Positions 1-64,000 of a DNA stretch of 64,000 nucleotides are shown here, one piece after another. A program made the translations under genes and the position numbers. The number at the start of each line of letters is the position of its first letter. Positions within the stretch are counted from its first letter, which is position 1. The notes beneath the pieces are model-generated. The model was given only the letters and a program-made list of their open reading frames with translations, ran no database searches and was not told where the DNA came from. The stretch comes from Corynebacterium jeikeium (GTDB taxonomy: Bacteria > Actinomycetota > Actinomycetes > Mycobacteriales > Mycobacteriaceae): positions 682,001 to 746,000 of the forward strand of contig NZ_CP063195.1 of the NCBI RefSeq assembly GCF_028609885.1. The letters are read 5' to 3'.

Positions 1-803
1 CCCGCCACACGAACGAGAAGTTGGTGCAGATCCTGCAGGATGTTGCTGAAAGCCACAACCTGCCGCGTGAGCTAGTCCAGTTGCTACCGTGCGATACTCA
101 CGACTCGGTGCAGGACCTGATTACCGCCCGTGGCCTAGTAGACCTGGTTATCCCGCGCGGTGGCGCTGGGCTGATCAACGCAGTGGTGCTGGGTGCTACC
201 GTGCCCACCATCGAGACCGGTACGGGCAACTGCCACTTCTACATCGACTCCTCTGCGGACATCGAGGAAGCCACCAAGTTGGTTATTAACGGCAAGACCC
301 GCCGCTGCTCCGTCTGCAACGCCACCGAGGTTGTACTGCTGGATTCCGCCCTGCCGGACCCGGACAAAATCTACGTCCTGCAGGAACTGCAGAAGGCCGG
401 TGTGACCCTGCACGGTGAGAAGAAGCAGCTGGATCCGCTGATCAACGACGTCGTCCAGGCGGAAGAAACCGACTGGACCGACGAGTACCTGAGCTTTGAC
501 ATTGCAGTGGCCATCGTCGACGGCGTGGAGGAGGCTGTGGCCCACATCAACCGTTATGGCACCAGCCACACCGAGGGTATTGCCGCCCGCGACTACAAGA
601 CCACCAGCTACTTCGAGCAGTACGTCGACGCAGCTGCTGTCTCCATCAACACCTCTACCGCGTGGACAGATGGAGAGATGTTCGGCTTCGGCGCGGAGAT
701 CGGTATCTCCACCCAGAAGCTGCACGCCCGCGGCCCGATGGGGCTGCCGGAGCTGACGAGCACCAAGTGGGTTATCAACGGCGAAGGCCAGGTTCGCCCC
801 TAA
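1..803 (+). CDS. proA: Gamma-glutamyl phosphate reductase, 5'-truncated by window edge
   Basis: NADPH-dependent reduction of gamma-glutamyl phosphate to glutamate-5-semialdehyde, the second step of proline synthesis in the cytoplasm. The frame is open from base 3 with no start, so the gene begins outside the window; about 267 codons remain of a usual ~430. The catalytic cysteine lies in VCNATE (DNA about 316-333), and the aldehyde-dehydrogenase-fold segments PRGGAGL and FGFGAEIGISTQKLHARGPMG are present. It ends 59 bp from the convergent YwiC-like gene. proA directly before nadD is the usual order in corynebacteria and mycobacteria. Confidence 0.97.
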   Translation, partial: RHTNEKLVQILQDVAESHNLPRELVQLLPCDTHDSVQDLITARGLVDLVIPRGGAGLINAVVLGATVPTIETGTGNCHFYIDSSADIEEATKLVINGKTRRCSVCNATEVVLLDSALPDPDKIYVLQELQKAGVTLHGEKKQLDPLINDVVQAEETDWTDEYLSFDIAVAIVDGVEEAVAHINRYGTSHTEGIAARDYKTTSYFEQYVDAAAVSINTSTAWTDGEMFGFGAEIGISTQKLHARGPMGLPELTSTKWVINGEGQVRP

Positions 804-861
804 GTGTGGCGATGGCGCTCACTTTGCCAGTTGAAAAGTGGGCGTCATAAAGAAAGAACAG

Positions 862-1704
862 CTACACCACGAGCGTAAGGCTCGCACCCAGCGCCAGTAC
901 CAGACACATCGGTATTTCCCACATGCCGACCTTCTTGGGCGTCCACTCGCGTGGGTTTGCCTTGGCGATCGGTGGGATCATTTTGGCGCGCAGGGCAGCG
1001 GCTGCCATCACCAGGATCATCAGTGGGCCGCTGGCGGTATAGCCACCGTCGATAACGGCCGCGATCGAGGTGATGAGCGTGATCAACAAAGCGATGCGGT
1101 GATAGCGCAGCGAAACCCGCTCGAAGGGGGCATTATCCCGCTCGCGGATGATCGTCTTCACATAGAAAATCGTGCCCGTGAAGTACAAGCCGATGACGAG
1201 GGTGGTTACCCAAATTGCGACGGGCGCCTCGCTGAAGAACCACGGCAGAATCGAAAAACCGCTGGCCGAAACAGCGACGATGTACATTAGGGCGCTTGCC
1301 ACCGTGGTGGAGATACCGGAGATGAGGCTGCGGGGGCGCCTCCTGAAGACCTCCATCAGAGCTACCGCAATCAGCGGTACGAACGGCACGCACCACCACA
1401 GCAATCGGGGCTGCAGATACAACACAATCACGGTGAAAATGGCTGTGAGCGCACCGTAGGTCAACGTAGGCCAGAGGTATGCGCGACGGCGGGCAGGGGC
1501 GCGGGTCTTGAACCACAGGCCGAAAGCGAAGAAGGTGAAGTAGCCGAATACCCAGGCCAGAGGCATAAAAGTCAATGCCAACCACTGCACCGGATTGCCG
1601 TAGGACGGAGCGATAACGGCGGCGGTGATCAGACCTGTGGTGATTGGCAGAATGAGCATCGCCCATGCGCCGTGCTGGTTTGGAACCCACGCGTTTGTAC
1701 TCAT
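862..1704 (-). CDS. YwiC-like family integral membrane protein
   Basis: Unknown function. The N-terminal WVPNQHGAWAML block is the hallmark of the YwiC-like family; the rest is about eight hydrophobic segments with short basic loops, ending in a hydrophobic helix. I take the ATG at 1704 (280 aa), which puts the motif within a few residues of the start, as in relatives; an upstream in-frame ATG at 1734 is possible. It is transcribed away from nadD, with which it shares a ~135-bp divergent spacer, and it converges on proA. No partner enzyme is nearby to suggest a substrate. Confidence 0.8.
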   Translation of the reverse strand: MSTNAWVPNQHGAWAMLILPITTGLITAAVIAPSYGNPVQWLALTFMPLAWVFGYFTFFAFGLWFKTRAPARRRAYLWPTLTYGALTAIFTVIVLYLQPRLLWWCVPFVPLIAVALMEVFRRRPRSLISGISTTVASALMYIVAVSASGFSILPWFFSEAPVAIWVTTLVIGLYFTGTIFYVKTIIRERDNAPFERVSLRYHRIALLITLITSIAAVIDGGYTASGPLMILVMAAAALRAKMIPPIAKANPREWTPKKVGMWEIPMCLVLALGASLTLVV

Positions 1705-1839
1705 CGCTAGATCGGACACTCCCTGCTGTTTCACCTATAATTTGGGCGATCGAACGCCCACACATCCCCAGACTAGAATCTTCCGGCAGTCAATATAAAG
1801 ACCGCAGACGGCCCGGAGAAAGAAAAGGCAGAATCAACA

Positions 1840-2478
1840 GTGCAGAACACCACCACACAGCCCACCCGGGTTGGCATCATGGGCGGCACGTTCGACCCCA
1901 TCCACAACGGGCACCTGGTAGCCGGTAGTGAGGTTGCGGATCTGTTTGACCTGGATGTGGTGATCTACGTGCCCACCGGCCAGCCATGGCAGAAGAAGCA
2001 CAAACAGGTCTCCGCGGCAGAGGATCGTTATCTAATGACGGTCGTCGCCACGGCCTCAAACCCTCGCTTCCTGGTTTCTCGGGTGGATATTGACCGCGGT
2101 GGGGATACGTACACCGTGGACACTTTGGCAGACATCCGCGCCCAATACCCCGAAGCCGAGCTGTTCTTTATCACCGGCGCCGACGCGCTGCAGAAGATCG
2201 TGACATGGCGGGATTGGGAGAAGATCTTCGACCTGGCGCACTTCGTAGGTGTGACCCGCCCCGGTTACGAGTTGCCGAAGGACGACGAGGGTAGCAACGA
2301 CCCGCTATCGAAGGAAGTTGCCGCTGGGCGTTTGTCGCTTGTGGAGATTCCCGCGATGGCGATCAGTTCCACCGATGTACGTGAGAGGGCCACCAGCGGC
2401 CGGCCAGTGTGGTACCTGGTGCCCGATGGCGTGGTGCAGTACATCGCCAAGCACGGCATGTACGTTTCCAGCGAATAG
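1840..2478 (+). CDS. nadD: Nicotinate-nucleotide adenylyltransferase
   Basis: Transfers AMP from ATP to nicotinate mononucleotide, giving deamido-NAD, in NAD synthesis. The nucleotidyltransferase signature [12 protein letters not shown] is at residues ~13-24 (the HxxH of the T/HxGH class), and ISSTDVR, the C-terminal ATP-binding motif, is near residue 177. At 212 aa it is the normal length. The start is GTG at 1840. It heads a co-directional run nadD-rsfS-gpgP-degV with short gaps, the same order as Rv2421c-Rv2417c in M. tuberculosis. Confidence 0.96.
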
Positions 2479-2534
2479 CTGCTGGGTTGCTAAACTGGAT
2501 GTGTTTTAAACCAATCATGAAGGGCTGAAATTTT

Positions 2535-3008
2535 TTGACTGCTACTGCAGATTCGATCGCGCTCGCCGGAGTGGCGGCGCGCGCAGCGGCCGAGAAGCTG
2601 GGGGAGGACATCCTGGTTCTCGATGTCTCGGACCGTTTGGCCATTACGGACGTGTTTGTCATCGTTAGCGGCGATAACGAGCGCATGGTGAACTCCATTG
2701 TCGACGAAGTCGAGTACGAGGTGGGCCAGGACGGCCCCAAGCCAACCCGTCGCGAGGGGCGCGGCGAGGGCCACTGGGTGTTGTTGGACTACGGCAACGT
2801 TGTGGTGCACGTTCAGCGCAAGGAGGAGCGAGAGTTCTACGCACTGGATCGCCTGTGGCGCGATGCCCCGCAGATCGAGGTTGAAGGCGTGGAGCAGGTG
2901 GACCGCGGAAGCAACTGGGATGCCGATGCAGAGGTGGACGTTCTGGAAGCCACCAGCATCGACGATCTACCGCTGGCTGGACCCGCCCCAGATGCAGACG
3001 AGCTGTAG
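2535..3008 (+). CDS. rsfS: Ribosomal silencing factor RsfS (Iojap/YbeB)
   Basis: RsfS binds ribosomal protein L14 on the 50S subunit and blocks subunit joining, lowering translation in stationary phase or starvation. The family core is visible: DILVLDVSDRLAITDVFVI followed by GDNERMVNSI and GHWVLLDYGNVVVHV. The start is TTG at 2535 with no strong ribosome binding site, 56 bp after nadD. At 157 aa it is longer than the ~105-120 aa core because of an acidic C-terminal tail (residues ~120-157), a common actinobacterial extension. It lies between nadD and gpgP as in mycobacteria. Confidence 0.95.
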   Translation: MTATADSIALAGVAARAAAEKLGEDILVLDVSDRLAITDVFVIVSGDNERMVNSIVDEVEYEVGQDGPKPTRREGRGEGHWVLLDYGNVVVHVQRKEEREFYALDRLWRDAPQIEVEGVEQVDRGSNWDADAEVDVLEATSIDDLPLAGPAPDADEL

Positions 3009-3027
3009 AAGCTGACTAGTCTTCACC

Positions 3028-3837
3028 ATGGGCGAGCGCAGGGTCTTTTTGGTCCGTCACGGGCAGACGGAATACAACGCCACGGGGCGTATGCAGGGAC
3101 AGCTGGATACTGACCTGTCCCCGGTGGGTGTGCAGCAGGCTAAGGTCACTGCGCAGATGCTGGGCGATAGGCGCATCGCGCGGGTGGTCGCCAGTGACCT
3201 TAAGCGCGCCTACGATACGGCGTTGATCCTCGCCGAGCCTTTCGGCTGTGAGGTGACGACCGATTCCCGCCTGCGGGAGACGGACCTGGGGCAGTGGCAG
3301 GGAGCTTCGCGCGAAGAGGTTGACCGCGACTTCCCAGGCCAGCGTGCATATTGGCGCCACGATCCGCAGTGGGCTCCTCCGGGTGGAGAGACACGCCTGG
3401 AGGTTGCCGAGCGCGCCTTTGCCGTGATTGAGGAGATCATGGCGACAGATGTGTTCGACGAGGGGGATGTGATGATTGTTGCCCACGGTGGCACGATTGG
3501 CGCGCTTACTGCCCGTCTGCTGGACCTTCCGGTGCGCTACTATCCGGTGTTCACCGGTTTGGGTAATGCCTGCTGGTCGCAGCTGTTGGCGCGTCCTCGT
3601 TTTACTGGCGAGGCGGCGGGCACCACTCCGGTGGCGATAGACGGAAGTACAGTGCCACTGGTTCCTTCGAGCCGCGCCGACTGGTGGAAGCTGCCACAGT
3701 GGCATCTGGAAGGCTGGAACTTGGGCGTGGCCACCGACGCGAGCCCGGACGAGGGCGCCCTTCCGGGGGCTGCCCCTAGCTCTTTTGGTACTGACGCCAC
3801 TCGTCCCAACCCGCACAACCCCAGTGAAGGCAGGTAG
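3028..3837 (+). CDS. gpgP: Histidine phosphatase, probable glucosyl-3-phosphoglycerate phosphatase
   Basis: Member of the phosphoglycerate-mutase-like histidine phosphatases. The catalytic RHG is in LVRHGQTEYN (residues ~8-17), the proton-donor Glu region in LRETDLGQWQG, and the second catalytic His in VAHGGT. Its place directly after rsfS matches Rv2419c (GpgP), which dephosphorylates glucosyl-3-phosphoglycerate during methylglucose lipopolysaccharide synthesis; that substrate is inferred from position, not from specificity residues. The 269 aa include a C-terminal extension of ~40 Pro/Ala-rich residues after the conserved fold. The stop is followed after 3 bp by the degV GTG, so the two are probably co-translated. 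Confidence 0.82.
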   Translation: MGERRVFLVRHGQTEYNATGRMQGQLDTDLSPVGVQQAKVTAQMLGDRRIARVVASDLKRAYDTALILAEPFGCEVTTDSRLRETDLGQWQGASREEVDRDFPGQRAYWRHDPQWAPPGGETRLEVAERAFAVIEEIMATDVFDEGDVMIVAHGGTIGALTARLLDLPVRYYPVFTGLGNACWSQLLARPRFTGEAAGTTPVAIDGSTVPLVPSSRADWWKLPQWHLEGWNLGVATDASPDEGALPGAAPSSFGTDATRPNPHNPSEGR

Positions 3838-3840
3838 GTA

Positions 3841-4833
3841 GTGACTGTTCAGATCGTCACGGATTCTTCCTGCTGCCTGACGAAGGATCTTGCAGAGAAG
3901 GCCGGCATCACTGTGCTGGACCTGCACGTGGAGGGCGAAGGGGAAGAGCAGACGACTTCGAGCCTGAGCAGTCTGGAGCTGACCGCGAGCTACGCCCGCC
4001 TGATGGAGCGCGGCGGAGATGCTGGTGTGGTTGCGCTGCACCTTTCCAAGCAGCTTTCCGCAACATATGCCAATGCGTGCGTGGCAGCAGGCGTGTTCGA
4101 CGGCCAGGTGAAGGTTCTGGATACCAAAAGCATCGGCATGGTGCTGGGCTTTGCTGCGCTGAGCGCCGCCGAGGCCGCGCGCGACGGGGCGGACCTGGAC
4201 ACCGTGGTGGCGGTGGCCGAGGAGTCCCTGAAGAACTCCTCGCTGTGGCTGTACGTCCACCAGCTGGACGTGCTGCGCAAGGGCGGGCGCCTGTCAGTGG
4301 GACAGGCGCTGCTGACCTCCACGCTGGCGATTAAACCGATACTGCAGGTGGCTGAGGGCAAGCTGACGTTGGCGGCGAAAACTCGCACCCAGGCTAAGGC
4401 AATGGATCGCGTGGTTGATCTGGTGCGCCGCCTGGTGATCGACGAGGCCGTGGCGGGCAAGGGAAACCCGCGTGATGTGCAGATTGCCGTGCACCACAGT
4501 GATGCCGAGGACCAGGCTGTGGACCTTTCGGCGCGGCTTGGTGAGATGATTGAGGAGCTAAATAGGCTGGAGGCTCCGCCCCAGCCGTCGGAGTCGCGCA
4601 CACACGCGCTGCGCCGGCAGGTTCGGGTGGAGACCTGGAAGTCTTTGCCGCAGGTAGAGGTAAGTATCGTAAGCATTCCGCAGGTCTTGCAGTTGCACGT
4701 GGGCCAGGGGGCATTGGGCGTGGCTGCGACGCTACGAGGCACGGCGGACAGCGCCAATGAAGCAGAAGCAGCCGAAGCAAACGGAGAGGCGACCAAGGAA
4801 GTCAGCGATACGGCGTCCAGCGATAGCGAGTAA
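3841..4833 (+). CDS. DegV family fatty-acid-binding protein
   Basis: DegV/FakB-type two-domain protein that binds a fatty acid. The start VTDSSCCLT and the lipid-pocket segment HLSKQLSATY fit the family, as do LYVHQLDVLRKGGRLSVGQA and the C-terminal HHSDAEDQA. In Firmicutes the relatives (FakB) present fatty acids to the kinase FakA; no fakA-like gene is in this window, so the partner is unknown. GTG start, 330 aa, 3 bp after gpgP. The last ~30 residues are a low-complexity acidic/Ala tail not seen in the core family. Confidence 0.88.
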   Translation: MTVQIVTDSSCCLTKDLAEKAGITVLDLHVEGEGEEQTTSSLSSLELTASYARLMERGGDAGVVALHLSKQLSATYANACVAAGVFDGQVKVLDTKSIGMVLGFAALSAAEAARDGADLDTVVAVAEESLKNSSLWLYVHQLDVLRKGGRLSVGQALLTSTLAIKPILQVAEGKLTLAAKTRTQAKAMDRVVDLVRRLVIDEAVAGKGNPRDVQIAVHHSDAEDQAVDLSARLGEMIEELNRLEAPPQPSESRTHALRRQVRVETWKSLPQVEVSIVSIPQVLQLHVGQGALGVAATLRGTADSANEAEAAEANGEATKEVSDTASSDSE

Positions 4834-4853
4834 CACGGGCGTTTATTCGTGGG

Positions 4854-4880
4854 TTATCCACAGGGGAGGGGTTCTCCACA
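4854..4880 (+). promoter_or_regulatory. Pair of DnaA-box-like sequences upstream of comEA
   Basis: TTATCCACA at 4854-4862 equals the classical DnaA 9-mer, and TTCTCCACA at 4872-4880 differs at one position. They lie in the same orientation exactly 18 bp apart, in the 121-bp spacer between degV and comEA. Occupancy by DnaA is inference only. Confidence 0.35.
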
Positions 4881-4954
4881 GCTTCCTGGGGTTTCGATGC
4901 CCTAGCCGTGATGCTCGACGGATGGTTGTCTGTGGGGCATGATCTGATCGGCGC

Positions 4955-5839
4955 ATGTCCACACGACGTATGCGGCAGAGTTCCGCTGACAAAGTTCGCG
5001 CCCGCGCTGAGGCTTTGGCCCAACCCATGCCGGAGCATGAACTCGCCAACGTTGACCTAGACACGCATACCGTCATAAGCAGCACTGCGTCCAGGGGGCT
5101 TGTCGTCACAGTGGTCTTGGCAGTTCTCATCAGCGTCGCATTTTTCGCCTGCCAACGGCAGGATTCGGACGACGGGGCAGGCGGCGCCGACATGCTGGCG
5201 ACCACGAGCGGACCTGGAGCACCTGGCGGCGCCGCTGATACGGGCATGGGCGGCGCCGTTCCGGCAAGCGATACGGGGCAGGCCACAGCCGGGGATGGTA
5301 GTCAGTCTGACGAGCAAGCCGAAAGCCAGGAAGTCGTCGTGAGCGTGCAGGGGATGGTGCACCATCCGGGGCTGCTCCGGGTGCAGGCCACCACCCGGGT
5401 GGGCGAAGCCATAGAGGCCGCAGGCGGAGGTCTTCCCAAGGCAGTTGTATTGGGCATCAATCTGGCAGAGCCGGTCAGTGATGGAATGCAGATCGTTGTC
5501 GATGATCGCGGCTCGCGCGTGGTGTACGCCGGGGGTGCGCAATCCGCGCCGGGCGGGACCGCAGGAGCGGGCGCGGGCGGGGCGAACCAGGGTGGTGGGG
5601 CAGGCGGTGGTTCTGCGCGTGGGGCGGACGGCGCAAACGGCGCAGACGCCAAGGTGAACCTCAATACCGCTGACGCCACGCAGTTGGAAACCATAAGTGG
5701 CATCGGTCCTGCCACTGCTGAGGCCATCATCGATTGGAGAGAATCCAACGGTCCATTCACCAGCGTTGAGCAGCTCCTGGACGTCCGCGGCATCGGCCCA
5801 GCGAAGTTCGAAGCGATGCGCGATGCCGTCACTATCTAG
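4955..5839 (+). CDS. comEA: ComEA-like helix-hairpin-helix DNA-binding protein
   Basis: In competent bacteria ComEA is a membrane-tethered receptor for double-stranded DNA that passes it to ComEC. Order here: charged N-terminus, one membrane helix (~residues 48-66, GLVVTVVLAVLISVAFF), Gly/Ala linker, SLBB domain (~125-185, starting VVVSVQGMVHHPG), a second very Gly-rich linker, then a double helix-hairpin-helix at ~234-294 (VNLNTADATQLETISGIGPA). 294 aa. The comEC frame starts before this stop, so the two genes overlap and are translationally coupled. Mycobacteria have the same pair (Rv2415c-Rv2414c). No other competence genes are in the window. Confidence 0.92.
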   Translation: MSTRRMRQSSADKVRARAEALAQPMPEHELANVDLDTHTVISSTASRGLVVTVVLAVLISVAFFACQRQDSDDGAGGADMLATTSGPGAPGGAADTGMGGAVPASDTGQATAGDGSQSDEQAESQEVVVSVQGMVHHPGLLRVQATTRVGEAIEAAGGGLPKAVVLGINLAEPVSDGMQIVVDDRGSRVVYAGGAQSAPGGTAGAGAGGANQGGGAGGGSARGADGANGADAKVNLNTADATQLETISGIGPATAEAIIDWRESNGPFTSVEQLLDVRGIGPAKFEAMRDAVTI

Positions 5840-7766
5840 CTCCTTTGCGACGGGGCTATGGACGTCCGCGGCACCGCAAGAATCGCCGGAGCCGTTCAGC
5901 CCGGAGGCTGTCACCAAAGCTCGTGGCGTCGATCTGCGGCTGGTTCCCGTCGCGCTTGGGTGTTGGCTTATGGTTGCTGCGATAATCCTGACCCGCAGCT
6001 TCTGGCCGCTTGCCATTGGAGGGTTCATCACGCTCGCCAGCTCCGTGTGGTGGTGGCGCGCCCGCCGCAGCTACGGAGCCCCGTGGCGTCGCCTTCTCGC
6101 GCGCACCCTCGCCACCGTCGGCGCTGTCGCCAGCGCGGTGGGCCTGGGCACGTGGTGGCGGATCTTTCTTATTGACGCCCAACCGCTGCTGCAGAATCTC
6201 TCCACCCAATCGGGCAGTGTGCAGCAGCGAGTGACGGTGGTGGGATTGCCGAAGCAAGTCGCGGAGGGGACGGTGCTGGTTCCCGTGGACGTCGACGGCC
6301 TAGGGGAGGTGCCACTCTTCCTGCGTCCCGACTTGGCCGGTGCTGAAGGCGACTTCACGGGCTTACAACCCGGCATGAGCTTCGACATTGCCGCCACCAT
6401 CCGCCCTGCTCGCGGGGCGGAGATGGTGCCCGTCACTCTGTCTGCCACGCGCGCGCCGGAAAATATTAGCGATCCGGAGGGAATATGGGGTGTTACCGCC
6501 TGGCTGCGCCGAGGCTTCGACGCGCTGTGCGTGGACCTGCCGTGGGAAGCTGGGAAGATCCTACCCGGCATGGTGATGGGGGACGTCAGTATGCAGGATT
6601 CCACCCTACGCAACCAGTTCGCCGTCACGGGGCTAAGCCACCTTAGTGCGGTCTCGGGCTCTAATGTCGCAGTCGTTACCGGAGCCGCGTTGGTGCTGGC
6701 CACGGCTTGTCGGGCGGGGCGCCTCAGCCGGCTGCTGGTAGCAGCTGGTGCCCTGGTGGCCTTTGTGCTGCTGGTCGGCCCAGAACCCAGTGTGCTGCGC
6801 GCAGCAATTATGGGCTGCGTTGGGCTGGTGGCAGTGGCCTCGGCTCGATGGACGGATATCATCGCCTCCTTGAGCGCGGCCATCATCGTGCTGATGGTGC
6901 TTTCCCCAAGCATGGCCATTAGCTATGCCTTCGTGCTTTCGGTGGTGGCGACGGCGGGCATCGTTGTGGTTTTGCCTTGGTGGTCGAAAGCCGTGCTGGC
7001 CAGGATGCCGCTGTTTCCCTGGCTTCCGGCCCACGAACGGCCGACTCAACTGCAGGCGATGGTGGTGCGAATGGTTCTGGTGGCAATCGCAGCGGACTTG
7101 GTGACCATTCCGATCATCGTCCATATGACGGGGAAAGTCTCCCTGGTAGCGGTGGTCTGCAACCTTGCGGTGACGGTAGTGGTTCCAGTGATCACTGTGC
7201 TGGGGCTTATGGCTGCTCTGCTGGCGGCGATTTATCCACCGGTGACGATGTTGTTGGCCAAGATCATTATCGCGCCTGCTGTGCCTTGTGCTGCATGGGT
7301 GTTGCAGGTGGCCCGCATGGGGTCCGGAGCGCCGATGCTCGCCACCCCAGGAGGATGGGCATGGGCGGGGATCGCCAGCGCACTGTTGGCAGTTTTGCTG
7401 TTGAGCGTGCGCTATGCCCGTTACTGGCGAACACTCCGGTGGGGCTGGGCCACGCTTATGTGCGGGGTGCTGATGCTGGGTGTGTGGGGACGAGGGGGCG
7501 TCATAAAACTAGAAAGACCAGACGCACCCACGGCAATCAAAACAGGGCCAGTGGACCTACGCGGCAGGGAAGTGTTCCAGGTCCGCGATGATGACCAAGC
7601 GATGCGACAGCTACAAACGATCGACGCAGCCGTGGCGGAGAGAGGGGGAGCGCAACAGGTGGCTGTGGTCGTGACGCAGTGTGGGAAACCGCACGACAGG
7701 CCCAGCTTTATGCCCAACGGGGTGCCCGTGTACTACCCGTGCAAGGACAAGGTGGAGTTCCGTTAG
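5823..7766 (+). CDS. comEC: ComEC/Rec2-family DNA-uptake channel protein
   Basis: Polytopic membrane protein expected to carry single-stranded DNA across the membrane. The ComEC core HLSAVSGSNVAVV is near residue 275, with two to three membrane helices at the N-terminus and a dense helical block to ~residue 555. I chose the ATG at 5823, which overlaps the comEA stop by 17 bp; the frame is open further upstream inside comEA, but that translation looks non-native. 647 aa. The C-terminal ~85 residues carry no HxHxDH signature, so the metallo-beta-lactamase-like nuclease domain found in many ComEC proteins is absent. Confidence 0.88.
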   Translation: MPSLSSSFATGLWTSAAPQESPEPFSPEAVTKARGVDLRLVPVALGCWLMVAAIILTRSFWPLAIGGFITLASSVWWWRARRSYGAPWRRLLARTLATVGAVASAVGLGTWWRIFLIDAQPLLQNLSTQSGSVQQRVTVVGLPKQVAEGTVLVPVDVDGLGEVPLFLRPDLAGAEGDFTGLQPGMSFDIAATIRPARGAEMVPVTLSATRAPENISDPEGIWGVTAWLRRGFDALCVDLPWEAGKILPGMVMGDVSMQDSTLRNQFAVTGLSHLSAVSGSNVAVVTGAALVLATACRAGRLSRLLVAAGALVAFVLLVGPEPSVLRAAIMGCVGLVAVASARWTDIIASLSAAIIVLMVLSPSMAISYAFVLSVVATAGIVVVLPWWSKAVLARMPLFPWLPAHERPTQLQAMVVRMVLVAIAADLVTIPIIVHMTGKVSLVAVVCNLAVTVVVPVITVLGLMAALLAAIYPPVTMLLAKIIIAPAVPCAAWVLQVARMGSGAPMLATPGGWAWAGIASALLAVLLLSVRYARYWRTLRWGWATLMCGVLMLGVWGRGGVIKLERPDAPTAIKTGPVDLRGREVFQVRDDDQAMRQLQTIDAAVAERGGAQQVAVVVTQCGKPHDRPSFMPNGVPVYYPCKDKVEFR

Positions 7767-7800
7767 AAGTCGCGCGCGCAGATCTGGCAAGATCGAACCC

Positions 7801-8784
7801 ATGAACCGCCCCGAGCATCCCGCACCCATCAACCTGATCGTCGGCGGCGATGACTTCCTGGCTGAACGGCGTAGGCAGGGCATCGTCAACCAGGCGCGGG
7901 CCGCCAGTGGGGACCCGAACTTGCCGGTAGAGATGCGCAAAGCCTCGGAACTCAGTGCCCCCGAATTGGCTGAGCTGCTAAGCCCCAGCCTGTTCGCCGA
8001 AGACCGGATCGTGGTCGTCACAGGCGTGGAAGATACAGGCAAGGAGATCGTCGGGCTGCTAGAACAGGCGATCAAGGACCCGGCCGACGGGGTAGTGCTG
8101 ATCATCGTGCACACCGGCAAAGGGCGCAATAAGAAGCTGGTGGATAGCTGGCCGAAACTCGGCGCGGTGGTATTCCAAGCCGGTGCACTTAAAGGCCGCG
8201 AGCAGTTGGCCTTCATCGACCAGGAGTTTCGCAGCCAGGGCGCGCGGGTAACCCGTGAAGTGTGCGAGCTGCTGCTGGACGTGGTGGGAAGCGATCTGCG
8301 CCAGCTGGCTAGTGCCATCAGCCAACTCATCGCCGACACGGACGGCCACGTGGACGCCGCGGCGGTGAAGCGTTACTACCAGGGCAAGGCGGAGGTCAGC
8401 GGTTTCGAGGTCGCTGACTACGCCATCGCGGGTAACGTCCGCGCCGCAGTAGCATTAGCGCGCCGGGCGCTACAGCTCGGCGTGGCGCCGGTGCTGTTGG
8501 CCAGCGCACTGAGCTCCGGGATCGCGGACATTGCGAAGGTGGCGGGCGCGGGCAACATCAACTCCCGCCGAGATGCGGCGAAGTTCGGAATGGCACCGTG
8601 GAAGCTGGACAAAACGATCCGCACCGCCCGGCGTTGGACCACGCCCATGATTGCGCAGGCGGTGCAGATCACCGCAGAGCTTGATGCGGGTGTGAAGGGA
8701 CACAGTGCTGACCCTGACTTCGCAGTAGAGGACGCGGTGCGGAAAATTGCGCACATCGCTGGCGGGCAGCCAGCGCGTAGATAG
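7801..8784 (+). CDS. holA: DNA polymerase III delta subunit
   Basis: Clamp-loader subunit that opens the beta sliding clamp. N-terminus PINLIVGGDDFLAERR, central ELLLDVVGSDLRQLASAISQL and C-terminal helical collar (SALSSGIADIAKV) fit the actinobacterial HolA family. I use the ATG at 7801 (327 aa), which matches the family start; the frame is open further upstream. It lies 34 bp after comEC and before rpsT, as in mycobacteria (Rv2413c-Rv2412). The last codons, VRKIAHIAGGQPARR, run into a duplicated hairpin-forming repeat. Confidence 0.94.
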   Translation: MNRPEHPAPINLIVGGDDFLAERRRQGIVNQARAASGDPNLPVEMRKASELSAPELAELLSPSLFAEDRIVVVTGVEDTGKEIVGLLEQAIKDPADGVVLIIVHTGKGRNKKLVDSWPKLGAVVFQAGALKGREQLAFIDQEFRSQGARVTREVCELLLDVVGSDLRQLASAISQLIADTDGHVDAAAVKRYYQGKAEVSGFEVADYAIAGNVRAAVALARRALQLGVAPVLLASALSSGIADIAKVAGAGNINSRRDAAKFGMAPWKLDKTIRTARRWTTPMIAQAVQITAELDAGVKGHSADPDFAVEDAVRKIAHIAGGQPARR

Positions 8785-8823
8785 TGCAGTGCTGGCGGAC
8801 AGCCAGCGCTCAGATAATGCAGC
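8758..8823 (+). repeat. 33-bp tandem duplication spanning the holA stop codon
   Basis: Units 8758-8790 and 8791-8823 match at 28 of 33 positions. Each contains an inverted repeat GCTGGC-5nt-GCCAGC (8758-8774 and 8791-8807). A third, degenerate start follows at 8824 and reaches the end of the convergent DraG-like gene. The hairpins lack a T-run, so any terminator role for the two converging genes is inferred from position. Confidence 0.75.
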
Positions 8824-8824
8824 G

Positions 8825-9862
8825 CTAGCGGGCGCTAAAGCCTTTCCACACGCCGCAGTGCACTGCATCGTCGTAGCGCGACTCGAAGTCGTACTCGCGG
8901 GTTTCCTCCCATGCGTCTACGCCGTCTTCTAGGTGGGAGCCGATTAGTGCTCCGGTTAGAGATGCGCGGGTGTTGCGGTTGCCCGGCCAGTTCACGGCCA
9001 CGTGCAGGAAGTCGTGGGGGGCGTACTGATCCTGGTTATCCAGGTATAGCTGCGCCAACAGTAGGGCGGAGGCGGTGCAGGATCCGGCATCCCATCCGCG
9101 GCCCAGGATCTGGACAAACTTGCTGCTGTTGCGGTACAGCTCTTCGAAGTCGCCGCGCTGCAGGAATGGAGTTAGGTACTCATGTACGGCGCTGACGCGG
9201 GAGACCAGCTCGCTCAGTGGCACGTCGGGGCCGGTCAGATCCGTAATCAGAGCCTCGTTCAGGTCAGTGAGGATGTCCAGTTTTTCCTGGTTGGTCAGCA
9301 GGCTATCGTTATCGAAGTTCTCGTCGCCGGCCAGTCCTTCGGCAACATCGAGCAGGCGGGTCCCCTTCTTGGCGGACAACATGCAGGCCACCACCGCGCA
9401 CGCGGCGCGAGCCACGCCTGAGTCGTGGGTCAGGATGCCCTGCAGGACGGACCAGCCCACGCCCTCATCGGCTGGTGCGAGCAACGCGCTGGCGGCCACG
9501 CGCATTACGGCACCAGATCCGCCGGAGTGCGTCGCCACATTGTCCCAGTGCTCCGGTCCGAGCTGGCACAGTCGATCCAACGACTCGGTGTTCGAGGCCC
9601 CAGGGAGCCGGTCGTAATCCGGGTCGTCGTGGTAATTGATGAAGTGCTGGCCGATGGCCTGCATGCCTTCTTCGCGGTCCAGATCTCCAGCGTCGATCTC
9701 CGCCATCGCGGCGCAAAGAGCCAGGGTCATTTGGGTAGCGTCGCTGATCACCAGCGAGTCGGGCAGTGGGGTGCGCTCGGGTTGTGGCGGGTTCAGGTAT
9801 GGGTAACCCCATGCATCGCCGAGGGCGGTGCCGAGCAGGGCTGAGCGGAAGCGTTCCTTCAT
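8825..9862 (-). CDS. ADP-ribosylglycohydrolase (DraG/ARH) family protein, metal site degraded
   Basis: DraG/ARH enzymes remove ADP-ribose from proteins using a binuclear Mg/Mn centre. The fold markers are present: GTALGDAWG near residue 11, ISDATQMTL near residue 39, GGSGAVMRVA near residue 112, and a C-terminal GALIG. The metal ligands are not intact: the usual S/T-D-D-T is S-D-A-T, and the C-terminal G-D-x-D-T is G-N-R-N-T. Hydrolase activity is therefore doubtful, and a binding-only role is possible. 345 aa, ATG at 9862, single gene converging on holA. Confidence 0.85.
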   Translation of the reverse strand: MKERFRSALLGTALGDAWGYPYLNPPQPERTPLPDSLVISDATQMTLALCAAMAEIDAGDLDREEGMQAIGQHFINYHDDPDYDRLPGASNTESLDRLCQLGPEHWDNVATHSGGSGAVMRVAASALLAPADEGVGWSVLQGILTHDSGVARAACAVVACMLSAKKGTRLLDVAEGLAGDENFDNDSLLTNQEKLDILTDLNEALITDLTGPDVPLSELVSRVSAVHEYLTPFLQRGDFEELYRNSSKFVQILGRGWDAGSCTASALLLAQLYLDNQDQYAPHDFLHVAVNWPGNRNTRASLTGALIGSHLEDGVDAWEETREYDFESRYDDAVHCGVWKGFSAR

Positions 9863-9959
9863 CCCTTAGTCGAACTCCTTTGAAACGTCTTTTGCAGCGA
9901 TCGGCTGTGGGCTGTACCTAGCCCTTAATCTAGCCCTTAAGCTTAAGGCATAACGAAGA

Positions 9960-10027
9960 CCCGCACCCAGGGAGGTTGTTGTTGTTGCTTTGTGACGCAA
10001 CGTCTCAACCTCTGTGGAAGGTGCGGG
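9960..10027 (-). terminator. Long hairpin downstream of rpsT, candidate terminator or 3'-end structure
   Basis: The 8-nt arms CCCGCACC (9960-9967) and GGTGCGGG (10020-10027) are exact complements. A second internal pairing AGGTTG/CAACCT is separated from them by small bulges. It begins 43 bp after the rpsT stop on the minus strand. The sequence after the stem (TCTTCGTTATG) is only mildly T-rich, so it may stabilise a 3' end rather than terminate. Confidence 0.45.
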
Positions 10028-10069
10028 CCTCGATTCAGGCAAGTACCGGTTAGAAACCTTTGGAAAACC

Positions 10070-10333
10070 TTAGGCCATCTTGTTGAAGCGTGCGGCCATG
10101 CCGGACTTCTTGTTTGCCGCGTTGTTGCGGTGGATGGTGCCCTTGGTTACGGCCTTGTCGTAGAAGCGGGAAGCGACGCGCAGCTGAGCCTCAGCGGCCT
10201 CCTTGTCGCCAGCCTCAACGGCGGCGTTGAACTTGCGGGTCTCGGTGCGCAGGCGGGAACGGATAGCCTGGTTGCGCTTGCGAGCGATCTCGTTGGTGAG
10301 AACGCGCTTCTTCTGCTGCTTGATGTTTGCCAT
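10070..10333 (-). CDS. rpsT: 30S ribosomal protein S20
   Basis: Primary 16S rRNA-binding protein of the small subunit. It starts MANIKQQKKRVLTNE and continues with RNQAIRSRLRT and the C-terminal KGTIHRNNAANKKSGMA; 87 aa, the family length, strongly basic. ATG at 10333 with GAAGAGGCACGCCACC just upstream. It is read alone, opposite to holA and lepA, as in mycobacteria. The 215-bp region upstream (10334-10548) has no other gene and should hold its promoter. Confidence 0.98.
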   Translation of the reverse strand: MANIKQQKKRVLTNEIARKRNQAIRSRLRTETRKFNAAVEAGDKEAAEAQLRVASRFYDKAVTKGTIHRNNAANKKSGMAARFNKMA

Positions 10334-10524
10334 GGTGGCGTGCCTCTTCTTTCAAAAAGTTTTCGGAAAAATCTGTCCAGGGGAGCGAACTCCCACCGCG
10401 GCCGCGCGGTCTCTAACACCCCACCCAAGGTCCTGAGGGGTGCGGCATGGCCGTGCAGTGCATCTCAACGAAGTCTTTGACAGCTTGCTGACAGCACCGT
10501 GAACTCGAGAAATGTTAGCAGCAG

Positions 10525-10548
10525 GGACAAATAAAAGGCAAAAAGCCT
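10525..10548 (-). terminator. Weak intrinsic terminator after the PemK-like gene
   Basis: On the minus strand, directly after the stop codon, there is a 4-bp stem AGGC-TTTTT-GCCT followed by TTTATTT. The stem is short but the T-rich tail and position are right. Confidence 0.45.
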
Positions 10549-11148
10549 CTAACCCCAGCCGTATTCCTGGCGCAGCACGTTGGCGACTCGATCGAAACGG
10601 CGGGAAGGTAGCGGAATGCCGCGGCGTTGGATGTGGGTTTCCGGCACCTGCAGCACCTTATCTATACGTACCCAGCTATCCCGGTCCGCCCCGGAACTCC
10701 ACGGCCCGGTGCCGATAGGGACCCAAGTAGGCTGATCCGCGAACTCCTCGCGGGAGGAAATCAGCAGGGTTAGAAGACGGTGGCTCTTGCGCCCGACTAC
10801 CAGCACTGCGCGCCGTTCAGGAGGTATACCCTTCTTCGGACAGATGTCAGCCCACACAACTTCTCCTGCATCGGCCTGCCCGTCCATGTCCGGGATGTAG
10901 GTGACGGGGCGGGCTAGGTCACGGCTAGGGGTCTTGACTGTTTCGTCTCGGCTACCCGCCAAGCCGGCATACTCCGCCCCCATTCCCAGGTGTGCATTTA
11001 ATTCCGTGATGCCACGCTTCAGAGCCTGCTTGCGCGTGAAATGGCGGATATAAAACCGCTGGAAAAACCTCTTGATGGCCCCAATGGGATTGCGGGATTT
11101 TCCCCGTGGGGGCGTCACATCCACAACACTTCCTTCGGAACCAGCCAT
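10549..11148 (-). CDS. PemK/MazF-like domain protein, no adjacent antitoxin
   Basis: The PemK/MazF-like fold is placed at residues ~85-195: GEVVWADICPKKG..PERRAVLVVGRK, LLISSREEF, WVPIGTGPW, and SWVRIDKVLQVPETHIQRRG. A basic N-terminal extension of ~80 residues (KRFFQRFYIRHFTRKQALKRG) precedes it. Classical MazF toxins are ~110 aa and paired with an antitoxin; this one is 199 aa and no small antitoxin gene flanks it, so a housekeeping RNA-related role is as likely as toxicity. ATG at 11148, 116 bp from the divergent lepA start. I know the same neighbourhood (rpsT, this family, lepA) from other corynebacteria. Confidence 0.75.
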   Translation of the reverse strand: MAGSEGSVVDVTPPRGKSRNPIGAIKRFFQRFYIRHFTRKQALKRGITELNAHLGMGAEYAGLAGSRDETVKTPSRDLARPVTYIPDMDGQADAGEVVWADICPKKGIPPERRAVLVVGRKSHRLLTLLISSREEFADQPTWVPIGTGPWSSGADRDSWVRIDKVLQVPETHIQRRGIPLPSRRFDRVANVLRQEYGWG

Positions 11149-11264
11149 AGGTGACAGGTTACCCGAACCATGTGCTCACAGGAATAAGGTTCGCAGCTAA
11201 ACCCCGTCTGCTACTTCTGTGCCGATGCATAGTAGGGTTACGCATAAGCGAAAGAGGAGGGCAA

Positions 11265-13115
11265 ATGGCAGCCAAGCAGAAGAATTACGCCACAGAGACG
11301 TTTACGGACCCAGAGAGGATCCGTAACTTCTGCATCATTGCCCACATTGACCACGGCAAGTCCACTCTGGCGGACCGCATTCTGCAGATGTCCGGTGTAG
11401 TCGAGGATCGCGACATGCGCGACCAGTACCTCGACAACATGGACATCGAGCGCGAACGTGGCATCACCATTAAGGCACAGAACGTGCGCCTGCCCTGGGT
11501 GCCGAAGACCGGCGCGCACGCGGGCGAAGAGCTGGTGATGCACCTGATTGATACGCCCGGCCACGTGGACTTCACCTACGAGGTGTCCCGCGCCCTCGAG
11601 GCGTGTGAGGGTTGCATCCTGCTAGTCGACGCGGCACAGGGTATCGAGGCGCAGACGCTGGCGAACCTGTACCTGGCGATGGAAAACGACCTGGAAATCA
11701 TCCCGGTTCTGAACAAGATCGACCTGCCGGCAGCGGACCCGGATAAGTACGCCCTGGAGATTGCGCACATCATCGGCTGCGAGCCGGAGGACGTGCTGCG
11801 CGTATCCGGTAAGACGGGCGAAGGCGTTTCCGAGTTGCTGGACAGGGTCTGTGAGCTCGTGCCCGCCCCGGTCGGCGACGCCGATGCGCCGGCCCGTGCC
11901 ATGATCTTCGACAGTGTCTACGACATCTACCGCGGCGTGGTGACCTACGTGCGCATGATGGACGGCAAGCTGGAATCCCGCCAGAAGATCCAGATGATGA
12001 GTACCGGCGCGACCCACGAAACCCTGGAAATCGGCGTGGTCTCCCCAGAGCCGACGAAGACCAAGGGGCTCGGTGTGGGCGAGGTTGGCTACATCATCAC
12101 CGGTGTGAAGGACGTCCGCCAGTCCAAGGTGGGCGATACGATCACTTGGGCCGTCAACGGCGCGGAAACCCCGTTGAAGGGCTACCAAGAACCGACCCCG
12201 ATGGTGTACTCCGGCCTGTTCCCAATCAGTGCCGACCAGTATCCGGACCTGCGCGAGGCTATCGAGAAGCTGCAGCTCAACGATGCCTCCCTGACCTTCG
12301 AGCCGGAGACTTCCGTGGCCCTGGGCTTCGGCTTCCGCTGTGGCTTCCTGGGCCTGCTGCATATGGAGATCACCCGCGCTCGCCTGGAGCGCGAGTTCGA
12401 CCTAGACCTGATCTCCACCGCGCCTTCCGTGGTGTACCGCGTGGTCAAGGAGGACGGCAGCGAGGTAATGGTCCGCAATCCTTCGGACTGGCCGGGCGGC
12501 AAGATGCGCGAGATCTACGAGCCGATCGTGAAGATGACCGTGATCGTGCCGGCGGAGTTCCTGGGCGCGACGATGGAGCTATGCCAGTCCAAGCGCGGCC
12601 AGATGGGCGGCATGGACTACCTTTCCGAGGATCGTGTGGAGCTGCGCTACACCATGCCGCTGGGCGAGATCATCTTCGACTTCTTCGATCAGCTGAAGTC
12701 CCGCACTAAGGGCTACGCTTCGCTGAACTACGAGGAGGCCGGCGAGCAGCTGGCCGACCTGGTCAAGGTGGACATCCTGCTGCAGGGCGACCCGGTGGAT
12801 GCGTTCAGCGCCATCGTTCACCGCGAGAATGCCCACTGGTACGGCAACAAGATGACCGTAAAGCTCAAGGAACTCATCCCGCGCCAGCAGTTCGAAGTGC
12901 CGGTGCAGGCGGCCATCGGCTCCAAGATCATTGCCCGCGAGAACATCCGCGCCCTGCGCAAGGACGTTCTTTCCAAGTGCTACGGCGGCGACGTTTCGCG
13001 TAAGCGCAAGCTGCTGGAAAAGCAGAAGGAAGGCAAGAAGCGCATGAAGGCCATCGGTTCGGTCTCTGTTCCGCAGGAAGCCTTCGTCGCTGCTCTGTCT
13101 ACTGACGCCGACTAG
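11265..13115 (+). CDS. lepA: Elongation factor 4 (LepA), back-translocating GTPase
   Basis: Ribosome-bound GTPase related to EF-G that acts on stalled or mistranslocated ribosomes. G1 is AHIDHGKST, the switch region [12 protein letters not shown]3 DTPGHVDF and G4 NKID; the LepA-specific C-terminal domain ends [17 protein letters not shown]. The ATG at 11265 sits behind AAAGAGGAGGGCAA, giving 616 aa, the normal length; the frame is open upstream but without a better site. The stop lies inside a short direct duplication and converges on the FUSC gene 21 bp away. Confidence 0.98.
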
Positions 13116-13135
13116 GTTTATTGACGCCGACTAGG
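13103..13135 (+). repeat. 14-bp duplication covering the lepA stop
   Basis: TGACGCCGACTAGG occurs at 13103-13116 (containing the lepA TAG) and again at 13122-13135, 19 bp apart and identical. The second copy fills almost the whole gap to the convergent neighbour. Confidence 0.85.
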
Positions 13136-13136
13136 C

Positions 13137-14885
13137 TCAGCCGAGCTGTCGTACCGCCGCGGCCAGGCGGTTGATCTCGCCTAGGGAAAGCTCCTCGTCC
13201 GCGTGGGCGTTGCAGTAATCCAACAGGGTATAACCGGTGAGCTGCAGCTGGTTGTGCTTGGCCCACATGCTGCGCGCATAGGGCGAGTTGTTGTTGATCA
13301 TTTTCATCATGTGCTTGCGCTCGCTGAGCAGCTCGAACTGCAGGTCGCGGCGCGCGTAGAGCGCGCGGTCCGGCGGGTTGATCAGCAAGGCGCCCAGCAA
13401 TGCACCCATCGCCGCTTCGCAGTGGCCTGCAAGGCGGCGGTGGTAGTGGGCGTCCGACGTAGTGCGCCACAGCCACAAGAAGATAAACGAGCAGATAACC
13501 GCAACACACACCTCGGCGAGGCGGTCGATAACCACGTCGCCGAGTGGGCGGGCGAGAGAGTTGCCCATCATCAGCGCCATGGGTGTGGTGAAGATGACGG
13601 TGAACGCATAGTTCTTGACGATGAAGAACTCGGCGGCGAATTGGCAGACGGCCAACAGGAACAGCAGGGGGAGGCCGCCGATCTGGAAGGCATGGGCGAT
13701 GGCGAACAAGCCGATGCCCAGCACGGATCCTAGGAGTCGGTGGACGCCGCGGATGGTGCCGGGGATTTTCTCCGGCCCCCACTGCAGGATCAGCAAAGCG
13801 GTAATCACACCCCAGTCAGGACGGTCCAGGCCCAGCCAGATGGTGAGGGCGCAAGAGGTCAGGCTGGCCAGCACCACCTTTTCCATGCTGAGCTCCGCAT
13901 GGCTGTGGATGTTGAGCGAACGGCCGAAACGGTACTTGACCGACGGCTTGTGGTGCGGAATGGCAGTACGGGTGGGGTCGACCATGCCATTGGTATCGGA
14001 GAAGTCCTCGTCCGTATCCACGTAGCCTGCCTGCGCACTGGCCGCCATGAGTTTCTGGCGGGCCTGCTGTACCTGCACCACCAGGTCGCGTTGTGATTCA
14101 CGGACGACCCTGCCCCCGGAGACGATGCCCGCGCCCATCAGAGTGGTCCACGCCTCGGAGAGGGAGGTGCGGGCCAGGTAGTAGTTGCCGGGGGTGGGGT
14201 CCTCCGCGAAGTCCGCCACCGCGTTGTTGAGGGTGCGAATGGCTCGCTGCTCCGGGCCGCGCGGATTAAACAGGGCGGGGAACATGCCCACGATGATGGC
14301 GACGAACGCGCCGAACAGGGCCCAACCGCCGATGGCTAGCGGGTTGAGGTCGTTGCGGGCGATCATTGTGGCACCGCCGGAAACCATGACGATGAAGAAG
14401 CCGCCCGGTGGCGGCAGACGCAGCGCGTTCTGGGCGTAGGTGAACACGCCGGAGAGGAAGGTGCAGTACACACCGGCGATGAGTAGCCACCAGTGCGAGC
14501 CGCCGGAATCCATGTGCTCCCACATCATCTTGCCCAGCCAGGCGGCGATGGTGGGGCAGGCGGCCAGCAGAGCGGCGGAGAACGCCATCACCTTCAGACG
14601 GGTTCGGTACGGAAGGTTGCCGCCGTAGATGACGGTGAACGCGCCGCCAGCAACCAGCAACATTGCGTCGGTGTGGCCCAGTGACCATGCGATAGTGCCG
14701 GGGATCAGCAACGACAGTGCGGCCCGCAACCCACCAGCCCAGCCCGACGCCTTCGAGTTGAAGGTACTGAACAGCTCCCACGCGCTTGGACGCTGGGGGA
14801 TGGGGAACTCCGCGGGGTTACGCGGAGGCTTTGGGGATAACGGTGATGGCGAGGAGGGCTGCTTGTCGGGGCTGGTTTGGCTCAC
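13137..14885 (-). CDS. FUSC-family membrane protein
   Basis: Two hydrophobic blocks, each with several membrane helices (~residues 35-200 and ~345-480), separated and followed by soluble segments, which is the FUSC/aromatic-acid-exporter (AaeB/YccS-like) layout. The second block includes VITALLILQWGPEKIPGTIRGVHRLLGSVLG, the most conserved stretch of the family. Substrate unknown. 582 aa, ATG at 14885; the first ~30 residues are Ser/Pro rich and cytoplasmic. It converges on lepA and diverges from the small membrane gene at 15035. Confidence 0.83.
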   Translation of the reverse strand: MSQTSPDKQPSSPSPLSPKPPRNPAEFPIPQRPSAWELFSTFNSKASGWAGGLRAALSLLIPGTIAWSLGHTDAMLLVAGGAFTVIYGGNLPYRTRLKVMAFSAALLAACPTIAAWLGKMMWEHMDSGGSHWWLLIAGVYCTFLSGVFTYAQNALRLPPPGGFFIVMVSGGATMIARNDLNPLAIGGWALFGAFVAIIVGMFPALFNPRGPEQRAIRTLNNAVADFAEDPTPGNYYLARTSLSEAWTTLMGAGIVSGGRVVRESQRDLVVQVQQARQKLMAASAQAGYVDTDEDFSDTNGMVDPTRTAIPHHKPSVKYRFGRSLNIHSHAELSMEKVVLASLTSCALTIWLGLDRPDWGVITALLILQWGPEKIPGTIRGVHRLLGSVLGIGLFAIAHAFQIGGLPLLFLLAVCQFAAEFFIVKNYAFTVIFTTPMALMMGNSLARPLGDVVIDRLAEVCVAVICSFIFLWLWRTTSDAHYHRRLAGHCEAAMGALLGALLINPPDRALYARRDLQFELLSERKHMMKMINNNSPYARSMWAKHNQLQLTGYTLLDYCNAHADEELSLGEINRLAAAVRQLG

Positions 14886-14932
14886 TGTGTCTTTGTTTTC
14901 CCTCGTATACGTCGGCGAAATAGGGCATTCCA

Positions 14933-14981
14933 GGGACAGTCAAGGAGGCAGTCCCTTGGGGACATTCACAGTGTAGTCCCC
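14933..14981. promoter_or_regulatory. Twin inverted repeats with GGGAC/GTCCC arms
   Basis: Two consecutive inverted repeats lie in the divergent spacer: GGGAC...GTCCC at 14933-14955 and GGGGAC...GTCCCC at 14958-14981, each with a 12-13-nt centre. They sit 48 bp upstream of the FUSC start and ~55 bp upstream of the other gene, a plausible operator position for either. Confidence 0.4.
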
Positions 14982-15034
14982 GAAATCGAACGATGAGCTG
15001 TGGGCTGTCCGGAGCAGTGCCTACACTGAGATCC

Positions 15035-15565
15035 ATGAGTTTCAAGGAACCGCAGCGCCCGGGCGAAAAGGATTACCTTGCTGGTTGGATGCCCGATGAA
15101 GACCCACACGATGGGCAGGTCGTGCGTACCTCCGATGAGCAGGATCTGGAGGCTCGCCGAATTCGGTTGTCGAAGTACCGCCCGAATACCGCGAAGAAGG
15201 TTGCGGCGTGGCTCGCGCTGATCTTGGGTGTGATTATGCTGTTCGGGATCCTATCCGGCTCGATGGAGGGCGTTGATGGAGCCCTGAAGATCCTCCTGGC
15301 GGTGCTTTATTGCCTCATGTTTGCCGGCCCGGCGCTGTTTTGGATGTATGCGAACAACCGCGACACCAAGGCGGTTCGGCAGTGGGCGGCCACGGAGTCC
15401 GACTACCGGGAAGTGTGGGAATCTTTCGACTCGGCAACGAAGTCCATCTTCGCGCGACCTTCAACGGCCGACGAACTGCCCCTGCTGCCGAAGCGTCCCT
15501 GGCTGTGGATCTGGATCGCGGAGTTTGCGGTGATCGCTACTGCCGGTGCGCTGACCCCGGCCTAG
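15035..15565 (+). CDS. Small hypothetical membrane protein
   Basis: No family recognised. Cytoplasmic charged N-terminus (~60 residues), then membrane helices at ~65-85 (VAAWLALILGVIMLFGIL) and ~92-110 (ALKILLAVLYCLMFAGPALFW), a soluble stretch with Trp and charged residues, and a last hydrophobic segment (WLWIWIAEFAVIATAGAL) at the C-terminus. ATG at 15035 (176 aa). A TACACT -10 hexamer ends only 7 nt before this ATG, which supports the start and suggests a leaderless mRNA. Confidence 0.7.
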   Translation: MSFKEPQRPGEKDYLAGWMPDEDPHDGQVVRTSDEQDLEARRIRLSKYRPNTAKKVAAWLALILGVIMLFGILSGSMEGVDGALKILLAVLYCLMFAGPALFWMYANNRDTKAVRQWAATESDYREVWESFDSATKSIFARPSTADELPLLPKRPWLWIWIAEFAVIATAGALTPA

Positions 15566-15599
15566 CGTGCGCCTGATCCGTGAAGGGCGCGGGGGAGTC

Positions 15600-15812
15600 C
15601 TACTGGGGAGTGGCGATTGTGAGGTAGTCGAACCACATCTTTTGCTTCAGGGCGAAGTCTGCCCCAAAGTCGTAATCGTTCGATTTTCCTACCTGACAAG
15701 TTAGAGTGCTGCCGTCCGAGCCCACGCGGCAGTCCATCGCATGAGTATCACCGGAATCGGGGTCAGTGACCGTGATGTTCGCATGGGGTACAGTACTACT
15801 TCGCTTTAGGGA
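15600..15812 (-). pseudogene. C-terminal remnant of the split lipoprotein gene
   Basis: A minus-strand frame with no start codon of its own; it is open from 15812 and stops with TAG at 15600-15602. It reads ..VPHANITVTDPDSGD, then MDCRVGSDGSTLTCQVG and ends WFDYLTIATPQ. This looks like the end of a secreted Cys-containing domain. Across an 18-bp repeat shared with 19234-19251 it continues, in the same frame, the lipoprotein fragment at 19226-19728 (..VTAVPQAN). I interpret both as one gene cut by an insertion. Confidence 0.7.
15776..15793 (+). repeat. Left 18-bp direct repeat of the island
   Basis: Matches 19234-19251 at 17 of 18 positions. In the minus-strand reading it encodes V-P-H-A-N of the lipoprotein C-terminal remnant. 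Confidence 0.8.
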
Positions 15813-15867
15813 TCAATGCAGCCCACGTAGGCGTACCAAATACCACTGATACGGAGATCTCAAAGGC

Positions 15868-16230
15868 ATGACCATAACCTCGGCCCAGCTTGACGCTGTC
15901 ATTGCCGCAACCCGCCACATCCCCGAATCAAACTTCACCGCCTACCGCGGTGGTTACCCCCAGGAGATCAGTACAGCCCTTATCGATGCTGTGTTCTCAA
16001 TCCAGGCCCAATACGACTCCGCTACACCTGGCAAAGGCGTCAGGAACCGCGTGCAGGCCTTCCGTTCCGCGAACCCGAGTGCGATTAATAATCTGTCGGC
16101 ACTGATCGACTTGGGCACTGAACACGTAGTGCAGATGATGAGGAAGGGAAAACCGGACGCCGCTTGAAAGCGGGGGCAGTACTTGAGGCTGCTGCCGGAT
16201 ACGTGGCTATCGGGGTGAACAATGCCACAC
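15868..16230 (+). pseudogene. Frameshifted gene of an uncharacterised actinobacterial family
   Basis: Starts with ATG at 15868 and reads 99 codons (MTITSAQLDAVIAATRHIPE..) to a TGA at 16165-16167. A coding-like continuation, KAGAVLEAAAGYVAIGVNNA, follows directly in another frame at 16164-16223, and after that no frame looks coding. This is best explained by a frameshift and loss of the 3' half. The N-terminus resembles proteins of about 200 aa that I recall from corynebacteria without a known function; that resemblance is from memory. It lies just inside the left island repeat. Confidence 0.5.
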
Positions 16231-16525
16231 GTCGATTGCCTCCGAGTATGCCTGGCTCGAGATATGAGGAAAGTCCGGGGAGTTCGCATCTCTTTCACGG
16301 CACGTCGCATCGCACCCCTCTCCCGGCCGCTCACCTACTCCATATATAAGAAGAACAGATATAGCGCTGAATAGACTGTCGACAAACAGCCATGCAGAAT
16401 AAGCTCAGGAACCTTCCTGCATATTTACAAGATTTCCCAACTATTCAACCATTTTTCATCCCCAAAGGAACTATCTTGCGCTAAGTCTATTTCTAACCAT
16501 TCACCACAGCGAAAGATGACCCAAC
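16231..16525 (+). other. Non-coding, AT-richer spacer before the LGFP/PLA2 gene
   Basis: No convincing coding frame on either strand beyond a 30-codon frame (16392-16484) of ordinary composition. The second half is clearly AT-richer than the chromosome around it and must hold the promoter of the gene at 16526; I see no clean -35/-10 pair. Confidence 0.4.
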
Positions 16526-18070
16526 ATGGCCAGACCATCTCGCACTATCACCACTCTCCTATTCGCCCTCACCCTCGGCATCGGCTTCACCCCCACCGTG
16601 CAAGCTCAGCCCGCACAACCACCAGCAGCCGCCAGCACACCAGGCGACAACAACGCCGATTACGTCGCACCCGGGCGCGAAGATCTCGAACCGGCAGAAC
16701 CAGGCTTCGACGACAACAACGTAGATAACCAAGCGGGCAAAAACTGGCACCCCACCATCAACCCCAAAAGCAAAGTCATCCCAGGACAGATGCGTTCCGA
16801 TAAAGAAGAAATCCCTGGTGGTTTCACCAAGGAACAGGCCAACCGCGCCGAGGTCCAAGAAGCTAAAGAACAGGCCACACAGGCACGCTCTGGGATCCAG
16901 ACTTTTGCCGTTGTCGATACGTGCCGAACGTACTGGCCCAGCCCGTTCAAGGTCTGCGGAAAGATCCGCGAAAAGTACGACTCCCTCGGCGGACCACAAA
17001 GCTTCCTAACCTGGCCAAAATCCGACGAACTGAAGGTTCCCGATGGTGTGGGGCGCCGCAACGAGTTCGTCAACGGATTCATCTACTGGCACCCTAATAC
17101 CGGTGCTCATTCGATCACCACGCACTTCTCTGTCGCTTGGGCACGTATCGGATGGGAACGTGGACCGCTAGGTTACCCCACCACTGACGAATTTGGCCTG
17201 TCTGGCAGTATCGGGCGTAAGCAATCCTTCGAGCACGGCCACATCTACGGCTCATTGGCAGGACTGGCCACAATCCACGGGGCGATCTACGACAAGTGGG
17301 TGCAAACCGGGGCAGAAAAAGGCCCGCTTGGCTACCCCACAGGTGATGAAACAAAAACCCCTGACGGCATCGGACGGTTCCATAACTTCACCCGCGGGAA
17401 GATCTACTGGCACCCACAATATGGAGCACATAGCGTTGTGGGAGCACAGCAGTTGATCTGGGAAGCGAGCGGACGTGAGCAAGGTATCTATGGATACCCT
17501 ACTTCCGAACAATTTTTGGACAGTAAAGGAAATGTTGTTCAAAACTTCTCAAAAAGTCGACTGGATCTAAGTGTGTACCTAGGAAACACCGCCACTACAC
17601 GAGTGGGAGAGAAGCTACTTAACGATAAACTAGTTGCTCTTTATCCTGAGTTGGCCAGTGGGGGGAATGTGGAGATAGGCGCACGAAATGTCCTTGTTGC
17701 CAATGCAGAAACTAGAGATTCTCGTGTAGTGGGCGGAAAAGAGGTAGTGACAATCATTCCAGTCCCTAGCTACTATTTATATGACTGGCATAGAGGAAAT
17801 CTAAACGACTACTGCACATCTAGCCCTGATGAATACTCTGGAGGAGTAAAGAATGCAGATTTCAGAGGACCTTGCGCTATTCATGATATGTGCTACCAGG
17901 CTGTTTCTCGAGGAGAAAGGACCCAATCATTTTGTGATGAAAGGTTCCACTCGCAGCTATTGCTAACCTGCGAAGGTGTATACTCACGATACAGTGTAGA
18001 TAGGTATCGGTGCGGAAATGTAGCCCAGGTTTACTATCAAGTCGTAAAGAATGCTCCTCATGATTTTTAA
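16526..18070 (+). CDS. Secreted LGFP-repeat protein with C-terminal phospholipase A2-like domain
   Basis: Signal peptide at residues 1-27 with cleavage after VQA. A Pro/Asp-rich linker follows, then four LGFP repeats (~150-355: SLGGPQSFLTWP, GWERGPLGYPTTDEF, GPLGYPTGDET, GIYGYPTSEQF), a module found in actinobacterial cell-wall-associated proteins. The C-terminal ~165 residues have the phospholipase A2 active-site motif CAIHDMCYQA (~residues 450-459, catalytic His-Asp pair) and several Cys that could form disulphides. It probably hydrolyses phospholipids outside the cell while held in the wall. 514 aa. The 5' part has chromosomal composition; from ~17,500 the DNA becomes AT-rich, so the enzyme domain looks acquired. 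The neighbour 18074 starts 3 bp after the stop. Confidence 0.85.
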   Translation: MARPSRTITTLLFALTLGIGFTPTVQAQPAQPPAAASTPGDNNADYVAPGREDLEPAEPGFDDNNVDNQAGKNWHPTINPKSKVIPGQMRSDKEEIPGGFTKEQANRAEVQEAKEQATQARSGIQTFAVVDTCRTYWPSPFKVCGKIREKYDSLGGPQSFLTWPKSDELKVPDGVGRRNEFVNGFIYWHPNTGAHSITTHFSVAWARIGWERGPLGYPTTDEFGLSGSIGRKQSFEHGHIYGSLAGLATIHGAIYDKWVQTGAEKGPLGYPTGDETKTPDGIGRFHNFTRGKIYWHPQYGAHSVVGAQQLIWEASGREQGIYGYPTSEQFLDSKGNVVQNFSKSRLDLSVYLGNTATTRVGEKLLNDKLVALYPELASGGNVEIGARNVLVANAETRDSRVVGGKEVVTIIPVPSYYLYDWHRGNLNDYCTSSPDEYSGGVKNADFRGPCAIHDMCYQAVSRGERTQSFCDERFHSQLLLTCEGVYSRYSVDRYRCGNVAQVYYQVVKNAPHDF

Positions 18071-18073
18071 GGA

Positions 18074-18472
18074 ATGATTAATTTGATAAAGCGCATTCTT
18101 TTCTTGCCGATCATTGAACTTATTCTTATTTCTCTGTCCTTGTTTGGCTTATCAAGATGGATCATAATGCCTTTTTATGACCCATCTTACGGTACGGAGA
18201 GCCAGTTTTTTGATTCCTTCAATCAATCTCTTGTAATAATCTCGGCAATTTCTGCCCTTTTGGGCATTTTTCTTGCGGTAATTGTCCCAAATAAAATCGC
18301 TACAGGGTGGGCGATCATTGCCGCTGGAGCGGTGGCTGTCGTACTTGTTAAAAGCATGGAAGACAATAGCCCTAACATTGGCGGAGGTCTCATATTTTTA
18401 GTCGGCGAAGTCCTCCTGTTGGCAGGGTTCTCTATGGTCGTTAGGTTCTATTTGATTTCTCTATTAAGATAA
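18074..18472 (+). CDS. Small AT-rich membrane protein downstream of the phospholipase gene
   Basis: Unrecognised 132-aa protein with four predicted membrane helices (~10-32, ~52-72, ~76-93, ~103-128) and little soluble sequence. The ATG lies 3 bp after the PLA2 stop and its AAGGA overlaps that stop, so it is almost certainly co-translated. It shares the AT-rich composition of the PLA2 domain, which suggests they arrived together. A protective (immunity-like) role for the producer's membrane is a hypothesis from gene order only. Confidence 0.7.
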   Translation: MINLIKRILFLPIIELILISLSLFGLSRWIIMPFYDPSYGTESQFFDSFNQSLVIISAISALLGIFLAVIVPNKIATGWAIIAAGAVAVVLVKSMEDNSPNIGGGLIFLVGEVLLLAGFSMVVRFYLISLLR

Positions 18473-18552
18473 TCCATACTGTTTGACTACTGCTATAATA
18501 GGTTAGATTATCCAAGTCCGCTATCGATATGATCGACCTGACCATGGTCTCC

Positions 18553-19191
18553 TTAAGCCAAATCCGTAGTTCGCGTTGGCTTGCCAAAGCGGCTATACAG
18601 CGTTGTTCGCCCTACCTTCAAAACGTCGTGCGACTTCCGCTTTCGGTACACCAGCATCCACCCATGCATGCGCCTGATCAACCTGCTCCGCAGTAAGCGC
18701 GCGGGCACGACCTTTGTACACCCCTCGCTCGAGCAATCCCCTCGGCTTGACGCTCCCTAATGATTGAGCGTTCAAATTCCGCCACCGAACCCAGCAGCCC
18801 GAGCATCAGCTTGGCGATCGGGGTGGAGTCCTTCGAGTAGATCTGTCCCTCCTTGAGGAACTCCACCGACACCCCTTTGCTGACTAACTCGTCAACAATG
18901 GCATACAGATCCGTTAATGACCGCGCGCACCGATCCATCGACGGCGACCACAAGCTGATCCCCCGCACGGACATACCGCATCGCTTCATCAAGACTAGGC
19001 CACTTTCGTGAACCACCACTAGCCCTATCTGTGTAATAGGTGAAGACCTTCTCCGCCTTGAGTTGCTCAATCTGGCGATCAAGATTCTGATCTTTCGAGC
19101 TCACCCGGGCATAACCCACCTTTTGCCCCGAGATCACACCCAACTGTTCCGTGATCTCTAGAGGCAGTGACGGTTCTGTTCCGTTAGTCAT
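18553..19191 (-). pseudogene. Serine recombinase (Tn3 resolvase/invertase type), multiply frameshifted
   Basis: Pieces of one resolvase run consecutively on the minus strand in different frames. The catalytic N-terminus is QKVGYARVSSKDQNLDRQIEQL (Ser in RVSS) and DQLVVAVDGSVR. The E-helix region follows (SLTDLYAIVDELVSKGVSVEFLKEG, then AEFERSIIRERQAEGIARARG). The DNA-binding helix-turn-helix is split between YKGRARALTAEQVDQ..PKAEVARRF and VGRTTLYSRFGKP, ending at a TAA (18553-18555). At least three frame breaks are needed (near 18930, 18710 and 18620), so no active enzyme is made. It may have mobilised the surrounding island. Confidence 0.85.
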
Positions 19192-19225
19192 GGAGCCAAC
19201 CCTAGCCAACAGGAAATCTTGTCAT

Positions 19226-19728
19226 TCACAAAGTGTTCGCTTGGGGTACAGCCGTCACGTTAGGGTTGCTAGACCTATAGGCGTAGGTGGGTTTCAATGC
19301 CTCTGCGTAAATCGCATCAGCGAACTCGCATGATGTTTGGAGAGGAACGCTGATCTCAGCGCCATTTGCAGTGACCCCGCAGTCATTTCGCGGGTAAGCA
19401 CTTCCCCGTTGGAAGAGGGACGTTTGCGTTTGCCTCGCGTCGGCTCAGCTGCGCGGTTGTTGCTTTCTGTGGCAGAGCTGTGACCGGAACCGTGGTTTGA
19501 AGCCGGTGGGGTGGGGTTGGGGCCGGACTTCTTGGTGGACTTAGCGCGTGTGGTTTCGTCTGCCTTGTCGTCCTTTTTAGAGGCCTCACCCTTAGCTGCC
19601 GAATTCTGCTGTGCAGAGGCGTTGGCGGCGCTGCCTGAGTCGGCGGCATCGTTGGAATCTTCAGATCCGCAGGCGCTTAACCCCATCGTGGCGACGGTGA
19701 GTGGAGCTAGGGCAGATATACGCTTCAT
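19226..19728 (-). pseudogene. Lipoprotein gene, frameshifted and truncated by the island
   Basis: Starts MKRISALAPLTVATMGLSAC, a signal peptide with lipobox LSAC for lipidation at the Cys, followed by an Asp/Ser/Ala/Lys-rich linker. This frame ends at 19294. Before that, coding sense moves to another frame (RNDCGVTANGAEI, then TSCEFADAIYAEALKPTYAY) and runs to a TGA at 19226-19228 just inside the right island repeat. So there is a frameshift at about 19380-19450 plus truncation. The missing C-terminus matches the remnant at 15600-15812. Function unknown. Confidence 0.72.
19234..19251 (+). repeat. Right 18-bp direct repeat of the island
   Basis: Matches 15776-15793 with one mismatch (A/T). 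In the minus-strand reading it encodes V-P-Q-A-N of the lipoprotein N-terminal part. Confidence 0.8.
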
Positions 19729-19785
19729 GAAAACGTCCTTAAGTAAAGGAATGAGTCGTATTAATGAAGAAGCCTAGCGCTTCCG

Positions 19786-20715
19786 CTAGTCATTCACAGT
19801 GAGAACGACCTTTCCCAGCGCGTGCCCCGACTCGACCTCTTCGTAGCCCTCGGCAGCGGCGCTGAAGGGAAGCTCCCTGCCGATTACCGGGCGCATCGCA
19901 CCCTCCGCCACCAAGCGGGCGAGCTCTGCGAAGCGCTCCTGGGTGCGGACTCGAGTGATGCCACTGCCACCCAGGCGGGTGGCCAGCTGTTTGTCGGCAG
20001 CGCTGCGGATCGCGCCCTCCGGCGCAAGGTGCGCCAGCCCCTCCAAGACCTCGCCGCCGACGAGGTCCAGGATGCCGTCCATCGGCGGAACTGTGACGTG
20101 GGAGCCAGTCTTGCCCAGCTCCGCGGTATCCATAAACCGCGCGCCCAGGCGCTCTACCAGGACCTTCTTACGGGCGCTGGCGATGCCGATAACCTCAATG
20201 TCGAAATGCCGCGCCAGTTGCAGGGCATGCGTTCCCACGCCGCCGCCCGCGCCGATCACCAGCAGGCGGGCGCCCTCATCCGGCCAGGTCTCCAGGTCGT
20301 GCAGTTCCGCCAAAGCGTCATAGGCGGTTCCGGCGGCCGCGGGGAGGCAGGCGGCATCCGTCGCCTCTACCCCGCTGGGGATAGCTGCGGTCGAGGTGGC
20401 GTCCAAAAGAACAAAAGAATCACTCGCAGCACCAGTGCTGGAGAAAGCCGAGCCAAAGACGCGATCACCTGGCGAAAACCCGGTGGAAGGGTCGGCCTCG
20501 ATGACGATGCCAGCGGCCTCGCGGCCCATGGCCATGGGGAAAGAGACCGGGAAGGAGCCCTGGCGCTGGCCGTTCCGCACTTTAATATCGCCGGGGTTCA
20601 GGCTGATCGCCGTGGGGCGGATCAGCACGCTGCCGGGCTGCCAGGTGGGGTCGGCGACGTCGAGGAAGCGGGTGACCTCGGGGCCGCCGAAGGAATCAAA
20701 GCCGAAGATACGCAT
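19786..20715 (-). CDS. Zinc-independent MDR-type NADPH:quinone oxidoreductase
   Basis: Medium-chain reductase of the quinone oxidoreductase group. The GroES-like N-terminus (MRIFGFDSFGGPEVTRF) is followed by PGDIKVRNG and MAMGREAAGIV, and the Rossmann NADP-binding loop is LLVIGAGGGVGTHALQLARH (~residue 140). There are no zinc-binding Cys residues, so quinones or enals rather than alcohols are the likely substrates. ATG at 20715 (309 aa); an ATG three codons earlier is possible. It follows the symporter gene on the same strand after 21 bp and may be co-transcribed. Confidence 0.85.
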   Translation of the reverse strand: MRIFGFDSFGGPEVTRFLDVADPTWQPGSVLIRPTAISLNPGDIKVRNGQRQGSFPVSFPMAMGREAAGIVIEADPSTGFSPGDRVFGSAFSSTGAASDSFVLLDATSTAAIPSGVEATDAACLPAAAGTAYDALAELHDLETWPDEGARLLVIGAGGGVGTHALQLARHFDIEVIGIASARKKVLVERLGARFMDTAELGKTGSHVTVPPMDGILDLVGGEVLEGLAHLAPEGAIRSAADKQLATRLGGSGITRVRTQERFAELARLVAEGAMRPVIGRELPFSAAAEGYEEVESGHALGKVVLTVND

Positions 20716-20736
20716 GATTCCCATGGTAGGGCGCTG

Positions 20737-21729
20737 CTAGTTCTTGGCGAAGCGGCGCATGAGGAAAGCGAATAGAGCGCCGGAGATGTTGTGCCACACG
20801 GCGGCGACCGCACCGGGGATGGCGGCCTCCGGAGCCCAATACTTGCCCGACATGCCAGAGGCCAGGCCAGCGGACTGCGTGGCGACCTCGATGGCGGTGG
20901 TACGGCACACGGCGGGGGATTCGCCGGTGGCGCGGGCGGCGAAGTAGCCCAGGATGTAGCCGATGAGGTTGTGGATGATGACGGCGACCAGGACGGTTAC
21001 GCCGACGTTCATCAGCGTCTCGGAAGACTTAGCCACTGCGGGGAAGACCACGCCACCGATGGCGATGATGGACAGCCACGGCAGGACTGGCAGCAGGAAC
21101 TGGACGATGCGGTCGAAGATCACACGGATGACCAGGCCGCCGATGACGGGCAGCAGCACGGTCTGGACCAGGCTCCACGCCATGGACTTGCCATCCACCG
21201 GGGTTTCCTCGCCCGCGAGCAGCAGCATGATCACCGGGGTGACGATCGGGGAGAGGATCGTGGAGACGGAGGTCATGGTCACAGACAGGGCAACGTCGCC
21301 CTTCGCCAGGTAGGAAACCACGTTGGAAGTAGTGCCGCCCGGGACGGAGCCCAGCATGAGCAAACCGATTGCCAGCATTGGGTTCAGCCCCAGCAGCTTG
21401 GCAACGGCTACAGCACCCAGCGGCATGATGACGAACTGCGCCAGCACGCCGATGAAGATCGGCATGGGGCGCTTGATGACCAGTGCGAAGTCGGGCAGCG
21501 TCAGAGTGAGGCCCATGCACAGCATGATGATGGCGATCATCGTGGAGATGTGTGCTGCCAGGGGAGTGAAGGTGCCCGGGCTGGCCAGTGCGAGGCCCGC
21601 GCCAATCAAGATGAATGCGGGGAAGGCCCACACGGCAATGGTGGCGGAGCGTTCCTCAGTTGCATTGGTGGCATTGGTGTTTTCCGCGCCGGTTTGAGGC
21701 GCTTCTGCGTTCTTCTCTTCGGTCGTCAT
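20737..21729 (-). CDS. Bile acid:sodium symporter family (BASS/SBF) transporter
   Basis: Integral membrane protein with about nine to ten helices. The SBF family core is PMPIFIGVLAQFVIMPLGAV, followed by GSVPGGTTSNVVSYLAKGD (the conserved crossover segment binding Na+) and the C-terminal EVATQSAGLASGMSGKYW. Bacterial relatives move keto acids, pantoate or similar anions; the substrate cannot be read here. ATG at 21729, 330 aa. The ATG follows a TATACT hexamer by 6 nt, supporting this start and a leaderless transcript; longer versions of the frame run into the neighbouring gene. Confidence 0.88.
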   Translation of the reverse strand: MTTEEKNAEAPQTGAENTNATNATEERSATIAVWAFPAFILIGAGLALASPGTFTPLAAHISTMIAIIMLCMGLTLTLPDFALVIKRPMPIFIGVLAQFVIMPLGAVAVAKLLGLNPMLAIGLLMLGSVPGGTTSNVVSYLAKGDVALSVTMTSVSTILSPIVTPVIMLLLAGEETPVDGKSMAWSLVQTVLLPVIGGLVIRVIFDRIVQFLLPVLPWLSIIAIGGVVFPAVAKSSETLMNVGVTVLVAVIIHNLIGYILGYFAARATGESPAVCRTTAIEVATQSAGLASGMSGKYWAPEAAIPGAVAAVWHNISGALFAFLMRRFAKN

Positions 21730-21735
21730 GTGACC

Positions 21736-21757
21736 AGTATATGAGATTGGAATCTCA
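21736..21757 (-). promoter_or_regulatory. Leaderless promoter with an inverted repeat, symporter gene
   Basis: On the minus strand a -10 box TATACT (21736-21741) ends 6 nt before the symporter ATG. It is preceded immediately by the inverted repeat TGAGATT-2nt-AATCTCA (21742-21757), which would lie in the -10/-35 spacer and block polymerase when bound. The regulator is unknown. Confidence 0.55.
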
Positions 21758-21877
21758 AAATATGAAATTCGGTGGGAAAGCCTGCCGTGAAAGGGGGTAA
21801 GGGCATTGGTTAGAGTGGTTCTCATAGCCCGCGCAGCCGGTTCCGCGCCCAGGCTCGGACCAAAAGAAGGAGCGACC

Positions 21878-22543
21878 ATGAACCAACCCCGCACCTGGTT
21901 CACCAGCGACCTGCACCTCGGCCACCCCTTCGTTGCTGAATTACGTGGCTATGGGTCCAGTGGAGAGATCGACGCGGATGTCGAGCGACATGACGCAACG
22001 ATCCTGAATAACCTCAATAACGCTCTGGCTCCGGGCGACACGCTGTGGGTTCTAGGCGATATCTCTTCCGGATGGGGGCCACAGGAAGAGCGAGCGCTGG
22101 ATCTGCTGGCCCAAACCTTTTCCGGCCTGGACGTCACCGTTCACTTGATCGCCGGTAACCACGACACCTGCCACCCGCTGCACGCCGACAGTGCCGAACG
22201 GCAGCGCAGATTTCTGGAGGTTTTCGATTCCGTGCAGCCCTACCAGTGCGTCGTTCCGTGGGATCCGGACGGCGACGGGGTGGCCGATAACGAAGACCTA
22301 GCCAAGAAGGCCGATACCGAGGTCGCCTGGCTGTGCCACTTCCCGCGCCCTGGTCAGGATCATGAGGGTATGGAGTCTCGCTACGACTCTCTACGCCTGG
22401 ACGTGCCATACGTCATTCATGGCCACCTGCATTCCGCGTCGCCGATGACCGGTCCTGGTCAGGTCGATGTCGGAGTGGATGCTTGGGGGCTGCACCCGGC
22501 TCCTTATGAGGAGGTTATGGAGCTGCTTTACCGCGACGCATAG
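21878..22543 (+). CDS. Calcineurin-like metallophosphoesterase
   Basis: The metal-binding motifs occur in order: SDLHLGH (residues ~10-16), LGDISSG (in place of GDxxD/GD), AGNHDT, and GHLHS near the C-terminus. These are typical of small phosphodiesterases/phosphatases of the calcineurin fold. Substrate unknown. The ATG at 21878 follows AAGAAGGAGCGACC, giving 221 aa. It is transcribed away from the symporter and separated from the next gene by ~100 bp with a TATATTTATGCT-like -10. Confidence 0.85.
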   Translation: MNQPRTWFTSDLHLGHPFVAELRGYGSSGEIDADVERHDATILNNLNNALAPGDTLWVLGDISSGWGPQEERALDLLAQTFSGLDVTVHLIAGNHDTCHPLHADSAERQRRFLEVFDSVQPYQCVVPWDPDGDGVADNEDLAKKADTEVAWLCHFPRPGQDHEGMESRYDSLRLDVPYVIHGHLHSASPMTGPGQVDVGVDAWGLHPAPYEEVMELLYRDA

Positions 22544-22647
22544 TGCTCAATGCAGGTGCGTAAGTACCTATCTATGTATATTTATGCTGTGCATGGTGAC
22601 GCCTACTTCTCGGCGCACGACAACCTGAATAAACGGGACTTGAGGTT

Positions 22648-23604
22648 ATGACGTTCAACTTTTCCCAGTACACCTACCGCCCGCGGCATGCGGCTAAGGA
22701 TTCACGCTCTGCCGCGAAGGGCATTGCAACTGCGGCTCTGACGGCCTCCATTGGTGTGGCAGGGTTTGCCGCTCCGGCGAATGCTGCGCCTGCAGGGCCA
22801 CCCGCCGGCTCGCAGCTTCCGCCGTTGCCACAGGTTCAACTGCCCCCGGCGCCGCAGCTCCCACCTTTGCCTCCGGTTCCGCAGGCCGTGGAGGATGCGC
22901 TGAACCAGCTGGGAATGTCCGCCAACCAGATCCCGGGTTCCTCCGCCCCGCAGCGACCGGCGCCGCACCGGCCGGCACCGAACAACGGCTACAAGGTGCG
23001 CACGATCCACAACGTGCCTGCCCGTACCTCGATGGCCGTGGTGACTAACAATGGTATTGCCAAGACTCCAAACGCTGACGAAGCCCGCCCGGGTCTGTCC
23101 ATCGTGAAGCTCTACATGGCGGATTACGTACTGCGTTACGGTGACCACAGCAACTCGGACCGCTACCTAACAGAGCGCATGATTCGCTTCTCAGACGACG
23201 GCGCTGCCTCCAAGATCAACCGCAAGTACCCGCGAGCCATCAGCACTATCGCCCGCGAGTACGGCCTGCGTAACACCCGAGCTGCTGCACACTGGGGTAA
23301 CTCCTATACTTCCGCGACGGACACGGCTCTGTTCTTGCACAACCTGCGTATCCGCCACCCACGCTCCCTGGTGTTGCACTGGATGCGTACTGCCAGCCCC
23401 GTGGCTGCAGACGGTACCCGTCAGGACTGGGGAACGGTGCACCTGCCGGGAGTCAACGGCACGAAGTGGGGCTGGTCCGATTACGGTCGCCAGACTTTGG
23501 CCTCGGCTTCCTTCGGCAACGGCTACACGGTGGCTTCCTTCTCCTGGGGCGGCCGTGGGGTACAGAACGCAGATACTCGGGCAGCAGCTGGGTACCTGCG
23601 ATAG
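22648..23604 (+). CDS. Secreted serine beta-lactamase/PBP-fold protein
   Basis: Export signal with a long n-region (~residues 1-48, AAPANAAPA cleavage region), a Pro/Leu-rich linker (~50-80) probably spanning the wall, then a domain with the active-site pattern of serine beta-lactamases: SxxK as SIVK (~151-154), SDN-like SDD in RFSDDGAAS, and the KTG position as KWG in NGTKWGWSD. The motifs suggest a penicillin-recognising serine hydrolase acting on peptidoglycan peptides or a beta-lactam, but two of the three are non-canonical. 318 aa, ATG at 22648. The next gene starts 71 bp downstream. Confidence 0.7.
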   Translation: MTFNFSQYTYRPRHAAKDSRSAAKGIATAALTASIGVAGFAAPANAAPAGPPAGSQLPPLPQVQLPPAPQLPPLPPVPQAVEDALNQLGMSANQIPGSSAPQRPAPHRPAPNNGYKVRTIHNVPARTSMAVVTNNGIAKTPNADEARPGLSIVKLYMADYVLRYGDHSNSDRYLTERMIRFSDDGAASKINRKYPRAISTIAREYGLRNTRAAAHWGNSYTSATDTALFLHNLRIRHPRSLVLHWMRTASPVAADGTRQDWGTVHLPGVNGTKWGWSDYGRQTLASASFGNGYTVASFSWGGRGVQNADTRAAAGYLR

Positions 23605-23675
23605 TCTTAATCCTCGAAGTGCAGAAGGCACGTAAAAGGACTGAGCTCGGCTCCTGGCACGGAAAGTTTTAGGAA

Positions 23676-24548
23676 ATGGCACCACAGGACAATAATCCCT
23701 TCAATAGCGGCGGTAACGGCGCGGACAGGCAGAACGCCGACGATCCGACCGAATACTTGGGGCAGGCCAAGCCAGAAGGCTCGAATGCAGAGCCCCCGCA
23801 GTACCGTCGCCAGGATGATCAGAACACGCAGGTCTTCGGGGCCTCCGGTGCCGGTAACGCGCAGGGCTACCAGAACCCGGGCAATCAGGGGTATGGCGCG
23901 CCCGGTTTCAACCCTCAGGGCGGCTACGGCCAGCAGGGCTATGGGCAAGCGTCCTACGGCCAGGCTGGTCAACAGGGTTACGGACAGTCGGGCCAGCAAG
24001 GCTATGGTCAGGCAGGCCAGCCCGGCCAGGCAGGCCAGTCGGGTCAGCCCGGATATGGTCAGCAGGGATACGGCCAGCAAGGTTTTGGTCAGCAGGGATA
24101 TGGGCAGCAGGGATATGGCCAGCCCGGCCAAGCATATGGTCAGCCTTTCGGCCAACCTGGTCCCAACGGCTCCAACGGACAGGGCGGCAACGGCAACGTA
24201 GCCAAGATCGTCATCGGCCTACTGGTTCTCATCGCGCTGGTAGTTGGCGGCGTACTGATTTATAACTTGGTTTCCAGCGACGATGACGAGGGCAAAAAGC
24301 CCAGCTCTTCCACGTCCGCGCCTACGGATACGACGGGTGAGAATGACGAAGAGACTTCGAGCAACCAGAGTGAAGACAACCCTCTGACTTCGCTGCCTAG
24401 CCCCTCCGGCATTACTCTGCCCTCTGACTTCCCAAATATGTCTGATTACGAGGATCAGCTCGACGACAGTTTGCAGGATCTTGAAGAGATGTTGAGTAGC
24501 CTGACCGAGAGCCCCAGCGACCCCACCGGAAATCCCAGCTACAACTAA
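23676..24548 (+). CDS. Gln/Gly/Tyr-repeat membrane protein
   Basis: No enzyme family. A cytoplasmic N-terminal half of ~170 residues is low-complexity, dominated by imperfect GYGQQ/GQAGQ repeats (DNA ~23,928-24,140). One membrane helix (~residues 176-198, [20 protein letters not shown]) leads to an acidic Ser/Thr/Asp-rich outer tail. The layout resembles actinobacterial proteins with DUF-type tails or polar-growth scaffolds, but I cannot name it. 290 aa; ATG at 23676 with TTTTAGGAAATGG. A strong terminator follows. Confidence 0.7.
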
Positions 24549-24613
24549 GGCCAGTTACGACTGGGCGCAGTCATAACTAGATCGGCTACGGCGGAGCTAA
24601 AACTTAGGGCTCT

Positions 24614-24677
24614 AACGTCAAACAAAAACAAGAAACCCCCAGGCGGACTTAAAACCTGGGGGTTTCTTGCTGACGTT
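24614..24677 (+). terminator. Strong intrinsic terminator
   Basis: Perfect stem AAGAAACCCCCAGG / CCTGGGGGTTTCTT (24630-24643 and 24655-24668) with an 11-nt loop, and an outer pairing AACGTCA/TGACGTT (24614-24620, 24671-24677). It is symmetrical enough to work in both directions. Confidence 0.85.
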
Positions 24678-24952
24678 TCAAGAGGAGAATGACCGTTCGT
24701 ATGTGGATCCTTTCTGTCGACCACTGAGAACTAATCTAAAGCGCCTTCCTGGAAAAACCCTGTGTACGGTCTGCAAGGTCGCTACGCATTAAATAGGCTT
24801 TTCCCGCAAACGTTAAACACCTGGTCAAAGGGCATAAGGGCATCCGCGAAGCCAAACAATCTGGACGTGAAGGTCATGATTGTCCGGGAGAAAGGATAGG
24901 GTATTGCAAGACCTACGCACGTTCGAGCATGAAACTGGGGAGTGATCCCGCC
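24678..24952 (+). other. Leader/promoter region of the BCCT gene
   Basis: 275 bp without a credible coding frame. I see no known riboswitch or osmotic operator pattern. A GGGGAG at 24937-24942 is the ribosome binding site that decides the ATG at 24953 over the ATG at 24929. Confidence 0.4.
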
Positions 24953-26809
24953 ATGGAAGGCGAAAAATCTACAGCCGCGGCAAACGCGGAAAAAGTAAAG
25001 GTTGATCCACTAATCTTCTGGGTTGCCTTCGGCTTCATCGTCGCCTTTGTTGGCTACGCGATCATCTTCAAAGACAGGGCCGCAGAAAGCCTGCAGACCG
25101 GCGCTAACTGGCTGCTGGAGAACTTCAACTGGCTGTACATCGGCAGCATCTCCCTGGCCTTCCTTTTTCTGATGGTTCTCTTCGCCTCCCGCTTCGGCCG
25201 CATGCGCCTGGGCGTTGAAGGCGAGCAGCCGGCATTCCGAACCTTGTCCTGGTTCGCGATGCTCTTCGCCGGCGGCCTGGGCTCCGTGTTGATGTTCTAC
25301 GGTGTGGCCGAGCCGATGAACCACGTCGTCAACGTACCTATGCAAGATGCGGAACCGATGAGCCCCGAGGCCATCGGCGAAGCCATGGGATTCACCTTGT
25401 ATCACTTCGGCCTGCACATGTGGGTCATCTTCGCGCTGCCTGGCCTGGCTCTGGGCTACTTCATCTACAAGCGCCACCTGCCGCCGCGCGTATCAAGTAT
25501 CTTCGCACCCATCCTCGGCGCCCGGATCTATTCGTGGCCCGGAAAGCTTATTGACGCCCTGTCTATCATCGGCACCGTTTTCGGCATCGCGGTTTCGGTC
25601 GGGCTCGGTACGCTGCAGATCAACTCTGGCCTAGCCAAGGTGTTCGGTGCGGACACCGTCGCGTGGGTGCAGATCAGCATCCTTGTCGTCATCGTGGTGG
25701 CGTCGTCCATCTCGGTTTCCACGGGGCTGTCGAAGGGCATCAAGTGGCTGTCCAACATCAACATTCTCGCGGCAACTCTGCTGATGGTGTTCGTACTGCT
25801 GACCGGCCCTACACTGCTTTTGCTGCGCGGCACGATGGATGCCACTAGTCTGTACGCGGAGTATCTGCCGAAGATCATGTTCTGGTCTGATTCGCAGCAG
25901 GTGAACCCGGGCTGGCAGGGTAAGTGGACGGTCTTCTACTGGGCGTGGACGATCTGTTGGTCGCCTTTCGTGGGCATGTTCGTCGCCCGCATTTCCCGTG
26001 GCCGTACCGTCCGCGAGTTCATCGGCGGCGTGCTGTTGCTGCCGACCGCATTCACTATTGTTTGGTTCTCTGTCTTTGGATACGCCGGCCTGGATATCGA
26101 AAAGAAGGAGTCGGGCGTGCTGACCAAGCCGATCGTGGAGGACGGCGATCCCGCTACTGCGCTGTTCACCTTCTTGGAGCATTTCCCGTGGACTCTAGCC
26201 ATTAGCATCCTGGCACTGTTCGTAATCGCCATCTTCTTCGTCACCTCCATCGACTCCGCTGCGCTGATCAACGACATGTTCGCAGCCGGTGAGGAGGGCA
26301 AGACTCCGCTGATGTACCGCTTGCTGTGGTGCATCATGATCGGCGCTGTCGCAGGTGCCATCCTGATCATGGCTCCGGATTCCGGCATCGACGCACTGCA
26401 ACAAACTGTGATCATCATTGGTTTCCCGTTCGTGCTGTTCAATTTCGTCATGATGTTCTCCCTGGTGAAGGGAATGAATGATGACTCGGCTGCACGCCCT
26501 GAGCCGCCGAGCCGCCAGTGGGGTAAGACCGACTCTGCGGAGAAGCTTGCAGAGCACGAGGCTCGCCCGGCGCCTGGCTATGACAACGAAGGCAACGAGC
26601 ACGCTCGCTTCGAATACGACGCAGAAGGAAACCTCGTCATCCCTGGCAACGTGCGCATCGAGGGCGACCTGGGAATCGTCGGTGACGTGGACAATGACGC
26701 CGAAGTTGCCCCCGCGCGCCTGATGTACGACCAAGAAGGCGAACTGATTACGGACGAGCCGACTGAACCCGAAGGCTCGGCGGACGATGAGGGCGTCAAT
26801 AAGGAATAG
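24953..26809 (+). CDS. BCCT-family osmolyte transporter
   Basis: Secondary carrier of the betaine/choline/carnitine family with twelve membrane helices (~residues 20-505) and a long acidic C-terminal tail (~100 residues). Family segments: FAGGLGSVLMFYGVAEP, LGYFIYKRHLPPR and WSPFVGMFVARISRGRTVREF. C. glutamicum has related carriers (EctP, LcoP) at nearby loci, so uptake of betaine, proline, ectoine or carnitine-like solutes is plausible. Positions that line the substrate and sodium sites in BetP differ here (see findings). 618 aa; the start at 24953 is chosen by its ribosome binding site. Confidence 0.9.
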   Translation: MEGEKSTAAANAEKVKVDPLIFWVAFGFIVAFVGYAIIFKDRAAESLQTGANWLLENFNWLYIGSISLAFLFLMVLFASRFGRMRLGVEGEQPAFRTLSWFAMLFAGGLGSVLMFYGVAEPMNHVVNVPMQDAEPMSPEAIGEAMGFTLYHFGLHMWVIFALPGLALGYFIYKRHLPPRVSSIFAPILGARIYSWPGKLIDALSIIGTVFGIAVSVGLGTLQINSGLAKVFGADTVAWVQISILVVIVVASSISVSTGLSKGIKWLSNINILAATLLMVFVLLTGPTLLLLRGTMDATSLYAEYLPKIMFWSDSQQVNPGWQGKWTVFYWAWTICWSPFVGMFVARISRGRTVREFIGGVLLLPTAFTIVWFSVFGYAGLDIEKKESGVLTKPIVEDGDPATALFTFLEHFPWTLAISILALFVIAIFFVTSIDSAALINDMFAAGEEGKTPLMYRLLWCIMIGAVAGAILIMAPDSGIDALQQTVIIIGFPFVLFNFVMMFSLVKGMNDDSAARPEPPSRQWGKTDSAEKLAEHEARPAPGYDNEGNEHARFEYDAEGNLVIPGNVRIEGDLGIVGDVDNDAEVAPARLMYDQEGELITDEPTEPEGSADDEGVNKE

Positions 26810-26894
26810 ATCAGGAAATGCGTTAAGCACAATCGCACCTACAACATCGGTAGGCTGGATCTAGTACGAATAAACCTATAAAAAAGGAGTGACC

Positions 26895-27749
26895 ATGGTT
26901 CAGCGTGTAGGTGTTATCGGTGCAGGTCTGATGGGATCTGGCATCGCAGAGGTCGCCGCCAAGGCTGGCAGCGACGTGCTGGTTTGGGAGGCCAAGCAGG
27001 AGTTCGCCGATGCGGGTAAGGCTCGCATCGAGAAGTCCCTGGAGAAGGCCGTCAGCCGCGGCAAACTGTCCGAGGAGGACCGCGACGCGGCACTCGGCCG
27101 CCTAACTTTCACCACCAAGCTCGAGGACTTCGCTGACCGCGAGCTGGTCATGGAAGCCATCATTGAGAACGAGGACGTCAAGAAGGACGTCTTCGCCAAG
27201 CTGGACGAGATCGTCGAGGACAAGAAGGCTCCACTGTGCTCCAACACGTCCTCCCTGCCGATCCAGACCATCGCCAGCGCAACTAAGAACCCGGGCCGCG
27301 TGCTGGGCCTGCACTTCTTCAACCCAGTTCCGGTCCTGCCGCTGGTGGAGGTCATCCCGGCGCTGACCACCGACGAGGACGTTGTTGAGGTTGCCCAGAC
27401 CTACGCCACCGAGAAGCTGGGTAAGCAGGCCATCCGCGCGAAGGACCGCTCCGGCTTCATCGTGAACTTCCTGCTGGTGCCGTACATGCTTTCCGCTGTT
27501 CGCATGGTGGAAAACGGCGTGGCAACTCCGGAGGACATCGATACCGGCATGAAGCTGGGGGCCAACCACCCGATGGGTCCGCTGACCCTAGCAGACATGG
27601 TTGGTCTGGATACCTGCGCCTTTATCGCAGACGTCATGTACAAGGAGTTCGGTGACCCGAGCTACGCCTGCCCGCCGCTGCTGCGCCGCATGGTCACCGC
27701 AGGTCACACCGGGCGCAAGTCCGGCAAGGGATTTTACGAGTACAATTAA
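26895..27749 (+). CDS. 3-hydroxyacyl-CoA (3-hydroxybutyryl-CoA) dehydrogenase
   Basis: NAD(P)-dependent oxidation of 3-hydroxyacyl-CoA to 3-oxoacyl-CoA. The Rossmann start is VGVIGAGLMGSGIAE; LGLHFFNPVPVLPLVEVI contains the catalytic His of the H/E dyad, followed by KDRSGFIVNFLLVPYM and a C-terminal NHPMGPLTLADMVGLD. Single-domain form, 284 aa, of the HbdA/PaaH type; probably fatty-acid or butyrate metabolism. The ATG at 26895 is 5 nt after AAAAAGGAG; a GTG two codons earlier overlaps that site. Confidence 0.93.
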   Translation: MVQRVGVIGAGLMGSGIAEVAAKAGSDVLVWEAKQEFADAGKARIEKSLEKAVSRGKLSEEDRDAALGRLTFTTKLEDFADRELVMEAIIENEDVKKDVFAKLDEIVEDKKAPLCSNTSSLPIQTIASATKNPGRVLGLHFFNPVPVLPLVEVIPALTTDEDVVEVAQTYATEKLGKQAIRAKDRSGFIVNFLLVPYMLSAVRMVENGVATPEDIDTGMKLGANHPMGPLTLADMVGLDTCAFIADVMYKEFGDPSYACPPLLRRMVTAGHTGRKSGKGFYEYN

Positions 27750-27833
27750 CCCCACAACGCCCGCTGGGTAATTCGAAGGCCGTGACCGCGGCTCGGCCCG
27801 GTGGGCGGACCCAACGAAAGGAAAGGTCACTAC

Positions 27834-28037
27834 ATGTCCATTGACGATCTGAAGAACAAGGCAGAGGGTGTCGCAGGTCAGGCCAAGGAGGCTGCCGGCG
27901 AGGCTACCAATAACGACGATCTGGCCAACGAGGGTCGCGCAGACCAGACCAAGTCCGACATCAAGGACAAGGCCAACGAGCTGAAGGACAAGGCTTCTGA
28001 CGCTGTAAACAAGGTTCTGGGCGACGCTCAGAAGTAA
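27834..28037 (+). CDS. CsbD-family stress protein
   Basis: 67-aa hydrophilic protein of Lys/Asp/Ala-rich repeats (DDLKNKAEGVAGQAKEAAGEAT, then DIKDKANELKDKASDAV), the CsbD pattern. Relatives are induced by general stress (sigma-B dependent in Bacillus); the molecular role is unknown. ATG at 27834 behind GAAAGGAAAGGTCACTAC. Ends in a strong terminator, so it is probably its own transcription unit. Confidence 0.9.
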   Translation: MSIDDLKNKAEGVAGQAKEAAGEATNNDDLANEGRADQTKSDIKDKANELKDKASDAVNKVLGDAQK

Positions 28038-28050
28038 GACTTAAGACGAC

Positions 28051-28086
28051 AAAAGTCCCGGCTGGAGGATTCCAGCCGGGACTTTT
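28051..28086 (+). terminator. Strong intrinsic terminator after the CsbD gene
   Basis: 16-bp perfect stem AAAAGTCCCGGCTGGA / TCCAGCCGGGACTTTT around a 4-nt loop (GGAT), followed by CTAT. Usable from both strands, including for the convergent aminotransferase gene. Confidence 0.9.
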
Positions 28087-28129
28087 CTATTGCCGGGGGG
28101 AGCTCCGGCGCGCTGGCGCCAGGGAGGCT

Positions 28130-29518
28130 TTACAGCGCCTGGTCGACGACCGCTGCCGCGCGGTCGACGATCTCCAGCGCCCAGTTCAGCTGCTCCTCAG
28201 TGGTGATCAGCGGCGGAGCGAAGTGCAGGCGGTGGCCGGAAACCATCGGCCAGATGCCGGCCTTCTTCAGCTCGGCGCCGAACGCAGCCATGGCCTCGCC
28301 ACCCATCGGGGTCTTGGCCTCCTGGTCGCTAACGAACTCGATGGCCCAGAAGAAGCCCTTGCCACGGACGTTGCCCACGCTCGGGTGGTTCTCCGCGATC
28401 TTCTCCATTGCCGGAGCGATCACGCGCTCGCCCAGCTCGGCGACCTTCTCGAAGATGTTCTCCTCGCGGTAGACCTTCTGTGCCGCCAGGCCAGGCGCGG
28501 CAGCCAGGGGGTGACCGGAGTAGGTCAGGCCGCCCGGGTAAGGCTTGTCGGCGAAGCGCTGGTAGACGGCCTCGTTCATCATCACGCCACCCAGCGGCGC
28601 CATGCCGGAGTTCACGCCCTTGGCGAAGGTAACCAGGTCTGGCTGCAGATTCTTGCCGCCATGCTCGTAGGCGAACATCTTGCCGGTACGGCCGAAGCCG
28701 ACCATGACCTCGTCGGCGATGTACAGCGCACCATGGCGGTCGCAGATCTCGCGCACACCCTGCAGGAAGCCCTCCGGCGGGACGATGATGCCGCTGGAAC
28801 CCACGACGGACTCGATCAGCACGGCAGCCACGTTGTCCTCGTACACCAGGGTTTCCTCCAGAGACTGGAGAGCGCGAGCGCACTCTTCCTCCTGCGTGGA
28901 GGAGTAGAAGGCGCTGCGGTACAAGAACGGGCCCCAGAAGTGCTTCACGTCGCCGTCAGTGGTGGGGTTGCCGTGGCGGCGAGCCTCACCGGTGGCCATA
29001 ATCGCGGAGCCGGTAGCGCCGTGGTAGCTGCGGTAGGCCGTCAGGATCTTGGACTTGCCGGTAGTTAGGCGCGCCATGCGGATGGCGTGCTCGATGGCGT
29101 CCGCGCCGCCGTTGGTGAAGAACACGTGGGAGAAGTCGCCCTGCGCCTGCTCCACGATCTCCTTGGCCAGCTCGCTGCGCACGTCGTTGGAGAACGCGGG
29201 GTTCTGGTTGGTGATGCGGGTTGCTTGCTGCTGAATTGCCTCTACCAGCTTCGGGTGCGCGTGGCCCAGGTTGGCGCTGACCAGCTGGCTGCCCAGGTCC
29301 AGGTAGCCATTGCCCTGATAATCGTAGATCCACACGCCCTCCGCGTGGCTGAGCGGCTGCGGGTTGATCTTCTCTTGCGCCGACCAGCTGTGGAATACGT
29401 AGTTGCTGTCGTTGTCGCGTACCTGTCGCTCTGCGGCCGTTGCTTCTTCGGTGCCGACGCCCACTTTTGAGCCGTCGAAGGTAGTGAACTCGGTGATACT
29501 AGGGGGGAATTCAGTCAT
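28130..29518 (-). CDS. Class III PLP-dependent aminotransferase
   Basis: Fold-type I aminotransferase of the ornithine/GABA/omega-amino-acid class. VFFTNGGADAIEHAIRMAR binds the cofactor phosphate, IADEVMVGFGRTGKMFA carries the Asp contacting the PLP ring, and FAKGVNSGMAPLGGV contains the Schiff-base Lys. The amino donor is not evident; taurine, beta-alanine or diamine donors are possible. 462 aa, ATG at 29518. It follows the ABC exporter gene on the same strand after 9 bp, suggesting an operon of 31486-32736, 29528-31474 and this gene. Confidence 0.9.
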   Translation of the reverse strand: MTEFPPSITEFTTFDGSKVGVGTEEATAAERQVRDNDSNYVFHSWSAQEKINPQPLSHAEGVWIYDYQGNGYLDLGSQLVSANLGHAHPKLVEAIQQQATRITNQNPAFSNDVRSELAKEIVEQAQGDFSHVFFTNGGADAIEHAIRMARLTTGKSKILTAYRSYHGATGSAIMATGEARRHGNPTTDGDVKHFWGPFLYRSAFYSSTQEEECARALQSLEETLVYEDNVAAVLIESVVGSSGIIVPPEGFLQGVREICDRHGALYIADEVMVGFGRTGKMFAYEHGGKNLQPDLVTFAKGVNSGMAPLGGVMMNEAVYQRFADKPYPGGLTYSGHPLAAAPGLAAQKVYREENIFEKVAELGERVIAPAMEKIAENHPSVGNVRGKGFFWAIEFVSDQEAKTPMGGEAMAAFGAELKKAGIWPMVSGHRLHFAPPLITTEEQLNWALEIVDRAAAVVDQAL

Positions 29519-29527
29519 TCTCCCAGG

Positions 29528-31474
29528 CTACTCCTGTGAGTTGGCATCAGCAGCGGAAGTGCTGTCTAAGCCGAACTCTTCATCGTCCTCGGCGCCCGGT
29601 TCGCTGAATCCGAAGCGCTTCAGGCGTGCCCGGTCGGCGGCGGAGGAGGAGCTGGTCAGCTGTAGCAGCTCGTTGTAGATTCCGCCGCTGGTCGCGAGCT
29701 CGGCCGGGGAGCCGACCTCGCAAACATGCCCCTTGTCCAGGGTGACGATCTTGTCCACGTCGGCGATGGTGGACAGGCGGTGGGCGATGACGATGGTAGT
29801 GCGGCCCACCATCAGCTCGTTCAGTCCGGCCTGCACCACGCGCTCGGCCTTGGTGTCCAACGCGGAGGTGGCCTCGTCCAGGATCAGCACGGGGGCGTCC
29901 TTCAGCATCGCGCGGGCCACGGCGATGCGTTGCTTCTGTCCACCGGAAAGGCGCAGGCCGCGCTCGCCAATCAGAGTGTCGTAGCCGTCCTTGAAATGCA
30001 TGATGAAGTCGTGAGCAAAGGCGCGCTTTGCCACTGCCTCGATCTCCTCATCGGTCGCGTCGGGCTTGGCGTAGGCAATGTTTTCCCGCACCGTGCCGGA
30101 GAACAGAGCGGGTTCCTGGAACACCACACCTACGGAGCTGCGCAGCTCTGCGGCCGTCATGTCGGCCACGTCCTTGCCACAGACCTTGAGCTGCCCCTCG
30201 GTGGGGCGGTACAGGCCCAGCAGCAGGTTCACCAGGGTGGACTTGCCGCCACCGGATTCGCCGACCAGTGCTACCTGGTCGCCCTTTGACGCCTGGAAGG
30301 TGACTTCGTGGATGACGGGCTCGCCCTTGAGGTACTCGAAGCTCACGTGGTCGAAATCGATCACCGGGCCAGTTTCTGGGGCGGAAAGTTGCGGGCGCAC
30401 GGCCTGGTCGACGTCTTCCTGGGAGACCAGCATCGGCCCGCCCGGACGGGCGGCCTCCAGCAGGGGAGCGGTGGCCGAGGGCTCCTCTAGCTCTTCCATG
30501 GTCTCGAAGTACTCGCGGGAGCCCGCGGCGGCGCGCTGGGCGGTATCCACCATCCAGCTCATCATGCCGGCTGGCTGGCGGGCCATCACTACGTACTGCA
30601 GTAGTAGAACCATGTCGCCGAGCGTGAAGTCGCCGTGTAGGGTGCGCCAGAACAACATCAGGTAGATGGCGAAGAAGATGATGTTCATCCCGCCCATGCG
30701 CAGGATGTCCATGAAGTGCCACCAGCGGGATTGTTCGCGCGTTAGTTGGATTGTGTCTGCAAAGTGCTTCTGGAACAGCCTAAGTTCGCGCAGCTCAGAG
30801 ACGAAGGACTTCACCACCTTCACCTGTCCGATGACCTCCGCGAAGCGTCCCTGGGCCACGTCGATGTGCTCGTTCTTTTCCTTCTCCCACACCATCCACT
30901 TTTTGGAAGTCAGCATGGTCAAGTACAGGTACATCGGGAAGATGATGGCCAGCAGAAGCGCCAGCGGCCAGTAGTAGATCGCGGTGATGACTAGGATCAT
31001 CACCACTGTGATCAGCATGGAGAAGAAGTTATTGGCGAAGGACTTGATGAAGTCCGTCAGCCCCAGGATGGAGCGATCCAACCGGGAAATGATGGTGCCG
31101 GTGACCTGCTTGTCGTAGTAGCCCTGCGGCAGGGCCAGGAGTTTGGCGTAATAGCGGTTGGAGAGGATCTGGCGCATCCGCATCGCCATCACGTCTCCGA
31201 ACCAACCACCGATGTTGCGGATGATGGTGTTCGCCAGCTCCACAGCTAGTAGCCCGACCGCTAGCCAGATGACGGTTTTCGTGGCGTTCTCAATGGCGGC
31301 GTCGGAAGCGCCACCACCGCCGACGGTATCCACAATGGTGTCGGTGGCCAGCTTCACCAGGAAGGGAGTGGCCAGCGCCAGCCCCGCGGTGACGAGGCTG
31401 GCGATCATCACAATGATGTAGAACGGCCACAGTTCCTTGGTGGAACGCAGGATTCGGCTAAAGGCTTTAATCAC
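29528..31474 (-). CDS. ABC exporter half-transporter (fused permease and ATPase)
   Basis: Six membrane helices in residues ~15-310 followed by a complete nucleotide-binding domain: Walker A GESGGGKST (~404-412), Q-loop VVFQEPALF, signature LSGGQKQR (~505), Walker B VLILDEATS, H-loop IAHR. All catalytic positions are intact, so it can work as a homodimer. Substrate unknown (lipid, peptide or drug). 648 aa with an acidic tail. Starts 11 bp after the PatB stop on the same strand. Confidence 0.92.
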   Translation of the reverse strand: MIKAFSRILRSTKELWPFYIIVMIASLVTAGLALATPFLVKLATDTIVDTVGGGGASDAAIENATKTVIWLAVGLLAVELANTIIRNIGGWFGDVMAMRMRQILSNRYYAKLLALPQGYYDKQVTGTIISRLDRSILGLTDFIKSFANNFFSMLITVVMILVITAIYYWPLALLLAIIFPMYLYLTMLTSKKWMVWEKEKNEHIDVAQGRFAEVIGQVKVVKSFVSELRELRLFQKHFADTIQLTREQSRWWHFMDILRMGGMNIIFFAIYLMLFWRTLHGDFTLGDMVLLLQYVVMARQPAGMMSWMVDTAQRAAAGSREYFETMEELEEPSATAPLLEAARPGGPMLVSQEDVDQAVRPQLSAPETGPVIDFDHVSFEYLKGEPVIHEVTFQASKGDQVALVGESGGGKSTLVNLLLGLYRPTEGQLKVCGKDVADMTAAELRSSVGVVFQEPALFSGTVRENIAYAKPDATDEEIEAVAKRAFAHDFIMHFKDGYDTLIGERGLRLSGGQKQRIAVARAMLKDAPVLILDEATSALDTKAERVVQAGLNELMVGRTTIVIAHRLSTIADVDKIVTLDKGHVCEVGSPAELATSGGIYNELLQLTSSSSAADRARLKRFGFSEPGAEDDEEFGLDSTSAADANSQE

Positions 31475-31485
31475 ACCTAGCCAAG

Positions 31486-32736
31486 TTAATTGTTCGCATG
31501 CTCCTTAGCGAATTCCGCGATGCGGTCCAGGGCCTCGTTCAGGATCTCCCGGGACGTTCCGAAGTTGATGCGCACATGCCCCGCGCCCTGGGCGCCGAAC
31601 ATGGTGCCTTCGTTGAAGGCCACGCGGGCTCCTTCCAGCAGCTTCTGGCCCGGGTTGTCCGCTAGTCCCGGGACCTCACTGAGATCCACCCACAGCAGGA
31701 AGCTGGCCTCGGGGCGGATGAACTTCGCGCCGGGCAGCACCTCCGGCAGGCGGCGTTCGAGCAGATCCAGGTTGCCTTCCAGGTACTCCAGCTCGCTGTC
31801 CAGCCAGGCCTCGCCGTCCGTGTAGGCGGCTTCGGCGGCGACCTGCCCCAGAGTGGAGGCAGATCCGGTGCGCAGTGGGCTGACCTTCGCCATGGCCGCG
31901 CGGTCGTCCGGGTTGGTGAAGATCATCTGCGCGCAGTGCAGACCGGCGGTGTTCCAGCCCTTCGAGGTGGCCAGCACCGTCACGGTTACCCGCGCAGCGG
32001 TCTCGCTGAGCGTGGCCAGGGGAGTGTGCTTGTGCGGCGCGTAGACCACCGGCGCGTGAATTTCGTCGGAGATCAGGCGCACGTTGTACTTGGCAGCCAG
32101 TTCCACCAGCTTGGCCAGCTCTTCGGGGCGCCATGCGCGGCCCAGTGGGTTGTACGGGTTGCATACGATCATCGCGCCCACGCCAGCCGGGTTGTCGGTG
32201 CTGGCGAAGGCAGCCTCCAGGGCCGCGTAGTCGAAGGCCCACTCTTCGGCGCCATTCTTTTTCACCTTGGTCATCTCCACCTCAACCTTCGGGCGCTTCA
32301 CTGCGCTCGGCACGTCGAAGAACGGGTGGTAGCTGGGCACTGGGACGATCACGTCTGAGCCCTGGGGCGTCAACTCGTCGATAGCCGTGGCCACACCCTT
32401 GACCACATCGGGCACCAACCGCACCCACGTCGGCTCGATCTGCCAACCAAAACGGCGATCCAGGAAGCCGGCCAGGGCCTTCTCCACGGACTGGTTACGG
32501 CGCTCGTAGCCGAAGTATTCACGGTCCACGCCAGACTGGATGGCCTGCTTGACGGCAGGGCAAGTGTCGAAGTCGGTCTCGGCGACCCACAGGGGGAGGA
32601 CATCCTCGTCGTAGACGGTCCACTTCATCGTCCCGCGAGCGCGCAACGTGGCGAGGCCGGGAACTGATACGGCGGAATCCTGCGGGCAAGTGTTCTGGGT
32701 GTTCTCAAGGTTGTTGTTTTGGGTGGTTGCGTTCAT
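31486..32736 (-). CDS. aecD: MalY/PatB-type cystathionine beta-lyase (C-S lyase)
   Basis: PLP enzyme of the MalY/PatB aminotransferase subgroup, which cleaves cystathionine and other cysteine conjugates to homocysteine, pyruvate and ammonia. Seen: MKWTVYDEDVLPLWVAETDF, the FGYERRNQS segment, CNPYNPLGRAW, SDEIHAP, and the PLP Lys in ATSKGWNTAGL. In C. glutamicum AecD plays this role in methionine synthesis. The ATG at 32736 follows GGGAGGCT and gives 416 aa. A McbR-type operator sits 20 bp upstream, supporting a sulphur-amino-acid function. The symbol is inferred from family and operator. Confidence 0.8.
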   Translation of the reverse strand: MNATTQNNNLENTQNTCPQDSAVSVPGLATLRARGTMKWTVYDEDVLPLWVAETDFDTCPAVKQAIQSGVDREYFGYERRNQSVEKALAGFLDRRFGWQIEPTWVRLVPDVVKGVATAIDELTPQGSDVIVPVPSYHPFFDVPSAVKRPKVEVEMTKVKKNGAEEWAFDYAALEAAFASTDNPAGVGAMIVCNPYNPLGRAWRPEELAKLVELAAKYNVRLISDEIHAPVVYAPHKHTPLATLSETAARVTVTVLATSKGWNTAGLHCAQMIFTNPDDRAAMAKVSPLRTGSASTLGQVAAEAAYTDGEAWLDSELEYLEGNLDLLERRLPEVLPGAKFIRPEASFLLWVDLSEVPGLADNPGQKLLEGARVAFNEGTMFGAQGAGHVRINFGTSREILNEALDRIAEFAKEHANN

Positions 32737-32756
32737 AGCCTCCCACCCTAGCACTC

Positions 32757-32772
32757 TAGACAGAGCTGTCTA
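32757..32772 (-). promoter_or_regulatory. McbR-type operator upstream of the C-S lyase gene
   Basis: TAGAC-AGAGCT-GTCTA fits exactly the TAGAC-N6-GTCTA inverted repeat described for McbR, the TetR-family repressor of methionine/cysteine genes in C. glutamicum. The symmetry extends to 8-bp arms (32756-32773). On the minus strand TAGACA could also serve as -35 for a TAGGGT -10 16 bp further, so binding would block the promoter. Confidence 0.7.
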
Positions 32773-32814
32773 GTCACTGTCTGGTGTGGTACCCGAATCA
32801 GATCGAATAGAGCC

Positions 32815-34296
32815 CTAACGGCTCGGGTACAGCTCCGGATAATCCTCCCGAATCTGCCGGTAGGCATCCTCCGCCACCTCGCGAGTCACCTCACCCTGAG
32901 CGGATGCATCCATATCGAAGCGCCGCACCAAACGTCGCGAACCATAGCGCGGCCACTCCGGATCTTCCCCGCGGGCGAAACGCGAGACGATCCCGTGAAA
33001 CTCCGTCGCCAGCGGCTGCAAGCGCTCAGCGGCCGACTCGCCGCAGAAATACTTCACTGTTTTGGGCGCGACCGTGAGGGCGTCAAAAACCAAAGGCAGA
33101 TCCGCGCAGTGCCAGGCCGATTGGCTCCCGTGAAACTCATAAGCCCAGCTCGTATCGCGTTTCTCCTCCATGATCGCCACGGCCCAGCGTTTGATGGCCG
33201 AATCACCGATGGCCATTCCCACCGGACGTGGTGACGCCCACCGCACCCGCGCGCCCAGCTTCCATTCCGCGTAGCGTCCCAGCGCCTTGGCCGCTTGCCG
33301 CACCAACGGGTTTTTGGAGCTCAAGCGCTTGTCGATGGCGCGGGCGAAAGGCATCTTCGTAAACTCTTCGCGCAGGGTGCCGATCAACAGCGGCACGTCG
33401 CGCATTTCGCTGGGCCGGAAAGGGTAGGGACCCACGGCGCAGTCCGAACCGTAGAAGCGGGCGTAGCGCCGATAGGCACGCTGCAATTGTTCGGGGGAGA
33501 GGCTGGACAGGTGCTCGCTGGTCAGCGGGCCGCCGAGGACCGCGCGGGCGACGTGCTCGCGGCTCGGCCAACCCTCGCGCGGGAACCCGGGGCTCAAGAT
33601 CACCGCGCGATGCACCAAGCCCTCTGTCCGCGGGTTGCAGAGCGTCCAGGCCGTCAGCGCGCCGCCGGCAGACTGGCCCATTAGCGTGACCTGCTCCGGA
33701 TTCCCGCCAAAGGCTGCGATGTTATCCCGCACCCAGCGCAAAGCGACCACGATGTCCTCGGCGCCACGGAAGTACTCCGGCTCGGTATTCGGATCCGCTG
33801 AAGCGTCCACGTCGGCGGGGTGATCCTCGTCCAATAGAGGCAGGAAGCCTTCCAGGCGGTAGCGGTAATTCAGCGAAACGTATACGAAACCTTCCTCGGC
33901 GAAGCGGACCCCCTGGTACCAGAGTTCGTCGGCGAAGCCTTCCTCGTAGCGACCACCGTGGATGAACACGATTACGGGTGCCGCAGGTTTGGTGCTGGCT
34001 GTGGGGGTGGAGTCAGATCCAGACTTGGCCTTGGGGTGGAAGTCAGACTCGATGATGGAAGGGGGTGCGTCGACCGGGCAGGTGATGGATAGGGACTGGC
34101 GGTGGGTGGTGGTAGAGGGGGCGCCGAAGAAAGATTTAAAAGGGACGGCAGGGGAAGGAGGGGCGAAGCGTTCGCCCGAGGCGTAGGGGATGGACTCGAA
34201 GCGGAGTACGGAACCGCGGAGGAAGCCACGTTTGCGACCCTGTTTGATGGCCACATCAACGTAGTTGTTGGCCTCAGGGATAGAGTGGGGGATCAT
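32815..34296 (-). CDS. Type B carboxylesterase/lipase
   Basis: Alpha/beta-hydrolase of the carboxylesterase B family. Oxyanion loop FIHGGRYEEG, the aromatic-rich YVSLNYRYRLEGFLP, and nucleophile elbow GQSAGG (Ser, ~residue 213) are clear. No signal peptide, so it is probably cytoplasmic; it would hydrolyse carboxylic esters. 493 aa. The ATG at 34296 has GGAGG 7 nt upstream and overlaps, base for base, the ATG of the divergent peptidase gene. Confidence 0.85.
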   Translation of the reverse strand: MIPHSIPEANNYVDVAIKQGRKRGFLRGSVLRFESIPYASGERFAPPSPAVPFKSFFGAPSTTTHRQSLSITCPVDAPPSIIESDFHPKAKSGSDSTPTASTKPAAPVIVFIHGGRYEEGFADELWYQGVRFAEEGFVYVSLNYRYRLEGFLPLLDEDHPADVDASADPNTEPEYFRGAEDIVVALRWVRDNIAAFGGNPEQVTLMGQSAGGALTAWTLCNPRTEGLVHRAVILSPGFPREGWPSREHVARAVLGGPLTSEHLSSLSPEQLQRAYRRYARFYGSDCAVGPYPFRPSEMRDVPLLIGTLREEFTKMPFARAIDKRLSSKNPLVRQAAKALGRYAEWKLGARVRWASPRPVGMAIGDSAIKRWAVAIMEEKRDTSWAYEFHGSQSAWHCADLPLVFDALTVAPKTVKYFCGESAAERLQPLATEFHGIVSRFARGEDPEWPRYGSRRLVRRFDMDASAQGEVTREVAEDAYRQIREDYPELYPSR

Positions 34297-36433
34297 GGAT
34301 TACCTCCAAAACGCTTCCGAACTGCCTTATGAACTGCCCGACTTCGCGGCAATCGACCTTGCCGAGCTGGTGCCTGCCTTCCGCACCGCGCTGGTGGATC
34401 ACGCCGCGCAGATCGCGGCGATCGCGAACAACCCTGAAGCTCCCACCTGGGAAAATACCGCCGAGGCGTGGGAAGAATCGGGGCAGATGCTGCAGCGCGT
34501 GCTGGCCATTGTTTTTAATTATACGGGCGCAAATGCCACCGATCAGGTGCGCGAGATTGAGGCGACGATCAGCCCAGAGTTGGCGCGGCACTTCAGCGAA
34601 ATCTGGCTGAACCGGAAGCTGTGGGAGCGCATTTGCGACCTGCCCGAGCAACCGGAAGGCAGCGAAGAGGAAGCCCTGCTGCGGGAGCTGAAGAAGAGCT
34701 TTATTCGCGGTGGTGCCGAACTGGACGATGCGCAGCGGGAAAGCCTGCGCGACATCGACGCCCAACTGGCGGAGCTGACCACCGCCTTCGGCGCGCAGCT
34801 GCAGACCGCCACCGAAGACGCGGCGGTGCTGCTGACAGACGAGGCCGAGGTCGCGGGGCTGAGCGCGGCGGACAAGGAGTACTTCGCCAAGGCCGCCAAC
34901 GAACGCGGGGAGGAAGGCTGGCTGATTCGCCTGGGCCTGCCGAGCATCCAGCCGGTGCTGGAATCTCTTGAAAACCCGGCCGCGCGCGCGAAGGTGCACG
35001 AGGCATCGCTGAACCGCGCCGCCGGCAGCAACGAGGCCACACTGCTGCAGATCGTGCGCCTGCGCGCCCAGCGCGCCGAGCTGCTGGGCTTTGCCAATCA
35101 CGCCGAGTTCGTCGCCGCCGCCGAGACCGCCGGTAGCCTCGCGGCGGTCGAGGATCTGCTGAATCAGGTGACGCCCGCCGCCGTGGCGAACGCGCACGGA
35201 GAGTACAAGCGGGCGCTGGACAAGATGGCCGTGAGTGGCACAGAGCCCTCAGCGGGTACAGAGAGCGCAGCGGGTACAGCGGGGCTGAGCGGGGCCGACT
35301 GGCCCTACTGGGATGCCCAGCTGCGCGCAGAAGAGCTGGACGTCGATGAAGCCGAGCTGAAGAAGTACTTCCCGCTGGAACAGGTTATGGTCGACGGTGC
35401 CTTCTTTGCCGCCAAGCGCCTCTACGGCATTGACGTGCGGGAACGCACCGACCTCGCCGGCTACGCGCCGGGCGTGCGGGTATGGGAAGTCACTGAGGGT
35501 GAAGAGTCGCCCGTCGGCATCGGCCTGCTGCTGACCGACATGTACGCCCGCCCCACCAAGCGCGGTGGCGCGTGGATGAACTCCTTCGTCGAACAATCCA
35601 ACCTGCTGGGCAAGGCCCCCGTGGTGGTCAACGTCATGAACATCGCCGAACCCGCCGAGGGCGAGCAGGCGCTGTTGACCCTCGACGAGGTGCAGACCGT
35701 TTTCCACGAGTTCGGCCACGCCCTGCACGGCCTGCTCTCCGACGTGCGCTATCCCACGCTGTCCGGCACAAATGTGCCCCGCGACTTCGTGGAGTTTCCC
35801 AGCCAGATCAACGAAAACTGGGCTTTAGAGCCCGCCGTACTGCGCAACTACGCCCGCCACGTGGAAACCGGGGAAGTTATCAGTGGCGAGTTCGTCGATG
35901 CGATCCGCGCCCAGGCGAAGTGGGGGCAGGGCCTGGCCACCACCGAGTTCTTGGCCGCCTGCTGGTTGGACCTGGCCTGGCACAAGCTCTCCGCCGCGGA
36001 GGCGGAGCAGCTCGCTGCCACGGACGATGCCGCCGCCCAGGTGGAATCCTTCGAGGCCGAAGCCCTGGAGCGCGCCGGGGTGGACGTCAACGGCGCGCTT
36101 GCCCCGCGCTATCGCTCGGCTTATTTCAACCACATCTTCGCCGGCGGCTACTCCGCCGACTACTGGAGCTACCTGTGGGCGGAGGTGCTGGACGCCGACG
36201 GTTTCCAGGCCTTCGTCGACACTGGCGCTGCGGTCGGTGAGTCCGGTACAGATTCTAATGACGCCACCGCCGACCTCGACGACGACGATGTTCGCTTCGC
36301 GGGCGAGCGTTTCCGCCGCATCATCCTCTCCCGCGGCGCTAGCATCGACTTCGAAGATGCATTCTGGATGTTCCGTGGCCAGCAGCGCAGCGTGCAACCG
36401 CTACTTGACCGCCGTGGGCTCAGTCAGGGGTAG
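34295..36433 (+). CDS. M3-family zinc oligopeptidase (peptidyl-dipeptidase Dcp/OpdA type)
   Basis: Cytoplasmic metallopeptidase degrading oligopeptides. The zinc motif HEFGHALHG (~residues 473-481, HExxH) and downstream PSQINENW (third ligand Glu region) are intact, as is the C-terminal YRSAYFNHIFAGGYSADYWSYLWAE. The ATG at 34295 has a GTGGGGGATC site; 712 aa, in family range. Residues ~314-332 contain a three-fold GTE/GTA-Ser-Ala repeat made by an 18-bp tandem duplication. The next gene starts at the stop codon. Confidence 0.92.
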   Translation: MDYLQNASELPYELPDFAAIDLAELVPAFRTALVDHAAQIAAIANNPEAPTWENTAEAWEESGQMLQRVLAIVFNYTGANATDQVREIEATISPELARHFSEIWLNRKLWERICDLPEQPEGSEEEALLRELKKSFIRGGAELDDAQRESLRDIDAQLAELTTAFGAQLQTATEDAAVLLTDEAEVAGLSAADKEYFAKAANERGEEGWLIRLGLPSIQPVLESLENPAARAKVHEASLNRAAGSNEATLLQIVRLRAQRAELLGFANHAEFVAAAETAGSLAAVEDLLNQVTPAAVANAHGEYKRALDKMAVSGTEPSAGTESAAGTAGLSGADWPYWDAQLRAEELDVDEAELKKYFPLEQVMVDGAFFAAKRLYGIDVRERTDLAGYAPGVRVWEVTEGEESPVGIGLLLTDMYARPTKRGGAWMNSFVEQSNLLGKAPVVVNVMNIAEPAEGEQALLTLDEVQTVFHEFGHALHGLLSDVRYPTLSGTNVPRDFVEFPSQINENWALEPAVLRNYARHVETGEVISGEFVDAIRAQAKWGQGLATTEFLAACWLDLAWHKLSAAEAEQLAATDDAAAQVESFEAEALERAGVDVNGALAPRYRSAYFNHIFAGGYSADYWSYLWAEVLDADGFQAFVDTGAAVGESGTDSNDATADLDDDDVRFAGERFRRIILSRGASIDFEDAFWMFRGQQRSVQPLLDRRGLSQG
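35236..35289 (+). repeat. In-frame 18-bp tandem repeat inside the M3 peptidase gene
   Basis: Three units at 35236-35253, 35254-35271 and 35272-35289 share a G-G-(C/G)-(A/T)-ACAG core and encode GTEPSA, GTESAA and GTAGLS. The reading frame is kept. Confidence 0.65.
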
Positions 36434-36694
36434 ATGATGGAATGGCTTATCAACGCGCCGGTGTGGATCCAAACCCCGCTAGTGTTCCTCGCACTATTCG
36501 TGGTTTGCACCGTGTTGGCCTTAGTATGGCAGGTGATTGCGCTGCGGATTTTCCCCGCCAGCGCGGAAGAAGAGCGCGTGCACGGTGCGCTATCGCTGCG
36601 TGATATGTGGGCGAGCCGCAGCTCGGTGCCGCTAGACGATGGCACCAGGCGACCAGAAGTAGCCAGAAACAGAGACAAAGACAGAGAGGACTAG
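36434..36694 (+). CDS. Small single-helix membrane protein
   Basis: 86 aa: one membrane helix (~residues 14-38, TPLVFLALFVVCTVLALVWQ) and a charged cytoplasmic tail (VPLDDGTRRPEVARNRDKDRED). It starts at 36434 directly after the M3 peptidase stop, with a second in-frame ATG three bases later, so translation is probably coupled. No family recognised. Confidence 0.65.
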   Translation: MMEWLINAPVWIQTPLVFLALFVVCTVLALVWQVIALRIFPASAEEERVHGALSLRDMWASRSSVPLDDGTRRPEVARNRDKDRED

Positions 36695-36700
36695 CAGCCG

Positions 36701-36787
36701 ATGAAACACCATTCCAAGGTGCGCCAGGCGTTGGCCCTGCTGCTGGTTCTGCTGCTCGTAGCCTGGCTGGCCACTAGCGTTTTCTAG
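36701..36787 (+). CDS. 28-aa membrane miniprotein
   Basis: Short frame MKHHSKVRQALALLLVLLLV.. ending in ATSVF, i.e. a basic start and a single Leu-rich membrane helix filling the rest. ATG at 36701, 6 bp after the preceding gene, with GAGAGGA 11 nt upstream. The composition is that of a real small membrane protein, but the length makes chance possible. Confidence 0.5.
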   Translation: MKHHSKVRQALALLLVLLLVAWLATSVF

Positions 36788-36814
36788 CCCAGCGCGCTCC
36801 CAGCGAGCGCGCTG

Positions 36815-38983
36815 CTAGCCCTCGCCGCGGGTGGCGGCTAATACGTCGCGGGCCAGCGACAAGTCCGCCAGATCTTCCACGAGCACCGGGTTGCCCTCGC
36901 CATCGCACAGCGGAACGCGCCAGTTTGGATACAGGTCCTGCGTGGTGCCCGGCTGGTTCTGCGCGCGCAGGTCGCCCACCAGATCCACTAGCGCGGCGCA
37001 GCGCAGCAGCGACGGGGTCTGCGCAATGTAGCGGTGCATGGCGCGCAGGATGTACGAAACATCCGGGCGGCGCTCACGCCCGTGCCGCGGATCGTCCAGC
37101 TCTTGGTGTAGGTCGTTGAGGAAGTAACCCTCACAGTCCATGCCGTGGAAGCCACCGTGTCGGGCGATGGTACCCAGCACGTCTACTTGCCAATTGGCAT
37201 CCTCGGCGAATTCGTCGTCCGCGCTGCGGGTCAAAACCCCCAGCTCTTCGCGCAGGTCGATGTGACCGCCTCGCAGGTAGCTGGCGGTCGGAGGTAGGTC
37301 GTGTGTGGTTACGGAGGTCAGGCAGGTACGGCGGTAGGCCTCCGGCGGCTTCGCCCCGTTGGCGTCACCCTCAAACCACACGATCGAGGTTCCCATCACC
37401 CCGCGGCTGGCCAGGTAATCCTGGACCCAGGGTTCGAAAGTGCCCAGATCCTCGCCGACCACCACGGCACCGGCGCGGTGAGCTTCCAGCACCAGGGCGC
37501 CGACCAGAGCCTCGTGGTCGTAGGTGACGTAAGTGCCGAGCGTCGGCGATTCCATCCGCGGGATCCACCACAGGCGGAAAAGCCCCAGTACGTGGTCGAT
37601 GCGGATGCCACCGGCGGTGCGCAGGATCGTACGCAGCATGTCGCGCCACGGGCGATAGCCCTCTTCAGCCAGCTTCCAGGGGTGCCACGGCGGCTGCGAC
37701 CAGTCCTGCCCCTGCTGGTTGTAGCCATCCGGCGGGGCGCCCACGCTAGCTCCAGGCGCCAGCACGTCGGCCAGCGTCTGCGAGTCCGCGCCGCCGGGGT
37801 GCACGCCCACGGCCAGATCTGCCATCAGCCCGATGCTCATGTGTTCGGTCAGGGTGTTTTGAGCGTGCAGCTCCTGCTCCTGGCAGAGCATCTGCATCCA
37901 GGCGTAAAAGTCGCTAGTCAGCGCCGGATCGTTGGCTGCGCGCTCGCACCATTCGGTGAAGCCCACCAGCCCCTCGCCCTCGCGCTCGCGGAAGGCACGC
38001 AGCTGTTCCGCACGCTCGTCGCCGATCCCTGCGGAATACAACAGGTGAAGGGCTTTGATTTTGGACGCCACCACGGGGTCCCGATCCAACAAATCAGCCG
38101 TGTGGTTGCGCTTCTTCAGCGGGGCAGCGAGCTGCTCGATCTCCGTGTGTAGTTCGGGGTGTGCCGCGTACTCGGGTGTGTTCTCTACCCGGATGTAAAT
38201 GGGGTTCGTGTAGCGGCGGGTGGTGGGCAGGTAGGGGGAATCCTCCACCGGGGGAGCTGCCTCTGCCGCGTGCATGGGGTTCCCCAGTACGAAGTCCGCC
38301 CCGCCGAGCTTCTGCAGGGAATCGCTCAGAACCTCGAGTGTGCCGTAGTCGCCGATGCCCCAGGCGTCCTTGTCACGCAGGGAATACAGCTGCGCCATCA
38401 CTCCGGTGCGCGGGGCATCCGGTAGCTCCAGGGATTGGGGAGAGACCAGCAGGGTCGAGGTAGCCTCCGTGGAGTCGGCGCGAGCCTCGAGCTGGTGCCA
38501 GCCGGCGGGCAGGGCGGGCAGCTGGAACGTAGCCGTGCCGAAGGTGGTGGCGGTGTCTTCGGCGCCGACGGTGATGGGGTCCACCCATTCGTTGAGCTGT
38601 TCCAGCTCGATCGTGTCGCCGTCTTCAGTATGGACCTGCACCTGCAGGGATTCGCCGTCGATGCAGTGGACATGCAAAGTGCGCGGGCGGTCGGCGATGG
38701 CGGTGATAGTGGGGGCGATCATACGGCTGTAGCGGGTGTGCAGTAGATCCTCGATGGCCGCCTGTGCAATCTCTTCGGTGAGGGCGTCGGGGTCCTCGGG
38801 CAGATCCAGTCCCAACTCGCGGAGCGCGAAAAGTACAGTGCTGCTTTTCACATCCACCCGCTGGCCGTCCTGGCCGGTGTACCAGGTGGCCACGCCGCAT
38901 TCGGCAGCCAGTTCGTTGAGGATTGCGTTGACATCGGGGGCGATCTGTCCGCCGGGTTCCACAGAGCTAGTCACAACTGCCAT
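36815..38983 (-). CDS. malQ: 4-alpha-glucanotransferase (amylomaltase)
   Basis: GH77 enzyme transferring alpha-1,4-glucan segments in maltodextrin and glycogen metabolism. Seen: YSLRDKDAWGIGDYGTL, SPYLPTTRRYTNPIYI, the active-site region GIRIDHVLGLFRLWWIP (catalytic Asp), VVVGEDLGTFEPWV (Glu acid/base), and VTTHDLPPTASYLRG. I use the ATG at 38983 (722 aa), beginning MAVVTSSVEPGGQ; the frame is open 48 codons further but that stretch is not family-like. As in C. glutamicum it lies next to fadD, divergently. Confidence 0.94.
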   Translation of the reverse strand: MAVVTSSVEPGGQIAPDVNAILNELAAECGVATWYTGQDGQRVDVKSSTVLFALRELGLDLPEDPDALTEEIAQAAIEDLLHTRYSRMIAPTITAIADRPRTLHVHCIDGESLQVQVHTEDGDTIELEQLNEWVDPITVGAEDTATTFGTATFQLPALPAGWHQLEARADSTEATSTLLVSPQSLELPDAPRTGVMAQLYSLRDKDAWGIGDYGTLEVLSDSLQKLGGADFVLGNPMHAAEAAPPVEDSPYLPTTRRYTNPIYIRVENTPEYAAHPELHTEIEQLAAPLKKRNHTADLLDRDPVVASKIKALHLLYSAGIGDERAEQLRAFREREGEGLVGFTEWCERAANDPALTSDFYAWMQMLCQEQELHAQNTLTEHMSIGLMADLAVGVHPGGADSQTLADVLAPGASVGAPPDGYNQQGQDWSQPPWHPWKLAEEGYRPWRDMLRTILRTAGGIRIDHVLGLFRLWWIPRMESPTLGTYVTYDHEALVGALVLEAHRAGAVVVGEDLGTFEPWVQDYLASRGVMGTSIVWFEGDANGAKPPEAYRRTCLTSVTTHDLPPTASYLRGGHIDLREELGVLTRSADDEFAEDANWQVDVLGTIARHGGFHGMDCEGYFLNDLHQELDDPRHGRERRPDVSYILRAMHRYIAQTPSLLRCAALVDLVGDLRAQNQPGTTQDLYPNWRVPLCDGEGNPVLVEDLADLSLARDVLAATRGEG

Positions 38984-39246
38984 TGTGCAGGTTGAGCAGA
39001 GCTTCTTCCACTCTTTTGAGCAGAGTTCGAAGGGGAGTGGAGGGGAGTGGGAGGATGCCGGGGTTAGCGTTGGCCGGATATCGCGGTACATTTTTACCGA
39101 AGGTTCGGCGTGATCTACACCACTCATATATGGTTGTAGAAGTATTAATCACGTTGAAGTGACGGGCGATCCAACCCAAGATGCGCCCGTTTTTCATGTA
39201 AAGAACCAGGTCAGGCAACTGTCAGGACATGAGCAAAGGGAGCAGC

Positions 39247-41085
39247 ATGACGGAGTACACCTCTGAAGCCCTGTACACGATCGACGAGCACGAGACCTGC
39301 CTAACGGCAGTTCGTGACCTCGGCACCGAATCCCCAGACGGGGTGCTGTTTAAGCGTCCGAAGAACTTCGACTGGGTGGACGTCACCGTCTCCCAGTTCC
39401 TGGACGATGTGTACTCGGTAGCCAAGGGTCTGGTTGCCAACGGCATCGAGCAGGGTGACCGTGTGGTCATCATGTCCGACACGCGCTACGAGTGGACCGT
39501 GCTGGACTACGCCATCTGGGCTGCCGGCGGCATCACCGTGCCGATCTACCCATCTTCTTCCACCTCCCAGTGTGAGTGGATCGTGGGGAACTCCGGTGCG
39601 AAGCTAGCGATCTCCGAAAAGTCTGGCCACACTACCCGCCTGAAGACGTTCGTTAAGGAAGGTGACCGCCCAGAGGGTGATAGTTCCGCGCACCTCAACC
39701 GCGTGCTTGAGATCAACAGCGGCGCCATCGACATCCTGGTTAACGACGGCAAGGAAGCTGGCATCGGGCAGGACGTCCTGGAAGAGCGCATCGCCAACAC
39801 CCGCCACGATGACGTCGCCTCCATCGTTTACACCTCCGGCACCACCGGCCGCCCGAAGGGCTGCAAGCTGACCCACCACAATTGGCTGGCTGAGGCTCGC
39901 GCCATCCTGACCCACCCGGTCGGCCGCGCCGCTGCTTTCGGTTACCGCAAGCTGACGTTCCTGCCGCTGGCTCACGTGTTCTCCCGCGCGATGGCACACG
40001 CTGCCACCGTCGGCGGCGCTACCCAGACCCACTGGAGCGACATGAGCACCCTGGTTGCCGAGTTCCAGCGCACCAAGCCGAACTTGATCTGCTCTGTGCC
40101 GCGCATCTTTGAAAAGGTTCACGCGGGCGTGAAGGCCAAGGCCACGGACGGCGGCGGCGTCAAGGCCAAGATCTTCAACTTCGCAGAGCGCGCCGCGGTC
40201 GACTACTCGAAGGCGCTCGATACTGACGAGGGCCCGTCGCTGAAGCAGAAGATCGACCGCGCTATCGGCGACAAGCTGGTTTACTCCAAGGTCCGTGAGG
40301 CCATGGGCGGCGAACTGGACTACGCGATCTCCGGCGGCTCCGCACTGAACCCGGAGCTCATGCACTTCTTCCGTGGCGTGGGCGTGAACCTGTACGAGGG
40401 CTACGGCCTGACCGAGTGCACGGCCGCAGCCTGCACTAACTTCGCCCCGGACAACATCATCGGCACCGTCGGCCGCCCGTTGGGTGGCATCACCGTCAAG
40501 ATCGCCGACGACGGCGAGATCCTGCTGAAGGGCGACATGGTTTTCGCTGGCTATTGGGAGAACGAGGAAGCTACTGCGGAATCCTTCACTGAGGACGGCT
40601 TCTACCGCACGGGCGACCTGGGCAAGCTGCTGCCCACCGGCCACCTGAAGATCACCGGACGCAAGAAGGAAATCATCGTCACCGCCGGCGGAAAGAACGT
40701 CTCGCCTGGTCCGATGGAGGACATCCTGCGCTCCGCCCCGCTGATCTCCCAGGCCATGGTCGTGGGCGATGACCAGAAGTTCGTTGGCGCCCTGATCTCC
40801 CTGGACGAGGAAGCCGCCAAGAAGTGGAAGGAAAACAACGGCATCGCCGAGAACGTCTCCATCCGCGAGCTCGCGAAGAACCCGGTTCTGCGCTCCGAGA
40901 TCCAGGATGCGATCAACGAGGCCAACGCCACAGTTTCTCACGCAGAGGGCATCAAGAAATTCCGTATCGTCCACCGCGACTTCACCGAGGAGAACGACGA
41001 AGTCACCCCGTCGCTGAAGTTGAAGCGCTTCGTTGTGGCGAAGAACTTCGCCGACGATATCGCCTGGATTTACAACTCAAAGTAA
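39247..41085 (+). CDS. fadD15: Long-chain fatty-acid-CoA ligase (AMP-forming)
   Basis: Activates fatty acids to acyl-CoA through an acyl-adenylate. Motifs: P-loop-like YTSGTTGRPKGC (~residue 199), YGLTECTAA, the hinge-region YRTGDLGKLLPTGHLKITGRKKEIIVTAGGKNV with the catalytic Lys expected near the C-terminus (SLKLKRFVV). The ATG at 39247 with AAAGGGAGCAGC gives 612 aa. The position between malQ and hemW matches fadD15 of C. glutamicum, which is the only basis for the symbol. Ends in a strong terminator. Confidence 0.92.
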   Translation: MTEYTSEALYTIDEHETCLTAVRDLGTESPDGVLFKRPKNFDWVDVTVSQFLDDVYSVAKGLVANGIEQGDRVVIMSDTRYEWTVLDYAIWAAGGITVPIYPSSSTSQCEWIVGNSGAKLAISEKSGHTTRLKTFVKEGDRPEGDSSAHLNRVLEINSGAIDILVNDGKEAGIGQDVLEERIANTRHDDVASIVYTSGTTGRPKGCKLTHHNWLAEARAILTHPVGRAAAFGYRKLTFLPLAHVFSRAMAHAATVGGATQTHWSDMSTLVAEFQRTKPNLICSVPRIFEKVHAGVKAKATDGGGVKAKIFNFAERAAVDYSKALDTDEGPSLKQKIDRAIGDKLVYSKVREAMGGELDYAISGGSALNPELMHFFRGVGVNLYEGYGLTECTAAACTNFAPDNIIGTVGRPLGGITVKIADDGEILLKGDMVFAGYWENEEATAESFTEDGFYRTGDLGKLLPTGHLKITGRKKEIIVTAGGKNVSPGPMEDILRSAPLISQAMVVGDDQKFVGALISLDEEAAKKWKENNGIAENVSIRELAKNPVLRSEIQDAINEANATVSHAEGIKKFRIVHRDFTEENDEVTPSLKLKRFVVAKNFADDIAWIYNSK

Positions 41086-41105
41086 GTTAAGAAATCCACT
41101 CCACG

Positions 41106-41146
41106 ACACCGGCCACGCCTCCGCGTGTGGCCGGTGTTCTTGTTTT
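41106..41146 (+). terminator. Intrinsic terminator after fadD
   Basis: Stem ACACCGGCCAC / GTGGCCGGTGT around a short loop (with an extra GT pair at the loop side), followed by TCTTGTTTT. Confidence 0.9.
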
Positions 41147-41208
41147 AGAGTTGTCTGCGGTATCAACCAAGACATGGGCTTTGACGGGCCCAGGGGAGAG
41201 GAGAACGC

Positions 41209-42012
41209 GTGCACTACGATGCTGCCCTGCGCGTTCGCGAGCTCACCCAAAATATCTACGACATTGGCGACGAGATCGCCGATTACATCAACCACGTCTC
41301 CCAAGCCATCGCCGATTGGGATGCCGACCTGGTGGAAGACTGCCTGCTGGAGCTGGAAGAGATCGTTGCAGAGGGACGCGCTGAGGTGCGCCCCGGCCTA
41401 TCGGAGCTCAACGGCCTGCGTCAGGCCTTCGTCTCCGGCGTGCGCGCCGGCAGCATGTCGGGCGTGACCCCCTCGCGTAGCCCGCGCGCCCTCGGCGGCA
41501 GTGTCGCGCACAGCAGCGACTACCCGCACCCCGGCCGCACCTTGAGCTTTATGCACAGGAAGCCCGGTGCGTCCGCTCGCCGTTCTCTTTCTGACGCCAC
41601 CACCCCAACCGCCGCCGGCACCAGCGACCCGCGCAGTGCCCGTGGCGCGGAGTTCGCTGATACTTCCGCCGAGCACGCGCCGGCGACGATGGCCTCCACG
41701 GCCTCCTGGCGCATGTGGCTGCGCGAGCAGGCCGAGCGTATCCGCGCGGACCTGCGCGAGGTGGAGGACTGGGTGATCAACCAGACGCAGTGCGCCCTGG
41801 AATCCCAGTCCGTGCTGCTGCCGCAGGCATACGTGAAGGCCGAGCAGCGCACCATCGAGCTGGTGGGCCACTGGCGGGAGGTCATTGCCCACCAGCCGGA
41901 GCTGGCCGCGGGCATGCGCGGCGAGGCGCCGCCGGAGTTCCTGGCAGAGCGCGCCCGGGTGGAGGAGATCGTCGGCCGCCTGCAGCGGCGCAAGCGCGGC
42001 ACTGCTGTCTAG
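41209..42012 (+). CDS. Conserved corynebacterial hypothetical protein
   Basis: 267 aa, soluble, mostly helical at both ends. The N-terminal ~75 residues (NIYDIGDEIADYINHVSQAI..) and C-terminal ~105 residues (WLREQAERIRADLREVEDWV..) are charged and probably coiled, joined by a Ser/Arg/Pro-rich disordered middle. GTG start at 41209 behind AGGGGAGAGGAGAAC. A gene of this kind occupies the fadD-hemW gap in related genomes. No enzymatic motif. Confidence 0.7.
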   Translation: MHYDAALRVRELTQNIYDIGDEIADYINHVSQAIADWDADLVEDCLLELEEIVAEGRAEVRPGLSELNGLRQAFVSGVRAGSMSGVTPSRSPRALGGSVAHSSDYPHPGRTLSFMHRKPGASARRSLSDATTPTAAGTSDPRSARGAEFADTSAEHAPATMASTASWRMWLREQAERIRADLREVEDWVINQTQCALESQSVLLPQAYVKAEQRTIELVGHWREVIAHQPELAAGMRGEAPPEFLAERARVEEIVGRLQRRKRGTAV

Positions 42013-42051
42013 CACCAGTACCGCCAGCACGGCTAGTACTATGCACGTAGT

Positions 42052-43281
42052 ATGCATGGCCTTTATATCCACGTCCCCTTTTGCTCCACCCGCTGTGGCT
42101 ACTGCGACTTCAACACGTACACCCCGCAGGAGCTCAGCGCGGCCGACGGCAGCGCTGTGGATGGCAACACCATCCCTGGCTACCTGGATGCCCTGGAACG
42201 CGAACTGGAGGTCGCCGCCGAGGTGTGGGATTACCCCGGCGAGGTACAGACCGTCTTCTTCGGTGGTGGCACGCCCTCCATGTTGGGCCACGAGGGGCTG
42301 GCCCGAGCGCTAAATGCTGCCCGCCGCACGATCGGCCTGGCAGCAGACGCGGAGGTCACCACCGAGGCGAACCCGGAATCCACCAGCCCGGAGTTCTTCG
42401 CAGGCTTGCGCGAGGCGGGTTTCAACCGCATCTCCTTAGGCATGCAGTCCGCGATGGGGCATGTGCTGAAGGTGCTGGAACGCCAGCACACCCCGGGCCG
42501 CCCGATCGAGGCGACCCGCGAGGCCAAGCGAGCAGGCTTCGAGCACATCAACCTGGATGTCATCTACGGCACCCCGACCGAGACCGATGAAGACCTGCGG
42601 CGCACCCTCGACGCCGTGCTGGAGGCCGACGTCGACCACGTTTCCGCCTACTCCCTGATCGTTGAGGACGGCACGGCCATGGCGCGCAAGGTGCGGCGCG
42701 GCGAGCTGCCCGCCCCGGACGAGGACACTCTCGCTGATCGTTATGACGCCATCGATGCCCGCCTGCGGGATGCCGGATTTAACTGGTACGAGGTCTCTAA
42801 CTGGGCCAAACCCGGCGGTGAATGCCAGCACAACCTGATCTATTGGCGCTCCGGTCAGTGGTGGGGCGCCGGGCCCGGCGCCCATGGATGCGTGCGGCTG
42901 CGTGGGGAGGGGCACAGCGAGTCTGGCCTGGTGAGGCTGGTGAATGCGAAGCGTCCGGCGACCTATTGGGATGGGCTGCTGGGGGAGGCCGAAGGGGCGT
43001 CAACAGGAAAGGATGGCCTACCCGTGCCAGGGTCGGTGGTGACGACAGAGCGCCTCACCAACGACGACCTGCGTACCGAACATGTGATGCTGCAGTTGCG
43101 TTTGGCTGAAGGGCTGAAGCTAGTCGGTAGTGATGAGAACGCTGAGCTGGCGCAGGTGATCGAGCGCTACACGGGCCTGGGCCTGCTGGATAAACACGGC
43201 GAGCGCCTAAGATTGACGGATAAAGGGCGCTACCTGGCCGACGGGATCGTCACGGACATTGTGTTGGCGCTCGGGCTTTAA
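42052..43281 (+). CDS. hemW: Radical SAM heme chaperone HemW
   Basis: Radical SAM protein with the HemW-type cluster motif CSTRCGYC (CxxxCxxC, residues ~11-18) and the following phenylalanine-to-cysteine pattern CDFNTY. Further markers are [10 protein letters not shown] and [14 protein letters not shown]. Long annotated as oxygen-independent coproporphyrinogen oxidase (HemN-like), but this class inserts heme into acceptor proteins. 409 aa, the normal length. The ATG at 42052 is preceded by TAGTAC/TACTAT -10-like hexamers, so it may be leaderless. hrcA follows. Confidence 0.93.
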
Positions 43282-43324
43282 GAGCCAATCGAGGCTGATC
43301 GGACTCACGCGAGGAGTGAAGGAT

Positions 43325-44350
43325 TTGTCGAGCGGAACGGAACACAGAAGAAACCAAGTGCTGCGGGCGATCGTCAGCGATTTCATCGCCTCGCACGAGC
43401 CGGTGGGCTCGAAGATGCTGGTGGATCGACACCAGCTGGGCGTTTCCTCCGCGACGATCCGCAACGACATGGCAGTGCTAGAGGCCGAGGGGTACATCAC
43501 TCAGCAGCATGCCTCCTCTGGACGCATCCCCACGGTAAAGGGCTACCGGCGCTTTGTGGACGGGATCCACGAGGTCAAGCCGCTGAGTACCCCGGAGCGC
43601 CGCGCGATCCTGGACTTCCTGGAACACGGTGTGGACCTGGAGGACGTGCTGCGCCGTAGCGTGCAGCTGCTATCCCAGCTGACCCGCCAGGTGGCCGTGG
43701 TCCAGATGCCGGATCTGCGGCGCGGGCGGGTGAAGCACTGCGAGCTGGTGAAGCTGGGCAGCCACCGCATCCTGCTGGTGTTGATCACCGACACTGGGCG
43801 CGTGGACCAGCGCAACGTGGACCTGGGGCAGCCGATCAGCGACGACGACCTGCCACGGTTGCGGGACCTGGTGAATTCCGCGATGGTAGGGCGCACCCTC
43901 GACGATGCGTGCACGAATATCGCTGCCCTAGCCAACGAGGCTAAGGGCAACAGCATGCCCGAGGAACTGCGCGACGTGGCGCTTGTGGTGACGACCGTGC
44001 TGGTGGAGACCCTGCTGGAGCGCCCGAATGACCGCCTGATCCTGGCAGGTACACCCAACCTGATGCGCACCAGCGAGCTCAGCCCAGTGGTGGAGGCCCT
44101 GGAAGAACAGGTGGTGGTGCTGAAACTGCTGAATAGCGTGCGCGACCTGCAGGTGCAGGTGAGCATCGGTGAGGAAAACGAGGACGAGGAGTTGCGCGGT
44201 GCCTCCGTCGTATCCGCCGGCTATGGCAATGCCAATGCGGTGCTCGGCGGCATGGGTGTGGTGGGGCCAACCCACCTGGACTACTCCGGCACCATTTCCT
44301 CTGTGACGGCCGTGGCGCACTACGTCTCGCGGATTTTGAGCGAAGAGTAG
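43325..44350 (+). CDS. hrcA: Heat-inducible transcription repressor HrcA
   Basis: Represses chaperonin operons at CIRCE elements, with activity set by GroEL. Winged-helix N-terminus: [46 protein letters not shown]. The TTG at 43325 gives 341 aa, the normal length, and lies 9 nt after GAGGAG; a GTG at 43316 abuts that site and is less likely. No CIRCE element was found in this window, so its targets (groES/groEL) are elsewhere. hrcA-dnaJ2 is the usual actinobacterial pair. Confidence 0.95.
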
Positions 44351-44430
44351 GAATAGTAGGATAGTGCAGTTGGTTAAGCACTAAAGACTGCAAGCAACTC
44401 AAAGACAGACGTGAAAAGGACCCGCTGAAC

Positions 44431-45576
44431 GTGGCTCGAGACTATTACGGAATCCTCGGTGTGGATCGCGACGCTACGGACGCCGAAATTAAGAAGGCGT
44501 ACCGCCGCCTAGCCCGCAAGTACCACCCGGACGTCAACCCTTCCGAGGAGGCCGCGGAGAAGTTCCGCGAGGCCTCCCTGGCCCAGGAGGTACTGACGGA
44601 CCCGCAGAAGCGCCAGATCGTGGATGCCGGTGGCGACCCGGAGGAGCAGGGCTTCGGCCAGCCGGGAGCCGGCGGATTCGGGGGCTTCTCCGGCGGCGGC
44701 CTGGGCGACATCTTCGACGCATTCTTCGGCGGTGGCGGCGGGGCACGCGGCCCGCGCGAGTCCCGCGTGCGCCGCGGCAACGATGCCCTGGTGCACTTGG
44801 AAGCCACGCTGGAGGAGATCTACGCAGGCATCGACCGCGAGATCACCGTGGAAACCGCTGTGCTGTGCGATGTGTGCGACGGCTCGGGATCGGCCTCCAA
44901 GGCAGCGCCGGTGACCTGCCCGACATGTCAGGGCGCGGGCGAGGTCATGGAGCTACAGAATTCTATGCTGGGCCGCGTGCAGGTGCGCCGTGCTTGCCAC
45001 CGCTGCGCGGGCACCGGCGAGATCATCCAGGATCCCTGTGAGAACTGCGCAGGCGACGGGCGCGTGCGCGACCGCCAGACCCTCAAGGTTTCCATCCCCG
45101 CTGGTATCTCCGACGGCATGCGCCTGCGCATGAGCGGCAAGGGTGAGGTCGGACCCGGTGGCGGCCCCGCCGGCGACCTGTACGTGGAAGTGCACGCTAC
45201 CGAGCACCCGTATTTCATCCGCGAGTCCGATGACCTGCACGTGAACTTGCAGGTACCGGCGGTAGACGCGGCCCTGGGTACCTCCGTGGAGGTCAAACTG
45301 CTGGACGATTCCATCGCCACCGTGGACGTCGCGCCGGGCACTCAGCCGGATGCCACAATCCGCCTGTCCGAGAAGGGCATGCCACACTTGCGCCGCGAGG
45401 GCCACGGTTCCCTGATCGCCCACGTGGAGGTCATGATCCCTACCGACCTCAACCACAAGCAGCGTGACCTGCTGGAGAAGCTGCGAGAAGCCAGCTCCCA
45501 GAACGCTGGCGTGGCTTCCAAGGACGAGTCCCATAGCGGTTTCTTCTCCCGCCTGCGCTCGAAGTTTGGCCGTTAG
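44431..45576 (+). CDS. dnaJ: Chaperone DnaJ (DnaJ2)
   Basis: Hsp70 co-chaperone. J domain with the HPD triad in [10 protein letters not shown] (~residues 30-39), a Gly/Phe region (~65-110), and four CxxCxGxG-type zinc motifs: [32 protein letters not shown]. The substrate-binding C-terminal domains follow. GTG start, 381 aa. Because it sits after hrcA rather than after dnaK-grpE it corresponds to the second DnaJ of actinobacteria. rsmE starts 3 bp downstream. Confidence 0.96.
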
Positions 45577-45579
45577 CCC

Positions 45580-46392
45580 ATGACAGATCCGGTGTTCGTC
45601 CACCCCATTCCCGAGCCGGTTGTTGTCGGCGATCGCTTCCGTTTGACCGGTGCGGAGGCCAAGCACGCCTCCGTCAAGCGCCTCGAAGTGGGCGAGGGGT
45701 TGGTCATCACCGATGGCGCCACACGCGCGGTGCAAGGTTCTTTTCTTGGGGACGCCACCGTGGAGGTCGCTGACATTCTTGAGCTTCCCACCCCGAACCC
45801 ACGGGTGACGGTAGTACAGGCGATTCCAAAGTCAGACCGGGCGGAACTGGCCGTGGATCTGGCGGTACAGGCGGGCGCAGATCGGATTGTGCCGTGGGCC
45901 GCCCGCAGGGCTATCGCAAAGTGGGATGGCAAGGAGGCTAAGGCCCACGCGAAATGGGACAACGCAGCCCGCGCGGCGGCTAAGCAGTCCCGTCGCCTGC
46001 AGATCCCAGAGGTGACGCAGCTGGTGCGCAGCCCGCAGGAGCTGGCGCGGGTGCTGGGGCTGGGGGAGGCCGGCACCGCTGCGAGCGGTGTCGGTGGTGG
46101 CAGCGGCACCAGCACCGTCCGCGTGCTGGTGCTGCACGAGGAGGCCACCGAGCCGTTGCCCGCGGCCGTCAGCGCGGCGGTGAATGGCGACGACGCCAAC
46201 GGCAGCGAAGCTGCCGCAACCGAGATCGCCCTCGTCGTCGGCCCCGAGGGCGGCATCAGCCCGGAGGAACTCGCCGAATTTGAGCAGCTGGGAGCCACCC
46301 CGGTCCGCCTGGGGCCGGAAGTTCTGCGCACCGCCACCGCTGCAGCCGTGGCGCTGGGAGCCATCGGCGCTGTCACGGACCGTTGGCGGTAG
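45580..46392 (+). CDS. rsmE: 16S rRNA m3U1498 methyltransferase
   Basis: SPOUT-class methyltransferase modifying U1498 in the decoding region. N-terminal PUA-like domain (RLTGAEAKHASVKRLEVGEGL), then QAIPKSDRAELAVDLAVQAGADRIVPW and the SAM-binding knot VVGPEGGISPEELAEFEQLGA and LGPEVLRTATAA. At 270 aa it carries an insertion of ~25 residues before the knot (GLGEAGTAASGVGGGSGTS). ATG at 45580, probably co-translated with dnaJ; its end overlaps the phoH promoter. Confidence 0.93.
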   Translation: MTDPVFVHPIPEPVVVGDRFRLTGAEAKHASVKRLEVGEGLVITDGATRAVQGSFLGDATVEVADILELPTPNPRVTVVQAIPKSDRAELAVDLAVQAGADRIVPWAARRAIAKWDGKEAKAHAKWDNAARAAAKQSRRLQIPEVTQLVRSPQELARVLGLGEAGTAASGVGGGSGTSTVRVLVLHEEATEPLPAAVSAAVNGDDANGSEAAATEIALVVGPEGGISPEELAEFEQLGATPVRLGPEVLRTATAAAVALGAIGAVTDRWR

Positions 46393-46403
46393 GATCGATA
46401 CAC

Positions 46404-47399
46404 ATGACGTCACCCAACTCCGCTAGGTCACCGCGCCCCCGCGTAGCCAGCTCTACCGTGGAGCTCGACCCGGAATCGGTTCTGGACGTCGCCGGCCCGG
46501 CAGATGAGAACCTGCGGGTGCTGGAGCACGCCTTCGATGCGGACATCCTGACCCGCGGCAACCGCGTGACGATCCGCGGCGAGGCCTCCGAGGTATCCCA
46601 GGCGCGCCGCGTGTTGCAGGAGATGATCAACCTGGTCAGCCGAGGCCACGCGGTGGATCCAGCTGCCACGAAGCGCGCGATCACTCTGGTGGAGGAACAA
46701 GCCCCGGCGCTGGTTTCCAGCAGCGACTCCGCACCCATCGTCTCCTACCGTGGCAAGACGGTGCGTCCGAAGACCCCTGGCCAGCAGGAATACGTGGAGG
46801 CCATCGACGAGGACGCGATCGTATTTGGCATCGGTCCAGCCGGTACGGGCAAAACGTATCTGGCCATGGCCAAGGCCGTACAGGCCCTGCAGGCCAAGGA
46901 CGTTAATCGGATTATCCTGACCCGCCCGGCCGTGGAGGCAGGGGAGAAGCTGGGTTTTCTGCCCGGCACGCTGAGCGACAAGATCGACCCCTACTTGCGC
47001 CCGCTGCACGACGCGCTGCGGGAAATGGTGGACCCGGAGACGATCCCCCGGCTGATGGATACCGGCGTGATTGAAGTCGCGCCCTTGGCCTACATGCGCG
47101 GCCGGACGCTTAATGATTCCTTCGTAGTCCTGGACGAGGCACAGAACACCACCCCGGCGCAGATGAAGATGTTCCTGACCCGCCTAGGGTTTGGCTCCAA
47201 GATGGTGGTTACTGGCGACTTGAGCCAGGTGGATCTGCCGAACCGCCAGGAGTCCGGCCTGAAGGTTGCCCGCCAGGTTCTGCAGGGAGTGGATGGCGTG
47301 TCGATCATTAACTTGGATTCCGACGACGTCGTGCGCCACCGGTTGGTCTCCAAGATCGTGGAAGCCTACGGCACCTACGAGCTAGACAATGAGATCTAA
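46404..47399 (+). CDS. phoH: PhoH-like ATPase
   Basis: Cytoplasmic P-loop ATPase related to RNA helicases, commonly paired with ybeY and thought to act on RNA. Walker A is [11 protein letters not shown] (~residue 149) and Walker B-like [13 protein letters not shown]. The N-terminus holds a small KH-like segment. The ATG at 46404 gives 331 aa; TAGGAT 8 nt upstream suggests a leaderless transcript. The stop codon is the first of a series of 11-bp repeats. Order phoH-ybeY-CBS-era is standard. Confidence 0.94.
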
Positions 47400-47456
47400 C
47401 GGAGATCTAACGGAGATCTAGCGGCAATCTAGCGGCAATCTAGCGGAAATCTAACG
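47391..47456 (+). repeat. Six tandem 11-bp repeats beginning at the phoH stop codon
   Basis: Units GAGATCTAACG (47391, 47402), GAGATCTAGCG (47413), GCAATCTAGCG (47424, 47435) and GAAATCTAACG (47446). The first unit encodes the final Glu-Ile-stop of phoH. Because 11 is not a multiple of 3, the TAA/TAG in successive units gives stops in all three frames. Confidence 0.93.
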
Positions 47457-47487
47457 GCAAGCACGAACTACCAAAGGCAAGCATCCC

Positions 47488-48036
47488 ATGAGCATCGAAG
47501 TTTTTAACGAATCCGGCCGCGGCGAGGTCAACGAGGAAGAGCTGATCGACGTCGCCCGCTACGCACTGTGGACCCTCGACGTTCACCCGGCAGCCGAGCT
47601 ATCTATCCACATTGTCGACCTGGAAACCATCGAGGACCTGCACGTTAGGTGGATGGATCTGCCCGGCCCTACCGATGTGATGAGCTTTCCGATGGACGAA
47701 TTGACGCCGGGTTGGGGCCGCAAGGATGCGGCGGAACCCTCCCCGGCGATGTTGGGCGACATCATGCTGTGCCCCGACTTTGCTGAAGGTCAGGCGACCC
47801 GTGCAGGCCACTCCCTGGCCCACGAGCTTGACCTGCTGACCGTCCACGGGGTGCTGCACCTGCTGGGCTTCGACCACGTCACCCCGGAAGATGAGCAAAA
47901 GATGTTCGCCTTGCAGAATGAGATCCTGGCTAATTGGTATGACTCCCAGGAGGAGCGCGGCGTGAGCTTCGCTCCGAAGCCGACTGGCGCCGGGGCCTTC
48001 CCCAGCGCTGCGGACCGCGACGACACTCAAAACTAG
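47488..48036 (+). CDS. ybeY: Endoribonuclease YbeY (rRNA maturation)
   Basis: Zinc-dependent RNase needed for 16S rRNA 3'-end maturation and ribosome quality control. The family metal motif [11 protein letters not shown] (HxxxHxxxxxH) is at residues ~114-124, preceded by [10 protein letters not shown] and [14 protein letters not shown] at 47488; 182 aa with a C-terminal extension of ~30 residues beyond the family core. The CBS gene starts 12 bp later. Confidence 0.96.
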
Positions 48037-48048
48037 AAGCTTCGAAAG

Positions 48049-49464
48049 ATGACGATCGACATCCCCTTATCCATCCCGTTTGCGATCCTTGCGCTCTTCT
48101 TAGGCGGTGTGCTGTCGCTGGTGGAAACGGCAGTGTCATCGCTCTCCGCAGCGCGGGTGGAGAACCTGGTGAAGGAGGATCGCCCGGGTGCTGCCCGACT
48201 GGAGCGGGTGCTCGAGGGGCGGGCTGGCCACATTAACCTGCTGGTGCTGCTCCGCACCATTTGCGAGGTCTCCGGCGCGGTGCTGGCCGCCGCCGCCTGC
48301 GTGGAGCTGATGGGTTCGCGCGGCTGGGCATTCGCCACCGCCATCGTGATCGTCACGCTACTGACATTCATTCTGATCGGCGTGCTCTCCCGCACGCTCG
48401 GTCGACAGAACCCGTACACCATTAGTCTGGCGACTGCGCCGATTCTGCTGGGGCTATCCAAGCTGCTGGGGCCAATCGCAAAGTTGCTGGTCGGTGCCGG
48501 TAATGTGCTGACGCCCGGCCGGGGTTTCCGCAACGGCCCCTTCGCCTCCGAAATTGAGCTGCGCGAAATGGTGGACATCGCCTCCGAACGCGGCGTTGTG
48601 GAGATGGACGAGAGGCGGATGATCCAATCCGTCTTTGACCTCGCCGACACCTCGGCGCGCTCCGTGATGGTGCCGCGGCCAGAGATGGTGTGGATCGAGG
48701 CCGATAAGACCGCCGGCCAAGCCACCAGCCTGTGCGTGCGCACCGGTCTTTCCCGGCTGCCCGTGGTGGGGGATGACGTGGACGACATTGTGGGCGTCAT
48801 TTACCTCAAAGACCTCATTGCCGAGACCTATCACATGACCGACGGCGGCAGCTCCATCCGCGTGCGAGACTGCATGCGGCCCGCCGTGTTCGTACCGGAT
48901 TCGAAAAAACTGGACGACCTGCTGGAGGACATGCAGCGCGACCAGATTCACATTGCCATGCTTATCGACGAATACGGTGCCGTGGCGGGGCTGATTTCCA
49001 TCGAGGACATCCTGGAGGAGATCGTCGGCGAGATTACCGACGAGTACGATACGTCGGAGCAAGCGCCGATCGAGCCGCTGGAGGACGGCAGCTACCGGGT
49101 GCAGGCGCGCCTGTCGCTTGAGGAGCTCGAGGAGCTATTCGAGGACGTGGAGTTCAGCGATGAGCAGCACGAGGAAGTGGATACCGTCTACGGCCTTGGG
49201 GCCTTCGAGCTGGGCAGGGTGCCGATCCCAGGGGCGGAGATTTCCACAGCCGGTCTGCATCTTCGCTACGAGGGCGGACGCGACCGCCGTGGGCGCGTGA
49301 AGATCCGTACCGCCGTGGTGACTCGCGAACAGCAGCCTGAGGGCACTGTTGATGCCGACCGCGATGGTGGGGCTGCGGAAGGGACGGCCGTGGCGGCGTC
49401 CACAAGAAACAGTGGCCAAGATAAACCCCAAGATAAGAGCGCTAGCGATAAAGCACAGCAATAA
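48049..49464 (+). CDS. CNNM/CorC-type transporter-associated protein with CBS domains
   Basis: Hemolysin-family layout: CNNM (DUF21) membrane domain with about three to four helices (~1-130), paired CBS domains (~200-330; VMVPRPEMVWIEAD, GLSRLPVVGDDVDDIVGVIYLKDL, IAMLIDEYGAVAGLISIEDILEEIVGEI), then the CorC_HlyC domain (~345-430) and a disordered tail. Relatives take part in magnesium/cobalt efflux or copper sensitivity; the ion is not evident here. 471 aa. It lies between ybeY and era as in mycobacteria (Rv2366c). Confidence 0.92.
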   Translation: MTIDIPLSIPFAILALFLGGVLSLVETAVSSLSAARVENLVKEDRPGAARLERVLEGRAGHINLLVLLRTICEVSGAVLAAAACVELMGSRGWAFATAIVIVTLLTFILIGVLSRTLGRQNPYTISLATAPILLGLSKLLGPIAKLLVGAGNVLTPGRGFRNGPFASEIELREMVDIASERGVVEMDERRMIQSVFDLADTSARSVMVPRPEMVWIEADKTAGQATSLCVRTGLSRLPVVGDDVDDIVGVIYLKDLIAETYHMTDGGSSIRVRDCMRPAVFVPDSKKLDDLLEDMQRDQIHIAMLIDEYGAVAGLISIEDILEEIVGEITDEYDTSEQAPIEPLEDGSYRVQARLSLEELEELFEDVEFSDEQHEEVDTVYGLGAFELGRVPIPGAEISTAGLHLRYEGGRDRRGRVKIRTAVVTREQQPEGTVDADRDGGAAEGTAVAASTRNSGQDKPQDKSASDKAQQ

Positions 49465-49474
49465 GAGATACTTG

Positions 49475-50485
49475 ATGACCATGAACGATCCTTACATCCC
49501 CGAAGATCCCTTCGACCCGGGCGCAGGAATGCCCGAAGGGGCGGGCGTGGCGCCTGAAGAGATGGAAGTGCCGGAGGAATACCGTGCCCCCGAAGGCTTC
49601 CGCTCCGGGTTTGTCAGCTTCGTCGGCCGCCCAAACACCGGCAAGTCCACTCTGACGAACGCGCTGGTGGGGGAGAAGATCGCCATCACCGCCGACCAGC
49701 CGGAGACCACCCGCCACCCGATCCGTGGCATTGTCCACCGCGAGGACGCCCAGATCATTTTGGTGGACACCCCCGGCCTGCACCGCCCGCGCACTTTGCT
49801 CGGCGAGCGCCTGAACGAGGTAGTTAAAGAGACGTACTCGGATGTGGACGTCATCGCCATGTGCGTACCCGCAGACGAGAAGATTGGCCCGGGGGATCGC
49901 TGGATTGTGGACGCCGTTCGTTCCGTCGCACCGAAGACCCCGCTGATCGGTGTGGTGACCAAGTTGGACAAGGTTTCCAAGGATCAAGTCGGCGCGCAAC
50001 TCCTGGCGCTGCACGAACTGCTGGACGGGGCGGACGTGGTGCCGGTTTCTTCCACCAAGCAGGTACAGCTGGATGTGCTGCTGGATGTGCTGCGCGACCA
50101 GCTGCCGGAGGGGCCGAAGTTCTACCCGGACGACCACGTGACTGATGACGACCGCGATACCCGCATGGCGGAGCTGATCCGCGAAGCTGCGCTGGAAGGG
50201 TTGCACGAAGAATTGCCGCACTCTGTGGCCGTGCAGATCGAAGAGGTCGTGCCGAACCCGCAACGCGAGGGCGTGCTGGACGTGCACGCGGTGATTTTTG
50301 TGGAGCGCGAAGGGCAGAAAGCAATTCTGCGAGGCAAGGACGGTCGGCGCCTGTCGCGCATCGTCCACCGCTCGCGGCTGGAAATCGTGAAGATGCTGGA
50401 CCAGAACATCTACCTGGACGTGCACATTAAGGTGGCGAAGAACTGGCAGTCGGATCCGAAGCAGTTGGGGCGGATGGGGTTCTAG
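49475..50485 (+). CDS. era: GTPase Era
   Basis: GTPase binding 16S rRNA 3' end for 30S assembly. G1 GRPNTGKS (~residue 51), switch G2 ETTRHPIRGI, G3 DTPG, G4 TKLD (in place of NKxD), and a C-terminal KH domain with GKDGRRLSRIVHRSRLEI. The start is ATG at 49475 (336 aa), 6 nt after AAGAGA; another ATG at 49481 is possible. Both give an acidic ~38-residue extension ahead of the G domain, which classical Era (~300 aa) lacks. Confidence 0.95.
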   Translation: MTMNDPYIPEDPFDPGAGMPEGAGVAPEEMEVPEEYRAPEGFRSGFVSFVGRPNTGKSTLTNALVGEKIAITADQPETTRHPIRGIVHREDAQIILVDTPGLHRPRTLLGERLNEVVKETYSDVDVIAMCVPADEKIGPGDRWIVDAVRSVAPKTPLIGVVTKLDKVSKDQVGAQLLALHELLDGADVVPVSSTKQVQLDVLLDVLRDQLPEGPKFYPDDHVTDDDRDTRMAELIREAALEGLHEELPHSVAVQIEEVVPNPQREGVLDVHAVIFVEREGQKAILRGKDGRRLSRIVHRSRLEIVKMLDQNIYLDVHIKVAKNWQSDPKQLGRMGF

Positions 50486-50611
50486 GGGTACTTCCCCTGT
50501 GCGCGGAAGCGAAGTGCGATACGTTGGTTTAGACCTTGATTTTGAACATTCGTGGCGCACACCGCGCCCCCTAACCAGGCGCATGGCTTGCGTCGCTAAG
50601 AAAGGCTACTA

Positions 50612-51250
50612 GTGACAACCCCGTCTAACCCCTACGGTTCCGATGATTCCGGCAAGCACTCGGCGGACGGCGCTGGCTATGGCGCCGGCGACAACGGTGG
50701 CTTGAACAACGGTTTCGGCCCGGATCAAACCCCGGATCAAACCCAGGACTATTCCCAGGGCTTCGGCCAGTATGGCCAGGATCCGTACGGTCAGCAGGGC
50801 CAGTACTCTCAGCCAGGCGCTTATGGCCAGCAGGATCCCTTTGCTCAGCAGAACCAGCCGCAGGGCGCAGCCGACTTCCAGGCTTACCCGAACCAGCAGA
50901 TGGCGAACTCGACGGGCGCTGATAACGACGGTTTCTTTTCTGCCCTGTTCGACTTCAGCTTCACCCGCTACGTCACCCCGTCCGTGGTGAAGGTGCTGTA
51001 CATCCTGTTGATGATCGTTGTTGGCCTGTTTGTTCTGCTGGGCATCATTGCCCTGTTGGCAGCGATGGCGCAGGACGCTTCCGCAATCCTCCTGGCGCTC
51101 ATCGGCATCCCACTGGTGCTCCTCGGCGCCGTTGCATGGCTGGCGTTCTACCGCGTTGGTCTGGAGGTCGCTGTGTCCATCATCCGCACTGCGCAGTCGG
51201 TGCAGTCCATCGACGAGCGACAGGCGCGTACTTCGACCAACGGGAGCTAG
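50612..51250 (+). CDS. DUF4282 membrane protein with Gln/Tyr-rich N-terminus
   Basis: The N-terminal ~100 residues are low-complexity (GYGQDPYGQQGQYSQ-like); a DUF4282 domain follows: GFFSALFDFSFTRYVTPSVVKVLYI and two membrane helices (~132-160 and ~165-185), then a helical tail VGLEVAVSIIRTAQSVQSI. GTG start at 50612, 212 aa. The next gene is a shorter paralogue 3 bp downstream. Function unknown. Confidence 0.82.
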   Translation: MTTPSNPYGSDDSGKHSADGAGYGAGDNGGLNNGFGPDQTPDQTQDYSQGFGQYGQDPYGQQGQYSQPGAYGQQDPFAQQNQPQGAADFQAYPNQQMANSTGADNDGFFSALFDFSFTRYVTPSVVKVLYILLMIVVGLFVLLGIIALLAAMAQDASAILLALIGIPLVLLGAVAWLAFYRVGLEVAVSIIRTAQSVQSIDERQARTSTNGS

Positions 51251-51253
51251 CCG

Positions 51254-51637
51254 ATGGGAAACGAATCTTTTCTTTCTGGGCTATTCGACGTTAGTTTTCA
51301 GAAGTACACGACCCGCTCATTTCTGCGGGTGCTGTACATCATCGCCATGGTTGTGATCGGACTGTACCTGCTGTTCTCTTTGATCGGAACCTGGACCGGC
51401 AGTTCTATCCTTGACTTCTCCGCATATAGTGATAGCACCGTTCAAGGTGAGAATAAGTACGAGTTCTCCATGGGCGGTGGGGATTCCGTTGGAGGCAAGT
51501 TGATTTCCTCCGTGGTCTCGATCTTCCAGGCCATCGTCAACCTGGCGACTGTTCGTATCGTCTTGGAGGTTTTCGTGGCTCTGACCAACACGGCCGCCGC
51601 TTGGGCCCGTATTAAGCAGCGAGGCATGTCCGCTTAG
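51254..51637 (+). CDS. DUF4282 membrane protein, short paralogue
   Basis: 127 aa. FLSGLFDVSFQKYTTRSFLRVLYI aligns directly with the domain start of the preceding protein; a membrane helix follows (~28-48). Between it and a second hydrophobic segment (~85-105) lies a polar loop (~50-82) that the paralogue lacks. It has no low-complexity head. ATG at 51254, 3 bp after its neighbour, so the two probably form a complex or arose by tandem duplication. Confidence 0.8.
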   Translation: MGNESFLSGLFDVSFQKYTTRSFLRVLYIIAMVVIGLYLLFSLIGTWTGSSILDFSAYSDSTVQGENKYEFSMGGGDSVGGKLISSVVSIFQAIVNLATVRIVLEVFVALTNTAAAWARIKQRGMSA

Positions 51638-51686
51638 CCTGGCTTAGTCCAAGCTGGTCTACGCCCGAGCACTTTTGGGCAAGCGC

Positions 51687-51692
51687 TATACT
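51687..51692 (+). promoter_or_regulatory. -10 hexamer of recO, leaderless spacing
   Basis: TATACT ends 8 nt before the recO ATG at 51701. This predicts a transcript starting at or next to the start codon. Confidence 0.5.
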
Positions 51693-51700
51693 TGCTGCCT

Positions 51701-52462
51701 ATGAGTAGAAGGTCTCGTCCCAGCTTTCGGGACGAGGCCTTTGTGCTTCGCACCTACAAGTTGGGCGAGGCCGACCTGATTCTCGTCCTGCTCACCAAGG
51801 ACAACGGCCTGATCCGCGCCGTAGCCAAGGGTATCCGCAAGACCCGTTCCCGTTTCGGTGCTCGCCTCGACCGATTTTCCTGCGTTGACGTGCAGATTTA
51901 CCCCGGCCGTTCCCTCGCTAACGTCACCGATGCCGCCACTGTCGCTACATATGCTTCGCCCATCGTCGCCGATGTTGATCGCTTCTACGCGGGCGCGGCG
52001 ATGTTGGAGATGGCCCAGGTTTTCGCCGCTGAGCCTTCGTCGGCGCGCTCGATCTTTTTTCTTCTGGACGCCGCACTCCAGCAGCTAGCCACCCAACTAA
52101 CCACCCCAGCCCTCCCGCCGGTCAGCGTGGCCGACGAGTTCGTACTACATGGCCTGGAAGTCGCCGGCTGGGAGCCCAGCCTGGTCGACTGCGCACAGTG
52201 TGGCAAGCGCGGCCCCCACCGAGCATTCCACCCAGGGGCCGGGGGTGCGGTGTGCGTGACGTGCAGGCCTCCGGGTGCGTTCACGCCCCCTTCGGCGGCG
52301 GTACACGCCTTGTGGCTGCTGAAGAAGGGGCGTCACGAACAAGCAGCCCAAATACTGCGCGACGAGCAGGGGCAAGACATCGCGGCACAATCGCACCGCC
52401 TGCTGCTGGCCCACGTGCGGCAGCAGCTGGAAGTAGGCTGCCCGGCTTACGCAGCGCTATAG
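51701..52462 (+). CDS. recO: DNA repair protein RecO
   Basis: Loads RecA onto single-stranded DNA with RecR and anneals strands. OB-fold N-terminus (FRDEAFVLRTYKLGEADLILVLL, GIRKTRSRFGARLD) and a zinc site with two CxxC pairs (CAQCGKRG..CVTC, ~residues 167-190). ATG at 51701, 253 aa, family length. It sits between the DUF4282 pair and uppS; era-recO-uppS is conserved in actinobacteria. Confidence 0.95.
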   Translation: MSRRSRPSFRDEAFVLRTYKLGEADLILVLLTKDNGLIRAVAKGIRKTRSRFGARLDRFSCVDVQIYPGRSLANVTDAATVATYASPIVADVDRFYAGAAMLEMAQVFAAEPSSARSIFFLLDAALQQLATQLTTPALPPVSVADEFVLHGLEVAGWEPSLVDCAQCGKRGPHRAFHPGAGGAVCVTCRPPGAFTPPSAAVHALWLLKKGRHEQAAQILRDEQGQDIAAQSHRLLLAHVRQQLEVGCPAYAAL

Positions 52463-52485
52463 GGTCAATGGTGCGCGTGTGGCAA

Positions 52486-52491
52486 TATAGT
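52486..52491 (+). promoter_or_regulatory. -10 hexamer of uppS, leaderless spacing
   Basis: TATAGT ends 4 nt before the GTG start at 52496, which fits a leaderless mRNA. Confidence 0.45.
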
Positions 52492-52495
52492 ACGG

Positions 52496-53245
52496 GTGAG
52501 TAGCACTGAATATCCGCACGTGGACCGTTCCGAGATTCCGCCGGAGCTCCGCCCGAAGCACATTGCGCTGGTGATGGACGGCAACGGGCGCTGGGCTGAG
52601 GAACGCGGCATGGTCCGCACTGAGGGGCACCGCCGCGGCGAGGCTGTGCTGATGTCTTTGGTAGAGGAATGCATCGAGCTTGGGGTGGATTACCTCTCCG
52701 CCTATGCGTTCTCTACAGAAAACTGGCGCCGGTCGGCTGACGAGGTGCGCTTTTTGATGGGCTTCAACCGCGACGTGCTGCGTCGCCAGCGCGACTACCT
52801 GAACAGCCTCGGGGTGCGGATCCGCTGGGTGGGCCGCCGCCCGCGCCTGTGGCGCACCGTGATTGCAGAGCTGGAGCAGGCCGAGGAGCTGACGAAAAAC
52901 AACACGACCATGACCTTGGGCATGTGCGTGAATTACGGTGGCCGGGCGGAGATCGCGGACGCGGCGCGCTGGATCGCCGAGGACGTGAAGGCCGGGAAGT
53001 TGAAGCCCCGGCAGGTGAACGAGAAGACGTTTGCACGTTACTTGGACGAGCCGGACATGCCGGACGTGGACCTGTTCCTGCGACCATCGGGCGAGATGCG
53101 AACCTCGAACTTCCTGCCGTGGCAATCCACCTACGCCGAAATGGTGTACCAGGATGTGCTGTTCCCGGATTACACGCCGAACCACCTGCGGGCAGCAGTG
53201 TTGGAATTTGCGAAGCGCGATAGGCGCTTTGGAGGGGTGAAGTGA
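52496..53245 (+). CDS. uppS: Isoprenyl transferase (cis-prenyltransferase, UppS family)
   Basis: Adds isopentenyl units in cis to make the C50-C55 polyprenyl carrier for wall synthesis. [17 protein letters not shown] (catalytic Asp), [30 protein letters not shown] and [25 protein letters not shown] are the conserved regions. The position matches Rv2361c, the decaprenyl diphosphate synthase. GTG at 52496, 249 aa. Its stop overlaps the next start by 4 bp (GTGA). Confidence 0.96.
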
Positions 53246-54408
53246 ACAGCGTGAACGGTGCGAACGAGGCGGATGCTGTCGAGCAGCCGCAGCCGACGAA
53301 GCGCCAAATCGCGCGCTGGCAGCAGTACCTGGCCAACGAGCGCGCTGAGGGCGCCGTGTACCGCGAGCTGGCGCGCAAGAAGACCGGTGAGGAACGCGCC
53401 ATCCTCCTGGGACTTGCGGAGGCAGAGGCGCGCCACGAGGCCTATTGGAAGAACCGCCTGGGCGAATACGTGGGCCTGCCCCGCAAAGCCAGCCTCGATA
53501 CCCGCATGAAGGCTTGGATGGCGCGACGCTTCGGGTCGGTGTTCGTGCTGGCTCTGATGCAATCATCGGAGCAGCGTAACGAATACATTTCGGATGCGGA
53601 CGCCGCCGACCAGCTTGCTGCGGACGAGGCGATTCACGCCGAGGTTGTCCGTGGCTTGGCCGCGCGCGGGCGCGCCCGCATGTCTGGGGATTTCCGCGCG
53701 GCGATCTTCGGCGCGAACGATGGCCTGGTTTCAAACCTGGCGCTGGTGCTGGGCATGGTCGGCACGGGTGGATCCTCCCACCTGGTGCTGGTCACCGGTA
53801 TCGCTGGCCTACTGGCCGGCGCGCTGTCGATGGCCGCGGGCGAGTACGTGTCCGTGACCTCGCAGAAGGAACTGCTGGGCGCGAATGCCCCGGATCCGAA
53901 TGCTAGCCGTTCGCTACCGAACCTGGACGTGAACCAGAACGAGCTGGCACTGGTGTACCGCGCCCGCGGCATGAGCGAGCAGGAGGCTGCCGACCGAGCC
54001 CGCCGCGTTTTCGATTCCATCATCGAGACGAACCAGCCGGTGGGGGAGCAGGCCTTCGATGCAGAGAAGGTCGGCACTGTGTCCGCGCAGGGCGCCGGGG
54101 AGAGCATGGTGGAGCACGCGGCCCCCGAACACGAGGATGCCGGCTCTGGCTTGTCCGCCGCGATCTCCAGCTTCTTCTGCTTCGCGGTCGGCGCGTTAAT
54201 CCCGGTGCTGCCGTACATCTTCGGCCTGTCGGGCTCCACCGCGGCGATTGTCTCCTGCGTGATGGTGGGCTTGGCCTTGATGTTTACCGGCTCTGTGGTG
54301 GGCCTTTTGTCTGGTGTGGGGCCGGGCCGACGCGCCTTGCGTCAATTAATCATTGGCTTCGGCGCAGCCGGGGCGACGTACCTGCTCGGGTCGCTGTTTA
54401 ACGTCTAG
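53242..54408 (+). CDS. Ferritin-like/VIT1 fusion: predicted iron or manganese transporter
   Basis: Two modules. The N-terminal ~140 residues are a ferritin/rubrerythrin-like helical bundle with metal-ligand candidates ([36 protein letters not shown]). The C-terminal ~240 residues are a VIT1/CCC1 membrane domain ([24 protein letters not shown], then about five helices). VIT-type proteins move Fe2+/Mn2+ out of the cytoplasm, and the ferritin module probably binds iron for the channel. GTG at 53242 overlapping the uppS stop; 388 aa. It converges on zur. Confidence 0.88.
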
Positions 54409-54425
54409 TTCTAGATCTGAGCCCG

Positions 54426-54449
54426 CAGCTAGCTGTGGCTGGCTAGCTG
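54426..54449. terminator. Hairpin between the convergent VIT and zur genes
   Basis: Perfect 8-bp stem CAGCTAGC / GCTAGCTG with an 8-nt loop, overlapping the zur stop. No T-run, so only a possible bidirectional terminator. Confidence 0.4.
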
Positions 54450-54874
54450 GCGGACTTCTTCTGGCAGTCTCCACACAGGCCGAAGATCTCGGCGGTGTGG
54501 CCGGACTTTTGGTAGCCGAACTTCTTGGCGGTTTCCGCGGCCCAGTCCTCGACGGGGCCGCCGTCGATCTCCACGGTACGGCGGCAGGAAGTGCATACCA
54601 GGTGATGGTGGTGGTCGTCGGTCGCGCAGGCGCGATAGAGCGTTTCGCCAGAATCGTCGTAAAGCGTATCGATAGTGCCCGCTTCCGCCATCTGCTGCAG
54701 TGTCCGGTACACGGTGGTCAGACCAACCTTGTGGTCCTGGGCTACGAGCTTCTCGTGGATGTCTTGGGCACTACTGAACGTGGTGAGCCCCTCCAGCAGC
54801 TCCGCCACCGCGCGTCGTTGGCGGGTGTTGCGCTGGCCGATCTTGGGAAGTTTGTTGGTAGCTGGGTTGCTCAC
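54443..54874 (-). CDS. zur: Fur-family zinc uptake regulator
   Basis: Metal-dependent repressor. Winged-helix N-terminus (RNTRQRRAVAELLEGL, VGLTTVYRTLQQMAEAGTIDTL), the His cluster DDHHHHLVC and two CxxC structural-zinc motifs (CTSC and CGDC). I call it Zur, not Fur, because Fur-family genes beside recO-uppS are the zinc regulator in mycobacteria (FurB/Zur) and C. glutamicum. 143 aa, GTG at 54874 with AAGGAG upstream. In those genomes an ArsR-family gene precedes zur in an operon; here none is present and a non-coding stretch leads to an IS. Confidence 0.83.
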   Translation of the reverse strand: MSNPATNKLPKIGQRNTRQRRAVAELLEGLTTFSSAQDIHEKLVAQDHKVGLTTVYRTLQQMAEAGTIDTLYDDSGETLYRACATDDHHHHLVCTSCRRTVEIDGGPVEDWAAETAKKFGYQKSGHTAEIFGLCGDCQKKSAS

Positions 54875-55152
54875 CGTGAGCTCGCTCCTTGTGCTTCTGG
54901 AAGTGTGCTTTGGACGTGCTTTAGACGTGCATTGAAAGCGCTCTAAAAGTGACTTAAATGTGGGTTGCGTGGCTAACTAATGCTGTTTTGCGGCAGATAA
55001 CCTGCGGTAACTACCAACATTAGGACTCTTGCCGGTAATTTTCAATAAGTTTTCGATAAGTCCTCTAAGGCTGGCGCTAGTGCGCCACCCCAAGCCTTAA
55101 ACGCCACAGCGGTGGGACGGAAAAATATGCCCAATTATTGTGCTCCGGACGC
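54875..55152. other. zur upstream region, non-coding
   Basis: No coding frame. Near zur the minus strand has three partial copies of a GCACGT(C)TAAAGC-like motif. At 55066-55098 the plus strand can fold an interrupted hairpin (AAGGC..GCCTT outside, TGGCGC..GCGCCA inside). I cannot pick out a Zur operator with confidence. Confidence 0.4.
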
Positions 55153-55182
55153 TTGACTTTCTAGAAACTCCCGGGCTAGATT
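55153..55182 (+). promoter_or_regulatory. Promoter of the 6C RNA
   Basis: TTGACT (55153-55158) and TAGATT (55177-55182) are 18 bp apart, close to sigma-70-type consensus. They predict a start near 55189, just ahead of the structured RNA. Confidence 0.65.
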
Positions 55183-55188
55183 TAAGGC

Positions 55189-55320
55189 AGTTCCCTTGGG
55201 AGTGTGCGTAATCCCCCCCCTCGCAGCTTCCAGCTAAAGGGAACAGGCCCCATTCTCTTTGTGAGGAAAGCGTGGCCGGGACCCGCGGTATTTACCCCCC
55301 CTAACCGCGGGTTCTTTTTT
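55189..55320 (+). ncRNA. 6C RNA (two C-rich hairpin loops, actinobacterial sRNA)
   Basis: About 130 nt between a promoter and a terminator. An outer stem GTTCCCTT/AAGGGAAC (55190 and ~55237) encloses a hairpin TGCG..CGCA whose loop has eight C. A middle GGCC..GGCC stem follows. The last hairpin has a perfect 9-bp stem ACCCGCGGT/ACCGCGGGT (55281-55289, 55304-55312) with seven C in the loop, then TTCTTTTTT. Runs of at least six C in two loops define the 6C family, known in actinobacteria as a small regulatory RNA acting on mRNAs through its C-rich loops. Assigned by structure alone. Confidence 0.82.
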
Positions 55321-55359
55321 ATCTTTAACCCTTTTTATGAGGGTTAAGTAAAGAAAAGT

Positions 55360-55383
55360 GGGTTAAGGGTCAAAATGTGTGTC
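55360..55383 (+). repeat. Left terminal inverted repeat of the IS
   Basis: Begins GGGTTAAGGGTC. Matches the reverse complement of 56721-56744 at 23 of 24 positions. Confidence 0.93.
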
Positions 55384-55404
55384 TGGCTCGGCGTGTCGCG
55401 GGGG

Positions 55405-56583
55405 TTAGATTTGGCCTTTTTGAATGCCGATTGAGTGGGTGTAGTCGGTGTCGATAGCGTTGTCGTAGAGGGCTGGGCGTCCTGTTTCGTGGTCGGCTTG
55501 GTTCTCGGTTTGGGTCAGGGTGGATACTTTGGCGAGTTGGCCCTGGCCCCAGTCGGACTGCCTGGCGATTCGTACTGGATCGTCAGGCAGTTCCGTTTTT
55601 AAGTAGAGCCACCAATCCAGCATGCGGCGTTGTCGTTCGCCTGATCTGCCGCGGTGGGTTCTGGCGAGCAGTTTGAGCTGGGCGTTGATGCCGCCTTCTA
55701 AGCTGTTGGTGGTGGATTTGATCCGCTCGGGCGCAAGGACTCCTGCTGGCGGGTTGAGGTAGACAAACAGCATCTCGGACCGCCAAAGATGGTTGAGGCT
55801 GTTGTAGGCCTTGCGCACGTTGTGGTGGGTCCACACGCGGGTCCATGCACCTGTTTTGGGGTCTTTGATCATGGTTTTCTCGTTCATCCATTCCCGGTAG
55901 ATCGTTGAAAACTCGTGCAGTTGCACACCCCACGCGGCGGCTTCATCCAGTGTGGTGATCCGGGTCAGTTTCAGCGCAAGTCGGTAGATGGTGCGCCCGG
56001 CATCGGTGCGTGGGTTGGTGGTGGTGTAGCGGCGGACCACGCGTTGGGCGTGGACGAGGCAGCGTTGAATTTTCGTAGTCGGCCAGCACTTTTTGATTGC
56101 GCTGTATGCGCCTTGGCCGCCGTCGATGACGGCGATGAGTGGGGCTTCGATGCGTTCAAGCAGCAGTTGGTAGTCGCGGGTGGTTTCGTGTTTGCACCAG
56201 TGCCAGGCGATCACGTGGTCGATGGTCGCCGCGACGATCAGGCAGCCACCGGCGGTGTAGGTGCCATCGAGAAATACCTGGTCGTAGATCCGCTTGTGGT
56301 GGCCGGCGGTGGGGTCAGGCACATCAACGAGCCAGCACCACTTGAAGCGCCGCTTCATGGTGGCGCGGCTAACACCGTTTCGTTTGGCTAGGTCGTCGAG
56401 TGATATTGCGGTGGTGCAATGCTCGATGAACTGGGTGAACACTGCCGCGTTGGTGATGTCGTTTCGACGTTTGACGCTGGAGGCGCCGCATTGTTTGCAG
56501 CGCCATCTGGTGGTGCCTTTGCTGGTGGTGCCGTTGCGTTTCATTTCACCGCCGCAGTGGCAGCGTGGTTGGTTCTTCGACAT
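55405..56583 (-). CDS. IS1249-family transposase
   Basis: DDE-type transposase of the IS256-related IS1249 group. N-terminal zinc-finger/HTH: CHCGGEMKRNGTTSKGTTRWRCKQCG and LDDLAKRNGVSRATMKRRF. Catalytic D in YDQVFLDGTYTAGGCLIV, second D in AVIDGGQGAYSAIKKCWP followed by the typical QRCLVHAQR, and E in STTNSLEGGINAQLK. The frame is intact (392 aa from ATG 56583), so the element may be active. A further ten upstream codons are open. Confidence 0.92.
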   Translation of the reverse strand: MSKNQPRCHCGGEMKRNGTTSKGTTRWRCKQCGASSVKRRNDITNAAVFTQFIEHCTTAISLDDLAKRNGVSRATMKRRFKWCWLVDVPDPTAGHHKRIYDQVFLDGTYTAGGCLIVAATIDHVIAWHWCKHETTRDYQLLLERIEAPLIAVIDGGQGAYSAIKKCWPTTKIQRCLVHAQRVVRRYTTTNPRTDAGRTIYRLALKLTRITTLDEAAAWGVQLHEFSTIYREWMNEKTMIKDPKTGAWTRVWTHHNVRKAYNSLNHLWRSEMLFVYLNPPAGVLAPERIKSTTNSLEGGINAQLKLLARTHRGRSGERQRRMLDWWLYLKTELPDDPVRIARQSDWGQGQLAKVSTLTQTENQADHETGRPALYDNAIDTDYTHSIGIQKGQI

Positions 56584-56720
56584 TGCGACACCACACCACG
56601 CCGCGCATAGCACATCACGGCTGCCACACCGAGGATTTCCCGTCGGGGGCTAGATATATGCTTCCGGAGCATATACTTTCCGGAAACCTACAGGTCAATC
56701 CGTGAAAATCCGCGATTCCG

Positions 56721-56744
56721 GACACACTTTTTGACCCTTAACCC
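56721..56744 (-). repeat. Right terminal inverted repeat of the IS
   Basis: Ends GACCCTTAACCC on the plus strand; 23/24 match with the left end. Contains an outward-facing TTGACC. Confidence 0.93.
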
Positions 56745-56759
56745 AAAATTTGCTAGATT
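56731..56759 (+). promoter_or_regulatory. Hybrid promoter: -35 in the IS end, -10 in flanking DNA
   Basis: TTGACC (56731-56736, inside the right inverted repeat) is 17 bp from TAGATT (56754-56759, outside the IS). The -10 ends 7 nt before the ATG at 56767, predicting a leaderless transcript of the ABC genes. Confidence 0.6.
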
Positions 56760-56766
56760 TTCCAGA

Positions 56767-58329
56767 ATGATCCCACCGCCGCGCAGAATGAAGACGTACA
56801 GCTGGTTCGTCCCGCCCGTCCCACCAGCGGACGATCCGGCGCGGCTCCACCCAGCACGCTGGAGCAGCGGGAACCGCGTGGTCAGGGACATGGTAGGCGC
56901 ATACCCGGGCGTGCTAGTGCTGCACATTCTGAGCTACCTCATCGGCTCCGGCATCGCCGCGTTTGTGCCGGTGGTGGTGGGCATGATCGTGGACGGCCTG
57001 GTGGGGGAAGAAAAGTTCAACGCATGGTGGCTCTTCGCAGTATTGGTCGGCATCTTCATCATCCAATTCATCGGCGAGGAAACCGGCGACGGCCTGGCCA
57101 CAGCCTCGGTGCGCCGCGTGACCCACAACGCGCAGCAGCACCTGTCCTCGGGCGTGCTGCGCCACGGGGCAGGGGCGATGAGCCCCGGCACGGTGCTCAA
57201 CACCATCGACGCGGACGCGAACACCGTCGGTCGATACCGCGAGCTGCTGTCGTTTCCGCTCATGGCCATCGGCTACGCGGTCGGCGCGATGGTGGCGATG
57301 TGGTCGGTCTCCCCGTGGATCTCGCTCGCGATCCCGGCGAGCGCGCTGATCATCGCCCTGTTCGCCGCGTGGACCGCGGGGCCGGTGACGCGGGTGTCGC
57401 TGAAGCGTCGCGCCGCGGAGGCGGATGTGGCTGGCTTGGCCACGGATGCGTCGCAAGGCATCCGCACCGTCAAAGGCCTCGGCGCGGGTGCAACCGTGGC
57501 AACACGTTTTCACGCCGAAACGGCGAAGGCGAAGCGCTTGATGCTCACGCACCTGCGTGTGGAGGTGTGGCTCGGTTTCGCCAGGTTTTGCGTGGCGTGG
57601 CTGTGCAACCTTGGCATCGTGGGCTTGAGCGCGTGGATGACGCTGCGCGGGGAGATCACCCCGGGGCAGCTGACATCCGTGGCACTGTTGGTGCCGCCTG
57701 TGTTGGACATGGCGGGCTTCGCGTTCGGCGACCTGGCCAGCGGGTGGGGCAGGGCCGTGGCGAGCGGTCAACGCATCGAGCAGCTGCACCACGCGGGCGA
57801 TGACGCGGCGGGGCCTGAGCCGACAGACACCCCGGTCCCAGGCGCGGGTCTGTGGATTCTCGAGCCGGCGGAGCGTTCCTACGCCACCGCCGCCGCGTGG
57901 GCGCAGCGCGCAGACGTGCTGTTCCCGCCGCACACCGTCAACGTGTTTGAGGGCACCATCGCAGACAACGTGAACCCGCGCGGGGATGTGCCGGAGGACG
58001 TCGTCAAGCAGGCGCTCGCCGCCGCCCACTGCCAAGACATCCTCCGCAGGCTCGGCGGCATAGACGCAGGCGGCGAGTTGCCGGACGCACCGCTGGGCGA
58101 GGCCGGCCTGAATCTCTCCGGCGGGCAGCGGCAGCGCGTCGCGCTTGCTAGGGCGCTCGCCGCCGACTCGGACGTGCTCATCCTGGACGACCCGACCACT
58201 GGCCTCGATTCCGTGACACAGGCGGACGTCGTGGCAGCCGTCGCCGCGCTCAGAGCAGACAAAACCACCGTGGTCATCACCGGAAACGCCGCGTGGCAGC
58301 ACGCTGGAACCGAATTGGAGGTGGCGTAA
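56767..58329 (+). CDS. Heterodimeric ABC exporter subunit with degenerate ATPase domain (no Walker A)
   Basis: A membrane domain of about six helices (~45-330) is followed by a shortened nucleotide-binding domain. It keeps the signature [17 protein letters not shown] and Walker [14 protein letters not shown] (Asp in place of the catalytic Glu), but has no GxxGxGKS/T, no Q-loop Gln ([13 protein letters not shown]) and no H-loop His (VITGN). About 60 residues that would hold Walker A are missing. It can only work with the partner 58330-60135, which starts right at its stop. ATG at 56767 (520 aa). Substrate unknown. Confidence 0.85.
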
Positions 58330-60135
58330 ATGGCGCGCGAATACGAACGCACTGACGCGGTCGCCCCCGCGAGCGTGAAGGAGACCTTCGCGTACCTGTC
58401 TGCGCTACCCAACGCTCTGGACAAGCGCTGGTGGGCGGGTTTGCTGATCATCCAGGCGCTGATTGTCGCTGTCTACACCACGCAGTCGAACCTGTTCGGC
58501 CGTAGCGTCGACCCGCTCACCGGCGGATCAGTGCCACTGCTGGGAACCGGCACCCGCGCCTTCGTTTTGACCGTCGGCCTGGCGTTGGCCTGCATGCTCG
58601 TCGAGATGTTCTTGCGGGCGCTGGGCAATTATGTGGTGGGCCAGAAAGTCGCCCGCGCGTCCATCGACCTGCGCCGCCGCTGCCTCGACGCGATCCTGCG
58701 CGCACCAGTGCCGCGGGTGATGGAGCTCGGCACCGGCAACGTCATCACACGCATGACCAAGGACATCGACGACGTCGTCCAAACCATCACCGCCATCGGC
58801 TCGCGCGTGCTCACCACCGTGTTCGTCTTCCCGATCACGTTCATCGGGCTTTTGCTTATCGACGTCCGCTTCGCCCTGATCCTGCTTCTGATCTGCATAT
58901 GCACCTACCCGTTTGCCCGCGCGGTGGTGCGCGCCATCCCCGGCGCGTCCAATGCGGTGAGCGTGGCGGAAGCACGTCGCAACGCAGTGTTGCTGGACAC
59001 CGTCCGGGGCCTGCCCACGCTGCGCGCTTTCGACTTGGAGCGCTGGGCGTTGGCCCGGATGCGGCGGACCTCCTGGGGTGCGGTGGAAGCTGAGATGGAC
59101 CGCGTGCCCTGGTTCACCCGCCTCATGGGAATCGGCCAGGTCGCCTTCGCCGCGTGGGTGCTGCTCACGCTTGGCGTCGGCGCGTGGCTCGCGACGGCCG
59201 GTGCCATCAGCCCGGGCCAGGCGAGTGCCGCCGTGTTCATGGTCTTCCGCGCCGAGGTCACGGTGTTCAACGCCCTGTTCTTCGTCGGCGAGCTGCAGAG
59301 CGCGGCCACCGCAGTGGGCCGCGCGGTGAGCCTGGCTAAGCTTGCGGACGGTCGCGACGCCACGGCCGTACCGGCGGACCTGACCGAGCCTGTGAATGTG
59401 GAAGTCGAGCACGTCTCGTTCGCGTACCCAGACGGCGCCAACGTGCTGGACAACCTCACCGTCACGCTCGAGGCAGGAACAACTACCGCACTGGTGGGCA
59501 CCTCGGGTGCCGGCAAATCAACGCTCGCCGCGCTCATTGCGGGGCTGGTGGAGCCCACGTCTGGGTGCATCCGGGTAGGCGCAGTAGATACCTCGCAGGT
59601 CAGCGACACCTGGACCGCCAAGAACGTCACCCTGCTCACCCAGGACGTCCACCTGTTCGCCGGCACCCTGCGCGAGGACCTCTCGATGGCTGCGCAGGGC
59701 GCGACCGACGCGGACCTGCTGCGTGCGCTGGCAAGCGTCGGAATTGATCCGGAAGGCACCCAGTTCGCGCGCCTGTTCCCGAAAGGACTGGACACCGCCG
59801 TCGGCGCGGGCGCGGAGGACCTACCCCCGGAGGTGGAGCAACAGCTCGCACTCGCGCGCGTGGCGCTGTCGGGCCCGAAGGTGCTCATCCTGGACGAGGC
59901 CACGGCGGAAGCCGGCAGCGATGCCACCAACGCGCTGGAAGACGCCGCCGCGAGGATTACCGCGGACACCACGGCGCTGGTGGTGGCGCACCGCCTAGAC
60001 CAGGCGGCGGCCGCGGACCGGATCCTGGTCATGGACGCCGGGCGCATCATCGAGGACGGCACCCACGCTGAGCTCGTCGCCGAGGGCGGGAGATATGCGC
60101 AACTGTTCGCCGCATGGAGTGGCGGCGGTCACTAG
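58330..60135 (+). CDS. Heterodimeric ABC exporter subunit with intact Walker motifs
   Basis: Six membrane helices (~35-310) and an ATPase domain: VSFAYPDGANVLDNL, Walker A GTSGAGKST (~residue 390), Q-loop LLTQDVHLF, Walker B VLILDEAT with the catalytic Glu, H-loop VVAHR. The signature is LPPEVEQQLALARV instead of LSGGQ. Together with the LSGGQ of the partner it would form the single competent ATP site. 601 aa, ATG at 58330 overlapping nothing but abutting the upstream stop. Confidence 0.9.
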   Translation: MAREYERTDAVAPASVKETFAYLSALPNALDKRWWAGLLIIQALIVAVYTTQSNLFGRSVDPLTGGSVPLLGTGTRAFVLTVGLALACMLVEMFLRALGNYVVGQKVARASIDLRRRCLDAILRAPVPRVMELGTGNVITRMTKDIDDVVQTITAIGSRVLTTVFVFPITFIGLLLIDVRFALILLLICICTYPFARAVVRAIPGASNAVSVAEARRNAVLLDTVRGLPTLRAFDLERWALARMRRTSWGAVEAEMDRVPWFTRLMGIGQVAFAAWVLLTLGVGAWLATAGAISPGQASAAVFMVFRAEVTVFNALFFVGELQSAATAVGRAVSLAKLADGRDATAVPADLTEPVNVEVEHVSFAYPDGANVLDNLTVTLEAGTTTALVGTSGAGKSTLAALIAGLVEPTSGCIRVGAVDTSQVSDTWTAKNVTLLTQDVHLFAGTLREDLSMAAQGATDADLLRALASVGIDPEGTQFARLFPKGLDTAVGAGAEDLPPEVEQQLALARVALSGPKVLILDEATAEAGSDATNALEDAAARITADTTALVVAHRLDQAAAADRILVMDAGRIIEDGTHAELVAEGGRYAQLFAAWSGGGH

Positions 60136-60156
60136 CTCTCCGGTAGGAATGGGGAC

Positions 60157-60690
60157 ATGACTGCTAACTATGTTTCCGACCGTTTCCCCGGCCCCGACCC
60201 GTACGCCCCGCTTGCGGACGTGCCGTCCTTCGACATCGCCTCCGAGGACATCGTCGACGGCGAGCGCCTCGCCGATACGCTGGCCGGCGACAACGCCACC
60301 AGCCCGCAGCTGTCCTGGTCCGGCGCCCCGGAGGGCACCAAGACGTACGCTGTGACCTGCTTCGACCCGGACGCGCCGACCGCCTCTGGCTTTTGGCACT
60401 GGTCCGCGTTCAACATCCCGGCTGACGTCACCGAGCTGCCCGCCGGCGCGGGCGCGAAGGACGACCTCGGGGTTGGCGCGGTGGTGCTCACCGGCGACAG
60501 CGGCGTGCAGGGATACTACGGCGCCAACCCGCCGGCCGGCCACGGCCCGCACCGCTACCTGTACGCCGTCCACGCGGTGGACACGGAGTTGCCCGCGGAC
60601 GAGATTGCCAACCCCACCCAGCTCGGCTTCAACCTGAACTTCCACTCGCTGGGCCGGGCAATCATCTGGGGCTGGTACGAAAACCAGTAA
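60157..60690 (+). CDS. YbhB/YbcL family (PEBP/Raf-kinase-inhibitor-like) protein
   Basis: Small cytoplasmic PEBP-fold protein. The ligand-site motifs are FDPDAPTASGFWHWSAFNIP and GHGPHRYLYAVHAVD. Bacterial members have no settled function; the fold binds anionic ligands. 177 aa, ATG at 60157. The order PEBP-(membrane)-pyrD-lppL-uppP resembles Rv2140c-Rv2136c of M. tuberculosis. Confidence 0.92.
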   Translation: MTANYVSDRFPGPDPYAPLADVPSFDIASEDIVDGERLADTLAGDNATSPQLSWSGAPEGTKTYAVTCFDPDAPTASGFWHWSAFNIPADVTELPAGAGAKDDLGVGAVVLTGDSGVQGYYGANPPAGHGPHRYLYAVHAVDTELPADEIANPTQLGFNLNFHSLGRAIIWGWYENQ

Positions 60691-60700
60691 GATTCGCCGA

Positions 60701-61057
60701 ATGGTTCCAGTGCAACTCCGCGTCGGCGGCGCGTTCATGGGCATCGCACTCGTGCTCGTGCTCTACGCCGTGCTGGCGCTGCTTCGAGGCGACGCCGCGT
60801 TCCCCGTCACCCCGCAGGTGCTCTCCGTCATCGCGGCGGTGGCCATCGTCGGCGCCTTCGCCACCTACAACACCAAGCAGCAAGGCTCGCGCACCCAGGT
60901 GGGCTCGCTGCTCGCGGCCGTGGTGCTCATCGGGCTCGGCTTCATCGCGCCGGACACTGAGCTGATGGCCACCACGCCGTTCTGGCTGATCGGCTGGGCG
61001 CTCGCCGCCGGACTCTGCGCGGTTGTGCTGCGCCGCAGCGCAGCCGGTCACGCTTAG
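60701..61057 (+). CDS. Small four-helix membrane protein
   Basis: 118 aa with hydrophobic stretches at ~8-28, ~42-58, ~68-84 and ~92-110; the sequence begins [20 protein letters not shown]. Starts 10 bp after the PEBP gene. Its TAG lies inside TTAG (61054-61057), whose complement supplies the TAA of pyrD on the other strand, a 4-bp tail overlap. No family identified. Confidence 0.72.
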
Positions 61058-62136
61058 AGCGCTTTCCACTCCAGCCCGCTGCCCACGGCCTGCTCAATCG
61101 AGTCCAGGCCGTGGGCTTTGATCTGCGCGGCGATCCCGCGGTGGATGCCGCGGATCCAGCCCAGCCCGCCGTAGATGAACGGCGTGTAGCCCTGCAGCAG
61201 GCTCGCGCCCGCGGCGATGCGCTCCCACGCCTGCTCGGGCGTGGAGATGCCGCCGACGCTGACGAGCACCAGCTTGTCGCCCACGCGCTCGTTCAGGCGC
61301 TTGAGCACCTCGAGCGAGCGCTTCTCCAACGGGGCTCCGCTGATCCCGCCCGCGCCCATCTTCTCCACCTTGGCAGCGGGCGTTTTCAGACCGTCGCGGG
61401 AAATGGTGGTGTTGGTGGCCACGATGCCGGCCAGGCCCAGCTCGACGGCGAGGTCGGCGACGGCGTCGATGTCGTCGTCGGAAAGGTCCGGCGCGATCTT
61501 CACCAGCACCGGGGTGGTGGTGGTGGACTTCTTCACCACCTCCAGGATCGGGCGGAGTTCCTCCACCGCCTGCAGGTCGCGCAGACCCGGCGTGTTGGGG
61601 GATGAGACGTTGACCACCAGGTAGTCCGCAAGCTGGCCCAGAAGCGTCGAGGTGGCGCGGTAGTCCGCCACGGCATCTTCGGAGGTCTTGTTCTTGCCGA
61701 TGTTGATGCCCACCACGTCGCGGGAGCGCCGCGCGCGGAGGTTGTCGGCGACCACGAGCGCGCCCTTGTTGTTGAAGCCCATGCGGTTCAAAATCGCCTT
61801 GTCCTCCGGCAGGCGGAACAGACGCGGCGTGGGGTTGCCCGGCTGGGACTTCGGGGTCACGGTGCCCATCTCGGCGTAGCCGAAGCCGATCGCGCCCCAG
61901 GAGTCGATCGCCTCGGCGTTCTTGTCAAAGCCGGCCGCCAGCCCCAGCGGGGCGGGAAAATCCACGCCGAAAACAGTTTGGTGCAGCACCGGGTCGTGCA
62001 CGCGCACGGCCTTTTCCATCACGCGGTTGACCGGGGTGACCAAGTGCAGCGTCTGCAACGCGCCGCTGATGATGCCGTGGATGCGCTCCGGCGGCAGCAG
62101 GAACATGAGCTTGAGTGCGCGGTCGTAGAGCGTCAT
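61054..62136 (-). CDS. pyrD: Dihydroorotate dehydrogenase (quinone), class 2
   Basis: Membrane-associated FMN enzyme of pyrimidine synthesis, donating electrons to quinone. [55 protein letters not shown] (catalytic Ser in the class 2 position), and the FMN-phosphate loop [16 protein letters not shown] are present, with the N-terminal helix ([19 protein letters not shown]) typical of class 2. ATG at 62136 (360 aa) matches the family; the longer open frame upstream is Pro/Ser junk overlapping lppL. Confidence 0.96.
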
Positions 62137-62146
62137 GGGTTTTCTC

Positions 62147-63217
62147 CTAGTTGCTCTCGGTTTGGTCGGCGGGGGAGACGATCTGGATGCCGTCGCCGGA
62201 TGCGGAGGCGGCGACCACGGTGCCGTCGTCAAGCGTAATGATGCTCTGGGCATCTGCGACGGTGGCGAAATGCTTGCGCTTCACCGGAATGCCCTGGGAG
62301 ATGTCGTAGCCGGTGGCGGTGTTGCTGGCCAGCGAGCTGACCCAGGCGAGGCGCTGCGCGGGGTCCCACGCGGCATCCCAGGGTCCTTCCGGCACGGGCG
62401 CGGACTGCTGGAGGCGGATGATGTCGTCGGTGGTGTAGACGTGGAGCTGACTACCGGTGGAATCCGCGGCCAGCACCAGGCCGTGCTCGCCGCCGCGCAC
62501 CTTGCCCACGCCCAGGCCGACGCGCAGGGTGCCGCCTTGGCGCGCGCCGTTCCAGTCGATGTCCTGGATGGTGGTGTCGAAGCGGTTGGTGCGCACCACC
62601 GAGTCGCGCTGGCCGTCCACCTGCACCGCCTGCAACTGGTCGGTTTCGCGTGCGACGTCGATGGTGTCTTTGAGCTCGCCGCCGTCGAAGACCCAGATCT
62701 TGCGCTCCGAGTCGCTGCCTGCGAGCACCTCGCCTGTCGACGCCACCGTGGCCGCCGTGACCGGCTTATCCGTGGCGATAGTCTCCTCCCGGTCTCCGAA
62801 GAGCTTGATCTCGCCTGCGCAGGCGAGCGCGAAGGTGCCGGCGTTGGCGGAAGCCTCGCCGCAGGATTGGTCCAGCTCGTGGCGGGCGGCCTTGCCCTGC
62901 TGAATCTCCTCGAGGGTGCCGATAGTCAGCGCGCTTGAAGTGCGAACGCCGATGCGGCCGTTCGTTTCGTCCACATCGCTCACCGGCTCGAAGTCGACCA
63001 GGTCGCCCGCCGGGTCCGACGACTGCGGGGACTGCACCGGCTCAGCGCTGCCCATGTTCGCAGCTGCCTCTCCGCCGGCTTCCTCGATCTTGGCAGAGGG
63101 AGACGCGCCGCAGGCGCTCAACGCCAGGGCAGCCGCGACTGCACCGGAAACTGCGACAAAGCGGAGGCGGGAACTGGGGGCAAACAAACGAGCATTCACA
63201 AGGTTAAAGCCTAGCAA
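62147..63217 (-). CDS. lppL: Lipoprotein, LppL-like, predicted beta-propeller
   Basis: Signal peptide with lipobox LSAC (~residues 33-36), then a low-complexity Ala/Glu/Ser linker and a C-terminal domain with repeated strands ([60 protein letters not shown]), suggesting a beta-propeller on the outer face of the membrane. Directly upstream of pyrD on the same strand (10 bp), as lppL (Rv2138) is to pyrD (Rv2139). 356 aa; a GTG six codons further is an alternative start. Ligand unknown. Confidence 0.75.
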
Positions 63218-63269
63218 CGCGCCCGTCGCGTACCGCGATGGCTAAGCGGGCGGGGTAGTGTCTTTCGCC

Positions 63270-64000
63270 ATGACTGATCCCGCCACCACAATGTCCTGGG
63301 TCCAGGTGATCGTCCTGTCTGTTGTCCAGGGCCTCACCGAGTTTCTGCCAGTGTCTTCCTCGGGCCACCTGCGCATCGTCTCCCAACTGTTTTGGGGCGA
63401 AGACGCCGGCGCCAGCTTCACCGCCGTGATCCAGCTGGGAACGGAGCTTGCCGTGCTGGTCTTCTTTGCCAAAGACATCTGGCGCATTCTCACCGCCTGG
63501 TTCGCCGGCCTCGCGGACAAATCCAAGCGGAACTTCGACTACCGCATGGGCTGGATGGTCATCGCCGGCACCATCCCGGTCGGTCTTGCAGGCGTGCTGC
63601 TCAAGGACTTAATCCGCGAGAACTTCCGCAACCTCTGGATCACCGCCACCGTGCTAATCCTGTTCTCGCTGGTGTTCATCCTGGCCGAGCGCCGCGGCAA
63701 GAAGACCCGCGGCTTCGAGGAACTGACCATGAAGGACGCGGTTCTGATGGGCCTGTGGCAGTGCCTGGCGCTCATCCCCGGTGTGTCGCGCTCCGGCGGC
63801 ACCATTTCCGGCGGTCTGTTCCTCAACCTCGACCGCGAGGTTGCCACCCGTTTCTCCTTCCTGCTAGCCATTCCGGCAGTGCTGGCCTCCGGGCTGTTCT
63901 CCCTGCCTGATGCTTTCGACCCCCAGGCGGGCCAGGCGGCGAGCGGTTTGCAGCTGCTCGTCGGCTCCGGCATCGGCTTTGTGGTCGGCTACATCTCCAT
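63270..64000 (+). CDS. uppP: Undecaprenyl-diphosphatase UppP (BacA), 3'-truncated by window edge
   Basis: Dephosphorylates the polyprenyl diphosphate carrier for reuse in wall synthesis; overproduction of such enzymes gives bacitracin resistance. [18 protein letters not shown] (~17-34) and [13 protein letters not shown] (~174-186) are the two catalytic regions, with membrane helices throughout. ATG at 63270; 243 codons are present and the frame is still open at the window end (family ~275-295 aa). Diverges from lppL. Confidence 0.95.

Follow-up and report, generated by a model that had tools for sequence, protein, structure and literature searches.

A composite island in a Corynebacterium jeikeium lipoprotein gene, bounded by a putative half-site of a plasmid-type serine resolvase

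How did a 3.46 kb island come to lie inside a lipoprotein gene of Corynebacterium jeikeium, and what is the short repeat that brackets it? The question arises from a 64,000-nucleotide stretch of contig NZ_CP063195.1 (hereafter the window). The two repeat copies, at 15776-15793 (TGTTCGCATGGGGTACAG) and 19234-19251 (TGTTCGCTTGGGGTACAG), are spaced 3458 bp apart, are identical at 17/18 positions and share one 10-bp and one 7-bp block; these coordinates and this identity bear out the initial annotation of an island of about 3.46 kb between 18-bp direct repeats. The 3' part of the gene, 63 codons from 15791 and including the stop codon, lies at 15600-15793 on the minus strand and was recognized by homology to intact genes (92% identity in G075 and in G078, 87% in G133). 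The 5' part, at 19252-19728 on the minus strand, adjoins the 3' part uninterrupted in relatives L008, L009 and L010. Read on the minus strand in the frame of the C-terminal part, the repeats encode V-P-H-A-N and V-P-Q-A-N; the claim that they do so in the frame of the interrupted gene stands for that part and fails for the right fragment, which carries a separate internal frameshift and whose start-codon ORF (19294-19728) is out of the V-P-Q-A-N frame. Taken by itself the repeat is only moderately unusual: the window holds 9 pairs of 18-mers that differ at no more than one base and lie 0.5-6 kb apart, at 5 separate places, whereas 40 shuffles gave 1.1 on average and 7 at most. It becomes meaningful because it is placed at both breaks of the gene, occurs once at the empty site and sits at the res position of a resolvase.

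The empty site was sought in 201 genomes by means of the lipoprotein gene. Matches were obtained in 21, the window's own genome included; the three close matches were used, the 17 weaker (E 6e-9 to 8e-4) being left out. In all three close relatives the gene is uninterrupted, open at 228-243 aa and holds a single repeat-like copy, and in L008, L009 and L010 the left and right flanks of the island align contiguously around one copy, without island interior. The continuous gene with one copy that the initial annotation had asked for is thus found, the copy being imperfect (12-15/18). The L009 stretch equivalent to the left copy reads CTCTACCCCGTGCGAGCA and matches the left copy at 15/18 and the right copy at 14/18; compared with the right copy, L010 matches at 13/18 and L008 at 12/18. 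That the relatives' targets resemble the window copies less well weighs against integration by a resolvase, as does the fact that the empty sites come from three close relatives among the 201 genomes and none from the same species.

At 0.513 the island's G+C content is below that of the two 5-kb flanks (0.617 and 0.623), which confirms the foreign composition of its cargo. The main cargo gene (16526-18070, plus strand) encodes an LGFP-repeat protein (PF08310, E 4e-53) with a prokaryotic phospholipase A2 domain (PF09056, 29.7 bits at a cut-off of 29.4), probably secreted to judge by its N-terminus. Directly 3' of it lies a small hydrophobic ORF (18074-18472, plus strand), probably of a membrane protein, which is also kept in G033. 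Upstream, at 15829-16226 on the plus strand, lies a truncated, out-of-frame piece of a 219-aa gene, with 88% DNA identity to an intact gene (L145, 3154-3813) and shorter matches in L146 and L147. The junction between this piece and the phospholipase module falls at 16222-16226, similarity to G033 beginning at 16222 and similarity to G116 stopping at 16226. Judged by these alignments the island is composite and decayed. In G033 the phospholipase module is found at another place, its right end at a site of like kind and its flanks different. The notion of one element with defined ends is therefore only partly right. A scan of genome contigs gave 13 relatives of the phospholipase/LGFP gene, 11/13 in Corynebacterium records; a resolvase fragment is present at 1/13 of these loci and a half-site with at most three mismatches at 0/13. 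A scan of seven ORFs and pieces of the island detected neither a tyrosine nor a large serine integrase, though decay may have removed one.

The recombinase pseudogene announced by the initial annotation is a serine resolvase at 18593-19191 on the minus strand, with two frame breaks and PF00239 split into two separate pieces. It consists of three overlapping pieces in different frames, the full C-terminus being lost; in tblastn with a C. doosanense plasmid resolvase as query they correspond to residues 1-75, 58-148 and 138-175. PF02796 falls below the cut-off in this copy, and in an intact relative (L003) both the catalytic domain (PF00239, E 1.2e-39) and the C-terminal helix-turn-helix (PF02796, E 1.8e-7) are recognized. 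Being broken, the window resolvase cannot act now. The family matches gamma-delta resolvase (1zr2, E 3.4e-25) and Sin (5c35, E 6.9e-16), the best match being a DNA-invertase (4m6f, E 2.2e-26). Inverted arms across the resolvase start codon (19177-19211, minus strand), read by eye in upstream sequences of relatives, form a candidate res site II, which would function as such.

The right repeat copy lies on the minus strand beside this pseudogene, and the same kind of motif stands before plasmid resolvases. In a survey of 45 loci (40 fetched, the window and four plasmids) this resolvase-side arm is present in 42/45 and lies directly upstream of the resolvase in 40/45, as one arm of an inverted-arm crossover site whose far arm is weak. 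It was not found in L077, L095 and L096 (best match below 11/18); in L057 it lies at the far end of the contig, and in pCdoos1 of C. doosanense, which has the resolvase nearest by DNA among plasmid relatives, it is 3.5 kb from that gene. Resolvase relatives directly preceded by it occur in many chromosomes and in the plasmids pCJ84, pGP108 of C. stationis and one of C. qintianiae. Among further plasmids it occurs in 6/9; pK64, pB85766 and pKW4 carry another motif. These exceptions weigh against integration by a resolvase. By position-weight score the right copy reaches 36.1, the second-best site in the window 6.8. These comparisons support the view that the 18-bp repeat represents one half, the resolvase-side one, of site I, the res crossover site of the island's resolvase family. 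The left copy, also on the minus strand and matching ACCCCAAGCGAACA at 13/14, would be a chromosomal look-alike of this half-site beside the far end of the element.

Small serine resolvases cleave with a 2-bp stagger at the centre of their site. Conservation was computed over 37 loci, namely the 45 minus the three lacking the half-site and five redundant ones; L085 and L086, with nearly the same flanks, were both kept. It amounts to 1.46 bits per base inside, up to the site core, and to 0.06 beyond it, where sequence is random. The first centre base is A in 35/37 loci and the second C in 29/37. Both window junctions have the centre CTGT-ACCCC, with GT (probably the centre of the right-copy site I, at 19248-19249) and not the usual AC, which counts against the model. 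In 36 loci (L086 also dropped) the far arm matches the mirror of the near arm at 4.83/12 positions, a value reached by 60/5000 shuffled mirrors, and its outer nine positions are at chance level (1022/5000). Far arms thus appear hardly like those of an ideal site, and this too weighs against the model. In the window's own genome the 14-base arm occurs at three places with at most one mismatch, two of them the window junctions, which speaks for the model. With up to two mismatches allowed there are 13 such places versus 10 for the reversed pattern; sequence resembling the arm is therefore not rare, a point against the model. When the pGP108 site was folded as a hairpin, the result was not beyond chance (z -0.33).

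Where sequence switches between loci was assessed by pairwise comparison of 51 rows, redundant ones included; 89 and 12 pairs passed two filters. In the 89 pairs with near-identical resolvase sides, which are not independent, identity is lost between -8 and +4; all 10 pairs ending at +4 include the window and all 10 ending at +2 include L087. In the 12 pairs that share a flank and not the resolvase the first difference comes at +6 to +8. The switch points bracket the site centre. Because conservation stops at the core in the 37 loci and same-flank pairs switch within the next few bases, we take the break to be the crossover point.

The initial annotation had left a choice between site-specific integration and an unfamiliar mode of transposition. 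The former is supported, by the continuous gene with one copy in close relatives and by the identity of the repeat with half of a res crossover site; the latter is not. In the reading that we consider probable, a plasmid-type resolvase joined its own site I to the chromosomal look-alike that is now the left copy. The repeat would be the resolvase-side arm of site I, carried by the island as right copy and resembled by chance in the chromosome. Supplied by the circle itself or by another copy in the cell, the resolvase would cleave both site I of a circular element and its look-alike in the lipoprotein gene and swap the strands, so that the circle opened into the gene. At the right junction chromosome would then be followed by centre and resolvase-side arm, at the left junction the far side of the element by centre and chromosome. 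Deletion, recombination and frameshifts would later have shrunk the insert to 3.46 kb and killed the resolvase. The scheme builds on the empty site seen in relatives, the res position of the half-site and the sharp switch at the core of many loci; the target in a same-species empty site would contain the stretch ACCCCATGCGAACA. Unlike centre bases yield only traces of recombinants, as outlined in PMC11607074, so either GT was present in the donor site beforehand or a rare event between mismatched centres became fixed.

Recombination assisted by homology or microhomology, without resolvase, between the plasmid half-site and a chromosomal stretch similar by chance would account for the shared 10-bp and 7-bp blocks and for a window core unlike the usual one. 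We hold it unlikely, since many unrelated contexts break at the same few bases, with little resemblance past the core, and since an 18-bp match offers homologous recombination very little length. A two-step history, in which the resolvase module joined mobile DNA elsewhere and a larger island later entered the lipoprotein gene, was trimmed by deletion and had its left copy shaped by conversion, would suit a composite island; at several other loci the DNA beyond the site recurs among genomes or among plasmids and so looks mobile itself. Both junctions nevertheless fall within the lipoprotein gene, exactly at the repeat, and relatives have the flanks in one continuous piece, which makes such a history quite improbable. 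Barely credible is that a transposon, Tn3-like or other, duplicated its target and then lost its transposase, leaving the resolvase behind. The resolvase does belong to a family carried by Tn3 transposons, which have TnpA, inverted repeats of about 38 bp and a 5-bp target duplication. Here the scanned island ORFs and pieces matched no transposase, the 16 inverted-repeat pairs listed include none at the island ends, and the direct repeat is of 18 bp. The right copy, moreover, belongs to the res site of the resolvase itself and persists next to differing flanks, for which reason duplication by a Tn3-type transposon or an IS was rejected.

Integration by a resolvase, which we prefer, recalls integrative mobilizable elements, in which circle-to-chromosome integration leaves short direct repeats, without the tyrosine or large serine integrase of such elements among the scanned ORFs and pieces. 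It also recalls pdif modules, which have 28-bp XerC/XerD sites at both ends. In Acinetobacter plasmids, as far as they are described, these likewise exchange cargo at short recombination sites, though through host tyrosine recombinases instead of an element-borne serine resolvase. Resolvases are textbook enzymes regarded as confined to one molecule. Tn3/gamma-delta and Sin share with the present family the sequence family, the inverted-arm crossover site and a second site over the gene start; as outlined in PMC9943657 they steer recombination to resolution inside one molecule, whereas the junctions here are between molecules and two binding sites were recognized, by eye. Shuffling of DNA by resolvases at res sites is already in print (Kholodii 2001, as cited in PMC9501444), and the present case is a variant of it: in that summary, too, resolvases act on foreign res sites and DNA is exchanged between plasmids, but here chromosomal genes, which are no res sites, figure among the partners, and the host is Corynebacterium. 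A literature search by title and start of abstract, subscription papers being mostly uncovered, found, among the papers listed, no description of resolvase integration, nor of such shuffling in this genus.

A wider reading, put forward tentatively and at a little less than an even chance, is that plasmid-type serine resolvases form a genus-wide shuffling system in Corynebacterium, in which a near-minimal core (about GGGTACACC) fuses cargo to plasmids, islands and look-alike sites in ordinary chromosomal genes, the resolution enzyme working as a low-specificity integrase. Junctions breaking at the crossover core throughout the genus would then be a natural record of intermolecular, off-target resolvase activity, and would give a sequence rule for locating cargo junctions in integrase-less Corynebacterium plasmids and islands. 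A second chromosomal locus with both junctions did not turn up among the loci examined, which counts against the model. The elements of L085, L087 and L088 were rejected as two-ended examples, since a tRNA-Met gene forms their end and they resemble portions of larger islands; L067 has one end only, and in L075 the chromosomal gene seems to stop before the site. Scanning of the fetched loci at a threshold of at least 13/18 gave, besides the resolvase sites, scattered matches of 13-14/18. L065, L075, L078 and L148 yielded no further good half-sites. The half-site in G155 interrupts a 291-aa gene exactly at GGAGTATA, which speaks for the model; the gene is intact in G021 and G020, whose two loci are nearly identical. 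Against it, the remainder of the gene did not turn up in G155 apart from a 75% match elsewhere. Hybrid sites, with one flank joined to different resolvases across replicons, make up the 12 same-flank pairs in four flank groups, and the resolvase would have made them. They, too, speak for the model. Half-sites of three types adjoin one TetR flank (L085/L086/L088; L098 of G002; plasmid pUMB2355A_1), and plasmids pA505 and pLEW279b share an ABC-protein flank that is 98.8% identical next to different resolvases.

The window spans positions 682001-746000 of a Corynebacterium genome that forms a single contig of 2.52 Mb. It contains a minus-strand lipoprotein gene in two separated parts (19252-19728 and 15600-15793); a broken serine resolvase lies between them, likewise on the minus strand, and at each break stands a copy of the 18-bp repeat (left 15776-15793, right 19234-19251). 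The left part of the island (15829-16226, plus strand) is a piece of another gene, of 219 aa, and the cargo, also on the plus strand, is made up of a gene for an LGFP-repeat/phospholipase A2 protein (16526-18070) followed by a small membrane ORF (18074-18472). The C-terminal lipoprotein piece was matched in 21 of 201 genus genomes, own genome counted, from collections holding one genome per species; three close relatives, G075 and G078 (92% protein identity each) and G133 (87%), all with an open frame of 228-243 aa, were inspected and 17 weaker matches were left out. In all three, the sequences on either side of the window island form one unbroken alignment (84-93% DNA identity), no part of the island interior matches, and the repeat region occurs as a single copy. 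This copy is CTCTACCCCGTGCGAGCA in one empty-site locus (L009), agreeing with the left window copy at 15 and with the right at 14 of 18 positions, and agrees with the right copy at 13 of 18 and 12 of 18 positions in the other two (L010 and L008). The outcomes that the initial annotation named as refuting, two separate full genes in relatives or an empty site lacking such a sequence, are therefore not what these relatives show. The window gene carries an extra frameshift upstream of the right repeat that all three lack.

A DNA search of plasmids showed that the island resolvase is related to 'recombinase family proteins' of Corynebacterium plasmids, with up to 86% DNA identity. Directly upstream of the resolvase genes of pCJ84, pGP108 and a C. 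qintianiae plasmid lies the motif GTACACCCCAAGCGAACA or a near variant, followed, as read by eye, by a spacer and a second inverted-arm pair over the start codon; pGP108 has two good arms, GTTCGTCTGGGGT-AC-ACCCCAAAAGAAC. Naming them after Tn3-type systems and with the layout judged by eye, we take these to be the res crossover site (site I) and an accessory site. The motif was recovered in six of nine further plasmids, at 12-16 of 18 positions, the remaining three (pK64, pB85766 and pKW4) having a different motif; in pCdoos1 it lies 3.5 kb away from the resolvase gene. The right window copy has a position-weight score of 36.1, the next best place in the window 6.8. Judged by sequence, the 18-bp repeat is a recombination site, of which the right copy forms the resolvase-proximal arm.

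Most likely, a resolvase of this family recombined site I on a circular element with a similar stretch inside the lipoprotein gene, the look-alike; both the catalysis by resolvase and the circular donor are what we infer. The right junction would be chromosomal up to and including the centre, the two bases at the crossover point, with the arm beyond it contributed by the element, and the left arm would be chromosomal, which would account for the one mismatch between the repeat copies. Of the 14 bases of the arm, the look-alike shares 13. Three places in the own genome match the arm with at most one mismatch, two of them being the window junctions; with at most two mismatches there are 13 arm-like places versus 10 for the reversed pattern, so arm-like sequence as such is not rare. 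Against the proposed joining stands the centre of both window junctions, GT instead of the usual AC, since according to PMC11607074 serine recombinases acting on unlike centres give recombinants only in traces. In addition, the far arms are scarcely above chance except for the innermost bases, and among the fetched loci there was no further one bounded by two clean ends.

Relatives of the resolvase occur in 130 of 242 genus genomes (E up to 1e-20). Among 45 loci examined (40 fetched, the window and four plasmids), 42 have a recognisable site, directly upstream of the resolvase in 40. After dropping five redundant loci, conservation over the 37 kept was 1.46 bits per base on the resolvase side (positions 0 to 17), and the outside was random (0.06 bits at -60 to -14, 0.26 at -12 to -1), the switch lying at most a few bases from the core GGGTACACC. 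Comparison of 51 rows gave 89 pairs, not mutually independent, with near-identical resolvase sides and unlike flanks, identity stopping between -8 and +4, and 12 pairs, in four flank groups, with the same flank and unlike resolvase sides, first differing at +6 to +8. For instance, pA505 (C. jeikeium) and pLEW279b (Corynebacterium sp.) have flanks 98.8% identical and different resolvases, and the TetR flank of plasmid pUMB2355A_1 is common to other genomes carrying other resolvases. A 291-aa gene that is uninterrupted in G021 and G020, at two loci 99.8% alike, is severed in genome G155 at GGAGTATA, precisely at the half-site start, and the half-site centre, AT, is that of the target.

A G033 locus (L143) is colinear with the island from 16222 through to the right end; the flanks of that locus are different, and a fragment of a TrwC-type relaxase lies about 0.8 kb from it. 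Identity in 100-base bins is 82-98% up to 17321, 97-100% from 17322 to about 18850, and 60-74% beyond, inside the resolvase gene. The two loci have in common the cargo, the 3' resolvase part and an identical out-of-frame ending, and differ in their 5' resolvase parts and sites. The 219-aa gene behind the left part is intact in G116. This composite make-up, related to G033 and G116, argues that the present insert is what is left of at least one mobile piece, probably with a mobilizable plasmid among the sources. The fall from about 99% to about 68% identity (window about 18850, L143 about 7770) marks a further point of exchange, distinct from the site core.

The enzyme class and resolvase shuffling are already known: the review PMC9501444 describes resolvases that recombine foreign res sites and swap DNA among plasmids, and it cites Kholodii 2001, 'The shuffling function of resolvases'. 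The presumed res-hunting insertions of SGI1 are, according to PMC12217951, transposition, unlike the process proposed here. No description of such a case was found among the papers listed by searches on Corynebacterium resolvase or res-site integration, and we rate as new the genus-wide set of core junctions and the insertion into a chromosomal gene through a sequence resembling the half-site.

A second half-site in the own genome, GGGGTACACCCCAAACGAACAG (C1:639436; position 1937 of locus L144), has an ABC-protein fragment on one side and on the other a transposase gene, presumably IS481-like; its flank resembles that of pA505 by eye. In G109 and G221 similarity to the 219-aa gene stops about 10 bases before another res half-site (L146 about 3893; L147 about 3762). 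The intact gene in G116 (L145 3154-3813), whose product matches no Pfam or NCBIfam family at E 0.01, lies beside what looks, from repeated ORF translations, like a long CRISPR-like repeat array (3910-6834). Nine genomes with varied flanks (L084-L092) have a resolvase matching only to residue 117; L085, the one such locus scanned for this, has SSB and DUF4192 genes after it, and L085, L087 and L088 end in a tRNA-Met gene.

In G191 (C1:779148-783416) and G042 (C1:190448-196663) the LGFP/phospholipase gene has matches no more than a few kb from this resolvase, which suggests a recurring cargo link. In the window (16526-18472) the small membrane-protein gene follows the phospholipase A2 gene within a few bases, possibly as an enzyme/self-protection pair. 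A C. gallistercoris MAG has the same order with other sequence (L150 637-2112 and just after), and in C. striatum (L152) the place of the small membrane-protein gene is taken by an ORF of 197 aa whose start is lipoprotein-like.
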